Shown here one piece after another: positions 1 through 64,000 of a stretch of DNA of 64,000 nt (position 1 is the first letter of the stretch; each line of letters starts with the position of its first letter). The notes beneath the pieces were generated by a model, which was not told where the DNA came from, did not search any database, and worked only from the letters and a program-made list of their open reading frames with translations. Location of the stretch: positions 1,984,001 to 2,048,000 of the forward strand of contig NZ_BFCB01000003.1 in the NCBI RefSeq assembly GCF_003569045.1, in the 5' to 3' direction. Origin of the DNA: Aggregatilinea lenta (lineage in GTDB: Bacteria > Chloroflexota > Anaerolineae > Aggregatilineales > Aggregatilineaceae). Position numbers and translations under genes: made by a program.

Positions 1-1
1 G

Positions 2-949
2 CGTCACGTGCAGGAGCCGTTCAGTAACATCTTGGGCGCGATCTTCGGCATGGTGTCCGGCGCGCTGCTGATGACGGTGGCAGCGTACATTGGCGGGCAG
101 GCGGTGCTGCTCAGTCTGCTGAACGCGCTTGTCGCAGCGCTGCTAGGCGGCGAAGTTGCCGTGCTGGCGTACCAGCGCCTGTTCCAGACGCACGACGGTA
201 AGCGGCAGGCCCACCACGAGGACACGCGCGGCGACGATGCATCGCGCACGCTGCTGTTCGTCATCGGCGCGGTGGCGGCGTTCCTGCTCACCGCGTGGAT
301 CCTTGACCTGCTGCGCGCCGTGGTGGACGGTCGTCCGCCGTCGGAGCGTGAATGGGAGATCCTGGGCATCGGCATCCGCATCTACCTGGGCGAAGCCGCG
401 ATCATCGGCGGAATCCTGGGGCTGATCGCGGGAGCGCTGGCCGGGGTGAACTCGACCTTCCCGCTGGGGCTTGCGGTATATAACACCTCGCGCACGATCC
501 TCAACGCGCTGCGCTCCATCGAACCCCTGATCATGGGTATCGTGTTCGTGATCTGGGTCGGGGTAGGGCCGTTTGCGGGTGTGCTGGCGCTGACGCTGCA
601 CTCCATCGCGTCGTTAGGCAAGCTGTACTCCGAACAGGTGGAGAGCATCGAGTCCGGGCCGATCGAAGCGGTCCAGGCGACGGGCGCGAACCGCCTGCAA
701 ACCATCGTCTACGGCGTCGTGCCGCAGATCATCCCACCCTATATCGCGTTTACGATGTATCGCTGGGACATCAACGTGCGTATGTCCACCATCATCGGCT
801 TCGTGGGCGGCGGCGGTATCGGCTTCCTGCTCCAGCAGCAGATCAATCTACTGCGCTACCAACAGGCGGGCGTCGCCGTGCTGGCGATCGCCATCGTCGT
901 CTCCGTGCTCGATTACTCTAGCGCCGCGATCCGCGAGCGCTACGTGTAG
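2..949 (+). CDS. Phosphonate-type ABC transporter permease, PhnE-like (5' truncated)
   Basis: Inner-membrane permease of a binding-protein-dependent ABC importer of the PhnE family (phosphonate or phosphite uptake). The reading frame is open to the window edge, so the true start probably lies upstream; the first internal start is GTG at 8. Several hydrophobic segments are visible. The EAA-type loop that docks the ATPase (EAVQATGANRL, about residues 219-229 from the GTG) sits in the C-terminal half, followed by the glycine-rich FVGGGGIGF segment typical of PhnE. A hydrophilic linker (residues about 60-80) separates an N-terminal pair of helices from the permease core. The partner ATPase and binding protein would be upstream, outside the window. 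Substrate is inferred from family resemblance only. Confidence 0.8.
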   Translation, partial: RHVQEPFSNILGAIFGMVSGALLMTVAAYIGGQAVLLSLLNALVAALLGGEVAVLAYQRLFQTHDGKRQAHHEDTRGDDASRTLLFVIGAVAAFLLTAWILDLLRAVVDGRPPSEREWEILGIGIRIYLGEAAIIGGILGLIAGALAGVNSTFPLGLAVYNTSRTILNALRSIEPLIMGIVFVIWVGVGPFAGVLALTLHSIASLGKLYSEQVESIESGPIEAVQATGANRLQTIVYGVVPQIIPPYIAFTMYRWDINVRMSTIIGFVGGGGIGFLLQQQINLLRYQQAGVAVLAIAIVVSVLDYSSAAIRERYV

Positions 950-977
950 GTCAGGGCGTCTCCTTCCCGGTGATCCA

Positions 978-1014
978 GGCTCAGTTCCGCCTCCCTGTGG
1001 CGGCGGACTGAGCC
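978..1014 (+). terminator. Terminator-like hairpin after the PhnE-like gene
   Basis: The arms GGCTCAGTTCCGCC and GGCGGACTGAGCC pair with one bulged base around a short loop, about 30 bases after the permease stop. There is no long T-tract. It separates the transporter from the ribosomal promoter that starts at the next base. Confidence 0.55.
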
Positions 1015-1043
1015 TTGACAGTCCCTGCTCGAACTGCTAATAT
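1015..1043 (+). promoter_or_regulatory. Sigma-70 promoter of the str operon
   Basis: A perfect -35 box TTGACA (1015-1020) is followed after 17 bases by TAATAT (1038-1043), one mismatch from the -10 consensus. Predicted transcription start is near 1050, about 205 bases before rpsL. This strength fits a ribosomal-protein operon. Confidence 0.85.
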
Positions 1044-1071
1044 CAGCGTCCTTAAAGCACGCGACACGCGG

Positions 1072-1170
1072 AGCTATCCCTGCCTGACAGGGCAATAGCT
1101 GCCGAACTTGGGTATCGACCGTGGGGCCATCAAGTGTGCCGGAGTTTAGATGGCCTCTCGTTCTGGAAAA
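1072..1170 (+). promoter_or_regulatory. Structured 5' leader of the rpsL transcript
   Basis: Two inverted repeats lie between the promoter and rpsL. The first has arms AGCTAT-CCCTG and CAGGG-(CA)-ATAGCT (1072-1082 and 1088-1100). The second pairs GGGGCCATC (1123-1131) with GATGGCCTC (1149-1157). No open reading frame with a good ribosome binding site is seen here. Together with the terminator-like hairpin further down, this looks like a regulatory leader, possibly a ribosomal-protein binding site. The regulatory role is inference. Confidence 0.45.
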
Positions 1171-1172
1171 AA

Positions 1173-1198
1173 GCGGGCGGTTCTTCGCCCGTTGTTTT
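1173..1198 (+). terminator. Terminator-like hairpin (candidate attenuator) in the rpsL leader
   Basis: GCGGGCG (1173-1179) pairs with CGCCCGT (1186-1192) around GTTCTT, preceded by a run of six A and followed by TTGTTTT. This has the form of an intrinsic terminator about 58 bases before the rpsL start, inside the transcript from the strong promoter. It could allow attenuation of the whole str operon. Confidence 0.5.
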
Positions 1199-1255
1199 GC
1201 CAGGAACTCTTTGAAGTGTTTTACCGAACTCTGGCTTCAGTATGGAGGCAAATGG

Positions 1256-1684
1256 ATGCCGACAATCAACCAACTTGTTAGAAATGGTCGTCAGCCGAAG
1301 CGCAAGAAGAGCAAAGCGCCTGCGCTTCAGTACACGTTTAACTCGTATTCCCAGCAGCGTACGCACCAGCCCAAGGGCGCGCCTCAGAAACGCGGTGTGT
1401 GCACGCAGGTGAAGACGATGACCCCCAAGAAGCCGAACTCGGCGCTTCGGAAGGTCGCTCGTGTGCGTCTGACGAACGGGATCGAAGTCACGGCCTACAT
1501 CCCCGGCGAAGGCCACGGGTTGCAGGAGCACAGCGTCGTGTTGGTGCGCGGTGGCCGTGTGAAGGACCTGCCGGGTGTGCGCTATCACATCGTGCGCGGC
1601 ACGCTCGATGCGGACGGCGTGAAGAATCGCGGGCAGGCGCGCAGCAAGTACGGCGCGAAGAAATCGTCGAAGTCTAAGAAGTAA
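1256..1684 (+). CDS. rpsL: 30S ribosomal protein S12
   Basis: Decoding-centre protein of the small subunit, 142 residues. The ATG at 1256 is chosen because GGAGG lies 7 bases upstream and the product then starts MPTINQLVR like other S12 proteins; the frame itself is open further upstream. The decoding loops [11 protein letters not shown] and [20 protein letters not shown] are intact, with wild-type lysines at the usual streptomycin-resistance positions. About 16 extra residues lie between the N-terminal arm and PQKRGVCT, as in Bacillus-type S12 and unlike E. coli. First gene of the str operon, 18 bases before rpsG. Confidence 0.97.
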
Positions 1685-1702
1685 ATCTGCGGGAGACACA
1701 GC

Positions 1703-2173
1703 ATGCCCAGAAGATACCGTCCACCTCAACGCGAAGTTGAACCGGATGTGAAGTACAACAACGTTCGCATCACGATGTTCGTCAACCGGATGATGTTCGG
1801 TGGCAAGAAGAGCACCGCGCTGCGCGTTGTGTACGATGCAATGGCGCTGATTGAAGAGCGGGCCAAGCGTGATCCGGTCGAAGTCTTCGAAACCGGTCTG
1901 CGCAACGCGACCCCTATGCTCGAAGTGAAGCCCCGCCGCGTCGGTGGCTCGACCTATCAGGTGCCGGTCGAAGTGGGCGCGGATCGCGCTAACTCGCTGG
2001 CGATGCGCTGGCTGCTGGCCGCAGCACGGGCGCGGGGTGGCCGCAGCATGGCTGAGAAGCTGGCCGCGGAGTTCATGGACGCCGCCAACAATCAGGGCGC
2101 GGCGATCAAGAAGAAGGAAGACACCCACCGTATGGCGGAAGCCAACCGCGCGTTTGCACACTATCGTTGGTAA
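1703..2173 (+). CDS. rpsG: 30S ribosomal protein S7
   Basis: Primary 16S rRNA-binding protein that organises the head of the small subunit; 156 residues, the usual bacterial length. The N-terminus MPRRYRPPQREVEPD and the central RVGGSTYQVPVEV hairpin are characteristic. It lies between rpsL and fusA, the invariant str order, with a 26-base gap to fusA. In other bacteria S7 autoregulates this operon; no obvious S7-binding mimic is seen in the rpsL-rpsG gap. Confidence 0.97.
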   Translation: MPRRYRPPQREVEPDVKYNNVRITMFVNRMMFGGKKSTALRVVYDAMALIEERAKRDPVEVFETGLRNATPMLEVKPRRVGGSTYQVPVEVGADRANSLAMRWLLAAARARGGRSMAEKLAAEFMDAANNQGAAIKKKEDTHRMAEANRAFAHYRW

Positions 2174-2199
2174 ATTCAAGGACCTAGTCGAAGTCTCTC

Positions 2200-4305
2200 A
2201 TGGCCAAAAAAGTCATCACCGGATCCGCCCTGGACCTGGAAAAGGTTCGGAACATCGGCATCATTGCTCACATCGATGCTGGCAAGACAACCACCACTGA
2301 GCGTGTGTTGTACTATGCCGGGCTTATTCATCGGATGGGTGAGGTGCATGACGGTGCGGCAACCACCGACTACATGGAACAGGAAAAAGAGCGGGGGATC
2401 ACGATTACGTCGGCGGCAGTAACGGCGGCGTGGCGTGGTTGCCAGATCAACCTGATCGATACGCCCGGCCATGTGGATTTCACGGCTGAGGTACAACGCA
2501 GCCTGCGTGTCCTTGACGGCGGCGTTGTGGTGTTCGACGGTGTAGCGGGCGTTGAGCCGCAGTCCGAAACGGTCTGGCGGCAGGCGAATGACTATCATGT
2601 GCCCCGCATCTGCTTCGTCAACAAAATGGACCGCGTCGGCGCCGATTTTGAGCGCGCCGTTAGCATGATCATCGACCGCCTCAATGCCAACCCCGTGCCG
2701 ATTCAGATTCCCTACGGCGAAGGTGCGGATTTTGGTGGCATCATCGATCTGATGAAGAGCGAGCTGGTCACCTACGGCGACGACCTGGGGGCTGCCATCG
2801 AGCGCCATCCCGTTCCGGCGGACATTCAGGACGCCTACGAAGCGGCGCGCGCCGAGATGATCGAGAAGATCGTTGAGACGGACGAGGCGCTGACCGAGCG
2901 CTATCTGAACGAGGAAGAAATTTCTCAGGACGAGCTGATCGCGGCGCTGCGTGTGGCAACGGTTTCGGGCCGGGTCCAACCCGTGCTGCTCGGTTCCGCA
3001 CTCAAGAACAAGGGCGTCCAGCTTCTGCTCGACGCCGTCGTCGACCTGCTGCCTTCCCCGCTCGATGTGCCTCCCATTCACGGAATCAACCCGAAGACGG
3101 ACGAAGTAGAAGAACGCCACGCCTCGGACGACGAGCCGTTGTCAGCGCTGGTGTTCAAGATCGTGACCGACCCCTTCGTGGGACGGCTGGCCTTCTTCCG
3201 CGTCTATTCGGGCGTAATTGTGGCTGGCTCCTCGGTGATTAACACCACCAAGGATCGCCGCGAGCGCGTCGGGCGCGTCGTCCGTATGTTCGCGGATCGG
3301 CGTGAGGACGTGACGGAAGTGCACGCGGGCGACATTGCGGCGACGTTGGCCCTGAAGGACACCTTCACCGGCGATACGTTGGCCGACGACGGTCACCCGA
3401 TTGTACTGGAAGCGATCAAGTTCCCGACGCCGGTCATCTCGGTGGCGATTGAGCCGAAGACGAAGGCCGACCAGGACAAGATGGGCGAAGCGCTGGCGAA
3501 GCTGGCGGAAGAAGACCCCACCTTTGTCGTGAACGTGGACGAGCAGACCGGCCAGACGCTGATCTCCGGTATGGGCGAGCTGCACCTCGAAGTGCTGGTG
3601 GACCGCCTGTTCCGCGAGTTCAAGGTCGATGCACGGGTGGGCCGTCCGCGCGTCTCGTACCGCGAGACGATCACGGTCCCGGTGCGCGGCGAAGGGCGCT
3701 TCGTGCGCCAGTCCGGTGGTAGCGGCCAGTACGGTCACGCCATCATCGAGCTTGAACCGCTGCCCGAAGACAGCGAAGAAGAAGAGGATGTCGTGTTCGA
3801 GAACGGCATCGTCGGCGGCACCATCCCGCGCGAATACATCCGCTCAATCGAGCATGGCATCCGCGAGGCCGCGCAGAGCGGCGTGCTCGCTGGGTATCCG
3901 GTGGTCGGCGTGAAGGTGCGGCTGGTCGATGGGTCGTACCACGAAGTCGACTCGTCGGACATGGCGTTCAAGATCGCGGGTTCGATGGCGCTGAAGGATG
4001 GCGTGCAGCACGGTCGTCCGGCCCTGCTGGAGCCGTTCATGCGCATCGAAGTGGTTGTACCGGAAGAGTTCGCAGGCACCATCGTGGGGGACCTGTCCTC
4101 CCGGCGCTCGAACATTACCGGCATCGACACGCGCAGCGACGGGGTCTCGGCCATTCACGCCGAAGCGCCCCTGGCGGAGATGTTTGGCTACACGACCGAG
4201 GTCCGCAACATGACCCAGGGCCGTGGCAGCTTTACGATGGAATTCCACAAGTACGAACCGGCACCGGAGTATATCGTCGAAGGTGTGTTGAAGAGCGGTC
4301 GCTAA
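2200..4305 (+). CDS. fusA: Elongation factor G
   Basis: Translocation GTPase acting on the ribosome; 701 residues, normal EF-G length. The G1 motif AHIDAGKT is at about residues 23-30, the G3 motif is DTPGHVD, and G4 is NKMD. Domains II-V follow, with a domain IV start near the [10 protein letters not shown] segment. One acidic stretch ([10 protein letters not shown]) interrupts domain IV. Third gene of the str operon; the 93-base gap to tuf contains a 12-base perfect palindrome. Confidence 0.97.
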
Positions 4306-4357
4306 GGCCGCCCTTCCGCCCGGTGACGAGCCGGGACTTGCTCTATCACGAACGAGA

Positions 4358-4369
4358 GTGCGTACGCAC
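4358..4369. repeat. Perfect 12-base palindrome in the fusA-tuf gap
   Basis: GTGCGTACGCAC is its own reverse complement and lies 29 bases before the tuf start. It could be a protein-binding site or an RNA-processing hairpin, but no function can be assigned. Confidence 0.4.
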
Positions 4370-4398
4370 CACTTATTAGCACGAAAGGTGTAAAAGCC

Positions 4399-5595
<1,197 letters not shown>

Positions 5596-5610
5596 GGGAA
5601 ACGATTGGTG

Positions 5611-5633
5611 GGCTGGCTGAAGTATAGCCAGCC
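5611..5633 (+). promoter_or_regulatory. Perfect hairpin between tuf and rpsJ
   Basis: GGCTGGCT (5611-5618) and AGCCAGCC (5626-5633) form an uninterrupted 8-base stem with a 7-base loop. There is no T-tract, so it is more likely an RNA-processing or regulatory hairpin at the str/S10 boundary than a simple terminator. Confidence 0.45.
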
Positions 5634-5677
5634 TCCATAGTGACTTCCTTGTGATTACTGAAGTCTGAGGAATCTAT

Positions 5678-5986
5678 ATGGCGAAGCAAAAGATCCGCAT
5701 CCGACTCAAGGCGTACGACCATCGCGTGCTGGACCAGTCGGCCCAACGCATCGTCGAGACGGCAGAACGTACCGGCGCCCACGTTGTTGGCCCGGTCCCG
5801 CTGCCCACCCGCATCGAGCGTTTTACCGTGCGGCGGTCTCCGTTCATCGATAAGGACTCGCAGGAACACTTCGAGATCCGCACTCACAAGCGCCTGATCG
5901 ATGTGCTGGACCCCGACGCAAAGACCATTGACACGCTCATGCGGTTGAACCTGCCGGCTGGCGTGGACATCGAGATCAAAATCTGA
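5678..5986 (+). CDS. rpsJ: 30S ribosomal protein S10
   Basis: Small-subunit head protein that also partners NusB in antitermination; 102 residues. The start [21 protein letters not shown] and the [11 protein letters not shown] motif are diagnostic. It opens the S10 cluster 82 bases after tuf. A 153-base gap before rplC is longer than most in the cluster and could hold internal signals, but no clear promoter was found there. NusB is encoded elsewhere in this window, on the minus strand near 39.5 kb. Confidence 0.97.
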
Positions 5987-6139
5987 CCGCTGCGCTTCCG
6001 GGATACCGTACCACAGGACATCCGTCCGGGCGCGGTGTGCCGGGGCTGTCTGGTCAACTCTATAACAGACAAGTCAGGCGAAGCAGGGATGATGCGTGGC
6101 GTGTGCTGCTAGCGCACGTACCAGTCCCTTGGAGGCAGT

Positions 6140-6793
6140 ATGAAGGGCATCATTGGGAAAAAGGTTGGCATGACCCAGGTTTTCGACACGGATGGAAAAG
6201 TCATTCCGGTGACCGTCATCCAGGCCGGGCCATGCTATGTGACTCAAATTCGGACGGCGGAGAACGACGGATACACTGCTGTTCAGCTTGGCTTCGACGA
6301 GCTGCCGCCCAAGCGGAACGGCTCGTCGCGGCTGAATAAGCCGAAGCAGGGCCATCTGAAGCGAAATGGTATGGGCCTGCCCGATCTCCGCGTGCTGCGT
6401 GAGTTCCGCATCAAAGAGCTGGACGTCGAAGAAGGCCAGCAGCTGACGGCGGAAATTTTCGAGCGCGGCGACCGTATTGACGTGATTGGGACGTCGAAGG
6501 GTCGCGGGTTTGCCGGTACGATTAAGCGTCACAACTTCAATCGCGGGCCGAAGACACACGGTCAGTCTGACCGTGAGCGCGCGCCCGGCTCGATTGGCTC
6601 GACGACAACCCCCGGTCGCGTCCTGAAGGGGACGCGTATGGGTGGGCGTATGGGTGGCGATCGCGTTACCGTCCAAAATCTCGAAGTGGTCGAAGTGGAT
6701 GCGGAAAAGAATCTGCTTGCCGTGCGTGGGTCCGTGCCGGGCGCTCGGGGGGGCATCCTCCTGATCAGAGAAGCGCGCAAGACCCACCGCTAG
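6140..6793 (+). CDS. rplC: 50S ribosomal protein L3
   Basis: Large-subunit protein reaching the peptidyl-transferase region; 217 residues. The start [15 protein letters not shown] is typical, and the central [13 protein letters not shown] and [20 protein letters not shown] loops match L3. The ATG follows a good ribosome binding site (TTGGAGG). A 30-base gap leads to rplD. Confidence 0.97.
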
Positions 6794-6823
6794 AGCGGGT
6801 CCGCACCAGAGGAGTCGTGAATC

Positions 6824-7474
6824 ATGGAAGTCCCTATTCGAAACATGGCCGGTGACCAGATCGGCACGCAAGAACTGCCCGCCGACATCTTCGAGGTTGA
6901 GGTCAATCCGGGCCTGATGCACCAGGCGTACGTCCGCCAGATGGCGAACGCGCGCGTGGGCACGCACAACACCAAGGACCGCAGCGAAGTCGATCGCACC
7001 AAGGCGAAGTGGTATCGCCAAAAGGGCACCGGTCGTGCCCGCCACGGCGCGCGTTCCGCTCCGATCTTCGTCGGCGGCGGCGTGGCCCACGGGCCGCACC
7101 CGCGCAGCTATGCCCAGGCCATGCCGCGCAAGATGCGCCGCCAGGCTCTGCGCTCGGCGCTCTCCGCGCTGGCCGCGGATCAGCAGATTATCGTCGTCGA
7201 TGATCTCGCGATGGACACGCCCAAGACGGCGGCGATGCGTGACATGCTGCGCCAGTTGGTCGGCGAAAGAACGGCCCTGGTGCTGGTGGCGGACCGCAAC
7301 GAGCCGGTGGAGCGCAGCCTTCGCAACCTGCCGAATGCTCGCTCGCTGCGCGCGTCTTACCTGAACATCCGCGATCTGCTGACGTACGATTACGTCGTCA
7401 TCCCGCAGGCCGCCCTGGACGTGATCGTAAGTCTGCTGGGAACTCAGCAGGCTGCGGAAGGAGCGGAAGCATGA
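6824..7474 (+). CDS. rplD: 50S ribosomal protein L4
   Basis: Exit-tunnel protein, 216 residues. The extended loop KWYRQKGTGRARHGARSAP, which lines the tunnel and carries macrolide-resistance positions, is intact. In enterobacteria L4 represses the S10 operon; no equivalent leader could be recognised here. The stop overlaps the rplW start by four bases (ATGA), implying translational coupling. Confidence 0.97.
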   Translation: MEVPIRNMAGDQIGTQELPADIFEVEVNPGLMHQAYVRQMANARVGTHNTKDRSEVDRTKAKWYRQKGTGRARHGARSAPIFVGGGVAHGPHPRSYAQAMPRKMRRQALRSALSALAADQQIIVVDDLAMDTPKTAAMRDMLRQLVGERTALVLVADRNEPVERSLRNLPNARSLRASYLNIRDLLTYDYVVIPQAALDVIVSLLGTQQAAEGAEA

Positions 7475-7770
7475 GCAAGGCACTCCACCTGTACGACATC
7501 GTTCGTCGCCCGGTGATCACCGAGAAGTCGCATGTCATGGCGGACGAGAACAACCAGTACGTGTTTGAAGTCGAAATGCGCGCTAACAAGATCCAGATCA
7601 AGGACGCGATTGAGCGCATCTTCGATGTGGACGTGCTGAAGGTCAGCACATTGGTGATGCCCGCCAAGCGCGGGCAGCGCGGTCGTGTGGCCTACACCCG
7701 CCGGGCGGCGTGGAAGAAGGCCATTGTCACCGTCGCCGCTGGCCAGGAAATCAGCCTGTTTAATGTCTAG
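7471..7770 (+). CDS. rplW: 50S ribosomal protein L23
   Basis: Tunnel-exit protein and docking site for trigger factor and SRP; 99 residues. The opening YDIVRRPVITEKSHVM is the L23 signature region. It overlaps rplD by four bases and is followed by an 82-base gap before rplB. Confidence 0.96.
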   Translation: MSKALHLYDIVRRPVITEKSHVMADENNQYVFEVEMRANKIQIKDAIERIFDVDVLKVSTLVMPAKRGQRGRVAYTRRAAWKKAIVTVAAGQEISLFNV

Positions 7771-7852
7771 TAAGCTGTAGGGGCCGGGATCAGAAATCCG
7801 CACCTCACGGGGCTAATGAACACCGGACCGCGTTTTGGATTGAGGTTAACCA

Positions 7853-8686
7853 ATGCCAGTCAAGAAGTATAAGCCTACATCGCCCGGTCGCCGGGACATG
7901 ACGGGCAACTCCTTCGAGGAGATCACCCGTTCCAAGCCGGAACGGTCGCTGCTGGACGAGCGACGGGGCCGGGGCGGTCGTAACAACAAGGGTCGCGTAA
8001 CCGTTCGCCATCGCGGCGGCGGGCACAAGCGCCGCTACCGTCTGATTGACTTCAAGCGTGACAAGCTGGGCATTCCGGCGCGTGTCGACTCGATCGAATA
8101 CGATCCGAACCGCTCGGCGCGTATCGCGCTGCTGGTCTACGCCGACGGCGAGAAGCGCTACATCATCGCGCCGCTGGATTTGCGCGTGGGCGACACCGTG
8201 CTCAGCGGCCCGGCTGCGGAAGTCCGCACGGGTAACACCCTGCCGATCCGCAGCATCCCGGTCGGCTCGCTGATCCACAACATCGAGTTGGAGCCGGGTC
8301 GGGGCGGCCAGCTTGCCCGCGCCGCCGGTGTATCCGCGCAGTTGCTGGGCCGTGAAGGCAAATACGCCACCGTCCGTCTGCCCAGTGGCGAAGTTCGCCG
8401 CATTCATGAAGAGTGCATGGCGACCATCGGCCAGGTTGGCAACACAGATCACGGTAACATCAAGCTGGGCAAGGCCGGTCGCAAGCGCTGGATGGGCTGG
8501 CGTCCGACGGTCCGTGGTACCGCGATGGATCCCAACAGCCACCCGCACGGCGGTGGTGAAGGTCGCTCGCCGGTCGGTATGGCCGGTCCAAAGACACCCT
8601 GGGGGAAGCCGGCGCTGGGCAAGAAGACCCGCCGTAATAAGCGCACGGATCGTTATATTGTGCGTCGTCGCGGTAAGCGTCGGTAG
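7853..8686 (+). CDS. rplB: 50S ribosomal protein L2
   Basis: Core 23S-binding protein needed for subunit joining and peptidyl transfer; 277 residues. The C-terminal [15 protein letters not shown] loop with the conserved histidine near the active centre is present, as is the N-terminal [12 protein letters not shown] region. A ribosome binding site (GAGG) precedes the ATG. rpsS follows after 17 bases. Confidence 0.97.
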
Positions 8687-8703
8687 TTTGTTCGGAGGCA
8701 GGA

Positions 8704-8979
8704 ATGTCACGTTCGCTTAAGAAGGGGCCTTATATTGAGCCCAAGTTGCTGCGCAAGGTCGAGCAGATGTCCGAGCGCGGCGAGAAGAAGGTTATCCGCA
8801 CGTGGAGCCGGGCCTCTACGATTTTCCCGCAGATGGTCGGGTTCACGATTGCCGTTCACGATGGCCGTCGTCACGTGCCGATTTACGTCACTGAGAACAT
8901 GGTAGGCCACAAGCTCGGCGAATTCGCGCCGACGCGCATGTACCGTGGTCACCTCGTCGAGCGTAAGAAGAAGAAATAG
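8704..8979 (+). CDS. rpsS: 30S ribosomal protein S19
   Basis: Head protein contacting S13 and tRNA; 91 residues. [16 protein letters not shown] and the [15 protein letters not shown] motif are diagnostic. A strong GGAGG lies 7 bases before the ATG. Confidence 0.97.
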
Positions 8980-9003
8980 GCTGAGACGGGAAGGAATCAA
9001 GCC

Positions 9004-9351
9004 ATGGAAGTTCGTGCAGTTGCCCGTTACTTGCCGATCTCGGCCCAAAAGATCCGTCTGGTGTGTGATCAGGTTCGCGGTATGGACGCCGACCAGGCGC
9101 TGACGGTGCTGCGGTTCATGCCGCAGAAGGGTGCCGAGTTCGCGTACAAGCTGATTGAGTCGGCGGTTGCCAACGGCGAAATAAACCTGGAAATGAATCG
9201 CCAGGACCTGTTCATTTCATCGTTGATGGCAGACGAGGGGCCGAGCCTGAAGCGAGTGAAGGCTGGCGCGCGTGGGCGGTACAAGCCGCGTACGAAGCGC
9301 ACGTCTCACCTCACCGTCGTTCTGCGTGAGCGTGAGGAGGAGAGTGTTTAA
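9004..9351 (+). CDS. rplV: 50S ribosomal protein L22
   Basis: Tunnel protein, 115 residues. It contains ISAQKIRLVCDQVRG and the long beta-hairpin GARGRYKPRTKRTSHLTVV. The stop overlaps the rpsC start by one base (TAATG), so the two are probably translationally coupled. Confidence 0.96.
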   Translation: MEVRAVARYLPISAQKIRLVCDQVRGMDADQALTVLRFMPQKGAEFAYKLIESAVANGEINLEMNRQDLFISSLMADEGPSLKRVKAGARGRYKPRTKRTSHLTVVLREREEESV

Positions 9352-10025
9352 TGGGACGTAAGATTCATCCGGTCGGTTTCCGCCTTAAGGTCAACCGCGA
9401 CTGGTCTGCGCGCTGGTTTGCCGAAGGCGACCGCTACCGCATCCTGCTGCAGGAAGACTTCGAGATCCGCCGCTTCGTCGAAAAAGAAGCCGAGCGTGCG
9501 GGCATCGCGAGTGTCGAGATCGAGCGCTACCCGAATCAGGTTCAGGTGACGCTGTTCACCGCCAAGCCCGGCATCGTGATCGGTCGCAAGGGCGAAAGCG
9601 TCAAGAAGCTGCGCCAGGGCCTTGAAGACGTCACCGGCAAGAAGGTGAAGGTCGAGGTCGAGGAAGTCGAAAAGCCGGACCTCAGCGCGCGCCTGGTGGC
9701 CCTGAACATCTCCGGCCAACTCGAGCGCCGCATCGGTCACAGCCGCGCCATGAAGCGCGCGATCAGCCAGGCCATGCGCCAGGGCGCGAAGGGCATCAAG
9801 ATCCAGGTCAGCGGACGTCTGGCCGGGGCCGAGATGGCTCGCCGCGAATGGCAGATGGAAGGCCAGGTCCCGCGTAACACCCTGCGGTCGGTCATTGACT
9901 ACGGCACGGCTGAAGCGTTGACCACCTTTGGGCGGATCGGCATCAAGGTCTGGATCTATACGGGCGAATCGGCTCGTGAAGAATTACGGCCTGTAGAGCC
10001 GACTGACGTCTACGTGAGCCAGTAA
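9351..10025 (+). CDS. rpsC: 30S ribosomal protein S3
   Basis: mRNA-entry protein, 224 residues. The start MGRKIHPVGFRLKVNRDW and the KH-domain GXXG-like loop IGRKGESVKKLR are present. The C-terminus (PTDVYVSQ) is short compared with some species. A 63-base gap containing a small hairpin follows before rplP. Confidence 0.97.
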   Translation: MGRKIHPVGFRLKVNRDWSARWFAEGDRYRILLQEDFEIRRFVEKEAERAGIASVEIERYPNQVQVTLFTAKPGIVIGRKGESVKKLRQGLEDVTGKKVKVEVEEVEKPDLSARLVALNISGQLERRIGHSRAMKRAISQAMRQGAKGIKIQVSGRLAGAEMARREWQMEGQVPRNTLRSVIDYGTAEALTTFGRIGIKVWIYTGESAREELRPVEPTDVYVSQ

Positions 10026-10042
10026 CGAGCGGGTCCCGCTGA

Positions 10043-10059
10043 CACCCTCATCGAGGGTG
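10043..10059 (+). promoter_or_regulatory. Small hairpin between rpsC and rplP
   Basis: CACCCTC and GAGGGTG pair around a three-base loop in the 63-base gap. There is no T-tract. It may be an RNA-stability or regulatory element; function unknown. Confidence 0.35.
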
Positions 10060-10088
10060 CGGGGTCTGGCTTTGAGGAGTTAACCATT

Positions 10089-10523
10089 ATGTTGATGCCA
10101 AAGCGGGTAAAATACCGCAAAACGTTCCGTGGTCGTATGCGGGGCAAGGCGACGCGGGGTAACGTCGTGCAGTTCGGCGACTATGGCCTGCAAGCACTGG
10201 AACCGGCCTGGATCACCAGCCGCCAGATCGAAGCCGCCCGCCGTACGATCATGCGCTCGATCAAACGTCGTGGCCGCGTGTGGATTCGCGTCTTCCCCGA
10301 CAAGCCCGTCACCAAGCGTGCGGCGGAAAGCCGTATGGGTAAGGGTAAGGGGTCGGTGGATCATTACGTGGCAGTGGTTCGTCCGGGTCTGGTGCTGTTT
10401 GAGATGGCGGGGATCGAAGAAGAAATCGCGCGCGAGGCGCTGCGCCTGGCCGCCTTCAAGCTCCCGATCAGCGTCAAGTTCATCAAGCGCTCCGATCCGA
10501 TTTCGGGCGAAGAGGTGGAGTAG
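10089..10523 (+). CDS. rplP: 50S ribosomal protein L16
   Basis: Large-subunit protein near the A site; 144 residues. [21 protein letters not shown] is the standard start, so the first ATG is kept. [13 protein letters not shown] is characteristic (more often GxVexWVA in relatives). Two bases separate it from rpmC. Confidence 0.97.
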
Positions 10524-10525
10524 TC

Positions 10526-10756
10526 ATGGCCACAACCAAAACACGCGAAATCCGCCAGCTGACGGACGAGGATATCTATCAGGCGATCCACGATGCCAAG
10601 GAAGAAATGTTCAACCTTCGCTTTCAGTGGGCGTCCGGCCAGTTGGAAGATTACACGCGCATTCGTCAACTGAAGACGGCGGTTGCGCGCTACCTGACAA
10701 TCTTGCGCGAGCGCGAGCTGGCTGCCGAGATGGTGCAGGAGGAAGAAAATGCCTAA
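10526..10756 (+). CDS. rpmC: 50S ribosomal protein L29
   Basis: Small helical-hairpin protein at the tunnel exit; 76 residues. The motif EEMFNLRFQWASGQLE corresponds to the L29 signature. The last eight bases overlap the start of rpsQ, suggesting coupled translation. Confidence 0.95.
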   Translation: MATTKTREIRQLTDEDIYQAIHDAKEEMFNLRFQWASGQLEDYTRIRQLKTAVARYLTILRERELAAEMVQEEENA

Positions 10757-11009
10757 CAATCGCCGGCGGCTGCAGGGCCGCGTAGTACGCAATCAGATGG
10801 ACAAGACGGTGGTCGTAGCGGTCGAGACGACCAAGCGCCACCCGCTGTATAAGAAGGTCATTCGGACGACGAAGAACTTCAAGGCCCATGACGAAAGCAA
10901 CCAGATCCCCGTGGGCGCGCTGGTTCAAATCGTCGAGAGCCGCCCGATCAGCAAGACGAAGGCCTGGGTGGTCGAAAGCGTGCTGGCCGTCCCTGAGGTT
11001 GAGGCATAG
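10749..11009 (+). CDS. rpsQ: 30S ribosomal protein S17
   Basis: Primary 16S-binding protein, 86 residues. LQGRVVRNQMDKTVVVAVE and the HPLYKKVIRTTKNFKAHDE segment are diagnostic. It overlaps rpmC by eight bases; the ribosome binding site AGGAGGAA lies inside rpmC. Confidence 0.96.
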   Translation: MPNNRRRLQGRVVRNQMDKTVVVAVETTKRHPLYKKVIRTTKNFKAHDESNQIPVGALVQIVESRPISKTKAWVVESVLAVPEVEA

Positions 11010-11040
11010 CCAGCGCGTACCGGAAACGAGGCGAAGTTAA

Positions 11041-11412
11041 ATGATCCAGCACGAAACACGACTGAAGGTTGCCGATAACACCGGCGCGCGCGAGCTGCTC
11101 GTCATCCATATTTATGGCGGTTCGACGCGTAAGACCGCGAGCATTGGCGACATCGTGGTGGCTACCGTCAAGTCGGCGACGCCACAGGGCGCAGTCAAGA
11201 AGAGTGATGTCGTGCGGGCCGTGATTGTGCGGACCGCGAAGGAATATCGCCGTGACGACGGGTCGTACATCAAGTTCGACGACAACGCGGCGGTGATCCT
11301 CCAGGGCGAAACGAAGGACCCGCGCGGCACGCGTATCTTTGGCCCGGTCGCACGCGAGCTGCGCGAGCGGGGCTTCATGAAGATCGTCTCCCTGGCGCCT
11401 GAGACGTTGTAA
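11041..11412 (+). CDS. rplN: 50S ribosomal protein L14
   Basis: Subunit-interface protein, 123 residues. [20 protein letters not shown] and the FDDNAAVIL motif are typical. [13 protein letters not shown] is represented as [19 protein letters not shown]. Confidence 0.97.
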
Positions 11413-11449
11413 CTGCCTCGGCGCAGAGTGAGAGTGGAGTAACGCAAAC

Positions 11450-11773
11450 ATGCAACGGATTAAGAAGGGCGATACGGTCGAAGTGATCGCCGGTTCGGAC
11501 AAGGGTGCGCGCGGCGAAGTGCTGCACGTGTATCCCAAGGAAGACCGCGTGGTCATCGAACGGGTGAACATCGTTAAGAAGCACCAGAAGCCGGTGAGCG
11601 CGGGCCGACAGCAGGTTCAACCGGGTATCATCGAGTATGAGGCGCCGATTAACCTGTCGAACGTCATGTTGGTGTGCTCGCAGTGCGATAAGCCGACCCG
11701 CGTTGGCTATCGCGTCAACGAAGATGGTATGAAGGTCCGTGTCTGCCGCGCTTGCGCGAGCGACATTGACTAG
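11450..11773 (+). CDS. rplX: 50S ribosomal protein L24
   Basis: Assembly-initiating large-subunit protein; 107 residues. The N-terminal KOW motif ([20 protein letters not shown]) is present. The C-terminus carries a zinc-ribbon pattern with C76, C79, C99 and C102. Confidence 0.96.
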
Positions 11774-11801
11774 TCGTCTTCAGAAGTGAGGTTGGAGTCT
11801 G

Positions 11802-12350
11802 ATGGCAATGAATAATATGCTGGCACGCTACCGCAACGACGTCGCGCCCGCATTGATGGAAGAGTTCGGTTACGCCAGCTTGATGCAGATCCCGCAAATC
11901 AAGAAGGTGACCGTGAACATCGGGGTGGGTGAGGCGCTCGATAACGCCAAGGCCCTCGATGCGGCGGTCGAAGACCTGCGCAAGATCTGCGGGCAGCAGC
12001 CGGTGATTACGAAAGCGCGCCTCAACATCGCGGCATTCAAGCTGCGTGAAGGCCGTGCCATCGGTGTGAAGGTCGACCTGCGCGGTGAGCGCATGTGGGC
12101 GCTGCTCGACCGGCTGGTGAACATCGCCCTGCCGCGTACGCGTGACTTCAGCGGCATCAGCCCGGACGCGTTCGATGGGCGCGGGAATTACACGCTCGGA
12201 CTGCGTGAGCAGATCCTGTTCCCTGAGATCGAATACGATAAGATCGACAAGGTGCGTGGGATGGAAATTACGATCATCACCACGGCTCAGACCGATGATG
12301 AGGGACGCCGCCTGCTGAAGTTGATGGGCATGCCGTTCCGCGAGCAGTAG
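11802..12350 (+). CDS. rplE: 50S ribosomal protein L5
   Basis: 5S rRNA-binding protein of the central protuberance; 182 residues. Conserved stretches include [24 protein letters not shown] and the [10 protein letters not shown] segment. It starts in a good context after TTGGAG. Confidence 0.96.
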
Positions 12351-12393
12351 TGCTTGTCTTGTAGGGCTAAGGTATTCAGGAAGGTTTTACCCT

Positions 12394-12600
12394 ATGGCAA
12401 AGAAGTCCATGGTAGCGCGCGAAAAGCATCGTAAGTACAAGGTGCGCGTCCGCAATCGCTGCCAGTACGTTGACCCGGATTCGGGGAAGGTCTGCGGTCG
12501 TCCGCGCGGCTATATGCGCCGCTTCGGTCTGTGCCGTATTCACTTCCGCGAGCTGGCGCTTGAGGGCAAGATCCCCGGCGTCACCAAGTCGAGTTGGTAA
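12394..12600 (+). CDS. rpsN: 30S ribosomal protein S14, zinc type with altered metal ligands
   Basis: Short zinc-type S14, 68 residues, ending in the usual [11 protein letters not shown]. The zinc knuckle is unusual. Instead of the common C-x2-C...C-x2-C, the first pair is C23 and C34 with ten residues between them (an inserted YVDPDSGKV-like loop), and the last ligand is histidine: C47-x2-H50. The [14 protein letters not shown] core is otherwise canonical. Metal binding through three Cys and one His is plausible but inferred. Confidence 0.93.
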
Positions 12601-12616
12601 GCGGAGAGGCTATATC

Positions 12617-13021
12617 ATGACGAACGATCCGATTGCCGATATGCTGACCCGCATTCGTAACGCCACAATGGTGGGCCATTCCTCCGTGTCGATGCCGAGC
12701 ACCAAGGTGCTGGTGTCGGTGGCGAAGATCCTGAAGTCGGAAGGCTATATCGAAGACTACGCGGTCGGCGACGAAACACCTGCGCCGATCCTGACCGTCC
12801 AGTTGAAGTACTGGGGCAAGCGCCGCGAGCGCCGTCCGGTGATTAGTCACCTGGAGCGCATCAGCAAGCCGGGCCGCCGCATGTACGTCAGCCGGAAGGA
12901 AATTCCGTGGGTGATGAGCGGGCTGGGTGTTGCGGTTCTGTCCACGCCACAGGGCGTGATGACCGGCCAGCAAGCGTATCGCCGGGGCATCGGTGGCGAG
13001 GTGCTCTGCTTCGTCTGGTAA
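12617..13021 (+). CDS. rpsH: 30S ribosomal protein S8
   Basis: Central-domain 16S-binding protein and spc-operon repressor in E. coli; 134 residues from the ATG at 12617. The product then starts MTNDPIADMLTRIRNA, the family consensus; the frame is open further upstream but overlaps rpsN. The C-terminal STPQGVMTGQQAYRRGIGGEVLC block matches S8. A 188-base gap follows. Confidence 0.96.
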   Translation: MTNDPIADMLTRIRNATMVGHSSVSMPSTKVLVSVAKILKSEGYIEDYAVGDETPAPILTVQLKYWGKRRERRPVISHLERISKPGRRMYVSRKEIPWVMSGLGVAVLSTPQGVMTGQQAYRRGIGGEVLCFVW

Positions 13022-13068
13022 CCCGGACGAGCAGGGCGCCAATAAGCGCCTGATCTGGGTGTTCGGGT
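13021..13068 (+). promoter_or_regulatory. Two-layer inverted repeat after rpsH
   Basis: An outer pair ACCCGGA/TTCGGGT (13021-13027, 13062-13068) encloses an inner stem GGCGC/GCGCC (13035-13039, 13046-13050), starting at the rpsH stop codon. It lies in the longest gap of the spc cluster (188 bases), in which no small gene is seen. Possibly a processing or regulatory structure. Confidence 0.35.
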
Positions 13069-13209
13069 CCAGGTAAAGTCTCGGGGCGAGTGGTCGAAAT
13101 TCCTTTGACGTGATCGCCCAGATGCTTTACGACCGGCCTCCATCCAGGCAGTTGCCTCTGGCCTCTGACTGTAACATGAGTGAAGAAGTGAAGAGAAGAG
13201 GATAGAACC

Positions 13210-13752
13210 GTGTCACGAATTGGGAAACAACCGGTTCCGATCCCGGCCAAGGTTCAGGTCAACATTGACGGCACGGAAGTGACCGTCAAGGGGCCGAAGG
13301 GCCAGCTATACCACAAATTCCCGGTGGACATGACGATCGCGCAGGAAGATGGCGTCGTCGTCGTGACCCGTCCCTCCGATCTCCCGAAGCACCGCGCTCT
13401 GCACGGCATGACGCGCGCGTTGATCGCCAACATGGTGAGCGGCGTGAGCGAAGGCTTTGAGCGCACGCTGGAGATCGAAGGCGTCGGTTACCGCGCCGAG
13501 ATGGATGGTACTACCCTGGTGCTGTACCTGGGCTACTCGCACCCGATTCGGGTCGAGCCGCCGGCGGACGTAGAGTACGCGGCGGAAGAACGCGGGCGTA
13601 TTGTCCGCATTCGTGGGATCGACAAGCAGGTCGTTGGCGAACTGGCAGCCGAAATCCGAAAGATGCGTCCCCCGGAGCCTTACAAGGGCAAGGGTGTGCA
13701 CTATAAGGGTGAGCGGATTCGCCGTAAAGCTGGTAAGACAGGCAAGGCATAA
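13210..13752 (+). CDS. rplF: 50S ribosomal protein L6
   Basis: Factor-binding-centre protein; 180 residues. [12 protein letters not shown] and the C-terminal [17 protein letters not shown](RR)KAGK motif are diagnostic. The ribosome binding site AGAGGA precedes a GTG start at 13210. Confidence 0.97.
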
Positions 13753-13777
13753 CTGCCGTCGCCAAGAGGTGAGTGCT

Positions 13778-14140
13778 ATGGGCGAAAAAGAACGTATTGC
13801 ACGTAAGCGTCGGCATCGCCGGGTGCGTGCCAAGATTTCTGGCACGATGGCTCGTCCGCGCTTGAACGTTTTTCGTAGCCTGGGCAACATCTATGCCCAG
13901 GTGATCGACGACACTGCGGGCGCGACGCTCGCATCGGCTTCGACGTTGGACCGCGAACTGCGTGAAAAGCTCGCGGACAAGTCGAAGACGGAAGCTGCCA
14001 AGATGGTTGGAGAACTGGTCGCGCAGCGCGCCAAGGGCGCGGGCGTCACCCAGGTGGTCTTCGACCGTGGCGGATACCGGTTCCACGGACGCGTGAAGGC
14101 TCTGGCCGACGGCGCCCGCGAAGGCGGACTGAAATTCTAG
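13778..14140 (+). CDS. rplR: 50S ribosomal protein L18
   Basis: 5S rRNA-binding protein, 120 residues from the ATG at 13778, chosen because AAGAGGTG lies just upstream and the product then begins [19 protein letters not shown]. The [24 protein letters not shown] terminus is characteristic (given here in part). Confidence 0.95.
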
Positions 14141-14164
14141 GCAGCACAACGTTTGTCACAAGCA

Positions 14165-14194
14165 CCGGGGAGCGCCTGCAAGGTGACTCCCCGG
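14165..14194 (+). promoter_or_regulatory. Perfect hairpin between rplR and rpsE
   Basis: CCGGGGAG and CTCCCCGG form an uninterrupted 8-base stem around a 14-base loop, 27 bases before rpsE. There is no T-tract, so termination is unlikely; an RNA-level role is possible. Confidence 0.4.
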
Positions 14195-14221
14195 CGAGAG
14201 CGCTAGCTACTGGAGATAAAC

Positions 14222-14764
14222 ATGGGAAGACGACAACCGCGGCGTGACGAAGACCGCGAAGAATTCGACGAGCGCGTCATAGACATCACCCGTGTGGCCA
14301 AGGTGGTCAAGGGTGGTCGTCGGTTTGCTTTCCGCGCTGTCGTGGTCGTGGGCGATAACCAGGGTCGCGTCGGTATCGGCGTTGGCAAGGCGCGTGGTGT
14401 GCCCGATTCGATCCGTAAGGCGTCGGATCGTGCACGGCGTAGTATGATGACGGTGTCTCTGTCTGGCCGTACGATCCCCCATCCCGTGACGGTTAAGCAC
14501 GGTGGTGCGGTCGTGATGCTCAAGCCTGCGTCGCCCGGTACGGGTGTTATTGCGGGCGGCGGCGTGCGTGCGGTGCTTGAAGCCGCTGGCGTGCAGGACA
14601 TCCTGAGCAAGAGCCAGGGTAGCGCCAACACGCTGAACGTGGCGCACGCAACGCTCGACGCGCTGCGCGCTCTGCGCGACGTGGACGAGCTGGCGCGCAT
14701 GCGCGGCAAGACGCTTGCCGAAGTCCAGCCGTTCTGGAAGCGGGGAGCGAAGACCAATGGCTGA
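14222..14764 (+). CDS. rpsE: 30S ribosomal protein S5
   Basis: Accuracy protein of the small subunit, 180 residues. The dsRNA-binding-like N-domain has [18 protein letters not shown], followed by [15 protein letters not shown] and the C-terminal [19 protein letters not shown] block. The last eight bases overlap rpmD. Confidence 0.96.
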
Positions 14765-14942
14765 GAAGCAGCTGCGGGTTACGCTGGTGAAAAGCCCCAT
14801 CGGCTACACCGTGCGCCAGAAGGCGACAGTGCGCGCCCTGGGCCTGCGCAAGATGAACGATAGCGTTACGCACAACGACACACCGCCGGTGCGTGGCATG
14901 ATCGCCAAGGTCAGCCACCTGGTTTCGGTGGAGGAACTTTAA
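14757..14942 (+). CDS. rpmD: 50S ribosomal protein L30
   Basis: Short large-subunit protein, 61 residues from the ATG at 14757 that overlaps the rpsE stop. [24 protein letters not shown](R) is the L30 core, and [16 protein letters not shown] the C-terminus. rplO begins at the very next base. Confidence 0.95.
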
Positions 14943-15482
14943 ATGAAGCTGCACGATCTGCGCCCAGACAAAGGGGCGAAGAAAGAACGCAAGCGCGTAG
15001 GCCGTGGTATCTCGGCGGGTCAGGGTAAAACCTCCGGTCGTGGTACGAAGGGTCAGGGCGCTCGGAGCGGCGGCGGCAAGGGTGCATACTTTGAAGGTGG
15101 CCAGCTGCCACTGGTGCGCCGCCTGCCGTTTAAGCGTGGGTTTACCAATATATTCCGGGTGGAATACCAGGAAGTGAACCTCGATGATGTGGCCCGTGTG
15201 TTTCAGAAGGGCGACGAGGTGACGCCGGAAAGCCTCGCGGCGAAGGGCCTGGTTCGTAAGGCCGACCAGCCAGTGGTGATCCTGGGACGGGGCGAGCTTG
15301 ACGCGGCCCTGACTTTCAAGGCACACCGTTTCTCCGGCAGCGCGCGCGAGAAGATCGAACAAGCGGGCGGGTCGATTGAGGAGCTTGAGGTCTTCCTGAC
15401 CGGCGCGCTGGCGACGGTCAAGAAGCTGCGTAAAGAGCAGCTCGAAGAGCTTCGTGCTCGCCGGGCCGCTGAGTCAGAGTAA
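14943..15482 (+). CDS. rplO: 50S ribosomal protein L15
   Basis: Late-assembly large-subunit protein, 179 residues. [20 protein letters not shown] and the glycine-rich [15 protein letters not shown] arm are diagnostic. The C-terminus carries an extra charged helix of about 30 residues ([19 protein letters not shown]), longer than in many L15 proteins. Confidence 0.95.
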
Positions 15483-15569
15483 TCACTGATGGGCCGGGCA
15501 GCCATCGCTGCGCCGGCCCTCTCAGTTGAAGTAGAAGCTGAGCATTAACTGTCAAAAGGGAACTTCACG

Positions 15570-16898
15570 ATGATTGAAGCGCTGCAAAATGCATTTCGGT
15601 TGCCGGACCTCCGGCGGAAAATGCTATATACCGCGCTGATCCTGATCGTCTACCAGTTTGCTGCCCATGTGACCGTGCCCGGTGTCGACCGGGCCGTGCT
15701 CGACCGGCTGTTTAATGGCGACGAGTCAGGTTTTCTGAGCGTGCTCAACCTGCTCTCAGGCGGTGCTGTCTCAAACTTCAGTGTCATCGCAAACGGCGTG
15801 TATCCGTATATTACGGCGTCGATTATCTTGCAGCTCCTGGTGCCGATCATCCCTGCGCTTGAGCAGCTGGCCAAGGAACCGGGTGGGCAGGAGAAGATCA
15901 ACGGGCAGTACACCTACTACCTGGCAATTCCGATGGCCGCGCTTCAGTCAATCGGGCAGATCAACATCTTCCAGAGCCAGATCGACCAGTCGTCCAACGC
16001 CGGAACGCTCATCCCCGGGTTCGGGTTTGGCGCGGGCAGCGACCTGCTGACTACGCTTTCGGTGATCGTCACGATGACGGCTGGTACCCTGTTTGCGATC
16101 TGGCTGGGTGAGCTGATCACCGAGCAGGGTATCGGCAACGGTATCTCGATCATCATCTTCGCCGGAATCGTGGCACGTGTGCCCGCGAACTTGTACAACC
16201 TGCTGGAGACGAACTTCATCTTCAACCTGCTGGCGTTTGTCGCTCTCACGGTCGTGACCGTGGTGGTGATTGTCGTCATTCAGGAGGGGGTGCGCAGAAT
16301 ACCAGTGCAATATGGAAAGCGAGTCCGTGGCCGTAAGATGTACGGCGGCGGCACGACCCATATTCCGCTGAAGGTCAACACGGCAGGCATGATCCCCCTG
16401 ATCTTCGCGCAGTCGATCGTGACGTTCCCGGCGATCATCGCCGGGTTCTTCAGCGGCAGCACGGCGGTCAAGATCCAGGACATCTTCGGCAACCAGCAAG
16501 GGTTTATCTACTGGTTCCTTTACTTCTGGCTGGTGGTAGGCTTCACCTACTTCTATACCGGCGTAATGATCCAGAACCAGAACTTGGCGGAGAATCTGCA
16601 AAAGAACGGCGGGTTCATCCCCGGCATCCGGCCTGGGCGGCGCACGCAGGAATACATCAACCGGATCGTCAACCGGATCACCCTGGTGGGTGCGGTGTTT
16701 CTGGGCGCGGTCGCCATTTTGCCCGGTATCATGAGCGTAGTGCAGACCCTGGTGCTGGGGCAGGCGGCGACGAACCGCAACCCGGCGCTGGTCATCAGCA
16801 GCGCCGGCCTGATCATCGTGGTCGGTGTGGTGATCGACACGATGCGCCAGCTCGAAGCGCAGTTGATGATGCGCAACTACGACGGCTTCATGCGCTAA
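15570..16898 (+). CDS. secY: Protein translocase subunit SecY
   Basis: Channel of the Sec translocon in the cytoplasmic membrane; 442 residues with about ten hydrophobic segments. It contains the SecY plug-region neighbourhood (LSVLNLLSGGAVSNFSV), the GIGNGISIIIFAGI motif and the conserved cytoplasmic loop GIRPGRRTQEYINRI. It sits after rplO as in most bacteria. A hairpin follows, then map; the adk gene often found here is absent. Confidence 0.97.
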   Translation: MIEALQNAFRLPDLRRKMLYTALILIVYQFAAHVTVPGVDRAVLDRLFNGDESGFLSVLNLLSGGAVSNFSVIANGVYPYITASIILQLLVPIIPALEQLAKEPGGQEKINGQYTYYLAIPMAALQSIGQINIFQSQIDQSSNAGTLIPGFGFGAGSDLLTTLSVIVTMTAGTLFAIWLGELITEQGIGNGISIIIFAGIVARVPANLYNLLETNFIFNLLAFVALTVVTVVVIVVIQEGVRRIPVQYGKRVRGRKMYGGGTTHIPLKVNTAGMIPLIFAQSIVTFPAIIAGFFSGSTAVKIQDIFGNQQGFIYWFLYFWLVVGFTYFYTGVMIQNQNLAENLQKNGGFIPGIRPGRRTQEYINRIVNRITLVGAVFLGAVAILPGIMSVVQTLVLGQAATNRNPALVISSAGLIIVVGVVIDTMRQLEAQLMMRNYDGFMR

Positions 16899-16932
16899 AT
16901 GCGCGTCGTCGTCAGCCAATCGATGTGAATGG

Positions 16933-16961
16933 GAAGGGGCCGCTCTGCGGGGCGCCCCTTC
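16933..16961 (+). terminator. Terminator-like hairpin between secY and map
   Basis: GAAGGGGC (16933-16940) and GCCCCTTC (16954-16961) form an 8-base stem with a loop rich in G and C. No T-tract follows, so it may only attenuate. Confidence 0.4.
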
Positions 16962-17023
16962 TCAAACGAATGTAAGGTGGCCGCCTCCGTGCGGCAGCAG
17001 AAAGCCGGTAAGCTTCAAGCATT

Positions 17024-17824
17024 ATGCAGCGTACAGCAGTAATTCCAAAGACGGCGGACGAACTCCTGATCATGCGCGAAGCCGGGCGCATCACGGCGAT
17101 GGCGCTCCATGCCATGCGCGAGGCAGTTCGCCCCGGCATCAGCACCAAAGCGCTGGATGACATCGCGGCGGAAGTGATCCGCAAGCACCACGCGACCGCG
17201 GCGTTTCTGGGCTACCCGCCCGGCAGCGCCCATCCCTTCCCGGCCACAGTCACTACCTCCATCAACGAGGAGCTGGTGCACGGCATCCCCTCGCCGGATC
17301 GCATCTTGGAGGAGGGCGATATCGTCAGCCTGGACTGCGGCGCGATCTACAAGGGGTACGTGGGCGATTCAGCCCTGACGGTGGGCGTCGGCACGATCTC
17401 TGACGAGGCGCAGCAGTTGCTGAAGGTCACGGAAGAGGCGCTGCATATCGGTCTGGAGCAAGCCCGCGCCGGTAACGAGACGAGTGACATCTCGCGGGCG
17501 GTGCAGGCGTACGTCGAGGAGCACGGGTTCAGCGTCGTGCGCGAATATACCGGTCACGGTGTGGGTCAGACGATGCACGAACCGCCCCAGGTCCCCAACT
17601 GGTGGCCGCGCGGACGACAACGCGTGCGCGGCTGGCAGAGCGTCTGGCTGGAACCGGGCATCACGTTTGCCGTCGAGCCGATGGTCAACGTCGGGCAGCC
17701 CGAAACGCGGACGCTGGGCGATCACTGGACGGTGGTGACACGTGACGGCTCGCTGTGCGCGCACTTCGAGCACACGATCGCCATCGCGCCGAGCGGTCCG
17801 CCGCTGATTCTGACGGCATTGTAA
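17024..17824 (+). CDS. map: Type I methionine aminopeptidase
   Basis: Removes N-terminal methionine from nascent proteins in the cytoplasm; 266 residues. All five metal ligands are recognisable: the aspartates in SLDCGAIYKG and GDSALTV, the histidine in TGHGVGQTMHEPP, and the glutamates in EPMVNV and HFEHTIAI. There is no N-terminal zinc-finger extension. It stands between secY and rpsM, but the infA and rpmJ genes that usually follow it are not present before rpsM. Confidence 0.95.
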   Translation: MQRTAVIPKTADELLIMREAGRITAMALHAMREAVRPGISTKALDDIAAEVIRKHHATAAFLGYPPGSAHPFPATVTTSINEELVHGIPSPDRILEEGDIVSLDCGAIYKGYVGDSALTVGVGTISDEAQQLLKVTEEALHIGLEQARAGNETSDISRAVQAYVEEHGFSVVREYTGHGVGQTMHEPPQVPNWWPRGRQRVRGWQSVWLEPGITFAVEPMVNVGQPETRTLGDHWTVVTRDGSLCAHFEHTIAIAPSGPPLILTAL

Positions 17825-17859
17825 TCGGCTGTCGGGCTTACCTCAGCCTGTGGTCTGCC

Positions 17860-17878
17860 GGTTAACGGAAAGTTAACC
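17860..17878. promoter_or_regulatory. Inverted repeat abutting the rpsM promoter
   Basis: GGTTAAC-GGAAA-GTTAACC is a perfect 7-base inverted repeat ending two bases before the putative -35 box. It could be an operator for the alpha-operon promoter, or a hairpin ending the map transcript (no T-tract). Confidence 0.4.
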
Positions 17879-17879
17879 C

Positions 17880-17908
17880 TGGTCAAAGCCTTCGTTTTTC
17901 GCTAGAAT
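17880..17908 (+). promoter_or_regulatory. Promoter upstream of rpsM (alpha cluster)
   Basis: TGGTCA (17880-17885) and TAGAAT (17903-17908) are separated by 17 bases. Predicted start is near 17915, about 48 bases before rpsM. The -10 box is good and the -35 box moderate. Confidence 0.55.
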
Positions 17909-17962
17909 TGCCGTTCCGTCCGGCGAAGGCCGGAGGACGGAGTATAAGGGAGTTGCATCCAT

Positions 17963-18349
17963 ATGGCACGTATTGAAGGTGTGGACCTCCCGCGCAATAA
18001 GCGCGTCGAAGTGGCACTCACCTATATCTACGGCATTGGCGATACACGCAGCCAGGGTATCCTGGGCGCGACCGGGATCAACCCCGACACGCGCGTCAAG
18101 GACCTGACCGAGGCTGAAATCCAGTCTCTGCGTGAAGCGATTGCCAATTTCCGTGTTGAAGGTGAGCTGCGCCGCGAGGTTCAGCTCAACATCAAGCGAC
18201 TGATCGAAATCGGCAGCTACCGTGGCTTGCGCCATCGCCGCAATTTGCCGGTGCATGGCCAGCGCACCAAGACCAACGCGCGTACGCGCAAGGGCCCCAA
18301 GAAGACGGTTGCCGGTCGTGGTCGTCGTCGCGGCGCGAAGAAGAAGTAA
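17963..18349 (+). CDS. rpsM: 30S ribosomal protein S13
   Basis: Head protein contacting the P-site tRNA and L5; 128 residues. [21 protein letters not shown] and the [22 protein letters not shown](TRKGP) motif are diagnostic, with a basic C-terminal tail. Ribosome binding site AGGGAG. A 170-base gap with no recognisable gene separates it from rpsK. Confidence 0.97.
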
Positions 18350-18519
18350 GTCCGCGTACGCACAGCCAGGCAGTCATGCTCCGCACCCAGGGCGGGTGAC
18401 CGGCGTTTTGCGCTGGCAGACGCCCTGTTCACCGCGAACGGTGCGGCGCGGGATCGCGGCCTGAGGCATTGTTGGGCTGCGGGTGAACATCCGCATGATG
18501 AGGGAGATAGCGAGGATCA

Positions 18520-18921
18520 ATGGGACGTACACGGAGAGGGCCACGCCGCGGCGGGCCGAAGAAGGTCAGAAAGAATATCCCGTACGGACAGGCGCACATC
18601 CAGGCCACGTTCAACAACACGATCGTCTCGATGAGCGATCAGCAGGGCAACGTGGTGGCGTGGGCCAGTGCGGGAACCGCCGGCTTCAAGGGCAGCCGCA
18701 AGAGCACGCCCTATGCCGCGCGTATGGTCGCGCAGCAGGCCGCCGAGAACGCCAAAGAGCACGGCATGCAGGAAGTGGATGTGTTTGTCAAAGGGCCTGG
18801 TCCCGGTCGTGAATCAGCGATTCGCGCCATTCAGGCGAGCGGCGTCAAGGTACGCTCCATCACGGACGTGACGCCCGTCCCGCACAACGGGGTGCGCCCG
18901 CCCAAGAAGCGGCGCGTCTAG
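18520..18921 (+). CDS. rpsK: 30S ribosomal protein S11
   Basis: Platform protein, 133 residues. The basic N-terminus ([19 protein letters not shown]), [19 protein letters not shown] and the C-terminal [19 protein letters not shown] are characteristic. The ATG at 18520 follows GAGATAGCGAGGA. Confidence 0.97.
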
Positions 18922-18990
18922 CAACATGCAGTCCTTTCGTATCTAGCCGGTGTAAACACACCAACGTAGTGTGGAGGAAGCCAAACTTCA

Positions 18991-19632
18991 ATGGCACGTT
19001 ATACTGGACCTGTTTGTAAGCTTTGCCGCCGCGATGGCGAGAAGCTCTTCCTAAAGGGTGCGCGCTGCCTGTCAGCGAAATGCTCGGTGGAACGCCGCGC
19101 CTATCCCCCCGGTCAACATGGCAAGGATGCCCAGTTCCGCCGTGGTCGCGGCTCTGACTATTCGCTGCAGCTGCGCGAAAAGCAAAAGGCACGCCGTGTG
19201 TACGGTGTTCTGGAGCGCCAGTTTCGCCGCTATTTCAGTGAAGCGCTGCGGCGTCCGGGCCTGACCGGCTCGAACCTGCTGACGATCCTGGAAAGCCGTC
19301 TGGACAACGTTGTGTACCGTCTGGGCTGGGCCGATTCTCGCGCGCATGCGCGCCAGATAGTGCAGCACGGCCATATCGCGGTCAATGGCCGCCGGACGAA
19401 CATTCCGTCTTATCTGGTGCGTCCCGATGACGTGGTGGCTATTCGTGAACAAAGCCGGAGCCGCCAGTATTTCAAAGAACTACGCGCCTACATGGAAGAT
19501 CGTCCCCAGGCTCCTGAGTGGCTGAGTGTCAACATGGGCGCCATGGAGGGCACTGTGCTGCGCGTGCCGGAACGTCGTGATGTCGATCTTCCGCTCAACG
19601 AGCAGCTCATCGTCGAATATTACTCGCGCTAA
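18991..19632 (+). CDS. rpsD: 30S ribosomal protein S4, zinc type
   Basis: Primary 16S-binding and assembly-initiating protein, 213 residues. The N-terminal zinc-binding set C9, C12, C26, C31 marks the C-plus form. The S4 RNA-binding domain ([20 protein letters not shown]) lies at about residues 100-165. In E. coli S4 represses the alpha operon; no equivalent pseudoknot could be identified here. Confidence 0.97.
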
Positions 19633-19688
19633 ACATGTTGGCGGTACGACGACCCGACCGGTTAGCAGTCCCGAAAGAAGGAGGGGGC

Positions 19689-20663
19689 GTGGTCACAAAC
19701 AACATGGTATTGCCCAAAATCGAAGGGGATGCGACGTCTCAGCGTTATGGTCGCTTCATCATCAGTCCCCTTGAAAACGGCTATGGGATCACGGTGGGCA
19801 ATGCACTGCGGCGCGTGCTGTTGTCGTCACTACCCGGCGCATCCGTAACGTCGATCCGTGTCTCAGGCGTGCATCACGAGTTCTCTGCGATCCCCAACGT
19901 TCGCGAGGATATGACCCAGCTGATCTTGCAGGTCAAGCAGCTGCGCCTGAAGCTCTACGATGCGGAATCGGCCCGCTTGCGCCTTGAGGTGCATGGTGAA
20001 GGGACCGTGACGGCGGCGGACATTATCTGTCCTGCCGAAGTCGAAATCATCAACCCGGACCTGTACCTGTTCACTGCCGATTCGGATGATGCACAACTGG
20101 AGATCGAGTTCACGGTCCAGAGTGGGCGCGGTTACTCGCCTGCTGAGGAGCGGGGTCGTCTTCCCATCGGCGAACTGCCGATTGACGCCATCTTCAGCCC
20201 GATCAAGCGTGTGAACTATGACGTGGAACGTGCGCGCGTTGGTCAGCGCACGAACTATGACAAGCTGATCCTGGAAATCTGGACCGACGGGACCATCCGT
20301 CCTGAAGAGGCGATGAGCCAGTCGGCAGAAATGCTGATGAAGCACCTGATCATCATCGCGGGTGTCAGCGAGGAATCGCTCATGCCCGCGGCTGAGGAGC
20401 AGCCGGAACCCGATCCGAACGCACTCCCGCCGGAAACGTACGAGACACCCATCGAAACGCTGGACTTGAGCGTGCGTGTGTTCAACTCGTTGAAGCGCAC
20501 GGGCATCACCAACGTAGGCGAAGTGCTCGAAATGCTCGACCGGGGGCCGGACGCGATGCTCGCCATCCGCAACTTTGGCGAGAAATCGCTCGACGAGCTG
20601 GTGACCCGGCTGAAGGAAAAGAACTACCTGAGTCCCGAGCACGACATCTTCTCCGGCAGCTAA
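19689..20663 (+). CDS. rpoA: DNA-directed RNA polymerase subunit alpha
   Basis: Assembly platform of RNA polymerase and contact for UP elements and activators; 324 residues. The GTG at 19689 is chosen because AAGGAGG ends four bases upstream; an in-frame ATG at 19635 would add 18 residues with no family resemblance, and ATG 19704 is the shorter alternative. The N-terminal dimerisation domain has ENGYGITVGNALRRVLLSSLPG (in part). The C-terminal helix-hairpin-helix domain (GITNVGEVLEM...NFGEKSLDEL) is intact and joined by an acidic, proline-rich linker. Confidence 0.96.
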   Translation: MVTNNMVLPKIEGDATSQRYGRFIISPLENGYGITVGNALRRVLLSSLPGASVTSIRVSGVHHEFSAIPNVREDMTQLILQVKQLRLKLYDAESARLRLEVHGEGTVTAADIICPAEVEIINPDLYLFTADSDDAQLEIEFTVQSGRGYSPAEERGRLPIGELPIDAIFSPIKRVNYDVERARVGQRTNYDKLILEIWTDGTIRPEEAMSQSAEMLMKHLIIIAGVSEESLMPAAEEQPEPDPNALPPETYETPIETLDLSVRVFNSLKRTGITNVGEVLEMLDRGPDAMLAIRNFGEKSLDELVTRLKEKNYLSPEHDIFSGS

Positions 20664-20693
20664 GCCGCTGAGATCTACGAGGAACGACCTGTT

Positions 20694-21083
20694 ATGCGAC
20701 ATCGAGTAGCTGGAAAACGACTAGGACGGAGCACCGGTCAGCGTCGTGCCCTTCGCCGGGGCCTGATGACCGAGCTGTTCCGTCATGAGCGCATCACCAC
20801 GACCGAGGCAAAGGCGCGTGCCATTCGTGCTGAGGCTGAAAAGCTGATCACGATCGCCAAGCGGTCGCTGGTGCACGAGGATGCGAGCCGTGCCGTGCAC
20901 GCGCGCCGCATCGTGATGTCTCGCCTCAACAACCAGGAAGCGGTCGCCAAAATCTTCAACGATCTGGCGCCCCGCTACGAAGCGCGTCCTGGTGGTTATA
21001 CCCGCATGTACAAGCTCGGCTTGCGCAAGGGTGACGCCGCCAAGATGGCGCTGATCGAACTGGTGGACCGCGAGGAAGCATAG
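20694..21083 (+). CDS. rplQ: 50S ribosomal protein L17
   Basis: Tunnel-exit protein, 129 residues. MRHRVAGKRLGRSTGQRRAL and the C-terminal RPGGYTRMYKLGLRKGDAAKMA block are diagnostic. truA begins three bases after the stop. Confidence 0.97.
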   Translation: MRHRVAGKRLGRSTGQRRALRRGLMTELFRHERITTTEAKARAIRAEAEKLITIAKRSLVHEDASRAVHARRIVMSRLNNQEAVAKIFNDLAPRYEARPGGYTRMYKLGLRKGDAAKMALIELVDREEA

Positions 21084-21086
21084 GGA

Positions 21087-21851
21087 TTGGTGGAAGGGCT
21101 GCGCTACCGGGCGGTGGTTGCCTACGATGGCACAGACTATTTCGGCTTTCAGCGCCAGGCGAACGCCCCCACCATTCAAGGAACGATAGAAGCGGCTCTG
21201 CTCCGGGTGACACGACAACCGGTGACGATCCTTGGAGCAGGCCGTACCGATGCCGGAGTGCATGCGACCGGGCAGGTGGTTGCGTTCGACGTGGCATGGA
21301 AGCACTCCCCGCATGAGCTAGAGCGGGCGCTCAACGCCACACTACCCAACGCGATTGCCATCCGTTCGCTCGAAGTGGCGGAGCCAGGGTTTCATCCCCG
21401 CTTCGATGCACGGAGCCGGTGTTACGAATACACGCTGTATGCCGCGCCGGTGCGGCAGCCTCTGCGCGAACGGTATGCCTGGCACCTGCGGGCCCGCGAC
21501 GCGCTCGACCTAGAGGCGATGCAGCGTGCGGCGAGCAGTCTGATAGGCGTGCACGACTTTGCGACGTTTGGCCGCCCGCCGCAGGGAGAAAGCACCATCC
21601 GGGAAGTGCTGCGCTCCGAGCTTACGCTTGTGGCGCTGGCGGACCCGGAAACGCAGATAATCCGGTATACGATCGAGGCAAACGCGTTTTTATACCGGAT
21701 GGTGCGGCGGATCGTCGGGGCTTTGTCCCGAGTTGGCGGTGAGAAGCTCTCGCCGGAAGCGTTTGAAGCAGCGTTACATGCCGCGGATGAAACCTGCCTG
21801 CACCATATGGCGTCCGCGAGCGGGCTGTGTTTAGCCAGGGTAAGCTATTAA
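21087..21851 (+). CDS. truA: tRNA pseudouridine38-40 synthase
   Basis: Isomerises uridines 38-40 of the anticodon arm in many tRNAs; 254 residues. The catalytic aspartate is D55 in [34 protein letters not shown] and the C-terminal [13 protein letters not shown] motif also match. The start is uncertain between TTG 21087 and GTG 21090; only a weak ribosome binding site (TAGGGA) is present. Placement between rplQ and rplM matches many Gram-positive and Chloroflexota genomes. Confidence 0.93.
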
Positions 21852-21885
21852 GGGAGCGGGGAGACGCCCGCTGGAGTATAGAAGC

Positions 21886-22320
21886 ATGAGGATCAAGACC
21901 TACACCCCCACGCCGGACGATATCCAGCGCGAGTGGTACGTGGTGGATGCCAAGGACAAAACTCTCGGGCGTCTCGCCACCGAGGTTGCACGGATTCTGC
22001 GCGGGAAACACAAGCCGATCTTTGCACCTCACATGGACACGGGCGATTTCGTGATCATCATCAACTGCGAGAAGATCCGGGTGACTGGCGACAAACTGGA
22101 TTCCAAACTCTACTACCGGCACTCAGGTTATCCCGGTGGGATCAAGTCTGTCACGCTGCGCCAGCAGTTGAACAAGTTCCCGGACCGCGTCCTTCAGGAA
22201 GCGGTGCGCGGTATGCTGCCCAAGAACAAGCTGGGCCGTGCGATGATCAAGAAGCTCAAGATCTATGCGGGCGACAAGCACCCACACCAGGCTCAGCAAC
22301 CGAAGGTGCTCGACCTTTAA
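21886..22320 (+). CDS. rplM: 50S ribosomal protein L13
   Basis: Early-assembly large-subunit protein, 144 residues. It contains [47 protein letters not shown] and the [17 protein letters not shown] terminus, all typical. Paired with rpsI 23 bases downstream. Confidence 0.97.
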
Positions 22321-22343
22321 GCGCGAAGAGGAAGATGTAAATC

Positions 22344-22739
22344 ATGGCGAATCAGTATTATGAAGGCATTGGACGGCGCAAGCGTTCGACGGCGCGCGTC
22401 CGGCTGTGGACCGGTGGCGACGGCAGCATCGTGATCAACGATAAGCCGGGTGAAGATTTCCTGTCGCGCGAAGGTGACCTGCATTTGGCGACCGCGCCCC
22501 TGCGCGCCGTGGCCCAGGAAGCAGCCTACAACGTGACCGTGAAAGTCAACGGCGGCGGTGTGACCGGCCAGCGTGACGCGATCCAGCTCGGTATCGCGCG
22601 CGCCCTGGTCGAGATTGAGCCGGAATGGCGCTCCACGCTGCGTCAGGCCGATTTCATGTCGCGCGATCCGCGTATCAAGGAACGCAAGAAGCCCGGTCTC
22701 AAGCGCGCGCGTAAGGCCCCGACCTACACCAAGCGTTAA
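22344..22739 (+). CDS. rpsI: 30S ribosomal protein S9
   Basis: Small-subunit protein whose C-terminal tail reaches the P-site tRNA; 131 residues. YEGIGRRKRSTARVRLW, the GQRDAIQLGIARAL block and the invariant TKR end are present. It is the last gene of the ribosomal block and is followed by an intrinsic terminator. Confidence 0.97.
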   Translation: MANQYYEGIGRRKRSTARVRLWTGGDGSIVINDKPGEDFLSREGDLHLATAPLRAVAQEAAYNVTVKVNGGGVTGQRDAIQLGIARALVEIEPEWRSTLRQADFMSRDPRIKERKKPGLKRARKAPTYTKR

Positions 22740-22769
22740 GTCGCGGCCCACACAGCGTAATGACCTTTT

Positions 22770-22825
22770 CAGGCAAAACCCCCAGGGGATTCCGTGGGGA
22801 TTTTGCCTGTTTGTGTTTATAACAA
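22770..22825 (+). terminator. Intrinsic terminator closing the ribosomal block
   Basis: CAGGCAAAACCCC (22770-22782) pairs with GGGGATTTTGCCTG (22796-22809) with a small internal mismatch, followed by TTTGTGTTT. It lies 30 bases after the rpsI stop. Confidence 0.8.
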
Positions 22826-22861
22826 ACACAGCGCACGACTTTACAGGTAGGGAGCGTCGTT

Positions 22862-23968
22862 ATGCCTCATCAGTTGGATATGCGCCAGGCCGAACAGGCG
22901 CTGGCTGCACTTGATCTGGACGCGCTGAACGGTCTGCAACTGCTGGACGCGGCGCGCTTCGCCGGGCAGCATCACCCGCCACTCAACCCCGATGTGCCCG
23001 CGCTGGTGCTGAATGTCATGGGCGACGATCTGGCCCTTATCCGGCATATCCTGCTCAACCAGTATCCCGATATGCACGAAGTGTCGGTGATCTCTTTCAG
23101 CGATGGCGGCGAATCCACCGTGGACCCGATCGCGCTGTGCACCCTGCAAGCGGATAGCACGTGCTGGGGGTCGGGGGTGCTGTACGTGCCCGCACTGCCG
23201 GAGCCGGGCAGCTTTGAGCGTTTCCAGGAGACCATCGCGCACCTGCGCGCGCCGGAAGGCTGCCCCTGGGACCGCAAGCAAACGCACAGCTCGCTGCGCC
23301 CGTTCCTGCTCGAAGAGACGTACGAGGTGCTCGACGCACTCGATGCGGGCGACATTGATGGTCTGCGCGAGGAGCTGGGCGACTTGCTGCTGCAAATCGT
23401 GCTGCACAGCCAGATCGCGGTCGAGGCGGGCGAGTTCCACATGGCCGACGTGATCGCCACGGTAAACGAAAAGCTGATTCGCCGCCATCCGCACGTATGG
23501 GGCACGGTGGACGTCAACGACGACGAAGACGTGAAGGTCAACTGGGACAAGCTAAAGCAGGCGGAGAAAGCTGAAACGCGCGATTCGCGGTTGGACGGTG
23601 TACCGAAGGCGCAGCCCGCGCTCTTGCAGGCGTACAGCTACCAGACCCGTGCGGCGCGCGTGAAATTCGACTGGGATACGATCGAACCGGTGATCGCCAA
23701 GATCCACGAAGAGATCGACGAGCTGGCGACGGCCCAGACGGACGACGAGCGCGCGGCAGAGGCGGGCGATCTGCTGTTCGCCACGGTCAACTGGCTGCGC
23801 TGGCTGGACATTGATCCCGAATCCGCGCTGCGCGGCGCGAACAACCGCTTTTACCAGCGCTTCCATTACATCGAGCAGGAAGCGGCGGCACGCGGCGTCG
23901 AGGTGGATACGCTGTCGTTCGAGGATATGGACGCCCTGTGGGAAGCCGCCAAGTCTAACGGGCTTTAG
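22862..23968 (+). CDS. MazG-family nucleoside triphosphate pyrophosphohydrolase with N-terminal extension
   Basis: Predicted to hydrolyse (d)NTPs to NMP and pyrophosphate as house-cleaning. 368 residues. Two MazG domains occupy about residues 118-240 and 255-355. The first has the full metal-binding signature: EETYEVLDALDAGD followed by EELGDLLLQIVLHSQ. The second has IHEEIDEL...EAGDLLFATVNWLRW. The first 115 residues are not MazG; they resemble the C-terminal part of the tetrapyrrole-methylase-like domain found fused to MazG in YabN-type proteins, but this is a weak resemblance and appears truncated. Single gene, convergent with tRNA-Pro. Confidence 0.88.
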   Translation: MPHQLDMRQAEQALAALDLDALNGLQLLDAARFAGQHHPPLNPDVPALVLNVMGDDLALIRHILLNQYPDMHEVSVISFSDGGESTVDPIALCTLQADSTCWGSGVLYVPALPEPGSFERFQETIAHLRAPEGCPWDRKQTHSSLRPFLLEETYEVLDALDAGDIDGLREELGDLLLQIVLHSQIAVEAGEFHMADVIATVNEKLIRRHPHVWGTVDVNDDEDVKVNWDKLKQAEKAETRDSRLDGVPKAQPALLQAYSYQTRAARVKFDWDTIEPVIAKIHEEIDELATAQTDDERAAEAGDLLFATVNWLRWLDIDPESALRGANNRFYQRFHYIEQEAAARGVEVDTLSFEDMDALWEAAKSNGL

Positions 23969-23983
23969 GGGCTTTAAAATACA

Positions 23984-24011
23984 AAACTCCCAACCGTCTG
24001 ATTGGGAGTTT
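23984..24011 (-). terminator. Terminator downstream of tRNA-Pro
   Basis: AAACTCCCAA (23984-23993) and TTGGGAGTTT (24002-24011) form a perfect 10-base stem. On the minus strand it is followed by TTGTATTTT, so it ends the tRNA transcript. It may also stop the convergent mazG transcript. Confidence 0.75.
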
Positions 24012-24012
24012 G

Positions 24013-24087
24013 TCGGGGCGCCCGGATTTGAACCGGGGACCTCACCGACCCGAACGGTGCGCGCTAGCCAAACTGCGCTACGCCCCG
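24013..24087 (-). tRNA. tRNA-Pro(CGG)
   Basis: Minus-strand cloverleaf of 75 bases without encoded CCA. Acceptor CGGGGCG/CGCCCCG with discriminator A; D-arm GCGC/GCGC; anticodon stem CACCG/CGGTG with loop TTCGGGT, anticodon CGG (proline CCG codon); five-base variable loop; T-arm CCCGG-TTCAAAT-CCGGG. C1 and the loop sequence fit prokaryotic proline tRNA. Confidence 0.96.
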
Positions 24088-24098
24088 AATGCGCGTGT

Positions 24099-24127
24099 AG
24101 TTTACACCCTGTGAGTGGGCTTTGCAA
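24099..24127 (-). promoter_or_regulatory. Promoter of tRNA-Pro
   Basis: Reading the minus strand, TTGCAA (24127-24122) and TAAACT (24104-24099) are separated by 17 bases. The start would lie near 24092, about five bases before the tRNA 5' end. Confidence 0.6.
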
Positions 24128-24178
24128 GGGTGAACTTGGGTTCCTGAGCTTGCTTTGCACCGAATCTGGATGGCTGGC

Positions 24179-24805
24179 ATGTCAACCGAAAAACCGGCAC
24201 CTCGCTTCAATACGCTCTCTGATCGCGCGCGCTACTATACGTCGGGCCTGACGTCGCGGCTGGGCCACGCGCTGTGGCATATGGGGATTCATCCCGACTG
24301 GCTGACCGCCGCCGGGCTGGCGATCGTCGCGTTGGCTGGGCTGGTCGCCTCGCAGGGACATTTCTTTTGGGCGGGGATTATCGTGATTCTCGGCTCGCCG
24401 CTGGACGCGCTGGACGGCGCAGTCGCGCGGGCGATGCAGCGTAAGGGCCGGTTTGGCGCGTTCTTCGACTCCACGTTGGACCGCTACGCGGACGGCTTCC
24501 TGTTCATGGGGCTGGCTTACTATTTCAGCGAACACGGCAACCAGACCGGCGTGCTGCTCAGCATCCTGGCGCTGCTCGGCTCGGTGATGGTCAGTTACAC
24601 CCGCGCCCGCGCTGAAGGGCTGGACCTCGACTGCAAGATCGGCCTGTTCACGCGCATGGAACGCATCGCGGTGCTGCTGATCATGCTGCTGACCGGGTGG
24701 GTGATTCCTGGCCTGTGGATCATGGTCATTGGCACGCACGTCACCGTGCTGCAGCGCATGGTGTACGTCTACCAGCAGCTCAAGGAGCGGGAGAGCGCCT
24801 TATGA
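24179..24805 (+). CDS. CDP-alcohol phosphatidyltransferase family protein
   Basis: Integral membrane enzyme joining a CDP-activated lipid to an alcohol (phosphatidylglycerophosphate- or phosphatidylinositol-phosphate-type synthase). 208 residues from the ATG at 24179; ATG 24170 and TTG 24155 are in-frame alternatives, and none has a strong ribosome binding site. The family signature DALDGAVAR...GAFFDSTLDRYAD gives all four metal-binding aspartates at about residues 79-110. Several membrane helices follow. It overlaps lgt by four bases, so the two membrane-lipid enzymes are co-expressed. The alcohol substrate cannot be told from sequence. Confidence 0.88.
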   Translation: MSTEKPAPRFNTLSDRARYYTSGLTSRLGHALWHMGIHPDWLTAAGLAIVALAGLVASQGHFFWAGIIVILGSPLDALDGAVARAMQRKGRFGAFFDSTLDRYADGFLFMGLAYYFSEHGNQTGVLLSILALLGSVMVSYTRARAEGLDLDCKIGLFTRMERIAVLLIMLLTGWVIPGLWIMVIGTHVTVLQRMVYVYQQLKERESAL

Positions 24806-25698
24806 ATATCGACCAGCGCGGATTCGAAATCGGCCCATTCGACATTTTTGGAATCACGCTGCACCCGACCTTTCACTGGTACGGGCTGATCATCGTGGCG
24901 GGCATCGCGCTGGCGGCGCTGCTGGCGGCGTGGATGGCCAAGCGCGACGACAAGGATCCGGACGTCGTCTGGGACGCGCTGATCTGGGTGGTGATTCTGG
25001 GCGTCGTGTTTGCGCGGGCGTGGCACGTGCTGTTCCCGTCGATCTCGATGGTCGAGTCGGGACGCGACACGGGCTGGTACCTGAGCCACTTCTTCGACCT
25101 CAATGAAGGCCCGCTGGTGATCTGGAGCGGGGGCCTGTCGATCTTCGGGGCGGTCATTGGCGGCGTGCTGGGCGTGTTGCTCTACACGTGGCGGCACAAG
25201 CTCGACATCCTCTCGTGGCTGGATATCGGCGCGGTGGCCGTGCCGCTGGGGCAGGCCATCGGGCGCTGGGGGAACTACGTCAACCAGGAGCTGTACGGCA
25301 AGCCGACCGATCTGCCGTGGGGTATCAAGATCGATAACCCGCCGCTGGAATACTCTGAAGCCACGCGCTTCCACCCGCTGTTTCTGTACGAATCGCTGTG
25401 GAACCTGCTCACGGTCGGCGTGCTGCTGACGGTGTGGCTCAAGTTCCGCCACCGCCTGAAGCAGGGCGACATCCTGCTGATGTACCTCGTGATGTATCCT
25501 ACCGTGCGCGCGCTGCTCGAATTCCTGCGCATCGAGGTGGCGATGTCCGGCGGGATCAACGTGTCGCAGGTGTTCAGCGCACTGGTGGCTGTGGTCGCGG
25601 CGCTGGCGCTGATCGTGCGACACCGGCACAACATCGCGCGGCGGCTGCGCGGCGATGCGCCCGCTGAGACGCCTGCGCCTGCGCCGAAAAATTCGTGA
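24802..25698 (+). CDS. lgt: Prolipoprotein diacylglyceryl transferase
   Basis: Transfers diacylglycerol from phosphatidylglycerol to the lipobox cysteine of prolipoproteins; membrane enzyme of 298 residues. The ATG at 24802 overlaps the upstream stop (ATGA). The Lgt signature GRWGNYVNQELYG and the FHPLFLYES motif are intact, with about seven hydrophobic segments and a short charged, proline-rich tail. Lipoproteins that would use it are encoded in this window near 35.3-36.1 and 56.2-56.6 kb. Confidence 0.95.
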   Translation: MNIDQRGFEIGPFDIFGITLHPTFHWYGLIIVAGIALAALLAAWMAKRDDKDPDVVWDALIWVVILGVVFARAWHVLFPSISMVESGRDTGWYLSHFFDLNEGPLVIWSGGLSIFGAVIGGVLGVLLYTWRHKLDILSWLDIGAVAVPLGQAIGRWGNYVNQELYGKPTDLPWGIKIDNPPLEYSEATRFHPLFLYESLWNLLTVGVLLTVWLKFRHRLKQGDILLMYLVMYPTVRALLEFLRIEVAMSGGINVSQVFSALVAVVAALALIVRHRHNIARRLRGDAPAETPAPAPKNS

Positions 25699-25712
25699 AT
25701 TTTTCCCGGCGC
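25681..25712. repeat. Long inverted repeat over the lgt stop codon
   Basis: GCGCCG-AAAAATTC and GAATTTTT-(CC)-CGGCGC pair with a two-base loop and one two-base bulge, spanning the last codons of lgt. No T-tract follows on either side, so it is not a classical terminator. It may protect the 3' end of the mRNA. Confidence 0.4.
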
Positions 25713-25736
25713 GCGGTGAACGGTGCTGCGACACGT

Positions 25737-25742
25737 TACAAT
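25737..25742 (+). promoter_or_regulatory. Candidate -10 box for the ABC exporter operon
   Basis: TACAAT lies 40 bases before the ABC ATPase start. Only a poor -35 match (GGTGAA at 16 bases) is visible. Confidence 0.3.
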
Positions 25743-25781
25743 ATTCTCGGACGCTAAGCTAACCAGTGGGCCATATGGCGC

Positions 25782-26726
25782 ATGATTGAAACACACGAGT
25801 TGACCAAGCGCTTCGGGGAGTTCCTCGCCGTGGATCGCGTCACCCTCTCGGTGGAGGCGGGCGCGATTTTTGCGATCCTGGGGCCGAATGGCGCGGGCAA
25901 AACCACGACCGTGCGTATGCTGACCTCGATCCTCCAGCCGACCTCCGGCTGGGCGCGCGTTGCGGGCTATGACGTGACGCAGGACCCGCTCAAGGTGCGC
26001 TCGGTCGTCGGCGTGCTCACCGAGCAGCACGGCCTTTACGAGCGCATGAAGGGCATCGAATACCTCGACTTCTTCGCACAGGTGTATCACCTGCCGGACG
26101 ACGTGCGCCGCCAGCGTCCCTACGAGTTGATGCAGTATTTCGGCCTCGGTGATGCGCTCGACAAGCGCCTGGGGGCCTATTCGAAGGGCATGAAGCAGAA
26201 GCTCGCACTGGTGCGCGCCATGCTGCACGATCCGTCGGTGCTGCTGCTCGACGAGCCAACCTCCGCGATGGACCCGCAGAGCGCCAAGCTGGTCCGTGAC
26301 GCGATCAAAGAGCTGCGCCGCGAGGAGCGCACCGTCGCCATCACGACGCACAACCTGGCCGAGGCGCAGACTCTGGCCGACCGCATCGGCGTGATGCGGC
26401 GCGGACGGATCATCGCCAACGGCACGTTCCGCGAGCTGTCGCAGCGTTTCGCCGGGCTGCCGCTGATAGAGGCGCGCCTCGACCGCCCGCTGAACGGCAC
26501 GATTAGTGAGTTACACGATGTGATCGACGTCACGGAGCAGGGCGACACGTGGCTGCGCTACCGCACGCCGCGGCCCGAAGCGGATAACCCCGCCGTGGTG
26601 CGCTGCCTGACCGGCCTGGGGTTGGGCCTGGTCTCGCTCAGCGAGGTCAGCCGCTCGCTCGAAGATGTCTATTTGCAGATCGTTCACGAAGACGAAGGGC
26701 ACGAGCACGATGCTCAAAGCGACTGA
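25782..26726 (+). CDS. ABC transporter ATP-binding protein (NatA/CcmA-like exporter type)
   Basis: Cytoplasmic ATPase of a two-gene exporter, 314 residues. Walker A is GPNGAGKTTT (about residues 34-43), the signature is YSKGMKQKLALVRAML, and Walker B is VLLLDEPTSAMDP. The switch histidine is in ITTHNLAEA. A C-terminal extension of about 90 residues after the nucleotide-binding domain resembles that of ABC-2 family ATPases. The gene overlaps the permease by 17 bases. Sodium, drug or polymer export are all possible; the substrate is not known. Confidence 0.9.
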   Translation: MIETHELTKRFGEFLAVDRVTLSVEAGAIFAILGPNGAGKTTTVRMLTSILQPTSGWARVAGYDVTQDPLKVRSVVGVLTEQHGLYERMKGIEYLDFFAQVYHLPDDVRRQRPYELMQYFGLGDALDKRLGAYSKGMKQKLALVRAMLHDPSVLLLDEPTSAMDPQSAKLVRDAIKELRREERTVAITTHNLAEAQTLADRIGVMRRGRIIANGTFRELSQRFAGLPLIEARLDRPLNGTISELHDVIDVTEQGDTWLRYRTPRPEADNPAVVRCLTGLGLGLVSLSEVSRSLEDVYLQIVHEDEGHEHDAQSD

Positions 26727-28203
26727 CTCCGCCGCGTTTGCCGGAACGCCGCCCGTCGAGCCGCGCGACGCCGTGCGCCACACGCTGTCCAACGCGATGA
26801 TCGTCACGCGGCGCGAAGTGCGCGACAGCTTCCGCGACTGGCGCATCGTCACGCCGATCTTCCTGCTGACGCTGGTCTTCCCGCTGTTAGCGAACGTGAT
26901 GACCAACGCCTTCGTCAGCTTCTTCGTCGAGCACGGGGCGGACCCACTGCTGCCGTCATTGCTGCCGCTGATGCCGATGATCGTCGGCTTCTTCCCGGTG
27001 TCGATCTCGTTGGTGATCGCGCTGGAAACGTTCGTTGGAGAGAAGGAGCGGCAGAGCCTGGAGCCGCTGCTCTCGACCCCGCTGACCAACACCGAGTTGT
27101 ACCTGGGGAAGGCGTTCGCGGCGATGCTGCCGCCGCTGCTGGCCAGCTACGTAGGGCTGGTGGTATACATCGGCGGGCTGATGCTGGGGTCGCAGCAGTG
27201 GCGTCCGCCCGCGATCCTCGTACTGCAGATCCTGGTACTGACGACCGTGCAGGCGCTGGTGATGGTCACCGGCGCGGTGGTCGTGTCCAGCCAGACCACG
27301 TCCACCCGCGCGGCGAACCTGCTGGCGAGCTTCATCATCATCCCGGTGTCGCTGCTGGTCATGGCCGAAAGCGTGATCATGGTGCAGCCCTACCGCCGTT
27401 TCCTTCTGTGGTATATCTCGATCGGCTTGCTGGTGGTGGTCGTGTTGCTGGTGCGCATGGGCGCGCGCATCTTCAACCGCGAAGAGCTGCTGGGACGCTC
27501 GCTGGACCAGATCAACATCCGGCACGGCTTGCGCGTGTTCTGGACGCAGCTCAAGGGCGTCGAGGGGCGCTTCACGCTGCCGCGCTGGTATCGCGAGAGC
27601 GTGTTTCCGGCGGCGGCGCGCCTGAAGGACAGCGCCGCGGTCGTGGCGCTGTGCCTCGTCGCGGCATTGATCCTCGGTGCGGTCATCGGCGCACACTGGC
27701 GGCTGCCGCTCGACCAGACGCAGACTTACGACCAGACGATGGCGGAGAACATGCAGCGCTTCTTCGACCTGGGGCAGGGCAGCCCGCACCTGATCGTGGC
27801 CGTGGTCATGCAGAACGTGCGTGTGCTGGTACTGGGGACCGTGCTGGCGGCGTTTACCTTCGGCGCGGCACCGCTGCTGCTGGTGATGCTGCCCTTTGGT
27901 ATCATCGGTTATCTGGCCGCACAGGTGGTTGGCACGCAGATCGACCCGCTGATCATCCTGGCGGGCGTGGTGCCGCACGGCGTATTCGAGGTTCCGGCGA
28001 TATTGTTGGCTGGCGCGGCGGCGCTGCGGCTGGGCAGCATCCTCACCAAGCCGCCGCGCGGGGTGACAGCCAGCGATGCCTGGCTGTGCGCTCTGTCGGA
28101 CGCGGTGAAACTCGGCGTGGGTGTGGTGCTGCCGCTGCTGATCGTCGCGGCGATCGTCGAGGTGACCGTCACGCCGCACGTGATCGAGTATGTGCTGAAA
28201 TAG
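26710..28203 (+). CDS. ABC-2-type permease fused to a SpoIIM-like membrane domain
   Basis: Membrane partner of the preceding ATPase, 497 residues from the ATG at 26710. Residues about 20-265 form an ABC-2 permease, with a long extracytoplasmic-type segment after the first helix and EKERQSLEPLLSTPLTN as the typical cytoplasmic motif. Residues about 310-497 resemble the SpoIIM/DUF95 family: MQNVRVLVLGTVLAAFTFG and PHGVFEVPAILLAGAAALRLG. SpoIIM is usually a separate protein. Nothing in the window suggests sporulation, so the tail more likely has a general envelope role. Fusion assignment is from motif recognition. Confidence 0.8.
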   Translation: MLKATDSAAFAGTPPVEPRDAVRHTLSNAMIVTRREVRDSFRDWRIVTPIFLLTLVFPLLANVMTNAFVSFFVEHGADPLLPSLLPLMPMIVGFFPVSISLVIALETFVGEKERQSLEPLLSTPLTNTELYLGKAFAAMLPPLLASYVGLVVYIGGLMLGSQQWRPPAILVLQILVLTTVQALVMVTGAVVVSSQTTSTRAANLLASFIIIPVSLLVMAESVIMVQPYRRFLLWYISIGLLVVVVLLVRMGARIFNREELLGRSLDQINIRHGLRVFWTQLKGVEGRFTLPRWYRESVFPAAARLKDSAAVVALCLVAALILGAVIGAHWRLPLDQTQTYDQTMAENMQRFFDLGQGSPHLIVAVVMQNVRVLVLGTVLAAFTFGAAPLLLVMLPFGIIGYLAAQVVGTQIDPLIILAGVVPHGVFEVPAILLAGAAALRLGSILTKPPRGVTASDAWLCALSDAVKLGVGVVLPLLIVAAIVEVTVTPHVIEYVLK

Positions 28204-28269
28204 CGCGGTGTGTGTATGCTCTTGGGGAGCATACATCGCACTCATTGAGGGGGCAGGTGGGGAATCGCT

Positions 28270-29031
28270 ATGGCGCGTCTCATCGTTTTGGGATCGGCGG
28301 CGGCTGTTTCTGATGCGGCGCACGATAATACGCATTTCGTGCTGCAAGGCGACCACGGCAGCGTCGTGCTGGTGGACTGCGGCTCAAACCCATTGGTCCG
28401 GCTTAAGCAGTGCGACCTGCTGCACGATGACCTGACCGACGTCATCCTCACGCACTTCCACCCCGACCACGTAGGCAGCCTGCCTCTGATGCTCATGCAG
28501 TTGTGGCTGTTGGGCCGCAAGAATCCCCTCCACATCTACGGCCTGCCTCACTGTATTCGCGGCGTTGAAAATATGATGGCCGGTTTTGAGTGGGAAAGCT
28601 GGCCGGAGTTCTTTCTGGTTGCGTTCCATCGCGTGCCGGAACGCGACGGTGTGCTGCTGCTCGATAACGACGATTTCCGCATCATCTCGTGGCCGACACG
28701 CCACTTCCTGCCCACGATTGGTTTCCGCGTGGAGGTCAAGACGTCGGGTAAAACGATCGGTTATTCGTGCGACACCGAACCTGTGCCCGCGATCACCGCG
28801 CTGGCGCAGGACGTCGATCTGTTGCTGCACGAAGCATCGGGTGAAGGGGCGGGGCATTCCAGCGCGGCCCAGGCGGGACAGGTTGCCTCGGAGGCGAACG
28901 CCAAACGCCTGGAGCTGATCCACTACACCGTGTCCGACCACCTCGACACCGCTGCGCTCGCGGCGGAAGCGCGCACCACGTTCGCCGGTCCCATCGGCGT
29001 CGCGCAGGACTTCGCTGTGTACGAGATCTAG
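28270..29031 (+). CDS. Metallo-beta-lactamase-fold hydrolase (RNase Z-like)
   Basis: 253 residues. The zinc-binding motif HFHPDHVG (about residues 58-65) and later ligands (WPTRHF, SCDTEP) mark the MBL fold. The arrangement resembles RNase Z/arylsulfatase-type proteins, but the long exosite arm of true RNase Z is missing, so tRNA processing is not claimed. ATG at 28270, with no neighbour close enough to form an operon. Confidence 0.8.
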   Translation: MARLIVLGSAAAVSDAAHDNTHFVLQGDHGSVVLVDCGSNPLVRLKQCDLLHDDLTDVILTHFHPDHVGSLPLMLMQLWLLGRKNPLHIYGLPHCIRGVENMMAGFEWESWPEFFLVAFHRVPERDGVLLLDNDDFRIISWPTRHFLPTIGFRVEVKTSGKTIGYSCDTEPVPAITALAQDVDLLLHEASGEGAGHSSAAQAGQVASEANAKRLELIHYTVSDHLDTAALAAEARTTFAGPIGVAQDFAVYEI

Positions 29032-29135
29032 CGAAATTCCGGCTCTTGCCTGCCTGCACATCGCTGCAACCCTTTAGCATAGCTTAACGTTGTGCTCCAC
29101 TATTTCGCCAACAAAATATTCTATTACGACTCTTA

Positions 29136-29164
29136 TTGGGGCCTGCGAAGCGCCATGTTATGAT
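29136..29164 (+). promoter_or_regulatory. Promoter upstream of hsp20-lon
   Basis: TTGGGG (29136-29141) and TATGAT (29159-29164) are separated by 17 bases, giving a start near 29171 and a leader of about 113 bases. No CIRCE element (TTAGCACTC-N9-GAGTGCTAA) is visible, so HrcA control is not supported. Confidence 0.55.
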
Positions 29165-29284
29165 CGGACATAGTTGGACGTGTAGAGCGGGGCGGAACTG
29201 CCCAGCTTACACCGCATCGTGAAACAACCCGGCCCGGCGGCAAAAGCCCCGACAGCCGGATAGGTGAGGCGGGAATCGAACGGT

Positions 29285-29701
29285 ATGGCTCAACGTTGGG
29301 TGATTGTGCGCCACGTATCGGCCTGGTATCCCCCGACCGACGTCTACGAGCAGGGCGACTATCTGGTCGTCGTGGTCGAGGTGGCGGGGATGCGCGATAG
29401 CGATTTTAGCGTCGTGCTGCACGGCGATCAGCTCGTGATCAGCGGCACGCGCCAGCGGATGAACGCCGGCAGCGATTGCGCCTATCACCAGCTTGAAATC
29501 CCATTTGGCGAATTTCGCACCGAAGTGACACTACCGTGGCCCGTTGCGCGCGACGATGTGACGGCTACTTACCGTGATGGCTTGCTGCGCATCGAGATAC
29601 CTCGCGTTCGTACGCAGCACATCCAGATCGTCAACGTCGAACCTGAAGACGCCGACAGCGCCGGTGACCCGGTTGATCCTGAACAGCGAACGGAACAGTA
29701 A
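29285..29701 (+). CDS. Hsp20/alpha-crystallin small heat-shock protein
   Basis: ATP-independent holdase chaperone, 138 residues from the ATG at 29285. The alpha-crystallin domain spans about residues 15-115, with [28 protein letters not shown] and the closing [12 protein letters not shown] (normally A-x-x-x-n-G-v-L). It lies 11 bases before lon, so a chaperone and a protease are probably made together under stress. Confidence 0.9.
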
Positions 29702-29712
29702 AAGAACTGACT

Positions 29713-32331
29713 ATGGCTAACAAAAAGAAAACTCAGGACGAGCACGAGCAGCTTGCTCTGCCCGAAGACGAAGAAACCCGCGACGCCGTGGAACTGGAAG
29801 ATGCCCCGCGTGACGTCGATGTAGCCGGACTGGACGCGCCTGCCGCGGAAGCGGAGGCCGTGCCGGTCGGCGAGCAATCCGAGATGCAGGACATCGAAGT
29901 GCACCTGCCGGGCGAACTGCCGATTCTGCCACTGCGCGGGTTGGTGGTCTATCCGCAGACGACGATCCCGCTCAACGTTGGCCAGCCGCGCTCGATCCGG
30001 CTGGTGGATGAAGCGGTCGGCGGTGATCGTCTGGTCGGTCTGGTCGCGTCGAAGGACGCCGACCTGGAAACGCCCGGCCCCGACGACATTTACGAATACG
30101 GCACCCTGGCGCAGATTCACCGCCTGTTCCGTGCGCCCGACGGCACGATCCGGCTGCTGGTGCAGGGCGTCTCGCGTATCCGCGTGACCGAGTTCAGCGC
30201 AACCGAGCCGTACCTGCGCGCCAGTGTCGAGCTGGAGCCGGAAGAGGTCGAGGAATCGCTCGAAGTGCAGGCGCTGATGCGCAGCGTGGTCGAGTTGTTC
30301 GGGCGCATGGCGGACCTCGCGCCGAGCATTCCCAACGAGCTGCTGAACGCCGCGCTGAGCGTGGAGGATCCGCTCCAGCTCGTGTATGCGCTGGCGACCT
30401 ATACGCGCCTGGATCTCGATGACCAGCAGAAGCTGCTGCGCCTCGACTCGACCCTGGAAAAGCTCCGCATGTTGATGGGCGTGCTGACCAAGGAACTGGA
30501 AGTGCTCGAACTGGGGCACAAGATCCAGACCGAAGCGCAGTCCGAGATGGAAAAGATGCAGCGCGAGTACTTCCTGCGTGAGCAGCTCAAGGCCATCCAG
30601 CGCGAGCTGGGCGAGGGCGACGAGCAGCTTGTCGAGGTGGAGGAATTTCGCCGCAAGATCGAAGAAGCGCATATGCCCGAAGAGGCCGAGCGCGAGGCGC
30701 GCCGCGAATTGGACCGGCTCCAGCGGTTGCCCACCGCCGCCGCCGAATACGGCGTGATCCGCACCTACCTGGACTGGCTGGTCAATCTGCCGTGGAAGCA
30801 GCGCACCGACGACAACCTCGACATCGCGCACGCGCGCGAAGTGCTCGAAGAGGACCACTACGGACTGAAAGACGTCAAGGCGCGCATCCTTGAGTACCTG
30901 GCCGTGCGTAAGCTGCGCCAGGAACGCGCCGATGAACGCGAGCAGCGTCCGCAGACTGACCTCGTGCGCCGGGAGCGCGAGGGCGCGATTCTCTGCTTCG
31001 TGGGACCGCCCGGCGTGGGCAAGACTTCCCTGGGTATCTCGATTGCGCGGGCGATGGGCCGCAAGTTCACGCGGCTGAGCCTGGGCGGCGTGCGCGACGA
31101 GGCCGAGATTCGCGGCTTCCGGCGCACGTACATCGGCGCGCTGCCGGGCCGCATGATCCAGACCCTGCGCCGCGTGGAGAGCCGCAACCCGGTGATCATG
31201 CTCGACGAGGTCGACAAGCTGGGGCGCGACTTCCGGGGCGACCCTGCCTCGGCGCTGCTGGAAGTGCTCGACCCGGAGCAGAACAACGAGTTCCGCGATC
31301 ACTACCTGGATGTGCCGTTCGATCTGTCGGAAGTGATGTTCATCACCACGGCCAACACGCTGGAGACGATTCCCGAACCGCTGCTCGACCGCATGGAGAT
31401 CATCGCGCTGAGCGGTTACACCGAGCGTGAAAAGGTGCAGATCGCCAAGCAGTACCTCGTGCCGCGCCAGATCCGCGAAAATGGTCTGCGCCCCAACGAA
31501 CTGACCTTCACCGACGACGCACTGATGAAACTCGTGCGTGATTACACGCGCGAGGCGGGCGTGCGCGGCCTGGAACGCGAGATCGGGCGCGTGGCGCGCA
31601 AGATCGTGACACGCATTGCTGAAGGCAGCGAGGATCACGCCGAGATCGACGCATCCGCGGTTTCCGAGCTGCTCGATCACCCGCGCTTCCACTATCAGAA
31701 TGAGATCGCCGAGCGTACCAGCGAGACGCCGGGCGTGGCGGTCGGCCTGTCGGTGACGGCGGCGGGCGGTGACATCCTGTTCATTGAGGCGGCGCAGATG
31801 CCGGGTAGCAAGGGCTTCCAGTACACCGGCCAACTGGGGCAGGTGATGCAGGAAAGCGCGCGCGCCGCGTTCAGCTACGTGCGCAGCAAGGCGAAGGATC
31901 TCGGCCTGCCCGACGACTACTTCGAGCACCGCGACGTGCACCTGCACGTCCCGGCGGGCGCGATCCCGAAGGACGGCCCCTCGGCGGGCGTGACGATGGC
32001 GACGGCACTGGCGTCCCTGTTCACCGGGCGTCCCGTGCGCGGCAACGTGGCGATGACGGGCGAGATCACGCTGCGCGGACAGGTGATGCCGGTGGGCGGC
32101 ATCAAAGATAAGGTGTTGGCGGCTCACCGTGCCGGACTTGACACAGTGATATTGCCAAGGCACAATGAAGTGGACCTTGACGATGTGCCCGAGGATGTGC
32201 GCCAATCGATGACGTTCATCCCGGTGGACAGCGTAGACAAGGCTCTCGACGCGGCGCTGGTTTCCCCCGATCAAGCCGTGCCGGATGCGCAGCCTGAAGC
32301 CGAGCATGAAGTGCCTGTTAGGGAGGTCTAG
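29713..32331 (+). CDS. lon: ATP-dependent Lon protease
   Basis: Hexameric AAA+ protease of the cytoplasm; 872 residues, longer than E. coli Lon (784). An acidic extension of about 60 residues precedes the N-terminal substrate-binding domain ([20 protein letters not shown]). Walker A is GPPGVGKT (431-438) and Walker B is [10 protein letters not shown]. The catalytic serine is S757 in KDGPSAGVT, with the partner lysine near residue 798 in GGIKDK. A second acidic tail ends the protein. The tails are unusual but not unknown in Chloroflexota. Confidence 0.96.
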
Positions 32332-32393
32332 GCCGGGCCTTCAGCCGGTATTGCGTGGGGGACTGTTGATTCTATCACCTGAGGAAGTCTGCT

Positions 32394-32747
32394 TTGCCCA
32401 AAATTCTGATTGTCGATGATGACCGCACCACGACCAAGCTGCTGCAAACGTTGCTGGAATTGGACGGATTCGAGGTGTCGATGTTATCACGCGGCGAAAA
32501 GGCGCTTGAGATGGCTCAGGAGATAAAGCCCGACGTGTTCCTGGTAGACTATCACCTGTCGGACATGGAGGGTATTGACCTGGTGGCAGCGCTTCGCGGC
32601 AGCCCATTATTCGCAACGACGCCGATCGTCATGGCTTCGGGGCTGAACGTTGAAGAAAGCGCCCTGGGGGCAGGGGCGAACGTATTTCTGTTCAAACCAT
32701 TTGAGCCGGGCAAGCTTGCCGATCTATTCAATGAGTTGATTGGGTAA
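32394..32747 (+). CDS. Stand-alone response-regulator receiver protein
   Basis: CheY-like receiver without an output domain, 117 residues, TTG start at 32394 after GAGGAAG. The acidic pair is in ILIVDDDRTTTK, the phospho-acceptor aspartate in DVFLVDYHLSD, and the conserved lysine in VFLFKPFEPG. 62 bases after lon and 72 before the PHP-domain gene. Its kinase is unknown; the soluble histidine kinase at 42.8-44.6 kb lacks an adjacent regulator and is one candidate (inference). Confidence 0.88.
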   Translation: MPKILIVDDDRTTTKLLQTLLELDGFEVSMLSRGEKALEMAQEIKPDVFLVDYHLSDMEGIDLVAALRGSPLFATTPIVMASGLNVEESALGAGANVFLFKPFEPGKLADLFNELIG

Positions 32748-32819
32748 TCGCAGTCTTCTCCTCAAAGTCGCCATTATTGGGCCACTAAGGTGCGTGGTCC
32801 TGACGGAGAGAGAGACTAC

Positions 32820-34619
32820 GTGGCAGGGAAATCACGCCGTTCTTCCAGTTCGAAGATGCAGTGGTACCGCATGGACCTGCATCTTCACACCCCGGGATCG
32901 ATCGATTATCAGGAACCCGGGGTAACCTATCTCGATATTCTGCGCCAGGCTGAACTGCGTGGCCTGGATATCGTCGCCTTCACCGACCACAACACGATGG
33001 CCGGTTACCGGGCTATGCGCGACGAAGTCAGCAAGCTGGAGTATCTCGAACAACTTGGGCGCATGCAGGCCGACGAAAAACGCAATCTGGCGGAATACCG
33101 CCGGCTGCTCGAAAAGATCCTCGTGCTGCCGGGCTTTGAGTTCACCGCGACCTTTGGCTTCCACATCCTGGGCATCTTCTCGCCCGACGTGCCTGTGCGC
33201 CAGTTGGAGCACATTCTGCTCAGCCTGAACATCCCGGCCTCCGCGCTCGACGAAGGCTCGTCGATCGTCGGGGCGTCGACGGACGTGCTGACGGCCTACC
33301 ACATGATCAACGAGGCGGGCGGCATCTCTATCGCGGCTCACGCCAATTCGAGCCACGGCGTCGCCATGCGCGGCTTCGACTTTGGCGGGCAGACGAAGAT
33401 CGCCTACACGCAGGACCTCAATCTGCATGCGCTGGAAGTGACAGATCTCGACCGGCCCGGACGAAAAAGCACGGCGCGCTTCTTCGACGGCACCAAGCCT
33501 GAATATCCCCGCCGCATGCGTATCATTCAGGGGTCGGACGCGCACCGGTTGGTGATGGACCCGCGCAACCCCAAGAACCTCGGCGTGGGCGAGCGCGTGA
33601 CCGAAGTGCAGCTCCCCGAACGTACCTTCGACGCGCTGCGCAGCGTGTTCCTCAGCACCGACTTCGCGCGGACGCGGCCCTTCCGCAGCGCTCCCGAACA
33701 GGAACAGTACGACCACGTCCAAAACGCCCGCGATGAGGGCGCGAACATCGTGCAGGCGTTCCACGAGAGCATGACGTACCGGGGCGGGCGGTTGTATGCG
33801 ATCATCGCGGACGTCTGCGCACTGGCGAACACCAACGGCGGTACGCTGTACGTGGGGGTGTCCAACAAGCCCAAGGAACCGCCAGTGGGCATCCGCACCG
33901 GGACAGAATCGATCGATACGCTGCGGACCGAGATCGAGCGTAAGCTCACCCCGCCGCTGGACGTGGACATCGACGTGCTGGAGTCCGGCGGCAAGCAGGT
34001 GATCCGCCTGCAAGTGCCGCGCGGCGGCGATCCGCCGTACGCGATCGACGACAATAAGATTTACGTGCGCGACGAAGGCGACACGAATCTGGCCGTGCGC
34101 GATGAGATCGTGCAGCTGGTGATGCGCGGCATGGGGACCAATCCCGCGACTGCTGTTTCTGACACGGTCACGGCGTCCCCGGAGAAGCCCGCTGAAGCGG
34201 AGGCAGCGCCGTCCGATGAGCAGCCGTCGAGCAGCAAGATCGAAGCGCCGCGCACCGGAGTGGAGATCATCGCCACGGAGCAGCGCAAGGGCGTGCGCTA
34301 TCACATCATGCGCGACCTGCGTAATGGCAGCGTGGTCAAGAACGTAACACGCTCCTCGGCGCGCCGCCTGTGGCATTACGCGATCAGCCAGAAGGAATCG
34401 AGCGCAGTCAAGCCCGATCAGGTCGAGTGGCAGGGCGAGATCGGGATGTGGAAGCGTTATAAGCGCGGCGGCACGACCCGCTATGACCTCATCCAGCGCG
34501 ACGACGTAAATTTGCGCGTGTATTACGGGGTGACCGAGGACGGCATGCATGGCCCGTGGCAGGCGTTTGTCGTGGAGGACGATCCCGAAGAAGCGCAGCC
34601 GCAGCCTGCCGGAGAATAA
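32820..34619 (+). CDS. PHP phosphoesterase domain fused to an AlbA_2/Schlafen-like domain
   Basis: 599 residues from the GTG at 32820 (GGAGAGAGAG just upstream; GTG 32790 is an alternative). Residues about 16-275 form a PHP metal-dependent phosphoesterase: [18 protein letters not shown] and QGSDAHRL supply the histidine and aspartate ligands. Residues about 295-435 match the AlbA_2/Schlafen-like domain ([21 protein letters not shown]), often found in predicted nucleic-acid-binding or defence-linked proteins. After a low-complexity linker, a C-terminal domain (about residues 475-590) is not recognised. The combination suggests a nucleotide- or nucleic-acid-linked phosphoesterase; substrate unknown. 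Confidence 0.78.
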
Positions 34620-34654
34620 ACCGGACACCGCTTTGAGAAAGAACGGCATTTTTT

Positions 34655-34686
34655 CCGGCCAGGAGACCCCTCCTGGCCGGTTTTTT
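34655..34686 (+). terminator. Intrinsic terminator after the PHP fusion gene
   Basis: CCGGCCAGGA and TCCTGGCCGG form a perfect 10-base stem with a six-base loop, followed by six T. Textbook form, 35 bases after the stop. Confidence 0.93.
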
Positions 34687-34726
34687 CCCCGGAGGTCCCT
34701 ATGCAACACGTGTTGCGTGGGTTGGT

Positions 34727-35284
34727 TTATGCCTCGACTTCGACCAGCAGACTACCCATGTTGTTCCACAGACGCAGAAACTGGTCCTGCGCGCGGGCGC
34801 TCAGCGGATCGGCGCGCGCCGAATCGACGAACCAGTACGCGCCCTCAGTGGGACTCCAGCCCGCCACGACTGCCACATGCGACCAGCCGGTCCAGCGCAG
34901 GCCGTGCCGTCGGAACGGTTCCCCAAAGATCGGCAGCGGAATGCGCTCCTCGCGCAGCGCGCGGTGCAGGTCGTCTTCGGAGGCGCGCATGCGCCACGAG
35001 GCATTCAGCCCGTGTACGCGCAGCACGTCCGCGATGCCCCAGGGCAGGGTTGCCCAGCCGGGGATGCGGCGCACGACAAGCGGCGGGATGCCCATTTGCA
35101 CGCGGGGGCGGTTCATCTCATGGGTGAGCACGGCAGGGTCGACGGGTGTGCCGGTGCAGAAGCCCAGCGCCGCCGCTGCCGAATGCGGTCCGCAGTCGTT
35201 GGTGCTGCCCTGCGCGTGGTGATAGCGCTCGATCGCGCGGTCGTGCCGCTGCTCAAGCCACAGACTGCCGTCGTCGCGCTGCAT
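34727..35284 (-). CDS. C39-like papain-fold protein
   Basis: 185 residues, no signal peptide visible. QGSTNDCGPHSAAAAL places a nucleophile-like C31 preceded by an oxyanion glutamine Q25. WSHVAVVAGW supplies the histidine and WFVDSA the aspartate of a C39-type cysteine peptidase fold. It lies 16 bases after a lipoprotein gene in the same operon. It may be an active peptidase or a peptidoglycan/peptide-binding relative; activity is inferred from the triad only. Confidence 0.7.
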   Translation of the reverse strand: MQRDDGSLWLEQRHDRAIERYHHAQGSTNDCGPHSAAAALGFCTGTPVDPAVLTHEMNRPRVQMGIPPLVVRRIPGWATLPWGIADVLRVHGLNASWRMRASEDDLHRALREERIPLPIFGEPFRRHGLRWTGWSHVAVVAGWSPTEGAYWFVDSARADPLSARAQDQFLRLWNNMGSLLVEVEA

Positions 35285-35300
35285 GGCGTAACCTCGTTAC

Positions 35301-36137
35301 CTAACGTGCGGTCCATGTGCCGGGCGCTCCGGCGATGAAAATGAAGGTCTGGCCGGACTGCGTCAGCGCCAGCATTTCGCCGCGCTCGAACAACTGAACC
35401 TGGGCGGCTCCGGCGATTTCGCCCGACGACGCCCAACCGATCCCCTCGCGCACGCCGGGTGTGTCGCGCCAGACCTTGCCGAAGCCGCGTACCGGCTCGG
35501 CGAAGCCTTCCGGCGGCGCCATGCCGGTGCTGCTGGGATCGACGCCTTCGGTGAAGGTGTCGGTCAGGCGCTGGTACGTGCCGTTGTTGAACAGTACGTA
35601 AATCACGGACTGCGGTGGGCTGCCAAGCGACGCGACCCAGACCATCAGGCCGTTCTGGAAGGTCGTGTAGGCGCTGCTGGTGGGCGTCGATCCGCTTAGC
35701 GGGCAACCCAGCCCGGTCTGAATTTGGGGATCGGCGGCGTATATTGTGGCAAACGATCCCTCCGGTGCGGTGGCACAGGCACCCGTGCTCTCGCCGGGAG
35801 CCGCGCCCACTGGCGCATAGGCCGCCGCGTTGGGCGTCACCGGTGTGTCGGTCGGGCTGGGCGTAAAGGTCGGCGTCATGGTGATCGGCGGGGGCGGGGT
35901 GGGGGTTGTCGTGCGCTCGGCGGCGGTCGGCAGGATGCTGACCACTTCGGTCGCCGGGATGACGGATGTCACCGCCGGGGTTTCGGTCGCCACAATGGGC
36001 ACTACGGGCAGAGCGTCAGTGGGCGAGATGGGAATCGGCGTGACGGTCGCAGGGGCAGGATTCAGTACGCCGCAGCCGGAGAGAACCAGGGCCAGCGCGA
36101 GGACCGCCGCCGTTCGCCAGGATGCCCGCTTTGCCAT
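35301..36137 (-). CDS. Predicted surface lipoprotein of unknown function
   Basis: 278 residues from the ATG at 36137, chosen because GGGAG lies just upstream and the product then begins with a lipoprotein signal: MAKRASWRTAAVLALALVL followed by SGCG, lipobox cysteine C22. Residues about 25-105 are a threonine/proline-rich, low-complexity stalk. The rest (residues about 115-278) has tandem LGCPLSG- and FERGEML-like beta-motifs recalling LGFP-type repeats often found in Chloroflexota surface proteins. No enzymatic motif seen. 13 bases after the asparaginase gene. Confidence 0.75.
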   Translation of the reverse strand: MAKRASWRTAAVLALALVLSGCGVLNPAPATVTPIPISPTDALPVVPIVATETPAVTSVIPATEVVSILPTAAERTTTPTPPPPITMTPTFTPSPTDTPVTPNAAAYAPVGAAPGESTGACATAPEGSFATIYAADPQIQTGLGCPLSGSTPTSSAYTTFQNGLMVWVASLGSPPQSVIYVLFNNGTYQRLTDTFTEGVDPSSTGMAPPEGFAEPVRGFGKVWRDTPGVREGIGWASSGEIAGAAQVQLFERGEMLALTQSGQTFIFIAGAPGTWTAR

Positions 36138-36150
36138 TCGCTGCTCCCGC

Positions 36151-37056
36151 CTACGCTTTGATTCGCGCCCGGATCGCGCCGTCCGCATCGACCCAGGCCA
36201 CCGCCATGTGAGGCGTATTGTACGCGAAGGCGACCTGCCCGCGAAAGTCCACCAGGATGATGCCGCCGTAGCCGCTCACACGCTCGTGCAGGACACGCAC
36301 GGCATGGTCGGCGGCGGCCTGGACGCTCATGCCGCGCTCGATGGCGTCCGTGGCGGTTTTCGCCAGCAGCACGCGCATGATGCTCTCGCCGTGGCCGCTC
36401 GCTGAGGCTGCGCCGGAGTGATTGTCGGCATAGGCTCCCGCGCCCACCAGCGGCGAATCGCCCACGCGGCCCGGCATCTTGAAGTGCACCCCGCCGGTCG
36501 AGGTCGAGGCGGCCACGTTGCCCGCCGCGTCGATGGCGACCGCGCCGACCGTGTCCATCGGGTCGGGCGTGAAACCGTCGGAGAGGTGATATTCCGGCAG
36601 CTTTTGCAGCTCGCGGAAGCGCTCCACTTCGCGCGAGACGGTCAGCTCGGCCTGGGCTGCGAGGCGCATGCCCTTCAGCTCCGCGAAGCGCCGCGCGCCG
36701 TTGCCGACGAGCATGCTGTGGTCGGTGTCTTCCATCAGTAGGCGGGCGAGGCGCACCGGGTTGGTGATGCCCTGCACAGCGGCGACCGCGCCCAGCGCCA
36801 GCGTGCGCCCGTCCATGATCATCGCATCCAGTTCGATCTCGCCCACGCGGTTGAGCACGCTGCCGATGCCCGCGTCAAAGGTGGGATCGTCTTCCATCAG
36901 CGCGACCGCCGCTTCGACCGCGTCAAGGGCCGAACCGCCGCGCGCCAGGATATCCCATCCGGTTTGCGCCGCCGCGCGCGTGCCCTCGATGTGCGCCGCG
37001 TGGCTGTCTTCCGCGATCTTCCACGCGCCGCCGTGAACCATAATCGTTGGCTTCAA
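36151..37056 (-). CDS. Isoaspartyl peptidase/L-asparaginase (Ntn hydrolase)
   Basis: 301 residues. The TTG at 37056 is preferred because AAGGAG lies eight bases upstream and the product then begins MKPTIMVHGGAW, as in the family; a longer frame continues upstream without support. The autocatalytic cleavage and nucleophile threonine is T169 in MDTVGAVAID. GVGSVLN is represented as GIGSVLN and GHGE as SGHGESIMR. Predicted to hydrolyse asparagine or isoaspartyl dipeptides. First gene of a three-gene operon with the lipoprotein and the C39-like gene. Confidence 0.88.
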   Translation of the reverse strand: MKPTIMVHGGAWKIAEDSHAAHIEGTRAAAQTGWDILARGGSALDAVEAAVALMEDDPTFDAGIGSVLNRVGEIELDAMIMDGRTLALGAVAAVQGITNPVRLARLLMEDTDHSMLVGNGARRFAELKGMRLAAQAELTVSREVERFRELQKLPEYHLSDGFTPDPMDTVGAVAIDAAGNVAASTSTGGVHFKMPGRVGDSPLVGAGAYADNHSGAASASGHGESIMRVLLAKTATDAIERGMSVQAAADHAVRVLHERVSGYGGIILVDFRGQVAFAYNTPHMAVAWVDADGAIRARIKA

Positions 37057-37212
37057 TGGTAAGACTCCTTTATAAGGCGCGCGGAACGCTCCCGCGCGTC
37101 GTGATTTTTCCCGGCAGGCAGACAAAACGCGGCGACATGCGCCGTCGTTCGGAATGGACCGGTGGTGTTGGATGGGGTCGGGGCGTGAACATGATCGGGT
37201 CTGGGACAGGCG

Positions 37213-37247
37213 TAAAAAGGGGCGCACATCAACGAATGTGCACCCCT
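37213..37247 (-). terminator. Terminator of the cyclic-DPG synthetase-like gene
   Basis: AGGGGCGCACAT and ATGTGCACCCCT (37218-37229, 37236-37247) form a 12-base stem with one G-T or mismatch. On the minus strand a TTTTTA run follows. It begins eight bases after the stop codon. Confidence 0.85.
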
Positions 37248-37255
37248 CGTCTCGA

Positions 37256-38584
37256 TCAGCGTTCTTTGGCGCCAAACTTCGACTTGAGCAGGCTCGCCAG
37301 CGTGGGCTGGCCGATTTCCTGAAGCTCGTAGCGCACGCGTTGGTGCGGCTTGTCGATGCGGATCACGCGCGTGAGGTCGATCGGTGTGGCGATCAGCACC
37401 ATGTCGGCGGGCGTGTTACGGATCGTCTCTTCCAGGTCGTCTTGCTGGCTTTCACCGTAGCCCATCGCGGGCAGCAGGGTTCCGGTGGCCGGGTACTTCT
37501 CGAACGTCTCGATGATGCTCTTGACCGCATACGGGCGCGGGTCGACCAGCCCGGCTGCGCCGAAGCGCTGCGCCGCGACGACGCCCGCCCCGTACGACAT
37601 CTCGCCGTGGGTGAGGGTTGGCCCGTCTTCCACGACCAGTACCTTCTTGCCGCGAATCGCCGCCGGGTCGTCCACGAAGATCGGAGATGCCGCCTCGACG
37701 ACGGTCGCCGCCGGGTTATATTGGCGAATGCTCTGGCGCACCTCGACCAACCCTTCCGGTGGGGCGGAGTCGATCTTGTTGATCACGATTACGTCGGCCA
37801 TGCGCAGATTCGTCTCGCCGGGGTGATAGCGGAACTCATGGCCGGGACGCAGCGGATCGACTACCACGATCGAGAGGTCGGGGCGGAAGAACGGGAAGTC
37901 GTTGTTGCCGCCGTCCCACAGCACGATGTCCGCTTCTTGTTCGGCGGCACGCAGAATTTTCTCATAGTCAACACCCGCGTATACCACCGTGCCACGGTCG
38001 AGATGCGGCTCGTATTCCTCGCGCTCCTCGATGGTCACCTTGTTCTTGTCCAGGTCTTCGTAGCTGCCGAAGCGCTGGACGGCCTGCTCGGCCAGATCGC
38101 CGTAAGGCATCGGGTGGCGCACCACGACGACCGTGTAGCCCAGGCCGCGCAGTGCATCGCTGACGGCGCGGGTAGTCTGGCTCTTGCCGGAGCCGGTCCG
38201 CACGGCGCAGACGGACACGATCGGCTTGCTGCTCTTGAGCATGCTGTGATTCGGGCCGAGCAGCTTAAAGTCCGCCCCTGCCGCCAACGTCTGGCTGGCC
38301 TTGTGCATGACCGTCTCGTGCGATACGTCCGAGTACGAGAACACAACCTCGTCTACGTTGTGCTTGCGGATCAGCCGGTCCAGTTCCGATTCGGCGTAAA
38401 TCGGGATGCCTTCGGGGTAGAGCGACCCGGAAAGCTCGGCGGGGTAGGTGCGCCCCTCGATGTCCGGGATCTGCGTCGCAGTGAACGCCACGACGTCGTA
38501 CTGGTCGTTGTCACGATAAAAGACGTTGAAATTATGGAAGTCGCGCCCAGCGGCTCCCATAATCAAAACACGTGTTTTCAACAT
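37256..38584 (-). CDS. Cyclic 2,3-diphosphoglycerate synthetase-like GTPase
   Basis: 442 residues. A Rossmann-like N-terminal part (RVLIMGAAGRDFHNFN) is followed by a P-loop at about residues 127-138 (AVRTGSGKSQTT) and INKID as a G4-like motif. This architecture matches the proteins annotated as cyclic 2,3-diphosphoglycerate synthetase, known from thermophilic archaea and spread widely among bacteria. The physiological product in this organism is uncertain. Single-gene unit with its own terminator, 54 bases downstream of tatC. Confidence 0.8.
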   Translation of the reverse strand: MLKTRVLIMGAAGRDFHNFNVFYRDNDQYDVVAFTATQIPDIEGRTYPAELSGSLYPEGIPIYAESELDRLIRKHNVDEVVFSYSDVSHETVMHKASQTLAAGADFKLLGPNHSMLKSSKPIVSVCAVRTGSGKSQTTRAVSDALRGLGYTVVVVRHPMPYGDLAEQAVQRFGSYEDLDKNKVTIEEREEYEPHLDRGTVVYAGVDYEKILRAAEQEADIVLWDGGNNDFPFFRPDLSIVVVDPLRPGHEFRYHPGETNLRMADVIVINKIDSAPPEGLVEVRQSIRQYNPAATVVEAASPIFVDDPAAIRGKKVLVVEDGPTLTHGEMSYGAGVVAAQRFGAAGLVDPRPYAVKSIIETFEKYPATGTLLPAMGYGESQQDDLEETIRNTPADMVLIATPIDLTRVIRIDKPHQRVRYELQEIGQPTLASLLKSKFGAKER

Positions 38585-38638
38585 GTAGCGATGCTCCTCA
38601 ATTCATCCAAAAAGAAAGTTGTTGGTGCGCTGGTCCGG

Positions 38639-39427
38639 CTATTCGCGCAGGGAGCGCGGATAGGCCAGGGCAGCCAGTCCGATGCTCACGATGTACAGCG
38701 CGAGCAGCGGGGCGATGACCAGCAGCATGTTGAACGGATCAACTGTCGGCGTGATGAGCGCCGCGGCAATCGTGATGAGCACAATGGCGAACCGCCAGTT
38801 ATGGATCAAGGGGCGCGGCCCCAGGATGCCCAGGCGTGCCAGCACAAACACGACGACCGGCATCTCGAACGCGACCCCGATCCAGAACAACAGGGATGTA
38901 ATAAAAGCAATATATCGCTCGGCGGTCCAGTCGGCTTCGAAAACGCCGCTTTCGAAGTCGCGCAGGAAGCCGAGGGCGGACGGGACCATAATAAACCACG
39001 CGAACGCCACGCCGACCAGGAACAGGCCGGTGGTGGCAGGCAGGGCCATATAAATCCAGCGCTTTTCTTTGCGGGACAGCCCTGGCGCGATGAACAGGAA
39101 CAATTGCAGCGTGATGTACGGGATCGCCAGAATCGCGCCGGACAGCAGTGCGACGCGGAAGTACATCACCACGCTTTCCGTGGGGCCGAGGACCTTCAGC
39201 TCCGAGCCGTAGGGCGTGATCAGGTACTTGAGGATCGAGCTGGTGAACACGGCGGATGCCAACACGCCGATGACCAGCGCCGCAATCGCCCTGAAGAGCC
39301 GGATACGCAGCTCGTTCAGGTGCTCCATCAGCGTCTGCGGCGTTTCGTCCGCTTCGCCACGGATAGCGGTCCAGGTTTTATAGCGTTCGGGTTTGTTTTG
39401 CGGCTGGGAAACAGGGTGTTGTGACAT
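38639..39427 (-). CDS. tatC: Sec-independent protein translocase TatC
   Basis: Membrane receptor of the twin-arginine translocase, 262 residues with six hydrophobic segments. MEHLNELRIRLF and FRVALLSGAILAIPYITLQLF are characteristic. About 30 extra polar residues precede the family core. No tatA is seen nearby. Last gene of the MaoC-fabG-Asp23-nusB-tatC run. Confidence 0.95.
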   Translation of the reverse strand: MSQHPVSQPQNKPERYKTWTAIRGEADETPQTLMEHLNELRIRLFRAIAALVIGVLASAVFTSSILKYLITPYGSELKVLGPTESVVMYFRVALLSGAILAIPYITLQLFLFIAPGLSRKEKRWIYMALPATTGLFLVGVAFAWFIMVPSALGFLRDFESGVFEADWTAERYIAFITSLLFWIGVAFEMPVVVFVLARLGILGPRPLIHNWRFAIVLITIAAALITPTVDPFNMLLVIAPLLALYIVSIGLAALAYPRSLRE

Positions 39428-39447
39428 TGAGTACCGGCTTCAATATT

Positions 39448-39924
39448 CTATTCCGGCTGGTCGGGATCGCCGGGGGAAGAGACGGGTTGTTCGTCAGGAG
39501 ATGGGGCTGGGCCGGAGGTGCGGGCGGCCAATGAACCCAACACACCGTTGATGAAGCGCGGCGTGCTTTCCGTGCCGAAGGTCTTCGCCAACTCGACCGC
39601 CTCGTTGATCGCCACTTTGAGTGGCGCGGAGCGGTCGATGGTCATTTCGTAGACGGCCATGCGCAGGATGTTGCGGTCGATGAGCGCGATTTGCTCCAGC
39701 GGCCATTCCGGCGCGTAGCGGTGGATGACGGCGTCCAACTCCTTTTTGTTGGCGAGCACCCCTTCGACCAGCCGGTTGGTGAAAAGCCTCAGCTCCGGCT
39801 GCTCGCGGTGCGGCGTCAGGTGCTCGGACAGCACGTCCTCAACCGCGTGCCGGGTGGAGTCCAACTCGTAGAGAACCTGCAGCGCAACGCTGCGTGCGAC
39901 ATGTCTATAGTCTTGGTTTAGCAC
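39448..39924 (-). CDS. nusB: Transcription antitermination factor NusB
   Basis: RNA-binding partner of S10 in rRNA antitermination; 158 residues, GTG start. ARSVALQVLYELDSTRH and the C-terminal INEAVELAKTFGTESTPRFINGVLG block are diagnostic. A proline/serine-rich tail of about 25 residues follows. Three bases separate it from the upstream Asp23 gene. Confidence 0.93.
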   Translation of the reverse strand: MLNQDYRHVARSVALQVLYELDSTRHAVEDVLSEHLTPHREQPELRLFTNRLVEGVLANKKELDAVIHRYAPEWPLEQIALIDRNILRMAVYEMTIDRSAPLKVAINEAVELAKTFGTESTPRFINGVLGSLAARTSGPAPSPDEQPVSSPGDPDQPE

Positions 39925-39927
39925 GGC

Positions 39928-40296
39928 CTACTCGTCGCCCTTATCTTCCAGGTGTGCAAAGTGGACGTCCTCGACGTGCACGTTGACCGATTCAACCTTC
40001 ATGCCGAGGATTTCGCGGATAGAGCGCGCCACGGACTTTTGGATGCTCAGACACATGTCGCGCAGGTTTACCGTAGCGTCGGCGACGACGTACAGGTGCG
40101 CGGTGACCGTGCTGTTGTCAATGGCGAGCTGCACGCCGTTGGCGGCAGGCACACGCCGGAACAAGCGATCGACACCGCCGGGCGTGTTGCCCATCCGCAC
40201 GACGCCCGGAACTTCGAGCGACGCCAGGCGCGCGATCGTGAGCAGCACGCCGGGCGCGATGGTGACCGTATCATTCGGATGCCGAGGGCTGACCAT
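39928..40296 (-). CDS. Asp23/Gls24-family protein
   Basis: 122 residues; small alkaline-shock-type envelope protein of unknown biochemical function, commonly encoded just upstream of nusB in Gram-positive and related phyla. TIAPGVLLTIARLASLEVPGV and the VNVHVEDVHF end match the family. Three bases upstream of nusB, so co-transcribed. Confidence 0.88.
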   Translation of the reverse strand: MVSPRHPNDTVTIAPGVLLTIARLASLEVPGVVRMGNTPGGVDRLFRRVPAANGVQLAIDNSTVTAHLYVVADATVNLRDMCLSIQKSVARSIREILGMKVESVNVHVEDVHFAHLEDKGDE

Positions 40297-40343
40297 AGTC
40301 TGTGCTATGCCGCTTTCTGGTTGAGAAACCGCACGCCCATACT

Positions 40344-41090
40344 TTACCCCATCACCAGTCCGCCGTCTACTGACAGAACGTGCCCGGTGATGTAGCTCGC
40401 TTCGTCAGAGGCCAGGAACGCCACGGCGTGCGCGACGTCTTCAACCGATCCCCAGCGGCCCAGTGGGATGCTGTTGACCAACGTGTCCAGAATGTCTTGC
40501 GGCAGGTTTTCGGTGAGCTTGGTTTGGATGAAGCCCGGCGCGACGGCGTTGACCGTGATCCCACGCGAGGCGACTTCGCGTGCGAGGGCTTTGGTCATGC
40601 CGATGATGCCCGCCTTGCTGGCGCTGTAGTTGGTCTGCCCGGCCTGCCCGGCGATCCCGCTGACGCTCGACATGTTGATGATGCGGCCATAGCGTCCGCG
40701 CATCATGGGGCGGATGGCGGCCTTCGAGCACAGCCACGCGCTCTTGAGGTTGACGCGCAAGATGAGATCCCAGTCGTCTTCGGGCATGCGCATCATCAGG
40801 TTGTCGCGCGTGGTGCCCGCGTTGTTGACCAGGATGTCGAGCTTGCCGTACGCCTCCAGGACCGATTTGATCATGGCGTCCACCTGCGCGGCGTCACTGA
40901 CGTCGGCGGTGATAGCCAGCCCATCGCTGCCCAGCTCGCGGACTTCTTCCAGCGTATCGTCGGCGCAGCAGCCGGAGATGTCGTTGGTAACCACTTTCGC
41001 GCCCAGTTTCGCCAGCTCCAGAGCGACCTCGTGGCCGATTCCCTGTCCGCTGCCGGTGACCAACGCGATACGACCGCTGAGATCCATCAT
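40344..41090 (-). CDS. fabG: 3-oxoacyl-ACP reductase, FabG-like SDR
   Basis: NADPH-dependent reductase of type II fatty-acid synthesis or a related SDR; 248 residues. The nucleotide motif is TGSGQGIG (12-19), NNAG is at 89-92, and the catalytic Y155 and K159 are in YSASKAG, with S142 nearby. The C-terminal YITGHVLSVDGG is typical of FabG. It sits next to a MaoC hydratase, so the pair could act on 3-hydroxyacyl thioesters. Confidence 0.85.
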   Translation of the reverse strand: MMDLSGRIALVTGSGQGIGHEVALELAKLGAKVVTNDISGCCADDTLEEVRELGSDGLAITADVSDAAQVDAMIKSVLEAYGKLDILVNNAGTTRDNLMMRMPEDDWDLILRVNLKSAWLCSKAAIRPMMRGRYGRIINMSSVSGIAGQAGQTNYSASKAGIIGMTKALAREVASRGITVNAVAPGFIQTKLTENLPQDILDTLVNSIPLGRWGSVEDVAHAVAFLASDEASYITGHVLSVDGGLVMG

Positions 41091-41174
41091 GAGCCTGTCT
41101 CCTTAAATCCAGTGGCGGCATCACAGGCGACGCCGCAGGCAAGCAGTATTATGATAGCGGTAGGCGAAAGTGTG

Positions 41175-41603
41175 TCAAGAAACGGACTCGCCGCCTGACT
41201 CGTCGTCTGGCGGCAGCATGACGACCGCTTCGCCCTCCAGCACGACGGTCCCGTCCTGGTTGACGCAGGTGGTGTCGAGCGTAACGATGCCACGGTCGGC
41301 GCGGATCTTGATCACCTCGACCGTGGCCGTGACGGTGTCACCGATGAACACGGGTGCTTTGAACTTGAGCGTCTGGCCCATATAGAGCGTGCCGGGCCCC
41401 GGCAAGTCGTTGCCAAGCAGCTTCGAGATCAGCCCGACGGTCAGGATGCCGTGCACGATGCGCCGCCCGAAACGCGAGTTCGCCGCGAAGTTCTCATCCA
41501 GGTGCACCGGGTTCTCGTCGCCGGTGATGTGCGCGAACTGGCGTACATCGTCGTCGCTGAACGTCTTCGTGCAGCTTGCCTTCGCTCCAACCTGAACGCT
41601 CAT
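41175..41603 (-). CDS. MaoC-like (R)-specific enoyl hydratase
   Basis: Hot-dog-fold hydratase, 142 residues. The hydratase-2 motif is visible: the D and H of DENPVHLDENFA and the RIVHGILTVGLIS segment. It resembles PhaJ/FabZ-like proteins that hydrate enoyl-CoA or enoyl-ACP. 84 bases upstream of fabG. Confidence 0.85.
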   Translation of the reverse strand: MSVQVGAKASCTKTFSDDDVRQFAHITGDENPVHLDENFAANSRFGRRIVHGILTVGLISKLLGNDLPGPGTLYMGQTLKFKAPVFIGDTVTATVEVIKIRADRGIVTLDTTCVNQDGTVVLEGEAVVMLPPDDESGGESVS

Positions 41604-41644
41604 CTGGCCGTCCTCTCACGACACTAAGCAAAATCGCGGTGCCG

Positions 41645-41650
41645 ATTGTA
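41645..41650 (-). promoter_or_regulatory. Extended -10 promoter for the MaoC-fabG run
   Basis: On the minus strand, TGGTACAAT combines a TG extension with TACAAT, about 40 bases before the MaoC start. No convincing -35 box. The same TGGTACAAT occurs in the tRNA-Glu promoter. Confidence 0.4.
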
Positions 41651-41894
41651 CCATGCCCGACCCCTACACGGACATCCCCGGTCCGATCCCGCCGGAAGGG
41701 GCAGTTGCCTTGAGACAATGCAGCAGTGGAAGAATGCACCCAAGAGCGAGTATACTGAAGAGCATAGTTCTTAAAGAGTGCCCAAAACGCGGCTTATTCT
41801 CAGGATGTGGTACCCGAATTTAGGCGGGGAAGTGCGCGCATTCGAGATGTAAGGTTTCCATTGCACTCTTATTAGTCGTTAGGATGGGGACAGG

Positions 41895-42710
41895 ATGACT
41901 ACCTTCTTTCAACGACTCCGCACGGCCCAGCAGCAGCGGGATTCGTGGTTGTGCGTCGGCCTCGATCCGACTGCCAACCGCATGCCCGATGGCGTTGACC
42001 TCACGACATTTGGGAAGAAGATTGTGGACGCGACGGCGCCGTATGCCTGCGCGTATAAAATGAATCTGGCGTTTTACCTTGCATATGGCCCGGAAGGCAT
42101 GCAGGCGCTGCAAGCCATCACTACACACGTTGCCGACGAGATCCCGGTCATTCTGGACGCGAAGTTCGGCGACATCGACTACACGGCGGTGCACTATGCG
42201 CGCGCGGCGTTCGACGTGCTGGGCGCGGATGCGGTGACGGTCAGCCCGTATGTGGGCATGGATGCGGTCAAGCCGCTGCTGGATTATAAGGACAAAGGCG
42301 TGTTCGTCCTGGTACGCTCGGCTAACACGACCAGCAACGACTTTCAGTTGTGGCCCAGCGAACAGTCGCCGTTGTTCCGCTACGTGACCGCACAGCTCAA
42401 TACGCTGGCGGACAAGCATCCGGAGCAGATCGGTATCACGGTGGGCGCGACACAGCCGCGTGACCTGACGCGCCTGCGCTGCTGGGCGCCGACACTGCCG
42501 TTCCTGATCCCCGGCCTGGGCGAGCAGGAAGGTGACTTTTCGCTGTCGGTCGAGCACGGGACGACGGTCACCGGGATTGGCCCGACGATCAACGTGGGGC
42601 GCACGATCATCTATGCCAGCTCCGACAGTGACTTCGATCGTGTTGCGGCGACCACGGCGCGCGACTGGGTTGACCAGATTCGCAGGGAGCGCGACAAACT
42701 GCTGGCCTGA
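41895..42710 (+). CDS. pyrF: Orotidine 5'-phosphate decarboxylase, type 2
   Basis: Final step of UMP synthesis; 271 residues, length of the subfamily-2 PyrF. The active-site DAKFGDID motif (about residues 89-96) has the conserved Asp-Lys-Asp set. C-terminal GPTINVGRTIIYAS is typical. It is the only plus-strand gene between two minus-strand blocks; other pyr genes are not nearby. The 290 bases upstream hold no other gene; a TATACT at 41753 may be a -10 box. Confidence 0.92.
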   Translation: MTTFFQRLRTAQQQRDSWLCVGLDPTANRMPDGVDLTTFGKKIVDATAPYACAYKMNLAFYLAYGPEGMQALQAITTHVADEIPVILDAKFGDIDYTAVHYARAAFDVLGADAVTVSPYVGMDAVKPLLDYKDKGVFVLVRSANTTSNDFQLWPSEQSPLFRYVTAQLNTLADKHPEQIGITVGATQPRDLTRLRCWAPTLPFLIPGLGEQEGDFSLSVEHGTTVTGIGPTINVGRTIIYASSDSDFDRVAATTARDWVDQIRRERDKLLA

Positions 42711-42764
42711 TCGGTTTGCAGCGGTTGCCGGGGTTGTGCTGTCGTGAGATGTAGTGGGTGAGGG

Positions 42765-44597
42765 CTAGTCGCCAGGCCCCTCTTCCGGTGCGGGCAGCGT
42801 GAAGCTGAAGGTGCTGCCGTTTCCGAAGTCGCTTGCCACGCCGACCGTACCGCCGAGTTTTTCGACGATGCGCTTGACGATCGATAGACCCAGGCCGTGC
42901 CCTGTCTGGCCGGAATGGGTGGGGGCCAGGCGGGTAAACTCGGTGAAGAGTTGCGCCTGCTCCTCAGCCCGCAGGCCGGGGCCGTTGTCACGCACCCAGA
43001 ACCGAACAAGATCGTTTTCGCGCTGCGCGCCTACTTCCACACGCGGCGGCCTTCCCCCATATTTAATCGCGTTGCTGATATAGTTGGCCCACACTTCTTC
43101 GACCCAGGGCGCATAGCCCTGCGCGGCGGGCCACGCGTCCGGCATGCGCAGCTCGACGTCGTGCTCGCTGAACTCGCGTGCCAGCCGCGCCTTGACCTCG
43201 TTCATCACGATGCGCATATCGATCGCTTCGGGGGTCACGCTGCGGCGTCGCACCTGGGCCAGCAGCAGCAGCTCGTCCACGATCCGGCCCATCCTGTATC
43301 CCATACTGAGCTGTTCGCGCCCCAGCTGGATAATGGCTTCATCGCCCGCTGTGAGCAGGAATTCCATGATGTATTCGCCGAGTCCCGTGATCACCCACAG
43401 TGGATTCTTCAGGTCGTGCGCGACGGTGCGAGAGAATGCATCCAGTTCGGCAATGAGCCTTTCGCGCTCCTGAATCTCCTGCTGAAGTTCGACGTTTTTG
43501 AGCCGGTAGATCTCGGTTTGCTGGCGGGCTGTTTCGGCCTCGTGTGTGGCCTGAAGACCGTTGAGTCGCAGCGTGGCCATCTCGTTCACGGCGGCTTCTT
43601 GCAGTGTGTGGAACTGCTTGTAGTGGTCGAGGCTGGCTGCCAGATCGCCCGCCTGCTCGAAGATGTCGGCCAGCGTCTTGTGGATCTCAGCCAGGACCGG
43701 CTTTGAGCCGATGTCATCCGCGACGGCCAGGGCCTCCTTGAGCACGTCCAGCGCGCGATCCTGTGCCCCCGTGGATAACTGCGCGCGCCCAATATCTAGC
43801 AGTGTGGCGGCTTCAAACTGCCGGTATCCACGCGCCTGGGAGAGTGTGAGCGACTGCTGGAAGTAGCTCAGTGCCTGGTTCACATCTCCGGCAGCGATCC
43901 AGATCTTGCCGATGTTGCCCAGCGCTTCGGCCTCAGCCCGGCGATACTTGATCGCGCGGTCGAGTTCGAGGCTCTGCTGGGCGTAATTCAGCGCCTGCTC
44001 CGTATTGCCGGATAGCAGGTACCCCTTGCCAATACTGTCGAGTACCTGCGCTTCACCGGGTTTCGAGCCGACCTCGCGGTGCATTTTCAGGCTGCGGATG
44101 AACTGTGCCATGGCGGTTTGCACGTTACCCAGGTGCAGCATGGTGTAGCCGGTGTCGTTCAGTACACTCGCCAGAAGGCCCGGTTTGCCGCAGTGCTCGG
44201 CCAGTTGAAGCGCGACGAACCCGATTTCCAGCGCCTGGGACGAGTTGCCCAGCAGGTAGTGAATGCCCGCGATGTGGTTGAGAACTTCGGCCTGCTTACA
44301 CGTGTTGTGTGACTGTTCGAAGATGTCCAGTGCTTTGAAGGCATAGTGGAGCGCGGATTGGTATTCGGACCGGTCCCATTCGATGATGGATAGGATCTGC
44401 CAGCTGTCCGCAAGTCCGAAGGGATAGGGGAACGCTTCGTTAGACGCAATATCAAGAGCTTGTTGAGCGAGCGCTTTGCTCTGCTGGGGATTGCTGTGTA
44501 GCAGCGCCCAGGCACGACTGTTAAGCTCGTCTACTTGAGCGCTGTCAGGGTTGACGGATTGCGGCTGTGTGTTGGATCCTGTGGTGTTCTTCGCCAT
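42765..44597 (-). CDS. Soluble TPR-containing sensor histidine kinase
   Basis: 610 residues, no membrane segments. Residues about 25-335 are seven or eight tetratricopeptide repeats with a regular 40-residue spacing (recurring A-L-N-x-I-G and A-L-x-Y-x-Q-x-S-L). A coiled coil (about 340-385) leads to the phospho-acceptor H394 in AHDLKNPLWV. The ATP-binding part has ANYISNAIKYGG, VRDNGPGLR and GHGLGLSIVKR. Cytoplasmic sensing through protein contacts via the TPRs is likely. No cognate regulator is adjacent; the receiver at 32.4 kb is one candidate. Confidence 0.9.
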   Translation of the reverse strand: MAKNTTGSNTQPQSVNPDSAQVDELNSRAWALLHSNPQQSKALAQQALDIASNEAFPYPFGLADSWQILSIIEWDRSEYQSALHYAFKALDIFEQSHNTCKQAEVLNHIAGIHYLLGNSSQALEIGFVALQLAEHCGKPGLLASVLNDTGYTMLHLGNVQTAMAQFIRSLKMHREVGSKPGEAQVLDSIGKGYLLSGNTEQALNYAQQSLELDRAIKYRRAEAEALGNIGKIWIAAGDVNQALSYFQQSLTLSQARGYRQFEAATLLDIGRAQLSTGAQDRALDVLKEALAVADDIGSKPVLAEIHKTLADIFEQAGDLAASLDHYKQFHTLQEAAVNEMATLRLNGLQATHEAETARQQTEIYRLKNVELQQEIQERERLIAELDAFSRTVAHDLKNPLWVITGLGEYIMEFLLTAGDEAIIQLGREQLSMGYRMGRIVDELLLLAQVRRRSVTPEAIDMRIVMNEVKARLAREFSEHDVELRMPDAWPAAQGYAPWVEEVWANYISNAIKYGGRPPRVEVGAQRENDLVRFWVRDNGPGLRAEEQAQLFTEFTRLAPTHSGQTGHGLGLSIVKRIVEKLGGTVGVASDFGNGSTFSFTLPAPEEGPGD

Positions 44598-44819
44598 GCT
44601 GTTTCCACAAAGTAGATGGTTGCGATAGGTTCGTTAATACGTCCTACTTTGCGATGTTTAGTATACTGCTTTTTTGCAAGTAAGAGCAAGCATCGTGGAG
44701 CTGACTGGAAATGTTGTGGCTTTGGATGGGGATAGAGTCGGTTATGTACGGCGCAGTAGCTCATCTATACACGGCGTAAGCACTATATTTTGAACCGAAT
44801 GTCCTGCCCATTTGTGCCC

Positions 44820-44848
44820 TTGACGCGTGTCGTCTGCATTGGTACAAT
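44820..44848 (+). promoter_or_regulatory. Promoter of tRNA-Glu
   Basis: TTGACG (44820-44825) and TACAAT (44843-44848) with 17-base spacing; TG precedes the -10 by one base. Start near 44855, 14 bases before the tRNA. Confidence 0.8.
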
Positions 44849-44868
44849 GATCGGCGTTCGCCCAAGAT

Positions 44869-44941
44869 GCCCCATTCGTCTAGCGGCCCAGGACGCTGCC
44901 CTCTCAAGGCAAAAACAGGGGTTCGAGTCCCCTATGGGGCA
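44869..44941 (+). tRNA. tRNA-Glu(CTC)
   Basis: 73 bases without CCA. Acceptor GCCCCAT/ATGGGGC with discriminator A; D-arm typical of Glu (GTCTAGCGGCCCAGGAC); anticodon loop CTCTCAA, anticodon CTC; T-arm AGGGG-TTCGAGT-CCCCT. The first anticodon-stem pair is a C-A mismatch (CTGCC/GGCAA), and position 38 is A; otherwise canonical. Confidence 0.95.
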
Positions 44942-44963
44942 CAACCTTATACACTCTTGAGGC

Positions 44964-45005
44964 AGCCACGAATCGCGTGCTCGCGCAACTGTATCGTGGC
45001 TTTTC
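44964..45005 (+). terminator. Terminator of the tRNA-Glu transcript
   Basis: AGCCACGA (44964-44971) and TCGTGGCT (44994-45001) pair around a 22-base loop, followed by TTT. It overlaps the start of the small helix-turn-helix gene at 44977. Confidence 0.65.
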
Positions 45006-45159
45006 GCTTCCCTATGCACCGGCAACTCGCCGCAAGCGCGAACGAAATGAGGAGATCCGAAACCGCTATGCTTCGGGCGAAAACGTGCCCAGACTAGCCT
45101 GGATTTACGGTATTTCCGAGCAGCGAGTTCACCAGATTCTGCGTGGGAAGCGCAAGTAA
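44977..45159 (+). CDS. Small helix-turn-helix protein A
   Basis: 60 residues, GTG start; no ATG is in frame. The basic C-terminal half reads RNEEIRNRYASGENVPRLA...YGISEQRVHQILRGKRK, a helix-turn-helix resembling sigma region 4 or Mor-type DNA-binding domains. It is clearly paralogous to the protein at 45541-45705. The start lies inside the tRNA-Glu terminator hairpin and lacks a good ribosome binding site, so it may be a remnant or be translated poorly. Function unknown. Confidence 0.5.
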   Translation: MLAQLYRGFSLPYAPATRRKRERNEEIRNRYASGENVPRLAWIYGISEQRVHQILRGKRK

Positions 45160-45540
45160 AACTTATCTAGCGGGTTGCCAGGCGCGAACGCCTTCCATCT
45201 GCGATTGCATCGGGGCTGAATCGGCTGCGATCTGTGCAGTGGCATGCGGCATACGCGAATGGGAGCGACAGGGCTCGTTCGATTATGCATATACATCCTG
45301 TTATCTTGATTGTCAGGCATGTGGCGACCGATTTCCTCGCAAGTCGCTAGAAAGCAGCTTCGCAGACTCGAATTTTACGGTCAATGGAGCCCAATTGCGA
45401 ACGATCGTGATTGGGCTTCTATATTATTATCCATTTATACACAGGGCTGAAACAGGTGGTTGAGGGGCCTTGACGTCCCATCATTCCCCAAACTGCTCTT
45501 TGCGATGGTCTTCGCGACGGTGATTAGTTACTACGACCAG
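45160..45540. other. Gene-poor stretch between the two small HTH genes
   Basis: No gene can be supported here. A plus-strand open frame of about 100 codons exists but has no recognisable domain, no ribosome binding site and poor coding character. Composition is more AT-rich than the ribosomal region. Confidence 0.4.
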
Positions 45541-45705
45541 ATGCTGCCCCAGATACCGGTCTCCAACTCAACCCCCGCTAAGTATGCTCGAAATGCCGAG
45601 ATTCGTGCTCGACACAAGCGGGGCGAGTCTGGAGCGACTCTCGCTGAGGTGTTCGGTATTTCTGAGCAGCGGGTGTGGCAGATAGTCCAAGGGAGAAGGA
45701 AGTGA
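45541..45705 (+). CDS. Small helix-turn-helix protein B
   Basis: 54 residues from ATG 45541; in-frame starts at 45505 (ATG) and 45460 (TTG) would lengthen it, but 45541 gives the best N-terminal match to protein A (ML-x-Q). The C-terminal half, RNAEIRARHKRGESGATLAE and FGISEQRVWQIVQGRRK, shares about half its residues with protein A and the same helix-turn-helix. No neighbouring mobile-element gene is present. DNA binding is inferred; target unknown. Confidence 0.5.
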   Translation: MLPQIPVSNSTPAKYARNAEIRARHKRGESGATLAEVFGISEQRVWQIVQGRRK

Positions 45706-46206
45706 GTGGTATCGCTCAGCATGGCGTAACAAGCGAACAATACTCATCTCCCCTATCCTATCGGATGGAAGCTTCACATGCATGGGTGCGACGGGCCGCT
45801 CGACCACGTGTATACGCCCACTGGTCTTCATCGCCAAGCATTTGGCCGGCGAGTATCTCCGCGACGTCAAGGCAGCATAGCACACTTCACTAGGCCCTTC
45901 CACAAAGCCCGACCAAAGAGCTCGGGCTTCTCATTTTTCCCCGACTTGGTTTTCGAACCCCCGGGAGCTTATGAAGGACAGTTTGACTGAAGAATCAGCT
46001 CCGGATCGACTTTTTGGCCCCCGCAGGTGACTTGTATCAAGCTGGTTGTCTCGTGAACATCGACGATGTTGAACCCGGGCAAGGCAAGGGGAAGAACGAT
46101 GGCTACTCTCCAGTTCACTCCTTGAACAGAGTAGCGCAGTATAGCCAATGGCCCGTTCTACATACATTGCGGAAGAACCAAACTCTGGGGGCAGGTCACA
46201 CAAAAT
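45706..46206. other. Gene-poor 500-base stretch
   Basis: No convincing gene on either strand. It contains one intrinsic-terminator-like hairpin on the plus strand and a short TTCGAA-centred palindrome near 45954 that resembles part of a tRNA T-arm but does not fold into a tRNA. Confidence 0.4.
45905..45938 (+). terminator. Orphan terminator-like hairpin
   Basis: AAGCCCGA (45905-45912) and TCGGGCTT (45922-45929) form a perfect 8-base stem followed by CTCATTTTT. No gene ends within 190 bases upstream other than small HTH protein B at 45705. Confidence 0.55.
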
Positions 46207-47295
46207 CTACTGTTTTGAACGAGTGACTGACTTTCTTCCAGGCTGAGCAGTCAGAACGAAGTCGGCACGAATCACGTTAACGATAAGACTGCGCAGCAAA
46301 CCGGCAAATGTCATCAGCCATGCGCCCAGCGCCACATAGATAAAGTATTCTGGAATGGTCTTCAAAAACGTTAGCCCAGTAGCTCTCGATAGCTGAAGCG
46401 TGCAGGTGGTGTACATACCTAACGGGAACACCATGCCCCAATACAGGGGGTGATAGGTTAGGGGAAAGCGTTTGTAAACATGCCGCCAGATGCCCAAGAT
46501 GACCAACAAGGGAATCCACCAGGTTCCCGTAGCCCAAAAAAACAGCGTGAATCCCTTAAGGAACGGCATGATCTCCGGCAGAAAGATTGAGCGGTCCGCA
46601 TTGAGTATCAAGGTCGCCCCGGCCAGCGTCGTGATCGCCACCGCACCCATGTTAATCCAGTAGGGCGGCGTCAGGTCATCTGGAGTCAGTTTGAAAAACA
46701 AGAACCGGTAAAAAATCAAGGAGATGATCATGATATATAACATACAGCCCAACAAGTACATACTCAGTGTGAAGAACAATACCTGCTCGGCATCAGCGCC
46801 GAATTCGGGTGCTACCAGAGTCCCCAGGATGGATACGGCTTGCGTCGCCACAACCGCGATCAGCCACGCGCCATTGATCCCTTTAGCAAGGTCAGGCTTT
46901 TCCTCACGCAGCATCATCGCGCTGAAAATCGAGTAGACCAGCACGATCCAGGTCGCAACACACACAACCCATAACCATAAGGCTGTGGTGCGATCTCCCG
47001 CAATGATCACGAATTGGCTGCCCAATACCCCGGTTCCCGCGACAATCGTAAAAAAGCCAGGGCCTTTCGCGTGACTGGTCAGATCAGCCAGGAACAGCGC
47101 CCGGTGACGCGCGATCCGTGCCAGTGTTAACAGCCACAAAATCACGTAAGCCACAGCGTTCAAGCGGAATAACCACCAGGCGATGGTTTCCATCTCAAGT
47201 AAAAAGCATGCAATCGAGACGATCCCGGTCGCCATCACCAGGGCGAAATAGCCGGGAAACAGATGCTTGACGCCGTCCTTGATCGACTCCATCAT
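46207..47295 (-). CDS. TDT/SLAC1-family anion carrier
   Basis: 362 residues with about ten hydrophobic segments; [21 protein letters not shown] at the start and the [19 protein letters not shown] block are TDT-family motifs (tellurite-resistance/dicarboxylate and plant SLAC1 relatives). Last gene of the nar operon, overlapping the FmdE-like gene by four bases. Plant SLAC1 relatives conduct nitrate, and no NarK-type nitrate/nitrite transporter is in the window, so nitrate or nitrite transport is a reasonable inference, not shown. Confidence 0.82.
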
Positions 47296-47906
47296 GATAG
47301 ATTAGCCTCGATCCGAAAAGTGACACTTTCCGTAACCGGCTGATAATAACTCTCACCTGCGCAGGAACGGCACAGCACCGCACCTTCATGCAGAACTTCG
47401 CGCTCGTTGAGTATCTCTTCGCCGCAGACCTCGCAGTTCACACGGTAACCCGGTTTACTGAGCAGTTTTTCCAGAGACACCGTCAGCATGACCGGCTGCG
47501 CGATGAACAATTCGTCATCGGGCATGTGCTGGTAGCCAATCAGGTTGGCCTGCCACTTGTTCTTAGCATCCGGGGCATAGTCCCACGCCCGCGTGCGGCT
47601 GTCTGGTGCAGGAACGATCCGCACCGCGCAGCCAGTTTGTGTATCGACAAACGTCGCCGCGACTTTACCAAAGTCGATTACTCGCAGTGTGCGCCCACCA
47701 ACTCGACAGCCGGTGTCCGCCGACACGCCATCGGCAGCACAACCGTCTGTTTCGACAAACGTTAACAGGCGCTTGTCACTGCGCGGCACATCCAGCCCCA
47801 GCCAGCGCCCGGCCAACAACCCCATGCGCACGCCCAACACCTGACGCGGGCAGAGATGCTGGTGAAACGCTGCCGACACTTCCAAGAGTTCTTGTAACGT
47901 CGGCAT
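47292..47906 (-). CDS. FmdE-like protein with C-terminal zinc ribbon
   Basis: 204 residues. The N-terminal domain resembles FmdE, found beside molybdenum formylmethanofuran dehydrogenase genes: [16 protein letters not shown] and [19 protein letters not shown]. The C-terminal part has CEVCGEEI...CRSCAGE, a CxxC-CxxC zinc ribbon. Between narI and the TDT carrier, it may help molybdenum-cofactor handling for NarG; no narW-like function is proven. Confidence 0.75.
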
Positions 47907-47915
47907 AGTTCTCCC

Positions 47916-48596
47916 CTATTTCCGCAGCGCCTGCCGCCGGTTCCACACGACTATGCGATAGGGCCGCCACAGGTATTCAATTGGAATAACCAGAGCGTGA
48001 ATCAACCGCGTGAAAGGCACTAACGCGATCATCAAGAAGCCACCCACAAAATGCAGCTTGACCAGCCAGGGCAACATGGCTACGGTGCTTGTGTCCGGGT
48101 CCAACCGGACCAGTGACTCCAACCAGGGTGTAGCCGTGTGCAGATACCACAGTCCGCCCCAACGGTACGCGAACGCGGTCACAAACCCCAGTACGACCTG
48201 GGCCAACAACGCGACGAGCAAGACCCAATCGCCGGGGCTGGTCACCACGCGCACGCGCGGGTTTACCAGCCGCCGCCAGATGAACAACACCATGCCAATG
48301 ATCGCCATCAATGCCAGCCCCATGCCGGTAATCTCGATCACATACAGCCGGAACTGTCCCCCCTGCAGCGCCGCCCACGCGCCCGGAAACACTGCCGCCG
48401 ACACATGCGCGATCAGGATCAGCAGGATCGCGTAATGCCACGCGACCGATGCCCACGACAGCACATTGTTTTCCAACAACTGCGACGACAAACTCGAATA
48501 GCTGAACCGGTTATTCCTGTACCGGTAGACCGTCATCACAACGGCCATCAGTACCGCCGCATACGGGATCGCCACAAAAAGCATTTGGTCGGTCAT
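47916..48596 (-). CDS. narI: Respiratory nitrate reductase gamma subunit (cytochrome b)
   Basis: Diheme cytochrome b anchoring NarGH in the cytoplasmic membrane and oxidising quinol; 226 residues with five hydrophobic segments. Heme-ligand histidines are visible in segment 2 (WHYAILLILIAHV) and segment 5 (LHFVGGF...LIHAL). Nine bases before the FmdE-like gene. Confidence 0.92.
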   Translation of the reverse strand: MTDQMLFVAIPYAAVLMAVVMTVYRYRNNRFSYSSLSSQLLENNVLSWASVAWHYAILLILIAHVSAAVFPGAWAALQGGQFRLYVIEITGMGLALMAIIGMVLFIWRRLVNPRVRVVTSPGDWVLLVALLAQVVLGFVTAFAYRWGGLWYLHTATPWLESLVRLDPDTSTVAMLPWLVKLHFVGGFLMIALVPFTRLIHALVIPIEYLWRPYRIVVWNRRQALRK

Positions 48597-48611
48597 AAAA
48601 TCGCTCCAGAT

Positions 48612-49127
48612 TTATCCTTGTTCGCGCAGCACAGCCAGGATCGCCCGCAGCAGGTCACGATAGGGGTTTCCCTCAAGCTGCTCGATCATGCGTTCAAGCG
48701 AAGGGATCATGCCCTCTGTGACCAGATCGGCATCCCACGTCCGGGCCAGATAGCGCAGGATCATGCCCAGGTGATCCGGCAGTTCACCCTGCACTACGAA
48801 TCCACTTTCCCGATAGCGCGCGTTCAACCGCGCCAGAAATTCCCCACGTTTGTAGGTATCACCAAACAATTGGTAACCGATATAGGGATAACACACCGGT
48901 TTGAGGTCAAACGTAGCGGCGTACAGTTCTTCGAGGTCGTTTAGCGTGACCTGTTCCACAAACAGTCGAAAATAACCTATAGGCCGCGCCGCACGCGAGC
49001 GCTGCATTTTGAGTGCCGCCGCACATTCGCGCACCTGGGTCGGCAGATGTGCGGATGGATAGTCTATCAGGTGTGCCAGCAGTTCGTAAACCGTTATCGT
49101 TGTGGATGTTTGTGTCATGTTCATCAC
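48612..49127 (-). CDS. narJ: Nitrate reductase assembly chaperone
   Basis: Cytoplasmic chaperone for insertion of the molybdenum cofactor into NarG; 171 residues of the TorD/NarJ helical family. LAHLIDYPSAHLPTQ and the YVEQVT-like segment (here FVEQVTLNDLEELYAATFDL) match. It overlaps narH by four bases and is not part of the mature enzyme. Confidence 0.88.
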   Translation of the reverse strand: MMNMTQTSTTITVYELLAHLIDYPSAHLPTQVRECAAALKMQRSRAARPIGYFRLFVEQVTLNDLEELYAATFDLKPVCYPYIGYQLFGDTYKRGEFLARLNARYRESGFVVQGELPDHLGMILRYLARTWDADLVTEGMIPSLERMIEQLEGNPYRDLLRAILAVLREQG

Positions 49128-50635
49128 TGCCCCCGCTTGGCATCGCGCCGGAAGCCAAAACCCGCTTCCGTCTTATGGGTGAATGGATCGATCAGCGGCT
49201 CGATATTTTCTTCGCGCGCCAGGGGCGGCACTACGAAACGTTCGTCAAAGGTGGGCTTGGCGGTCAGCTCGAAGATCGCCTGGGCTTCTTCGGCAGTGAT
49301 CCCGGCAGCGTCGAGCGCCGGGCGCGTATCCTCGTTCAGTTCGCCAGATGCGTTGTTCGCCCGGCGATAGATGCGCACCGCGATCAGCTTGCGATATACG
49401 GCGGCGACTTCGTCTTCATTGCCTGCCGAAAACAACCGCGCCATATAGCGCAGCGGCAGCCGCGCCTGTTCGAGCGTGCCAAAGTAATCGAGCGTGCCTT
49501 CGTTACCCTGTGTCACCTCGATGTGACCGTCATTGACCAGCGCCTGAATGGGCAGCATCGGCGGCACGTAGAATAACATCGGCAGCGTGCGGAATTCGGG
49601 ATGCAGCGGCAGCGCCAGTTTCCATTCCTTGACGAACCGGTACACCGGCGATTTCTGCGCTGCGTCGATCATGGCCTGCGGCACGCCGTTGGCTTTGGCG
49701 GAGGCGATCACCGCCGGGTCGTGCGGGTCCATGATGATCGCGCGCTGCGCCTCTACTAGATCAGCATCCTCTGCCGCGACGGTCTCATCGATGCGATCTG
49801 CGTCGTAGAGCAGCACGCCCAGGTAGCGAATGCGTCCCACGCACGAGTGGAAGCAAGCCGGAGCCTGTCCTGTTTCCAGGCGCGGATAACACAAGATACA
49901 CTTTTCAGATTTGCCGGTGGACCAGTTGTAGTACACCTTCTTGTACGGGCAGGCCGTGACACACATGCGCCAACCCCGACACTGGTCCTGGTTGACCAGC
50001 ACGATACCATCCTCGCCGCGTTTGTAGATCGCACCGGAAGGGCAGGCCGCTGCACAGCCCGCGTTCAGGCAATGGTTACAGATGCGCGGCAGGTAGAAGA
50101 ACACCAGTCGCTCGATCTCAAACATCATCTGGCGCTCATCGTCGCTCATGTCGTCCAGGTTTGGATCGTTGGCGGCGTACACCTGTGAGCCACTCAGGTC
50201 GTCGTCCCAGTTGGGACCGCGCTTGATCTCCAGCGGCTGCCCGGTGATCATCGACACCGGGCGCGCGGTGGGCTGGTCATCACCGGCGGGTGCATGAGTC
50301 AGGTTGTCGTATTCATACGTCCAGGGTTCGTAATAGTCATCGAGGGTGGGCAGATTCGGGTTGAAAAAGATGTTACCCAGCATCCCCAGCCGCCCGTTCA
50401 TTTTGAGATCGAGCGAACCGTTATCCGGCTTTTTCTGCCAGCCGCCTTTGTATTTGTCCTGGTCTTCCCACTGCACCGGGTAGCCCGTACCGGGTTTAGT
50501 TTCCACGTTGTTCCACCACATGTATTCCGCGCCTTTGCGATCGGTCCAGATGTTCTTGCAGGCGACGCTGCATGTATGGCAGCCGATACATTTGTCCAGG
50601 TGAAACACCATCGATACTTGCGCTTGAATTTTCAC
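49124..50635 (-). CDS. narH: Respiratory nitrate reductase beta subunit
   Basis: Electron-transfer subunit with four Fe-S clusters; 503 residues. Cluster motifs: CIGCHTCSVACKN (C16, C19, C22, C26), CNHCLNAGCAAACPSG, CRGWRMCVTACPYKK where tryptophan replaces one cysteine as in the 3Fe-4S cluster of NarH, and CILCYPRLETGQAPACFHSC. N-terminal KCIGCH spacing is canonical. It lies 21 bases after narG. Confidence 0.96.
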   Translation of the reverse strand: MKIQAQVSMVFHLDKCIGCHTCSVACKNIWTDRKGAEYMWWNNVETKPGTGYPVQWEDQDKYKGGWQKKPDNGSLDLKMNGRLGMLGNIFFNPNLPTLDDYYEPWTYEYDNLTHAPAGDDQPTARPVSMITGQPLEIKRGPNWDDDLSGSQVYAANDPNLDDMSDDERQMMFEIERLVFFYLPRICNHCLNAGCAAACPSGAIYKRGEDGIVLVNQDQCRGWRMCVTACPYKKVYYNWSTGKSEKCILCYPRLETGQAPACFHSCVGRIRYLGVLLYDADRIDETVAAEDADLVEAQRAIIMDPHDPAVIASAKANGVPQAMIDAAQKSPVYRFVKEWKLALPLHPEFRTLPMLFYVPPMLPIQALVNDGHIEVTQGNEGTLDYFGTLEQARLPLRYMARLFSAGNEDEVAAVYRKLIAVRIYRRANNASGELNEDTRPALDAAGITAEEAQAIFELTAKPTFDERFVVPPLAREENIEPLIDPFTHKTEAGFGFRRDAKRGQ

Positions 50636-50656
50636 TGTGATCGTCCTTTCCCGGCG

Positions 50657-53600
50657 CTACCAGCGCGGCTCGCCGTCGAGTTTGCGCACCAATACGAACG
50701 TGTCGCGGTTGACGCCGGTTGGCCCCCAGTAGTTGAAGCCATACGTAAACTGGCCGTAGCCGCCCAGCATCAGATTGGGTTTCAGGCGAGTGCGGGTCAG
50801 GCTGTTGTGGCCCCCGGCCCGGCGACCGCCGCGCTGTGGTGACTTTGGTACGGACAGCGTGCGCTCAGTGGCATGGTAGATAAAACAGATGCCACGCGGA
50901 ATACGCGCCGTGACAATCGCGCGCGTCACCATGACGCCGTGATCGTTAAAAATCTCCACCCAATCGTTATCCTCAACGCCGATGGCGTCGGCGTCCTCGG
51001 TGTTCATCCAGAACGGCTCCACCCCGCGCGAGAGCGTGCGCATCCGCAGGTTGTCGGAATAGGTGCTGTGAATCTGCCATTTGCCGTGCGGGGTCAGGTA
51101 GTTGAGCATGATCGATCCTTCCACCGCTTCGGTTTTGAGGATGTCACCGTGTGCTTGCGGATCGATCTTGGGCTTGTAGGTCGGCAGATGCTCGCCAAAT
51201 GCGATGTAACCCTCGTGGTCCAGGTAAAAGTGCTGGCGTCCGGTCAGCGTGCGCCAGGGCACCAACCGCTCGACGTTCAGGCAGAAGGCGGAATAGGCGC
51301 GCCCTTCGTTGACGATGCCGGACCATACGGGTGTGGTCAGCAGGCGGCGTGGCTGCCAGGTGAGGTCGTCAAACGTATAACGGACGCCGCGCGTATTTTC
51401 AGCAAGATCAGCCAGGGGCAAGCCAACTTTGTGCTCTTCCGCTTTGAAGGCACGATAAGCACTCTCGCCGTTGGTTTCCGGCGCAAGATGCAGGATCGCG
51501 TTGGCGGCGTCTTTCGCATCTTCGAGCGACGGATAACGCGCCCCGTTCCACTGGACCGACCGGCGATTTTCGACCAGCTCATCATACAGATCATCCACCG
51601 GCCAGCTAAGGCCGTGCACGCCAATTCCGTTGGCACGCACATTTGGCCCTAAGGAAATAAAGTGGTTTAAAAGATTGGGATAATCGCGTTCGACCACAAC
51701 AAAATCCGGCATGGTCTTGCCAGGGATGGGATCGCACTCCCCTGCCGCCCAATCTTTGATCTCCGGCTGGGCCATTTCGGCGGGCGTGTCGTGCTGAAGC
51801 GGCACGGCAACCACGTCGCGCACCGGTTCGGGAAAATACTGCCCGGCCAGATCGCTGATCTTCTCAGCAAACGCTTTGAAGATGTCCCAATCACTGCGCG
51901 ATTCCCAGCACGGCGGCACGACTTCCGATAGGGGGTGGATGTACGAGTGCAGGTCCGTCGAGTTGAGGTCGTTCTTCTCGTACCAGGTTGCGGTTGGCAG
52001 CACGATGTCGGAATACAGCGCGGAGGTATCCATGCGGAAGTTGATATCCACCACCAGGTCGAGCTTGCCTTCCGGTCCCTGCCCGTCTCCGGTAACCTCG
52101 TCTGCAATCGCGTTAGTATGCGTGCCCAGGTAGTGCCTGAGAAAGTATTCGTGTCCTTTTGCGCTGGATTGCAGCGCGTTACCGCGCCAGATGAACCATG
52201 TGCGCGGCCAGTTTTCCGGCGCGTCGGGATCGTCCACCGCAAACGTGAGATCGCCGCTTTGCAGTTGCTCGACAATCCACTGCTTGATCGCGTCCGGCGT
52301 AGTCGCGCCAGCGGCCTCGGCGTCGCGCACCAGTTCCAGCGAGCTGCGGTTAAACTGCGGGAAGAACGGCAGCCAGCCGGAGCGCACAGCCCGGCGCTGC
52401 ATGTCCATCGTGTGACCCTGCGTGATGGGGTGATCGGAATTACCCACCGGGGCCAGCGCGCCAAAGTCACCTTCGTAGCGCCACTGGTCAGAATGTACGT
52501 AGTGGAATGAGGGCGAATTTTGCAGGCGCGGCGGCTTGACCCAATCAAGCGCCATTGCTACCGGCAGCCAGGACGCCATCGGCGCGAGTTTTTCCTGCCC
52601 GACGTAGTGATTCAGCCCGCCGCCATTGCGCCCGACGCAGCCGGTCAGCATCAGGCCGGTGATTCCCGCGCGGTAGAGCAGGTTATTGTGATACCAGTGA
52701 TTGACGCCTGCCCCGATGATAATCGAACATTGGCCTTCGGTCTGTTCTGCTGTAGCCGACCACTCGCGCGCAAAGCGGAACACCGTCTGACGGTCAATGC
52801 CGGTAAAGCGTTCCTGCCACGCCGGGGTATAGGGGTTGTCTTCGTCGTCGTAATCGTGAGGATAGTCGCCTGCCAGACCGCGCCCTACGCCAAACTGCGC
52901 CATCAACAGGTCGTAGATTGTGGCGACCTGCACCGGGCCATCGACGGTTTCGACCGAGCGCACCGGCACGCCGCGCATGAACGTCTGGTCAAACGCAAAC
53001 TCGTGAAATGCGACCTGCACTACGTCGTCGTATTGCTCAAGTAATGTCAGCGCCGGGTCGATCTCGGAGCCGTCGTGCCCATCTTTCAGGTCGAGATTCC
53101 ACCGTCCTTTTTGCGACTGCCAGCGGAAGCCGAGCGTGCCCTGGGGCATTTTGATCGTGTTAGTTGCTGCGTCAAACACTAGGAATTTCGACGCGGCGTT
53201 CTCCTCACCAGCATATGACGCCAGTTGGCTGGCACGCAGCATCCGGCCCGGCTTAAAGCCTTCGCCGTGTTGATCCAGCACAACCAGAAACGGGCTGTCA
53301 GTGTAACGTTTGACATAGTCCATAAAATACGGCACTTGCCGCTCGGCGTGAAATTCCTTGAGAATGACGTGATCAACCGCCATCCAGAACGCGCCATCCT
53401 GCCCGGCATTGACCGGAACCCACCAATCCGCGTGTTTGGCGATCTGGCTGAAATCTGGCGAGAAGACGACCAGCTTAGAGCCATTACTGCGCGCTTCGGG
53501 CAAAAAATGGGCGTCGGGCGTGCGCGTCATAGCGACGTTGGACCCCATTGCCACGATGTACTTGCTGTTGAACCAGTCGGCACTTTCGGCTACGTCTGTT

Positions 53601-54253
53601 TGCTCACCCCACACTTCCGGCGAGGCGGGCGGCAGGTCGCAGTACCAGTCGTAAAAGCTCATCACGACGCCACCGAGCAGTTGCAGAAACCGGCTGCCCC
53701 CGGCGTAACTCAGCATCGACATGGCCGGGATGGGCGAGAACCCGATCACGCGATCCGGTCCGTACTGTTTGATTGTGTGCAGCGTTGAGGCCGCGATGAT
53801 CTCCAACGCCTCATCCCAGGTGATCCGCCGCAAGCCGCCTTTGCCGCGTGCCTGCTGGTATTGGCGGCGCTGATTCGGGTCAGCCATGATGCTGGCCCAG
53901 GCCGCGACCGGATCGTGGTGTTGGCGTTTTGCCGCGTGCCATAAGTCGATCAGAATGCCGCGCGCGTAAGGGTACTTTACCCGGATCGGGCTGTAGATGT
54001 ACCACGAAAAACTGATCCCACGCTGACAGCCGCGCGGTTCATAGGGCGGCAGACTGGCGTCCAACAGCGGATAATCGGTCGCCTGCATTTCCCAGGTCAC
54101 GATGCCATCTTTGACGTACACGTTCCACGAACATCCACCAGTACAGTTCACGCCGTGCGTGCTGCGCACGACCTTGTCATGCTGCCACCGGTTCCGGTAC
54201 AGTTCTTCCCAGCGGCGCGCCTGTGGATCGATGATTTCTTTTACCCAGCCCAT
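50657..54253 (-). CDS. narG: Respiratory nitrate reductase alpha subunit
   Basis: Catalytic molybdo-bis-MGD subunit reducing nitrate to nitrite; 1198 residues. The FS0 cluster ligands are H33, C37, C41 and C78 ([15 protein letters not shown]). The molybdenum ligand is D208 in [12 protein letters not shown], the mark of true NarG. No twin-arginine signal is visible, so the enzyme faces the cytoplasm as in E. coli. It follows a membrane-anchored diheme cytochrome c, as in Thermus narCGHJI. An SD-like AGGAAG lies upstream. Confidence 0.97.
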
Positions 54254-54286
54254 AATGATCTTCCTCCGTTTTAAAAAGCAGCTCTT

Positions 54287-55144
54287 TTAGCGCCGTGAGA
54301 GTGGTCGGCGTGTGTGGTGTGGCAGGCGGCGATGCCACACAAACAGCAGCAGCAGGAATACATCCATCAATCCGAACGCCAGGATGTAGAGTGAGAAATG
54401 CCGCAGACCCCGGCTGGGAGTGTCTTTAGCCGCCGACTGCTGCATAAACGCGGTGAGATCCGCCTGTTCCTGCGGGGTGAGGGGACGGTCTTGGTACACC
54501 GGAACCATCGAGGGAAACGGGATGTTCCCCAATACCGCTGCCATGCCAGACTCGCCGCCATACCGCGCGACCGCGTTAGTGAGGTCAGGACCAAGCAGAC
54601 CGCCGCCGGGGATGCCTAATGTGCCGCTGTCATGGCAGGCGATACACGCCGCCCCGCCGTTGCTCAGACGGTCAGCGCCAGTGAAGAGAGAGCGCCCCGC
54701 ACCAGGGTTGCCCGTCAACACCTCGCGCGCGGATTGAACCGGCGGCACTGCGCCGCTATCTGCCGCGCCGAGATAGGCCAGCAGGGCGTCAATTTCGGCG
54801 GTGCTCAGATTCTGGTTAGGCATGGGAATGTTGTTGTACTGGCGCAGGAGATCAGTGGCAATAGGATCGCCCTCCGCCAGCATGACATCCGGCGCTTCCA
54901 GCCAGCGCCGCAGCCAAGCAGGATCGCGTTTCTCTGCCACGCCTTGCAAATCCGGCCCGGCCATGTCACCACCGCCGACGGTATGACACGAGGCGCAATA
55001 CTGCTCAAATATAGCGCGCCCCTCCTCGGCGGATTGGTTATTCGACGCGGCCTGCACTAACCAGACGGTTTGCAGCAGCACAAAACCGCACATGAACACT
55101 GTGAGCAAAATCCACTTCCGCGAGTGCCGTGAAACGTTCTCCAT
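54287..55144 (-). CDS. narC: Membrane-anchored diheme cytochrome c of the nar operon (NarC-like)
   Basis: 285 residues. An N-terminal signal anchor (about 10-31) is followed by two cytochrome c domains with CASCH (C50-H54) and CIACH (C167-H171) and candidate axial methionines (IPMPN, PSMVP). A C-terminal hydrophobic helix (about 250-272) follows. Thermus narC, upstream of narG, is also a diheme cytochrome c needed for NarGHI electron flow, hence the symbol. Role here inferred. Confidence 0.82.
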   Translation of the reverse strand: MENVSRHSRKWILLTVFMCGFVLLQTVWLVQAASNNQSAEEGRAIFEQYCASCHTVGGGDMAGPDLQGVAEKRDPAWLRRWLEAPDVMLAEGDPIATDLLRQYNNIPMPNQNLSTAEIDALLAYLGAADSGAVPPVQSAREVLTGNPGAGRSLFTGADRLSNGGAACIACHDSGTLGIPGGGLLGPDLTNAVARYGGESGMAAVLGNIPFPSMVPVYQDRPLTPQEQADLTAFMQQSAAKDTPSRGLRHFSLYILAFGLMDVFLLLLFVWHRRLPHHTRRPLSRR

Positions 55145-55150
55145 AGACGT

Positions 55151-55546
55151 TTATTCCTCAAAATCTGAATTATCTTCCGCCGTTTCGTCTGAACACTGAA
55201 GGGGAAACTTACGAATGGTCTCGATCAGGTCGGCGCTGAGGGCAGGCAGTGTATGCGATGTATAGACCCGGACCGTGTTATCCCCTGATAAACCGACCTG
55301 GATCACGGGCAGATCAGGCACATGCTGTAAAATCTGAAACAAAACCGTATTCGCGGCTATGTTGTCAGTGTCCTGTTCAGCAAACAATACCACGTCAGGA
55401 ACGCACACATCCAAATCCGACAGGGCAAAACTGGAAGCACTACGCGGGCCAATCAGGACCAGGTCTTCCATCTTGCCCAGCACGTTTGCCAGCCCCTCAC
55501 TGAGAAGCGGGTGATCACTTAATAGCAGCACGCGATGCTTTTCCAT
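55151..55546 (-). CDS. Degenerate response-regulator receiver without output domain
   Basis: 131 residues from the ATG at 55546 (AAGGG just upstream; an upstream ATG at 55657 is unsupported). RVLLLSDHPLLSEGLANVL is clearly like NarL-type receivers (compare RVLLVDDHALFREGL in the regulator at 58 kb). The phospho-acceptor aspartate is replaced: where that regulator has PDLILMD this protein has PDVVLFA. No helix-turn-helix follows. It starts seven bases before narC and probably acts as a phosphorylation-independent partner. Confidence 0.7.
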   Translation of the reverse strand: MEKHRVLLLSDHPLLSEGLANVLGKMEDLVLIGPRSASSFALSDLDVCVPDVVLFAEQDTDNIAANTVLFQILQHVPDLPVIQVGLSGDNTVRVYTSHTLPALSADLIETIRKFPLQCSDETAEDNSDFEE

Positions 55547-55663
55547 GACCCTTAAGTCCAGTCTTTTTCGTCTTTCGGGTACGCGGGGAAGTAAAAGGTT
55601 TGCGAGAGCTGCCTCATATGAATGAAATGAGAACTTACATGCTGGTAACTCCACCAATCCCGC

Positions 55664-56179
55664 TCACATATAACGTGCCGCCGCCATACCGATCACGGCA
55701 ACGATAGTCAAGACCGTGCTGGGCAGCTCTGACTTACCCATTCTTTCCTGCAAAGCGTGTAATTGTGACAATTGACTTTCAGACGGCGGACCGCCCTGGC
55801 GCTCGATTTCGGCCCCTAACTTGGCAAGGCTATTCCCTGTTGGACGGATCACAGTGCCGCCAAACAAAAATTCCGCAATACCGGCCACACTGCCAATGGA
55901 CAGTACAACGCCCGCCGTCGAACTCATCCAATCGCTGTTAAAGTGATCAGAAATGCGGTAATAGAGTAGCAGGCCAGATACTGTAGTCAGGAGAGATGTG
56001 ACAGGCATCACATTAAGCAGACGTGAATGCTTGAACAGGTTCCGCGTAATAGCCTGCCCGTCCTGCCTGCTGGCGCGCACGGTAGGCGTTATCACGAAGG
56101 TCATGAACCAGGCGAAACCAACCCACACAATGCCTGCAAAGATGTGGATCAGGCGCAGAACGACCATATACTCATCCAT
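55664..56179 (-). CDS. CopD/DUF2269-like membrane protein
   Basis: 171 residues, four hydrophobic segments. LRLIHIFAGIVWVGFAWFM with the histidine in helix 1 recalls the CopD superfamily (putative heme- or copper-binding). Co-directional with the nar operon, between a cytochrome c lipoprotein and the receiver. A distant relative is encoded at 63.2 kb. Function unknown; a redox role is possible. Confidence 0.65.
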   Translation of the reverse strand: MDEYMVVLRLIHIFAGIVWVGFAWFMTFVITPTVRASRQDGQAITRNLFKHSRLLNVMPVTSLLTTVSGLLLYYRISDHFNSDWMSSTAGVVLSIGSVAGIAEFLFGGTVIRPTGNSLAKLGAEIERQGGPPSESQLSQLHALQERMGKSELPSTVLTIVAVIGMAAARYM

Positions 56180-56205
56180 TCAGTTTTCCTCCCTAAGGAA
56201 AATCG

Positions 56206-56601
56206 TCACAACGTCAATAGATAGGCGATTAGATCGGCAATCTCTTGCCGCGAGAGCTTTTTGGCATAGTTGCTGGGCATTATATTGGAGTACCCTTGCA
56301 CGATGTGCTTGGAGGGCCGCAAAATGCTGTAGAATGTGTATTCTTCGGCAGATTGCTGCTTGACACACTGGCTTGCTGTGGCAGCGTATGCCTGGAAAGG
56401 CGGACCGGCGCTCTGGCCGGTTCCAACCGCATGACACTGCAAGCACGACGCCTTGCCATCAATGGACTGAGTGAACAGGTCAGCACCGCGAGTTGGGTCA
56501 CCGGGTGGCAAATCACGATACGAGAAATCTAGCTCGCCGGGTGAACATGCCGTAAACAAGGCGGTGACACATAAGATCAACAGCACACAGAGTTGTTTCA
56601 T
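56206..56601 (-). CDS. Monoheme cytochrome c lipoprotein
   Basis: 131 residues from the ATG at 56601; a longer frame exists upstream but the chosen start gives a clean lipoprotein signal MKQLCVLLILCVTALFTAC with C19 as lipidation site. One heme motif CLQCH (C53, C56, H57) and axial M108 in SNIMPSN. Likely a periplasmic electron carrier at the head of the nar operon, 26 bases before the CopD-like gene. Confidence 0.85.
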   Translation of the reverse strand: MKQLCVLLILCVTALFTACSPGELDFSYRDLPPGDPTRGADLFTQSIDGKASCLQCHAVGTGQSAGPPFQAYAATASQCVKQQSAEEYTFYSILRPSKHIVQGYSNIMPSNYAKKLSRQEIADLIAYLLTL

Positions 56602-56641
56602 GCTCGAATCCTCGATACGTGTTTTTAGCTTAACGGCGGCA

Positions 56642-56663
56642 CACGAAAAAAGGAACGTTCGTG
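56642..56663 (-). promoter_or_regulatory. Inverted repeat in the nar operon control region
   Basis: CACGAA (56642-56647) and TTCGTG (56658-56663) flank ten bases, about 40-60 bases before the first gene of the operon. Inside it, GAACGTTC is a perfect palindrome. On the minus strand its centre would lie about 41 bases before a start set by TAAAAA. It differs from the CGAC-N4-GTCG boxes, so a different regulator (perhaps the adjacent NarL-like protein) may bind. Speculative. Confidence 0.3.
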
Positions 56664-56679
56664 AAGGTTGGTCAGGCAT

Positions 56680-56710
56680 GAAAAAAGAATGATCTGTTGA
56701 TCGCTCTTTT
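56680..56710 (-). terminator. Terminator of the DinB-like gene
   Basis: On the minus strand AGAGCGATC-AACA-GATCATTCT forms a stem with one mismatch, followed by TTTTTT. It lies 143 bases after the DinB-like stop and just before the nar control region. Confidence 0.5.
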
Positions 56711-56852
56711 GTATGGAAGAACTAGTTCTCGCGAGGCAGAAGAGGGATAGATGAGTTAAACGTCTCGATGTCGAATGCGCTTATCCAAAACCACTTAAGA
56801 GTCTGAAGCGATCACCCAAATGCGTGCAGTTTGCAATATGGAGGTATCGTGT

Positions 56853-57719
56853 TTATGCGCTAACTGCTTTTATCGTTGATACAAGCTGGGCCAGGTGCGA
56901 ACGCTCATGACGCGCAAAATAGCTCGCCTGTTGTAACAGCGTTACACGCCCAAATTCATCATGCCAGGCGGCACGCCACCAGTCACCCGGAGCAACCGAC
57001 TCCAACAAATCAAGCGTTTTTTGCCGTGACTCGCGATAGAGATCAAGAATCTGTTCCGTGGAAAGCCCCTCACTCTTAATTGACCAGACAGCGACACTTT
57101 TCAACGTAACGTTATCTTCCGCCAACATCTGCTCAACACGGCCCTCAAACACCTTTTGAGCCATAGCGAAGTGCCAAAACAGTTCGCGTACCGACCACGC
57201 TCCCTCAACAGGCGCTTGATTAAGCTGCTCTTCACTCAATCCCTCTATCATAGGCGTGATAGTGCCCGGATAGGACCGGAGCGCTTCAATGATTTCGACG
57301 GGCCTCATGGCGTCGAAATAATAGATGGGAAGAAACTCGCGTAGATCAAGCGGATCGTCGCCTCCGTCTGTGCGGGCAGATGGCTTACCAAGAAAGATCT
57401 CACCATTCAAACGGCTGACGTAGGCATGGGGAATTTCTTCATACAGATTGGTACGGTCCTCGCGGACAGCATCGGTGCCACATTCAAGAGCCTGTATCAA
57501 GTCGGCAGGCGCATCCTGTTCTCTCAGAACCTCGATCATTGTCTCTAATTCGCCTATCAGCATCGCTCCGCGCGGTACTCCGGCATTATTGCTGGTCTGG
57601 ATCTCTTGAGCGTAGGCCATTGCCCACAGTAATTTTGAAAGATTGTAGTACCCGCCAGCCTCAACGCCGCGCGCCAGCCGTATTAGTTTTAATATACGCT
57701 GTTCATCCGGTGAGTTCAC
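56853..57719 (-). CDS. Two-part protein with C-terminal DinB-like domain
   Basis: 288 residues. Residues about 135-288 resemble the DinB/YfiT four-helix metal-binding family: LSEEQLNQAPVEGAWSVRELFWHFA and YFARHERSHLAQL, with the histidines expected to hold a metal ion. Residues 1-120 are helical and not recognised. It may act as a thiol-dependent transferase or detoxification enzyme. It stands alone between the nar operon and the two-component system. Confidence 0.7.
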   Translation of the reverse strand: MNSPDEQRILKLIRLARGVEAGGYYNLSKLLWAMAYAQEIQTSNNAGVPRGAMLIGELETMIEVLREQDAPADLIQALECGTDAVREDRTNLYEEIPHAYVSRLNGEIFLGKPSARTDGGDDPLDLREFLPIYYFDAMRPVEIIEALRSYPGTITPMIEGLSEEQLNQAPVEGAWSVRELFWHFAMAQKVFEGRVEQMLAEDNVTLKSVAVWSIKSEGLSTEQILDLYRESRQKTLDLLESVAPGDWWRAAWHDEFGRVTLLQQASYFARHERSHLAQLVSTIKAVSA

Positions 57720-57886
57720 GCTGTTCTGCTCCTGTCCCGGCTACTTTCTTCCCCCAATAAATACCGAGCAATAGTTTCTGTTGCAGGGGTGAAGAATCGA
57801 CTTCTTCTTCTTTGTATGACCGGCATTTCCTGAAGTATAAAGGGCACACTATCGAGATGTAACGTTCTTCAGACCTGCGACAGCAT

Positions 57887-57922
57887 GAAAAAAGAGCGAT
57901 AGACCGCATGGTTCATCGCTCT
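57887..57922 (-). terminator. Terminator of the NarL-like gene
   Basis: On the minus strand AGAGCGAT and ATCGCTCT pair around a 14-base loop and are followed by TTTTTTC. It lies 50 bases after the regulator stop. Confidence 0.8.
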
Positions 57923-57971
57923 GGAGAGAGAAGGATTAGGTCAGTCAGAACCAAGAGAGCAGCGAGCGGCT

Positions 57972-58631
57972 CTACACCAACCCCTTGTAACGTGCGTATC
58001 TGGCAGCGTCGTAGCGGCTGTTGACATGCAGTTTGGCGAGAATGTTGCGCATATGACTCTTAACGGTATGCAGGCTGATATTGAACTGCTCAGCGATCTC
58101 TTTATCGCTTGCCCCAGTCGCCACCTGCGCCAGGACTTCCTGTTCGCGGAACGTCAGCGTCTCGATTGGCTCGCCCTTGTCGGTGGGTAGATTGTGGCTC
58201 AGGCGGCGAAATTCTTCGAGCATCTGACCGGCCAGCACCGGCGTGATAGCGGCCTCACCGCGCAGCGCGCCGCGTATCAATTCCAGCATTGTCTCGGAGC
58301 GGATATTTTTGAGCAAGTAGCCCTGTGCGCCGTTCTTGATGGCTTCAAATAACTTTTCTTCGTCATTGTGGACCGTCAACACCACAACCACCGTATCCGG
58401 CAGGGCCGCCTTGACCTTACGCGTCGCTTCCAGACCATTGCCGCCGGGCATGGTGATATCCATCAGGATCAGGTCGGGCTTCAATTCCTGCGCCTTGACC
58501 AGCGCTTCCAGCCCGTCGTCAGCCTGCCCCACGATGACCATATCAGGCTGGCCCGTAATGATGCTGGCCAATCCTTCACGAAATAACGCATGATCATCGA
58601 CCAATAAAACGCGAACAGGGTCCATCTCCAT
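57972..58631 (-). CDS. NarL/LuxR-family response regulator
   Basis: 219 residues from the ATG at 58631 (ATG 58625 is equally possible; both lie inside the kinase 3' end or just after it). The receiver has LLVDDHALFREGL and acceptor aspartate in DLILMDITMPGGNG. The C-terminal LuxR helix-turn-helix is LTFREQEVLAQVATGASDKEIAEQ (about 150-215). It follows the NarX-like kinase directly, so it is its partner. The nar operon upstream region is a likely target (inference). Confidence 0.93.
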   Translation of the reverse strand: MEMDPVRVLLVDDHALFREGLASIITGQPDMVIVGQADDGLEALVKAQELKPDLILMDITMPGGNGLEATRKVKAALPDTVVVVLTVHNDEEKLFEAIKNGAQGYLLKNIRSETMLELIRGALRGEAAITPVLAGQMLEEFRRLSHNLPTDKGEPIETLTFREQEVLAQVATGASDKEIAEQFNISLHTVKSHMRNILAKLHVNSRYDAARYARYKGLV

Positions 58632-58642
58632 AACTCCACTAA

Positions 58643-60544
58643 CTACGCCGGTACTGCCTGTTGTACAGGCCATGTCAGGATCACGTGCGTGCCCTGTCCC
58701 GGCGCTGAGTCAATCATAAGATCGCCGCCAATGCGTGCCGCACGTGCCTGCATAATGCTCAACCCAAAGTGCCCCTTGCCGTTCACGGCGCTGGGATCAA
58801 ACCCGCAGCCGTTATCATGGATCATAACACGATAGGCTGATCCCTGGCGCTCCAATCGGATGGTAACGCGGGTCGCGCTGGCATGACGGCGCGCATTCTG
58901 CAAGGCTTCCAGAACCACCCGCAACACCTGGGCCATCGCGTCACTGTCCAGGACCACGCCTTGATCATTCGCGCTCACAACCTCGACCGCGATTTCGGGG
59001 GCAGATTGGGCAAAATCAGCGACAACGTCAGCCAGATGTTCCTGCAAAGTGCGACCCAGAACGGGAACGATTCGCAGGCTGGCGATCGATTGGCGCACTT
59101 CGTGACCGGCGCGATCCACTGCATCACTGATCAGTGCCAATTCCTGCGCCGCCTGCTCATTTGAATCGCGTGCGATCAGGTCCGCCAGACGACCGGTCTT
59201 GAGCCTGACATAACTGAGCGTTTGGGCCAGCCCGTCATGCATATCGGCGGCGATGCGCTGGCGTTCTTCCAATGCTGCCACACGTTCGGCCTGCTCATAC
59301 AGGCGCGCATTTTCCAACGCGATTGCCGTTGAGTTCGCCAGTTCGGTCAGCAGCCGGACCTGTTCGTGAGAATAGGTAGCTGCCCGTGTGCTGCCGACAC
59401 ATAACGCCCCGATCACGCGTTCCCCCACCCGAAGCGGCGCGGCAAGGTGGCTGGCCCGGTAATCCGGGGCCACCGTCTGACAGCCGCCCACATCACAAAT
59501 CATGGCTTCTTCACGGCCCAAAACCTGCGCTGCAACCGAGTGTTTCGCCAGGACACAACTGCCACAGACGGCATCCTGGGGACCGTTGTACGCCTTGAGC
59601 GTCAACGACTCGCCTGTACCATCCAGCAAACACAGGAAGGCGACATCACTAGCGAGCAAATCACGGGCCTTGCCGGTCACGGAGTCCAGGACGTGCGCGA
59701 TATCCAGGTGCGACGAAATCTCGCGAATCACGTCGTACAGGGCGGTCAATTCGCGCGTGCGCTGGTGAATACGCGCCTCAAGTCCGTCAGTCAATGTTTT
59801 TAACTGCGTGCGCATGGTATCGACGCTGATCGCCAGCTCCGTGAATTCGGGCGGACCGGCAATCTGTACCGGGCTGTTGAGATCACCCTGCCCAATCTGT
59901 TGCGCTGCGTTTTTTAGTGTTTGCAGAGGGGTCATAATAGCACGCCGGATCATCACCACGCCGATCACCAACAGCCCAACTGCGCACAAGAAAAAACCAG
60001 CTTGTATCCACCCCAAATGCGCCAGTTTGCCCTCAGACTCCGCCTCGATTAACCGCACAATCTCGTCCGCCTGCTGAACCAACTGCGGCGAAAGCGCCTG
60101 TAGAGACTGGATCGCGGCGTCAAAGCTGGCGATGCCGGGCGATGCCGTTTCAATTACGCGCAAGTCATCCTGGAACATGGTCCAACGCTGCTGGAGTTCG
60201 CGCAGTTCAGCCCGGATGGTATCCGATCCGGTTGCCGGTACGGAAACCGTCTGCCCAGGAAGATACTGCGTTTCGCCACCAGCGATCAACGCGGTGAGTG
60301 TTTGATCAAACACAGTTGTTGCGTCGCGCAGAATTTGTCTGTGTTCGTCCTGGTTTTGGCCCGCTTGGATTTGCAGCGCCTGGCTGGTGATCTGCTGCAC
60401 GAGCATACGCTGGCGTCCAGCCAGATTGATCACCAGCGCATCCTGATCCTGATCGCGCACCATCCACGCGGTTGCCACCACGGAGATCGTCACTAGAATC
60501 AAGAAGGATAGGAACAGCAGGCCCAGCCTGTTTCGGAGAGTCAC
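58643..60544 (-). CDS. NarX-like sensor histidine kinase with four-cysteine GAF domain
   Basis: 633 residues. Two membrane helices (about 7-28 and 184-203) flank a periplasmic four-helix sensor that starts with INLAGRQRMLVQQI, matching the NarX/NarQ P-box that binds nitrate. HAMP (about 205-255) and GAF (about 285-410) domains follow. The GAF domain has C327, C330, C350 and C355 (CGSC...CDVGGC), a set that could hold an Fe-S cluster. The HisKA_3 acceptor is H436 in AADMHDGL; the HATPase end is DNGCGFDP...GHFGLSIM. Partner of the NarL-like regulator. Confidence 0.9.
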   Translation of the reverse strand: MTLRNRLGLLFLSFLILVTISVVATAWMVRDQDQDALVINLAGRQRMLVQQITSQALQIQAGQNQDEHRQILRDATTVFDQTLTALIAGGETQYLPGQTVSVPATGSDTIRAELRELQQRWTMFQDDLRVIETASPGIASFDAAIQSLQALSPQLVQQADEIVRLIEAESEGKLAHLGWIQAGFFLCAVGLLVIGVVMIRRAIMTPLQTLKNAAQQIGQGDLNSPVQIAGPPEFTELAISVDTMRTQLKTLTDGLEARIHQRTRELTALYDVIREISSHLDIAHVLDSVTGKARDLLASDVAFLCLLDGTGESLTLKAYNGPQDAVCGSCVLAKHSVAAQVLGREEAMICDVGGCQTVAPDYRASHLAAPLRVGERVIGALCVGSTRAATYSHEQVRLLTELANSTAIALENARLYEQAERVAALEERQRIAADMHDGLAQTLSYVRLKTGRLADLIARDSNEQAAQELALISDAVDRAGHEVRQSIASLRIVPVLGRTLQEHLADVVADFAQSAPEIAVEVVSANDQGVVLDSDAMAQVLRVVLEALQNARRHASATRVTIRLERQGSAYRVMIHDNGCGFDPSAVNGKGHFGLSIMQARAARIGGDLMIDSAPGQGTHVILTWPVQQAVPA

Positions 60545-60576
60545 AGCACACCACAGTTAAACTCATATTTTTCTTC

Positions 60577-60605
60577 AGTATAGTGCTTACATAGCCATCC
60601 AACAA
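60577..60605 (-). promoter_or_regulatory. Promoter of the NarX-like kinase operon
   Basis: On the minus strand TTGTTG (60605-60600) and TATACT (60582-60577) are separated by 17 bases, giving a start near 60570 and a short leader. On the plus strand the overlapping TATAGT (60580-60585) could be the -10 box of the divergent CRP/FNR gene. Confidence 0.55.
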
Positions 60606-60657
60606 CACCTTAGCGGGCCGCTGACGTTCCGAAAGTTCACTCCTTAAGGAAAATACC

Positions 60658-61350
60658 ATGCCCAATTCAGATCAAATGCACCCTGCCGTAAAACTATTGT
60701 CCTCTATCACATATCTTGAGAGTCTGGACACCGTGACTCTTGAATCAGTCGCGCGTACGGCTGTCAAACGGACCTACAATTCAGAACAGATCGTGTTTCT
60801 CGAAGGCGACTCCAGCAGCGGGTTCTGTGTTGTTCAAGATGGCTGGCTGAAGGCGATCAAGATTGCGCCGGATGGCCGCGAGCAGGTCTTAAATTTTCTT
60901 GGACCGGGTGAGGTCTTCAACGCAGTTGGGGTGTTTGCCGGTGATTCCAATCCGGCCACCGTAATCGCCCTGGAACCGTCCACAATCTGGATCATCCAGC
61001 GGGATACGATGCTCCGCTTGCTGGAAGATCATCCTGGGTTGGCGCGTGCCGTGATTCAAGACCTGGCTGGGCGTGTCCTACACCTTATCCAGATGGTAGA
61101 AGACCTGTCACTCCGTTCGGTGGAAGCGCGCCTGGCCCGCCTGTTACTTGAGCAGACCCAAACCGATATCTTGTCCCGTCACCGCTGGGCAACGCAGGCT
61201 GAGATAGCGTCACGGCTGGGCACGGTCCCCGATGTCATAAACCGTGCCTTACGATCTCTAGCTCAAGATGGCCTGATCAAAGTTGAACGGCATCAAATAC
61301 AAATCTTGAATAAAGCCGGTTTGGAGACCAAAGCCGGTCTCGATATCTGA
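60658..61350 (+). CDS. CRP/FNR-family transcription regulator
   Basis: 230 residues. The cyclic-nucleotide-binding-fold sensor domain spans about 15-130, with GPGEVFNAVGVFAG as the roll motif. A dimerisation helix and a winged helix-turn-helix follow (RWATQAEIASRLGTVPDVINRALRSL). There is no N-terminal cysteine cluster and only one cysteine overall (SSSGFCVVQDG), so it is not an Fe-S FNR. A DNR/NnrR-like or other effector-sensing regulator is possible. Encoded divergently from the kinase and just upstream of three genes carrying CGAC-N4-GTCG boxes, so it is the prime candidate for binding them. Confidence 0.9.
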   Translation: MPNSDQMHPAVKLLSSITYLESLDTVTLESVARTAVKRTYNSEQIVFLEGDSSSGFCVVQDGWLKAIKIAPDGREQVLNFLGPGEVFNAVGVFAGDSNPATVIALEPSTIWIIQRDTMLRLLEDHPGLARAVIQDLAGRVLHLIQMVEDLSLRSVEARLARLLLEQTQTDILSRHRWATQAEIASRLGTVPDVINRALRSLAQDGLIKVERHQIQILNKAGLETKAGLDI

Positions 61351-61366
61351 CCCACTCCGCACGATC

Positions 61367-61407
61367 CGACAAAAGTCGAAGACACACGGTCGCTCAGGGC
61401 GTATGCT
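61367..61407 (+). promoter_or_regulatory. CGAC-N4-GTCG box 1 and class II promoter of the ferredoxin unit
   Basis: The palindrome CGACAAAAGTCG (61367-61378) is followed after exactly 23 bases by TATGCT (61402-61407). The predicted start at about 61414 puts the box centre at -41.5, the class II CRP/FNR activator position. No -35 box is visible, as expected for an activated promoter. Confidence 0.75.
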
Positions 61408-61447
61408 AAACGCAACAACCTGGGCGATTTGTTTCGCAGGAGCATGT

Positions 61448-61681
61448 ATGACAAAGCCAACACAATCACTGCCGGTTCCGCTTATTGATCACGACCGCTG
61501 TACTGGGTGTGGACTGTGCGTGGACGTGTGCCCAAACGGGGCGCTGGCGTTAAGCGACCAGCAAGCGGTTGTGGCACGACCCGATCAGTGTGACTATACC
61601 GGTTATTGCGAGCTTATCTGCCCCACGCAAGCCATTGAGCGCCCATTTCAAATCATCGTGATCACATCACAAGGAGAATAA
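61448..61681 (+). CDS. Ferredoxin with one 4Fe-4S and one incomplete cluster motif
   Basis: 77 residues from the ATG at 61448 (AGGAG five bases upstream). The first motif, CTGCGLCVDVCP (C18, C21, C24, C28), binds a 4Fe-4S cluster. The second has C48, C54 and C58 but threonine (T51) where the second cysteine should be, so a 3Fe-4S or no cluster is expected. Soluble electron carrier; partner unknown. First gene under box 1; the cupin gene follows after four bases. Confidence 0.88.
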   Translation: MTKPTQSLPVPLIDHDRCTGCGLCVDVCPNGALALSDQQAVVARPDQCDYTGYCELICPTQAIERPFQIIVITSQGE

Positions 61682-61685
61682 CGCT

Positions 61686-62024
61686 GTGCATCAAACAAAA
61701 TTTCACTGGGATCAAAGAATTGCTTTCGGAACCGACGGTCCTCAACCCCAGCCGTTGTTAGATAACGAGTGCGTCAAAATGGTACTCGTCGGACTGGAAC
61801 CCAAACAGCAAATTCCACCGCACCCGGCACCGTCCGCCGTGTATTACTTCATCGAGGGAAACGGTTGGATGACCGTCAATAGTGATCGCTTTGAAATCGG
61901 CCCCGGCGTGATTGTGCGCACACCGGATGGCGCAGACCGGGGTATAGAAGCCAATACGCGCCTGGTTTTTCTGGGTACACACGGCAAAAACGGCGTGCAG
62001 CATCCTGTTGATGGCGATGGATAA
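61686..62024 (+). CDS. Small cupin-domain protein
   Basis: 112 residues, GTG start with AAGGAG eight bases upstream. One cupin barrel: IPPHPAPSAVYYFIEGNGWMTV and FEIGPGVIVRTPDGADRGI correspond to the two cupin motifs, with fewer histidine ligands than typical enzymes (H-x-A in motif 1). Metal binding is uncertain. Four bases after the ferredoxin gene, so co-transcribed from the box 1 promoter. Confidence 0.8.
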   Translation: MHQTKFHWDQRIAFGTDGPQPQPLLDNECVKMVLVGLEPKQQIPPHPAPSAVYYFIEGNGWMTVNSDRFEIGPGVIVRTPDGADRGIEANTRLVFLGTHGKNGVQHPVDGDG

Positions 62025-62056
62025 ACGTATCGATGTGAGCAAAACGTGAGGATACC

Positions 62057-62500
62057 ATGCGGCGCGTGCTTCTGGTGACGGACGGTTCACCCAACGCTTT
62101 ACGTGCGGCTCGAACCGCCGCGCAGCTTGCCCAGCGATCACGCGGCGAGGTGTTGGTTATCTACGTGATTCCACCTGTTCAAGCCCTTGCTAAAAATACC
62201 GTCAGCAAGGGCGGTGCTGGCTTAAACACTATCGTGGACGCGCTGCGCGATGCAATGCAAATGGGCCACACCGCGCTGACACAAGCTGCGAACATCCTGG
62301 CCCAGGCCGGAATTTCGCACACGGCGCGACTTGAACAGGGTGTCCCGGCAACGGTGATCTGCCAGGTTTCGAGAAGCGAGTCGTGTGATGCTATCGTGAT
62401 TGGCAGCGCCAACCTGGATCGCACGACTACGCTGGCGCTTGGCGAAACGAGCAAACGACAAAACAACTGCGATTCATGTGCAGTGATCATTGTCAGTTAG
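62057..62500 (+). CDS. Universal stress protein family (UspA-like)
   Basis: 147 residues. RRVLLVTDGSPNALRAARTA is the start of the Usp fold, and VIGSANLDRTTTLALGETSKRQ contains the ATP-binding G-x-S...G-x-T/S loop in a diverged form. Third gene of the ferredoxin-cupin-usp unit, 32 bases after the cupin gene. Usp proteins often belong to anaerobic or stress regulons. Confidence 0.88.
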   Translation: MRRVLLVTDGSPNALRAARTAAQLAQRSRGEVLVIYVIPPVQALAKNTVSKGGAGLNTIVDALRDAMQMGHTALTQAANILAQAGISHTARLEQGVPATVICQVSRSESCDAIVIGSANLDRTTTLALGETSKRQNNCDSCAVIIVS

Positions 62501-62549
62501 CTCGTTTGACCACACGCCCGATACGACCCCATCACATCCGCCCCAAACC

Positions 62550-62590
62550 CGACTTTTGTCGATGACGGCCTCGCGCCAGGCGGTTACAGT
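62550..62590 (+). promoter_or_regulatory. CGAC-N4-GTCG box 2 and class II promoter
   Basis: CGACTTTTGTCG (62550-62561), the reverse complement of the other two boxes, is followed after 23 bases by TACAGT (62585-62590). The box centre lies at -41.5 from the predicted start at about 62597. It controls the unknown gene at 62664. Confidence 0.75.
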
Positions 62591-62663
62591 GGAAGCACTG
62601 AAACCAATTATTCGCTGGCTGTCTTCTTGACGGTCAGCATACCTGTCCAATGGAGGATATCTC

Positions 62664-63125
62664 GTGTTTAACCAATCCAAACCCAGTCTGAATGTCCACG
62701 CTCTCATCCGAGACATGCTCGAAGATGAACGTGAACTGCTCATCCTGCTAGGGCAGGATTTTCTGACCGCGCACCTCGAAGACGTTGAAACCCGGCTCCA
62801 CCGCTGGCAGAACTATTTTGAGAATCACTATGCCCGTGACACACCGCCACGCGGTGACGCCGACAAGCTGCGCGTTTACCAGATCGAGTATGCATTGATC
62901 ACACAGTTAGCCACTGAATCGCAAACGGAACCTTTCCCGGTTGTCCACCAACGCGCCCTGCAACAAGCGCGGCAGCGGATGCGTCTGCTGGTCAATAAAC
63001 GGGACTTTACGAATGCTTCGCTCAAGTCCACGCGTTTTGAAGCACACCTGGAACAGGAGTTTCTGGTTGATCTGTGGTCCAAATGGCATACTTGGCTGAA
63101 ACCGCGCCGCTTGCAAAATCGGTGA
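62664..63125 (+). CDS. Protein of unknown function under CGAC-N4-GTCG control
   Basis: 153 residues, GTG start with GGAGG seven bases upstream. Predicted all-helical and highly charged; no signal peptide, membrane segment or cysteine. I do not recognise a domain. Motif-like stretches are MLEDERELLILLGQDFL near the N-terminus and a basic C-terminus (KWHTWLKPRRLQNR). Single gene between box 2 and box 3; its regulation suggests a role in the same redox or anaerobic response. Confidence 0.75.
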   Translation: MFNQSKPSLNVHALIRDMLEDERELLILLGQDFLTAHLEDVETRLHRWQNYFENHYARDTPPRGDADKLRVYQIEYALITQLATESQTEPFPVVHQRALQQARQRMRLLVNKRDFTNASLKSTRFEAHLEQEFLVDLWSKWHTWLKPRRLQNR

Positions 63126-63148
63126 TTCCGAATCCTTCCGGCAAAATC

Positions 63149-63189
63149 CGACAAAAGTCGAAGAAACGTTCACTAATCTGCGCCATGAT
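63149..63189 (+). promoter_or_regulatory. CGAC-N4-GTCG box 3 and class II promoter
   Basis: CGACAAAAGTCG (63149-63160) with flanks like box 1 (TCCGAC...GTCGAAGA) is followed after 23 bases by CATGAT (63184-63189). The box centre is at -41.5 from the predicted start at about 63196, 38 bases before the CopD-like gene. Confidence 0.75.
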
Positions 63190-63233
63190 GGTGATAGTCC
63201 AACCCGCCCTGCCGCAAGAAATGAGGAGGTTCT

Positions 63234-63710
63234 ATGGCCAACAAGGATATCGTGTTTGCGCTCGTCGTATTCCTGCACGACCTGTTCACTGCCGTATGGA
63301 TTGGCGGCCTGCTCACGCTGACACTTAGCGTTTTACCATCCGCCAAAGCCGTGTTGGGCACCGGACCGCAAACCAAAGCACTGATGAAGGCCATCCAGCA
63401 ACGCTTGAGCATCCTGGTGTATGCAAGCATCGCTGGGTTGATCGTGACCGGTGTGCTGCAAGCGAACCGGAGTGATGAATTCAACGGGTTGGTCGCAGTG
63501 GATAACGACTATTCACTCGTGCTGACGCTCAAACACGTGCTGGTGATCGCAATGGTGCTGGTCACATTGATACGCAGTTGGGGCCTGAACCGCCTGAAAC
63601 TCGCGGCTCCAGCGAAAGAAAAACTCAGTATCCGGCTGCTGTTCGCCAATCTTGCGCTGGGCGTCGGGGTGCTTTTGTTAAGCGGCTTTTCAGCGGCCCT
63701 CGCCACGTGA
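63234..63710 (+). CDS. CopD-like membrane protein
   Basis: 158 residues, four hydrophobic segments, ATG after GAGGAGG. VVFLHDLFTAVWIGGLLTLTL with a helix-1 histidine and LTLKHVLVIAMVLVTLI with a helix-3 histidine match the CopD superfamily. Distantly similar to the protein at 55.7-56.2 kb. Heme or copper binding in the membrane is possible. Followed after 28 bases by a TetR gene, probably in the same transcript. Confidence 0.72.
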   Translation: MANKDIVFALVVFLHDLFTAVWIGGLLTLTLSVLPSAKAVLGTGPQTKALMKAIQQRLSILVYASIAGLIVTGVLQANRSDEFNGLVAVDNDYSLVLTLKHVLVIAMVLVTLIRSWGLNRLKLAAPAKEKLSIRLLFANLALGVGVLLLSGFSAALAT

Positions 63711-63738
63711 CAACGAAGAACTGTGAAAGGGAATCCGC

Positions 63739-64000
63739 ATGAATCGCCGTGATGACATTATCCAGACCGCGCGCCAGTTATTCACTAGGCAGGGCTATCA
63801 CGCCACTTCCATACGCCAGATTGCTGCCGGTGTAGGGTGCCGGGAATCGGCGATCTATGTCCACTTTGAAAACGGAAAACGCGAGCTGCTGCAAACCATT
63901 CTGACCCACCACATGCCCGATTTTGACGAAATTCTGAGGGGATGCGCACCCGAATCTGCATCAGAAAACGCGTTTGACCGTTTGGGGCAACGCATGGCGG
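63739..64000 (+). CDS. TetR-family transcription regulator (3' truncated by window)
   Basis: N-terminal 87 codons only; AAAGGGAA precedes the ATG. MNRRDDIIQTARQLFTRQGY and TSIRQIAAGVGCRESAIYVHF are the TetR helix-turn-helix. The ligand-binding part lies outside the window. 28 bases after the CopD-like gene. Confidence 0.9.
   Translation, partial: MNRRDDIIQTARQLFTRQGYHATSIRQIAAGVGCRESAIYVHFENGKRELLQTILTHHMPDFDEILRGCAPESASENAFDRLGQRMA

Follow-up and report, generated by a model that had tools for sequence, protein, structure and literature searches.

The window, that is, the whole 64,000-nucleotide stretch of DNA analysed here, comes from contig 3 (G000:C3:1984001-2048000) of a genome of 6.2 Mb, and the three boxes described below lie at its right end together with the genes listed in Table 1. 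A CRP/FNR-family gene had been predicted just upstream of the boxes, at 60658, and the two domains of its product (cNMP_binding, PF00027, and Crp-type HTH, PF13545; Table 1) bear this out. The protein also matched solved CRP/FNR structures, among them DNR (3dkw, 5.3e-15), which was not the best match, and its recognition helix, GTVPDVINRALR, has Pro180-Asp181-Arg185 in CRP numbering when aligned by eye. In CRP, cAMP is contacted by Glu72, Arg82 and Ser83; the 60658 protein has Ala, Pro and Ala at positions 72, 82 and 83 according to a by-eye alignment only, and scored 52 bits against the NCBIfam CRP model, which has a cut-off of 266. The ORFs at 47.9-54.3 kb of the window are presumably narGHJI.

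Table 1. Features around the regulator gene and the three boxes of the window.
Feature	Position	Strand	Evidence
NarL-like response regulator	57972-58673		near sensor gene
NarX/NarQ-like sensor gene	58643-60544	-	adjoins regulator region
CRP/FNR-family regulator, 230 aa	60658..61350	+	Pfam cNMP_binding 2.5e-22, HTH_Crp_2 1.4e-12
Operator 1, CGACAAAAGTCG	61367..61378	+	exact match
-35-like hexamer AAGACA, touching operator 1	61379..61384	+	sequence; GAC conserved among 32 boxes
-10 hexamer TATGCT, promoter 1	61402..61407	+	offset 23
4Fe-4S ferredoxin, first gene of promoter 1	61448..61681	+	Pfam Fer4
Small cupin	61686..62024	+	Cupin_2 2.7e-05, slightly below family cut-off; cluster C1
Universal stress protein	62057..62500	+	Pfam Usp
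Operator 2, CGACTTTTGTCG (reverse complement of CGACAAAAGTCG)	62550..62561	+	exact match
-10 hexamer TACAGT, promoter 2	62585..62590	+	offset 23
153-aa protein, family unassigned	62664..63125	+	no Pfam match E<=0.01; cluster C16
Operator 3, CGACAAAAGTCG	63149..63160	+	exact match
-10-like hexamer CATGAT, promoter 3, weak	63184..63189	+	offset 23
CopD-like membrane protein, 158 aa	63234..63710	+	Pfam CopD 4e-09; cluster C5

The three boxes were recovered by exact match at the positions claimed for them (61367, 62550 and 63149), each with a gap of exactly 23 bases to the hexamer named with it (TATGCT at 61402, TACAGT at 62585 and CATGAT at 63184). The centre of site 2 is opposite (TTTT) to those of sites 1 and 3, which have 19 bases in common (ATCCGACAAAAGTCGAAGA), and site 3, with its weak -10, has an additional TAATCT at spacing 13. 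The original prediction had written the operator as CGAC-N4-GTCG; its half-sites stand, but the free N4 does not, since an A/T-rich centre matters. With a free centre, the pattern occurred 5 times in the window against 3.07 expected, a count of at least 5 being reached by 19 of 100 shuffles, and 296 times in the whole genome, where the reversed pattern occurred 244 times. The bare pattern that had been proposed for a genome search was thus hardly enriched, and CGAC-N4-GTCG per se was rejected as a genome-wide signal on these window and genome counts, whereas the specific CGACAAAAGTCG was clustered beside the regulator, 3 of its 4 copies in the 6.2 Mb genome lying within 1.8 kb beside 60658. 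The fourth copy was rejected as a regulon site, as it is inside a 326-aa ORF, which we take to be an IS110-type transposase. Because three of the four genomic copies are these boxes and the fourth is intragenic, clustering and spacing are both far from chance, as had been argued for the repeated spacing. The strict pattern CGACAAAAGTCG-N23-TAnnnT had a single match in the window's own genome. The core GAC-W4-GTC-N24-TAnnnT was found in the window only at 61368 and 62551, and the idea that the putative nar operon carries the same promoter was rejected on that ground. Positions 37696 and 47645 carry CGACGACGGTCG and CGACAAACGTCG, both inside ORFs.

Conservation of the arrangement was examined around the best 30 protein matches to 60658, with approximately 1.5 kb on each side (less at contig ends), and boxes were sought only after these loci had been chosen by regulator similarity alone. 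The rule required an A/T-rich centre and oriented each box by an A count exceeding the T count. It detected boxes in 26 of the 30 loci (absent from L075, L079, L081 and L086), giving 32 boxes in total, one of which, window site 2, is oriented wrongly by the rule. TAnnnT was present at offset 23 in 26 of the 32 boxes, and at most three times at each of 39 other offsets (5 to 44). Further conserved positions were AAA at -5 to -3, the C preceding the box, and offsets 14, 15 and 16 (G in 29, A in 26 and C in 20 of 32), which match the GAC of a -35 hexamer separated from the -10 by 17 bp. The TT of this hexamer is lost (T in 9/32 and 4/32), which fits the expectation for an activator-dependent promoter. 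The fuller consensus is approximately AAAyC-CGAC-AAAA-GTCG-nn-GAC(a)-N17-TAnnnT.

Across 396 genomes of the class, CGACAAAAGTCG-N23-TAnnnT had 73 matches in 50 genomes (1-4 in each) against 1 for the reversed pattern, all counts in this work being inflated by the relatedness of the genomes. When spacings 12-22 were pooled in the same 50 genomes, the pattern gave 4 matches and its reverse 11, and two of the 4 were extra hexamers in boxes already counted (G269:C118 and window site 3). Enrichment of the 12-mer alone was marginal there (99 versus 81 reversed), so that what is enriched is the promoter arrangement and not the 12-mer itself. The class II geometry that had been proposed, with the box centred at -41.5, is thereby favoured, by the offset of 23 in 26 of 32 boxes and by 73 matches against 4 over 11 other spacings. 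In other classes of the phylum, the strict pattern had 0 matches in 106 genomes, while 8 of 15 class members in the draw were positive.

The 19-mer shared by sites 1 and 3 was additionally scanned against 84,980 species genomes, and was found in 10 stretches (11 matches), compared to about 1.9 expected under equal base use. Seven of the 10 records were Anaerolineae, Anaerolineales or Chloroflexi assemblies, and all 8 matches in them had an offset-23 hexamer whose second base is A and whose sixth is T, five of the hexamers also starting with T. The three non-Chloroflexi records (L050, L051 and L053), with CGCTAC, CAGCGA and CCCTTG at offset 23, were rejected as members since they have no -10 there, and they are likely chance matches given the approximately 1.9 expected. 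A 60658 homologue of 51-86% identity was located beside the box in six of the seven records (L046, L047, L049, L052, L054 and L055, not L048); a suspected frame-shift of the regulator at L049 was rejected, the gene being intact in another frame. L054 and L070 are the same contig, so that the 19-mer set and the 30-locus set overlap. The 19 shared bases could also be the trace of a recent local duplication or inserted repeat without regulatory meaning, and similar sequence, inverted repeat around the -10 included, occurs again at L055 and L074. However, the spacers of the 32 boxes vary outside the box, its flanking bases and the -35 and -10 positions, and the centre of site 2 is reversed. Since the spacers vary while box and -10 are unchanged across 30 genera, this indicates selection, not copying, and we consider a mere duplication extremely unlikely.

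A 60658 homologue at E<=1e-30 was present in 194 of the 396 genomes; this cut-off also admits the Arg-Glu types described below, and homology at this level is therefore not orthology. Homologues were present in 46 of the 50 promoter-bearing genomes (all except G168, G214, G315 and G346) versus 148 of the 346 others (Fisher p = 7e-12, relatedness ignored).

Recognition helices were compared with boxes in 70 loci, comprising the best 30 and 40 lower-ranked homologues hand-picked among the matches listed. Residues 180-181 were Pro-Asp in 45 homologues, Arg-Asp in 4, Ala-Asp in 1, Val-Asp in 1 and Arg-Glu in 19. A strict box was found within 600 bp of the gene in 33 of 45 Pro-Asp loci and 5 of 6 loci of the other Asp types, making 38 of 51 Asp-type homologues, versus 1 of 19 Arg-Glu loci (Fisher p = 1.3e-7, uncorrected); the 13 Asp-type regulators with no strict box inside 600 bp include some with imperfect half-sites. 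The 32-box rule had fixed the CGAC letters beforehand. When all four letters were left free, CGAC was still the commonest half-site of the Pro-Asp group, at 33 of 45 loci, and the next one reached 6. A half-site table was then made with GAC-N4-GTC, an A/T-rich centre and the -10 as the sole fixed elements and with free outer bases. Pro-Asp loci had a promoter in 33 of 45 cases (36 promoters), with C before GAC in 64 of 72 half-sites and G as the outer base in 3 of 72, so the operator is, as had been claimed, unlike FNR, CRP and NtcA sites. In the Arg-Asp group, promoters occurred in 2 of 4 loci, with C before GAC and an outer A in 4 of 4 half-sites each, and the single Ala-Asp and Val-Asp loci both had C before GAC in 2 of 2.

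Arg-Glu loci had such a promoter in 6 of 19 cases (13 had no GAC-N4-GTC promoter with A/T-rich centre and -10), and here the outer G was present in 12 of 12 half-sites while the base before GAC was free (A3, T4, C4, G1). TGTGA-N6-TCACA, with one mismatch allowed, was located near the gene in 6 of 19 Arg-Glu loci (L173, L176, L183, L187, L192 and L201) and in the other 13 no site with at most one mismatch was found. Five of the six sites (not L192) had a -10-like hexamer at the class II place (TATAAT, TATAAT, TACAAT, GATAAT and TATAGT). The pattern TGNGACWWWWGTCACA-N21-TAnnnT had 29 matches in 24 of the 396 genomes and 0 reversed. L182, with an Arg-Glu helix and a CGAC box, was rejected as an exception, because its box reads TGCGAC with flanks and thus fits the Arg-Glu rule. 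The Arg-Glu sisters, from the same bacterial class, resemble the present family by sequence and, where a promoter was found, by -10 spacing, but their operator, TGnGAC-N4-GTCACA, is CRP-like and was found near only 6 of 19 genes.

The same geometry bears on whether the box might be a repressor operator over the -35, or the protein might act both ways. The box touches the -35 hexamer and a good -10 (TATAAT) is kept in some promoters, as a repressor would allow. On the other hand, the centre is fixed at -41.5 in both sister specificities, which is the geometry of class II activators, and the -35 has no TT; repressor sites usually shift more freely than class II activator sites. Repression accordingly has only a slight chance of being the correct reading.

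A tree was made with the helix masked in order to test the residue-box link. The Asp/Glu label changed only 3 times on it and the box label 11 times; the link consequently represents few independent events, too few for a sign test to reach significance. Two Arg-Asp proteins inside the Arg-Glu clade (L204 and L205) again had the CGAC box, and a third, L197, had no box. A published pairing connects R180 with G3 and E181 with A6 (PMC1274295), and the association of Asp181 with C before GA would be an extension of it. C before GA is probably not due to Pro180 alone, because HcpR1 with Pro or Ser at 180 has the box TTGAC (PMC1274295). From these pairings, the two helix residues, 180 and 181, appear to predict the paired box.

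A different nearby factor could in principle bind the boxes, 60658 being merely adjacent. The NarX/NarQ-like sensor and NarL-like regulator genes adjoin 60658, and a second CRP/FNR gene with the helix TTPETISR lies about 8 kb on (L056:9992-10675). Against this, the box tracks 60658 homologues between genomes (26 of 30 loci and 6 of 7 19-mer-only loci), the residue-base pairing points to the 60658 protein, and the second CRP/FNR gene shares Glu-Ser-Arg with FNR, so that we would expect a TTGAT site for it; the box is also, in our estimation, unlike NarL heptamers. We therefore regard another binder as very improbable, and the earlier choice of the 60658 protein as the predicted binder gains support from co-location, co-occurrence and helix-base pairing.

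The operator palindrome has the CRP/FNR register, with a GA core and three bases to the centre. From the boxes, spacing, co-location, co-occurrence and residue-base pairing established by computation, we infer that 60658 is very probably a CRP/FNR activator which binds yCCGAC-AAAA-GTCG boxes at -41.5 and activates its neighbours in class II manner. A 60658 dimer would occupy the box at -41.5, with a degenerate -35 (nnGACa) following immediately and the -10 another 17 bp on, and class II contacts would recruit sigma-70 RNA polymerase. Because most boxes follow the regulator gene closely and share its direction (of 46 promoter-like boxes, 30 do so within 250 bp), the regulator would turn on its neighbours, in the window the ferredoxin-cupin-Usp genes, the 153-aa protein, and the CopD-like membrane protein together with the genes that follow it. 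With Pro180, the contact by which an outer G is read may be lost, and Asp181 in place of Glu may select C directly before the GA core. The group thus seems to form a subfamily of CRP/FNR activators that has an operator of its own; the novelty would lie in the operator and the two-residue code, not in the kind of system.

As for the signal, Cys did not exceed 40% at any column of the 51 Asp-type homologues and His reached at most 45%, and the Fe-S cysteines of the FNR sensor domain have no conserved counterpart here. Since no column has Cys above 40%, an FNR-type Fe-S cluster appears excluded for Asp-type proteins, and no conserved His or Cys was seen among them as a haem ligand. A DNR-like hydrophobic pocket is, we assume, possible in these regulators.

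At E. coli CRP and FNR class II promoters, the centre is at -41.5, the GA core is three bases off centre, and positions 180, 181 and 185 read the DNA. Geometry, register and reading positions are the same here, but the E. coli operators are TGTGA-N6-TCACA (CRP) and TTGAT-N4-ATCAA (FNR) instead of CGAC-N4-GTCG, and the helices are RETVGR or VETISR instead of PDVINR. The regulons of HcpR1, DNR and NnrR, described by Rodionov et al. 2005 (PMC1274295), belong to CRP/FNR proteins which, in the part of that paper available to us, likewise do not have the FNR cysteines. HcpR1 is similar in the GAC-N4-GTC core of its box (wyTTGACnnnnGTCAArw) and in the replacement of R180 by Pro or Ser with loss of the outer G (PMC1274295). 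It differs, as far as that part goes, in having TTGAC boxes as compared to yCCGAC here, where position 181 is Asp and paired with C. The same portion of the paper does not describe an Asp181-C pairing, and its main text contains no word starting with CGAC. Among literature titles, outside subscription papers and RegPrecise content, none concerned a CGAC operator in Chloroflexota, and CGACAAAAGTCG as a search string had no match. The curated RegPrecise Chloroflexi collection, as outlined in PMC3840689, comprises 5 genomes and 30 TF regulogs and may include CRP/FNR members, and a paper on Chloroflexi nitrite reductases (PMC8756737) names no Crp or FNR gene in Chloroflexi in its available part.

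Downstream genes were surveyed in 48 loci, a non-random set as all were chosen for carrying a box, and a relaxed rule gave 71 sites, including some boxes counted on the wrong strand. Gene calling relied on a simple ORF script, which missed some genes, the window cupin included, and families were assigned from one representative each. By clustering, a 400-aa membrane protein was downstream in 15 loci and a small cupin in 10 other loci, the member at L154 being 49% identical to the window cupin (61686). FtsX-type permease, site-2 protease, cytochrome b561, cytochrome c, ferritin, VIT-family transporter and DUF1858 proteins were each found in 2-4 loci. The family of the 153-aa protein (62664) was also downstream of a box in L055, and that of the CopD-like protein (63234) recurred in two box loci, L133 and L138. 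Twelve aligned members of the 400-aa family have invariant His42, His176, His178 and His272. One of three members matched NnrS weakly (E 0.0044, below cut-off), and NnrS is an NnrR and DNR target according to the available text of PMC1274295. One member had no match in Pfam at E<=0.001, three had nothing above the NCBIfam cut-off, and a 12-sequence profile matched no solved structure; the family was not found in the window's genome at E<=0.001 in a search run without a positive control. The next CGAC promoter in that genome (C3:2055784, minus strand) precedes a 216-aa protein with no Pfam family and is about 1 kb away from a further CRP/FNR gene, a ferredoxin sharing 52% identity with that of the window, and a 452-aa cupredoxin-domain protein. 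On account of the recurrent targets and this neighbourhood, one may reasonably guess that the regulon serves in nitrogen-oxide, iron and redox stress.

There is, in our judgement, about an even chance that a wider reading holds as a whole: an Anaerolineae CRP/FNR subfamily in which specificity would be switched by two helix residues (Arg180-Glu181 for TGnGAC, Pro180-Asp181 for yCCGAC, Arg180-Asp181 for nACGAC) while geometry stays fixed and protein and boxes change together, the Asp form controlling genes for nitrogen-oxide, iron and redox defence, among which an undescribed NnrS-like membrane protein would be central. For protein-DNA recognition, CRP/FNR proteins serve as a textbook example. 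The printed code, which pairs R180 with G and E181 with A (PMC1274295), was derived from other bacterial groups, and the present sisters form a natural series in which promoter geometry is constant, two residues differ, and the base changes are clear at two positions. What would be new is a distinct operator with a readable two-residue code in a class that is large and mostly uncultured. Since the strict pattern had 73 matches against 1 in the control, genes of unassigned function may be found by their promoter, giving a regulon handle on Anaerolineae. The promoter design recurs across the class, and a new branch of a known activator family would thus gain a DNA code.

Among boxes of the CGAC-N4-GTCG type lying directly behind a CRP/FNR regulator gene, 5 of 30 carried a perfect inverted repeat of 10–12 bp flanking the -10 hexamer, while about 1.05 of 30 would be expected from shuffling, and at boxes elsewhere such a repeat was found in 1 of 16, with 0.45 expected. 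T-rich sequence continued from the repeat in four of the five loci. At the site behind the window's own regulator gene, the arms of an imperfect copy are TCGCTCAGG and CCTGGGCGA. The repeat looks like the terminator hairpin of the regulator gene, with the -10 of the next promoter held in its loop.

Related class II promoters with TGnGAC-N4-GTCACA-like boxes were present in 24 of the 396 genomes searched, and adjoined sister regulators with Arg180-Glu181 (CRP numbering) at L173, L176, L183, L187 and L201. In family f32, a GGGGCGnGAAGCGGGG-like stretch and TAAAGT often came after the box, in place of GAC at -35.

Positions of promoter features and neighboring genes
Feature	Position	Strand
Perfect inverted repeats flanking -10	L074:2195, L082:2185, L089:2143, L166:2715, L205:2036	
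Imperfect copy, behind window regulator gene	window 61390-61427	
GGGGCGnGAAGCGGGG-like/TAAAGT variants	L135:2997, L136:7020, L137:3059, L172:1960, other members of family f32	
NarL-like regulator	window 57972-58673	minus
NarX/NarQ-like sensor (PilJ, HAMP, GAF domains)	window 58643-60544	minus
Cupredoxin/multicopper protein	L056:8203-9561	minus
Ferredoxin	L056:9615-9860	minus
CRP/FNR gene	L056:9992-10675	minus

A family of 400-aa membrane proteins with four invariant His residues recurred behind the box, at L164:3096-4328 and 14 other loci. For the members tried, Pfam and NCBIfam gave no family above cut-off, and NnrS was matched weakly at best.

In the window, the NarX/NarQ-like sensor and NarL-like regulator sit between putative nar genes and the CRP/FNR regulator at 60658. 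Just right of the window (L056), genes for a cupredoxin/multicopper protein, a ferredoxin and another CRP/FNR protein, the last with an FNR-like helix (TTPETISR), form one row on a common strand (8203-10675), which is possibly a nitrite reductase cluster.
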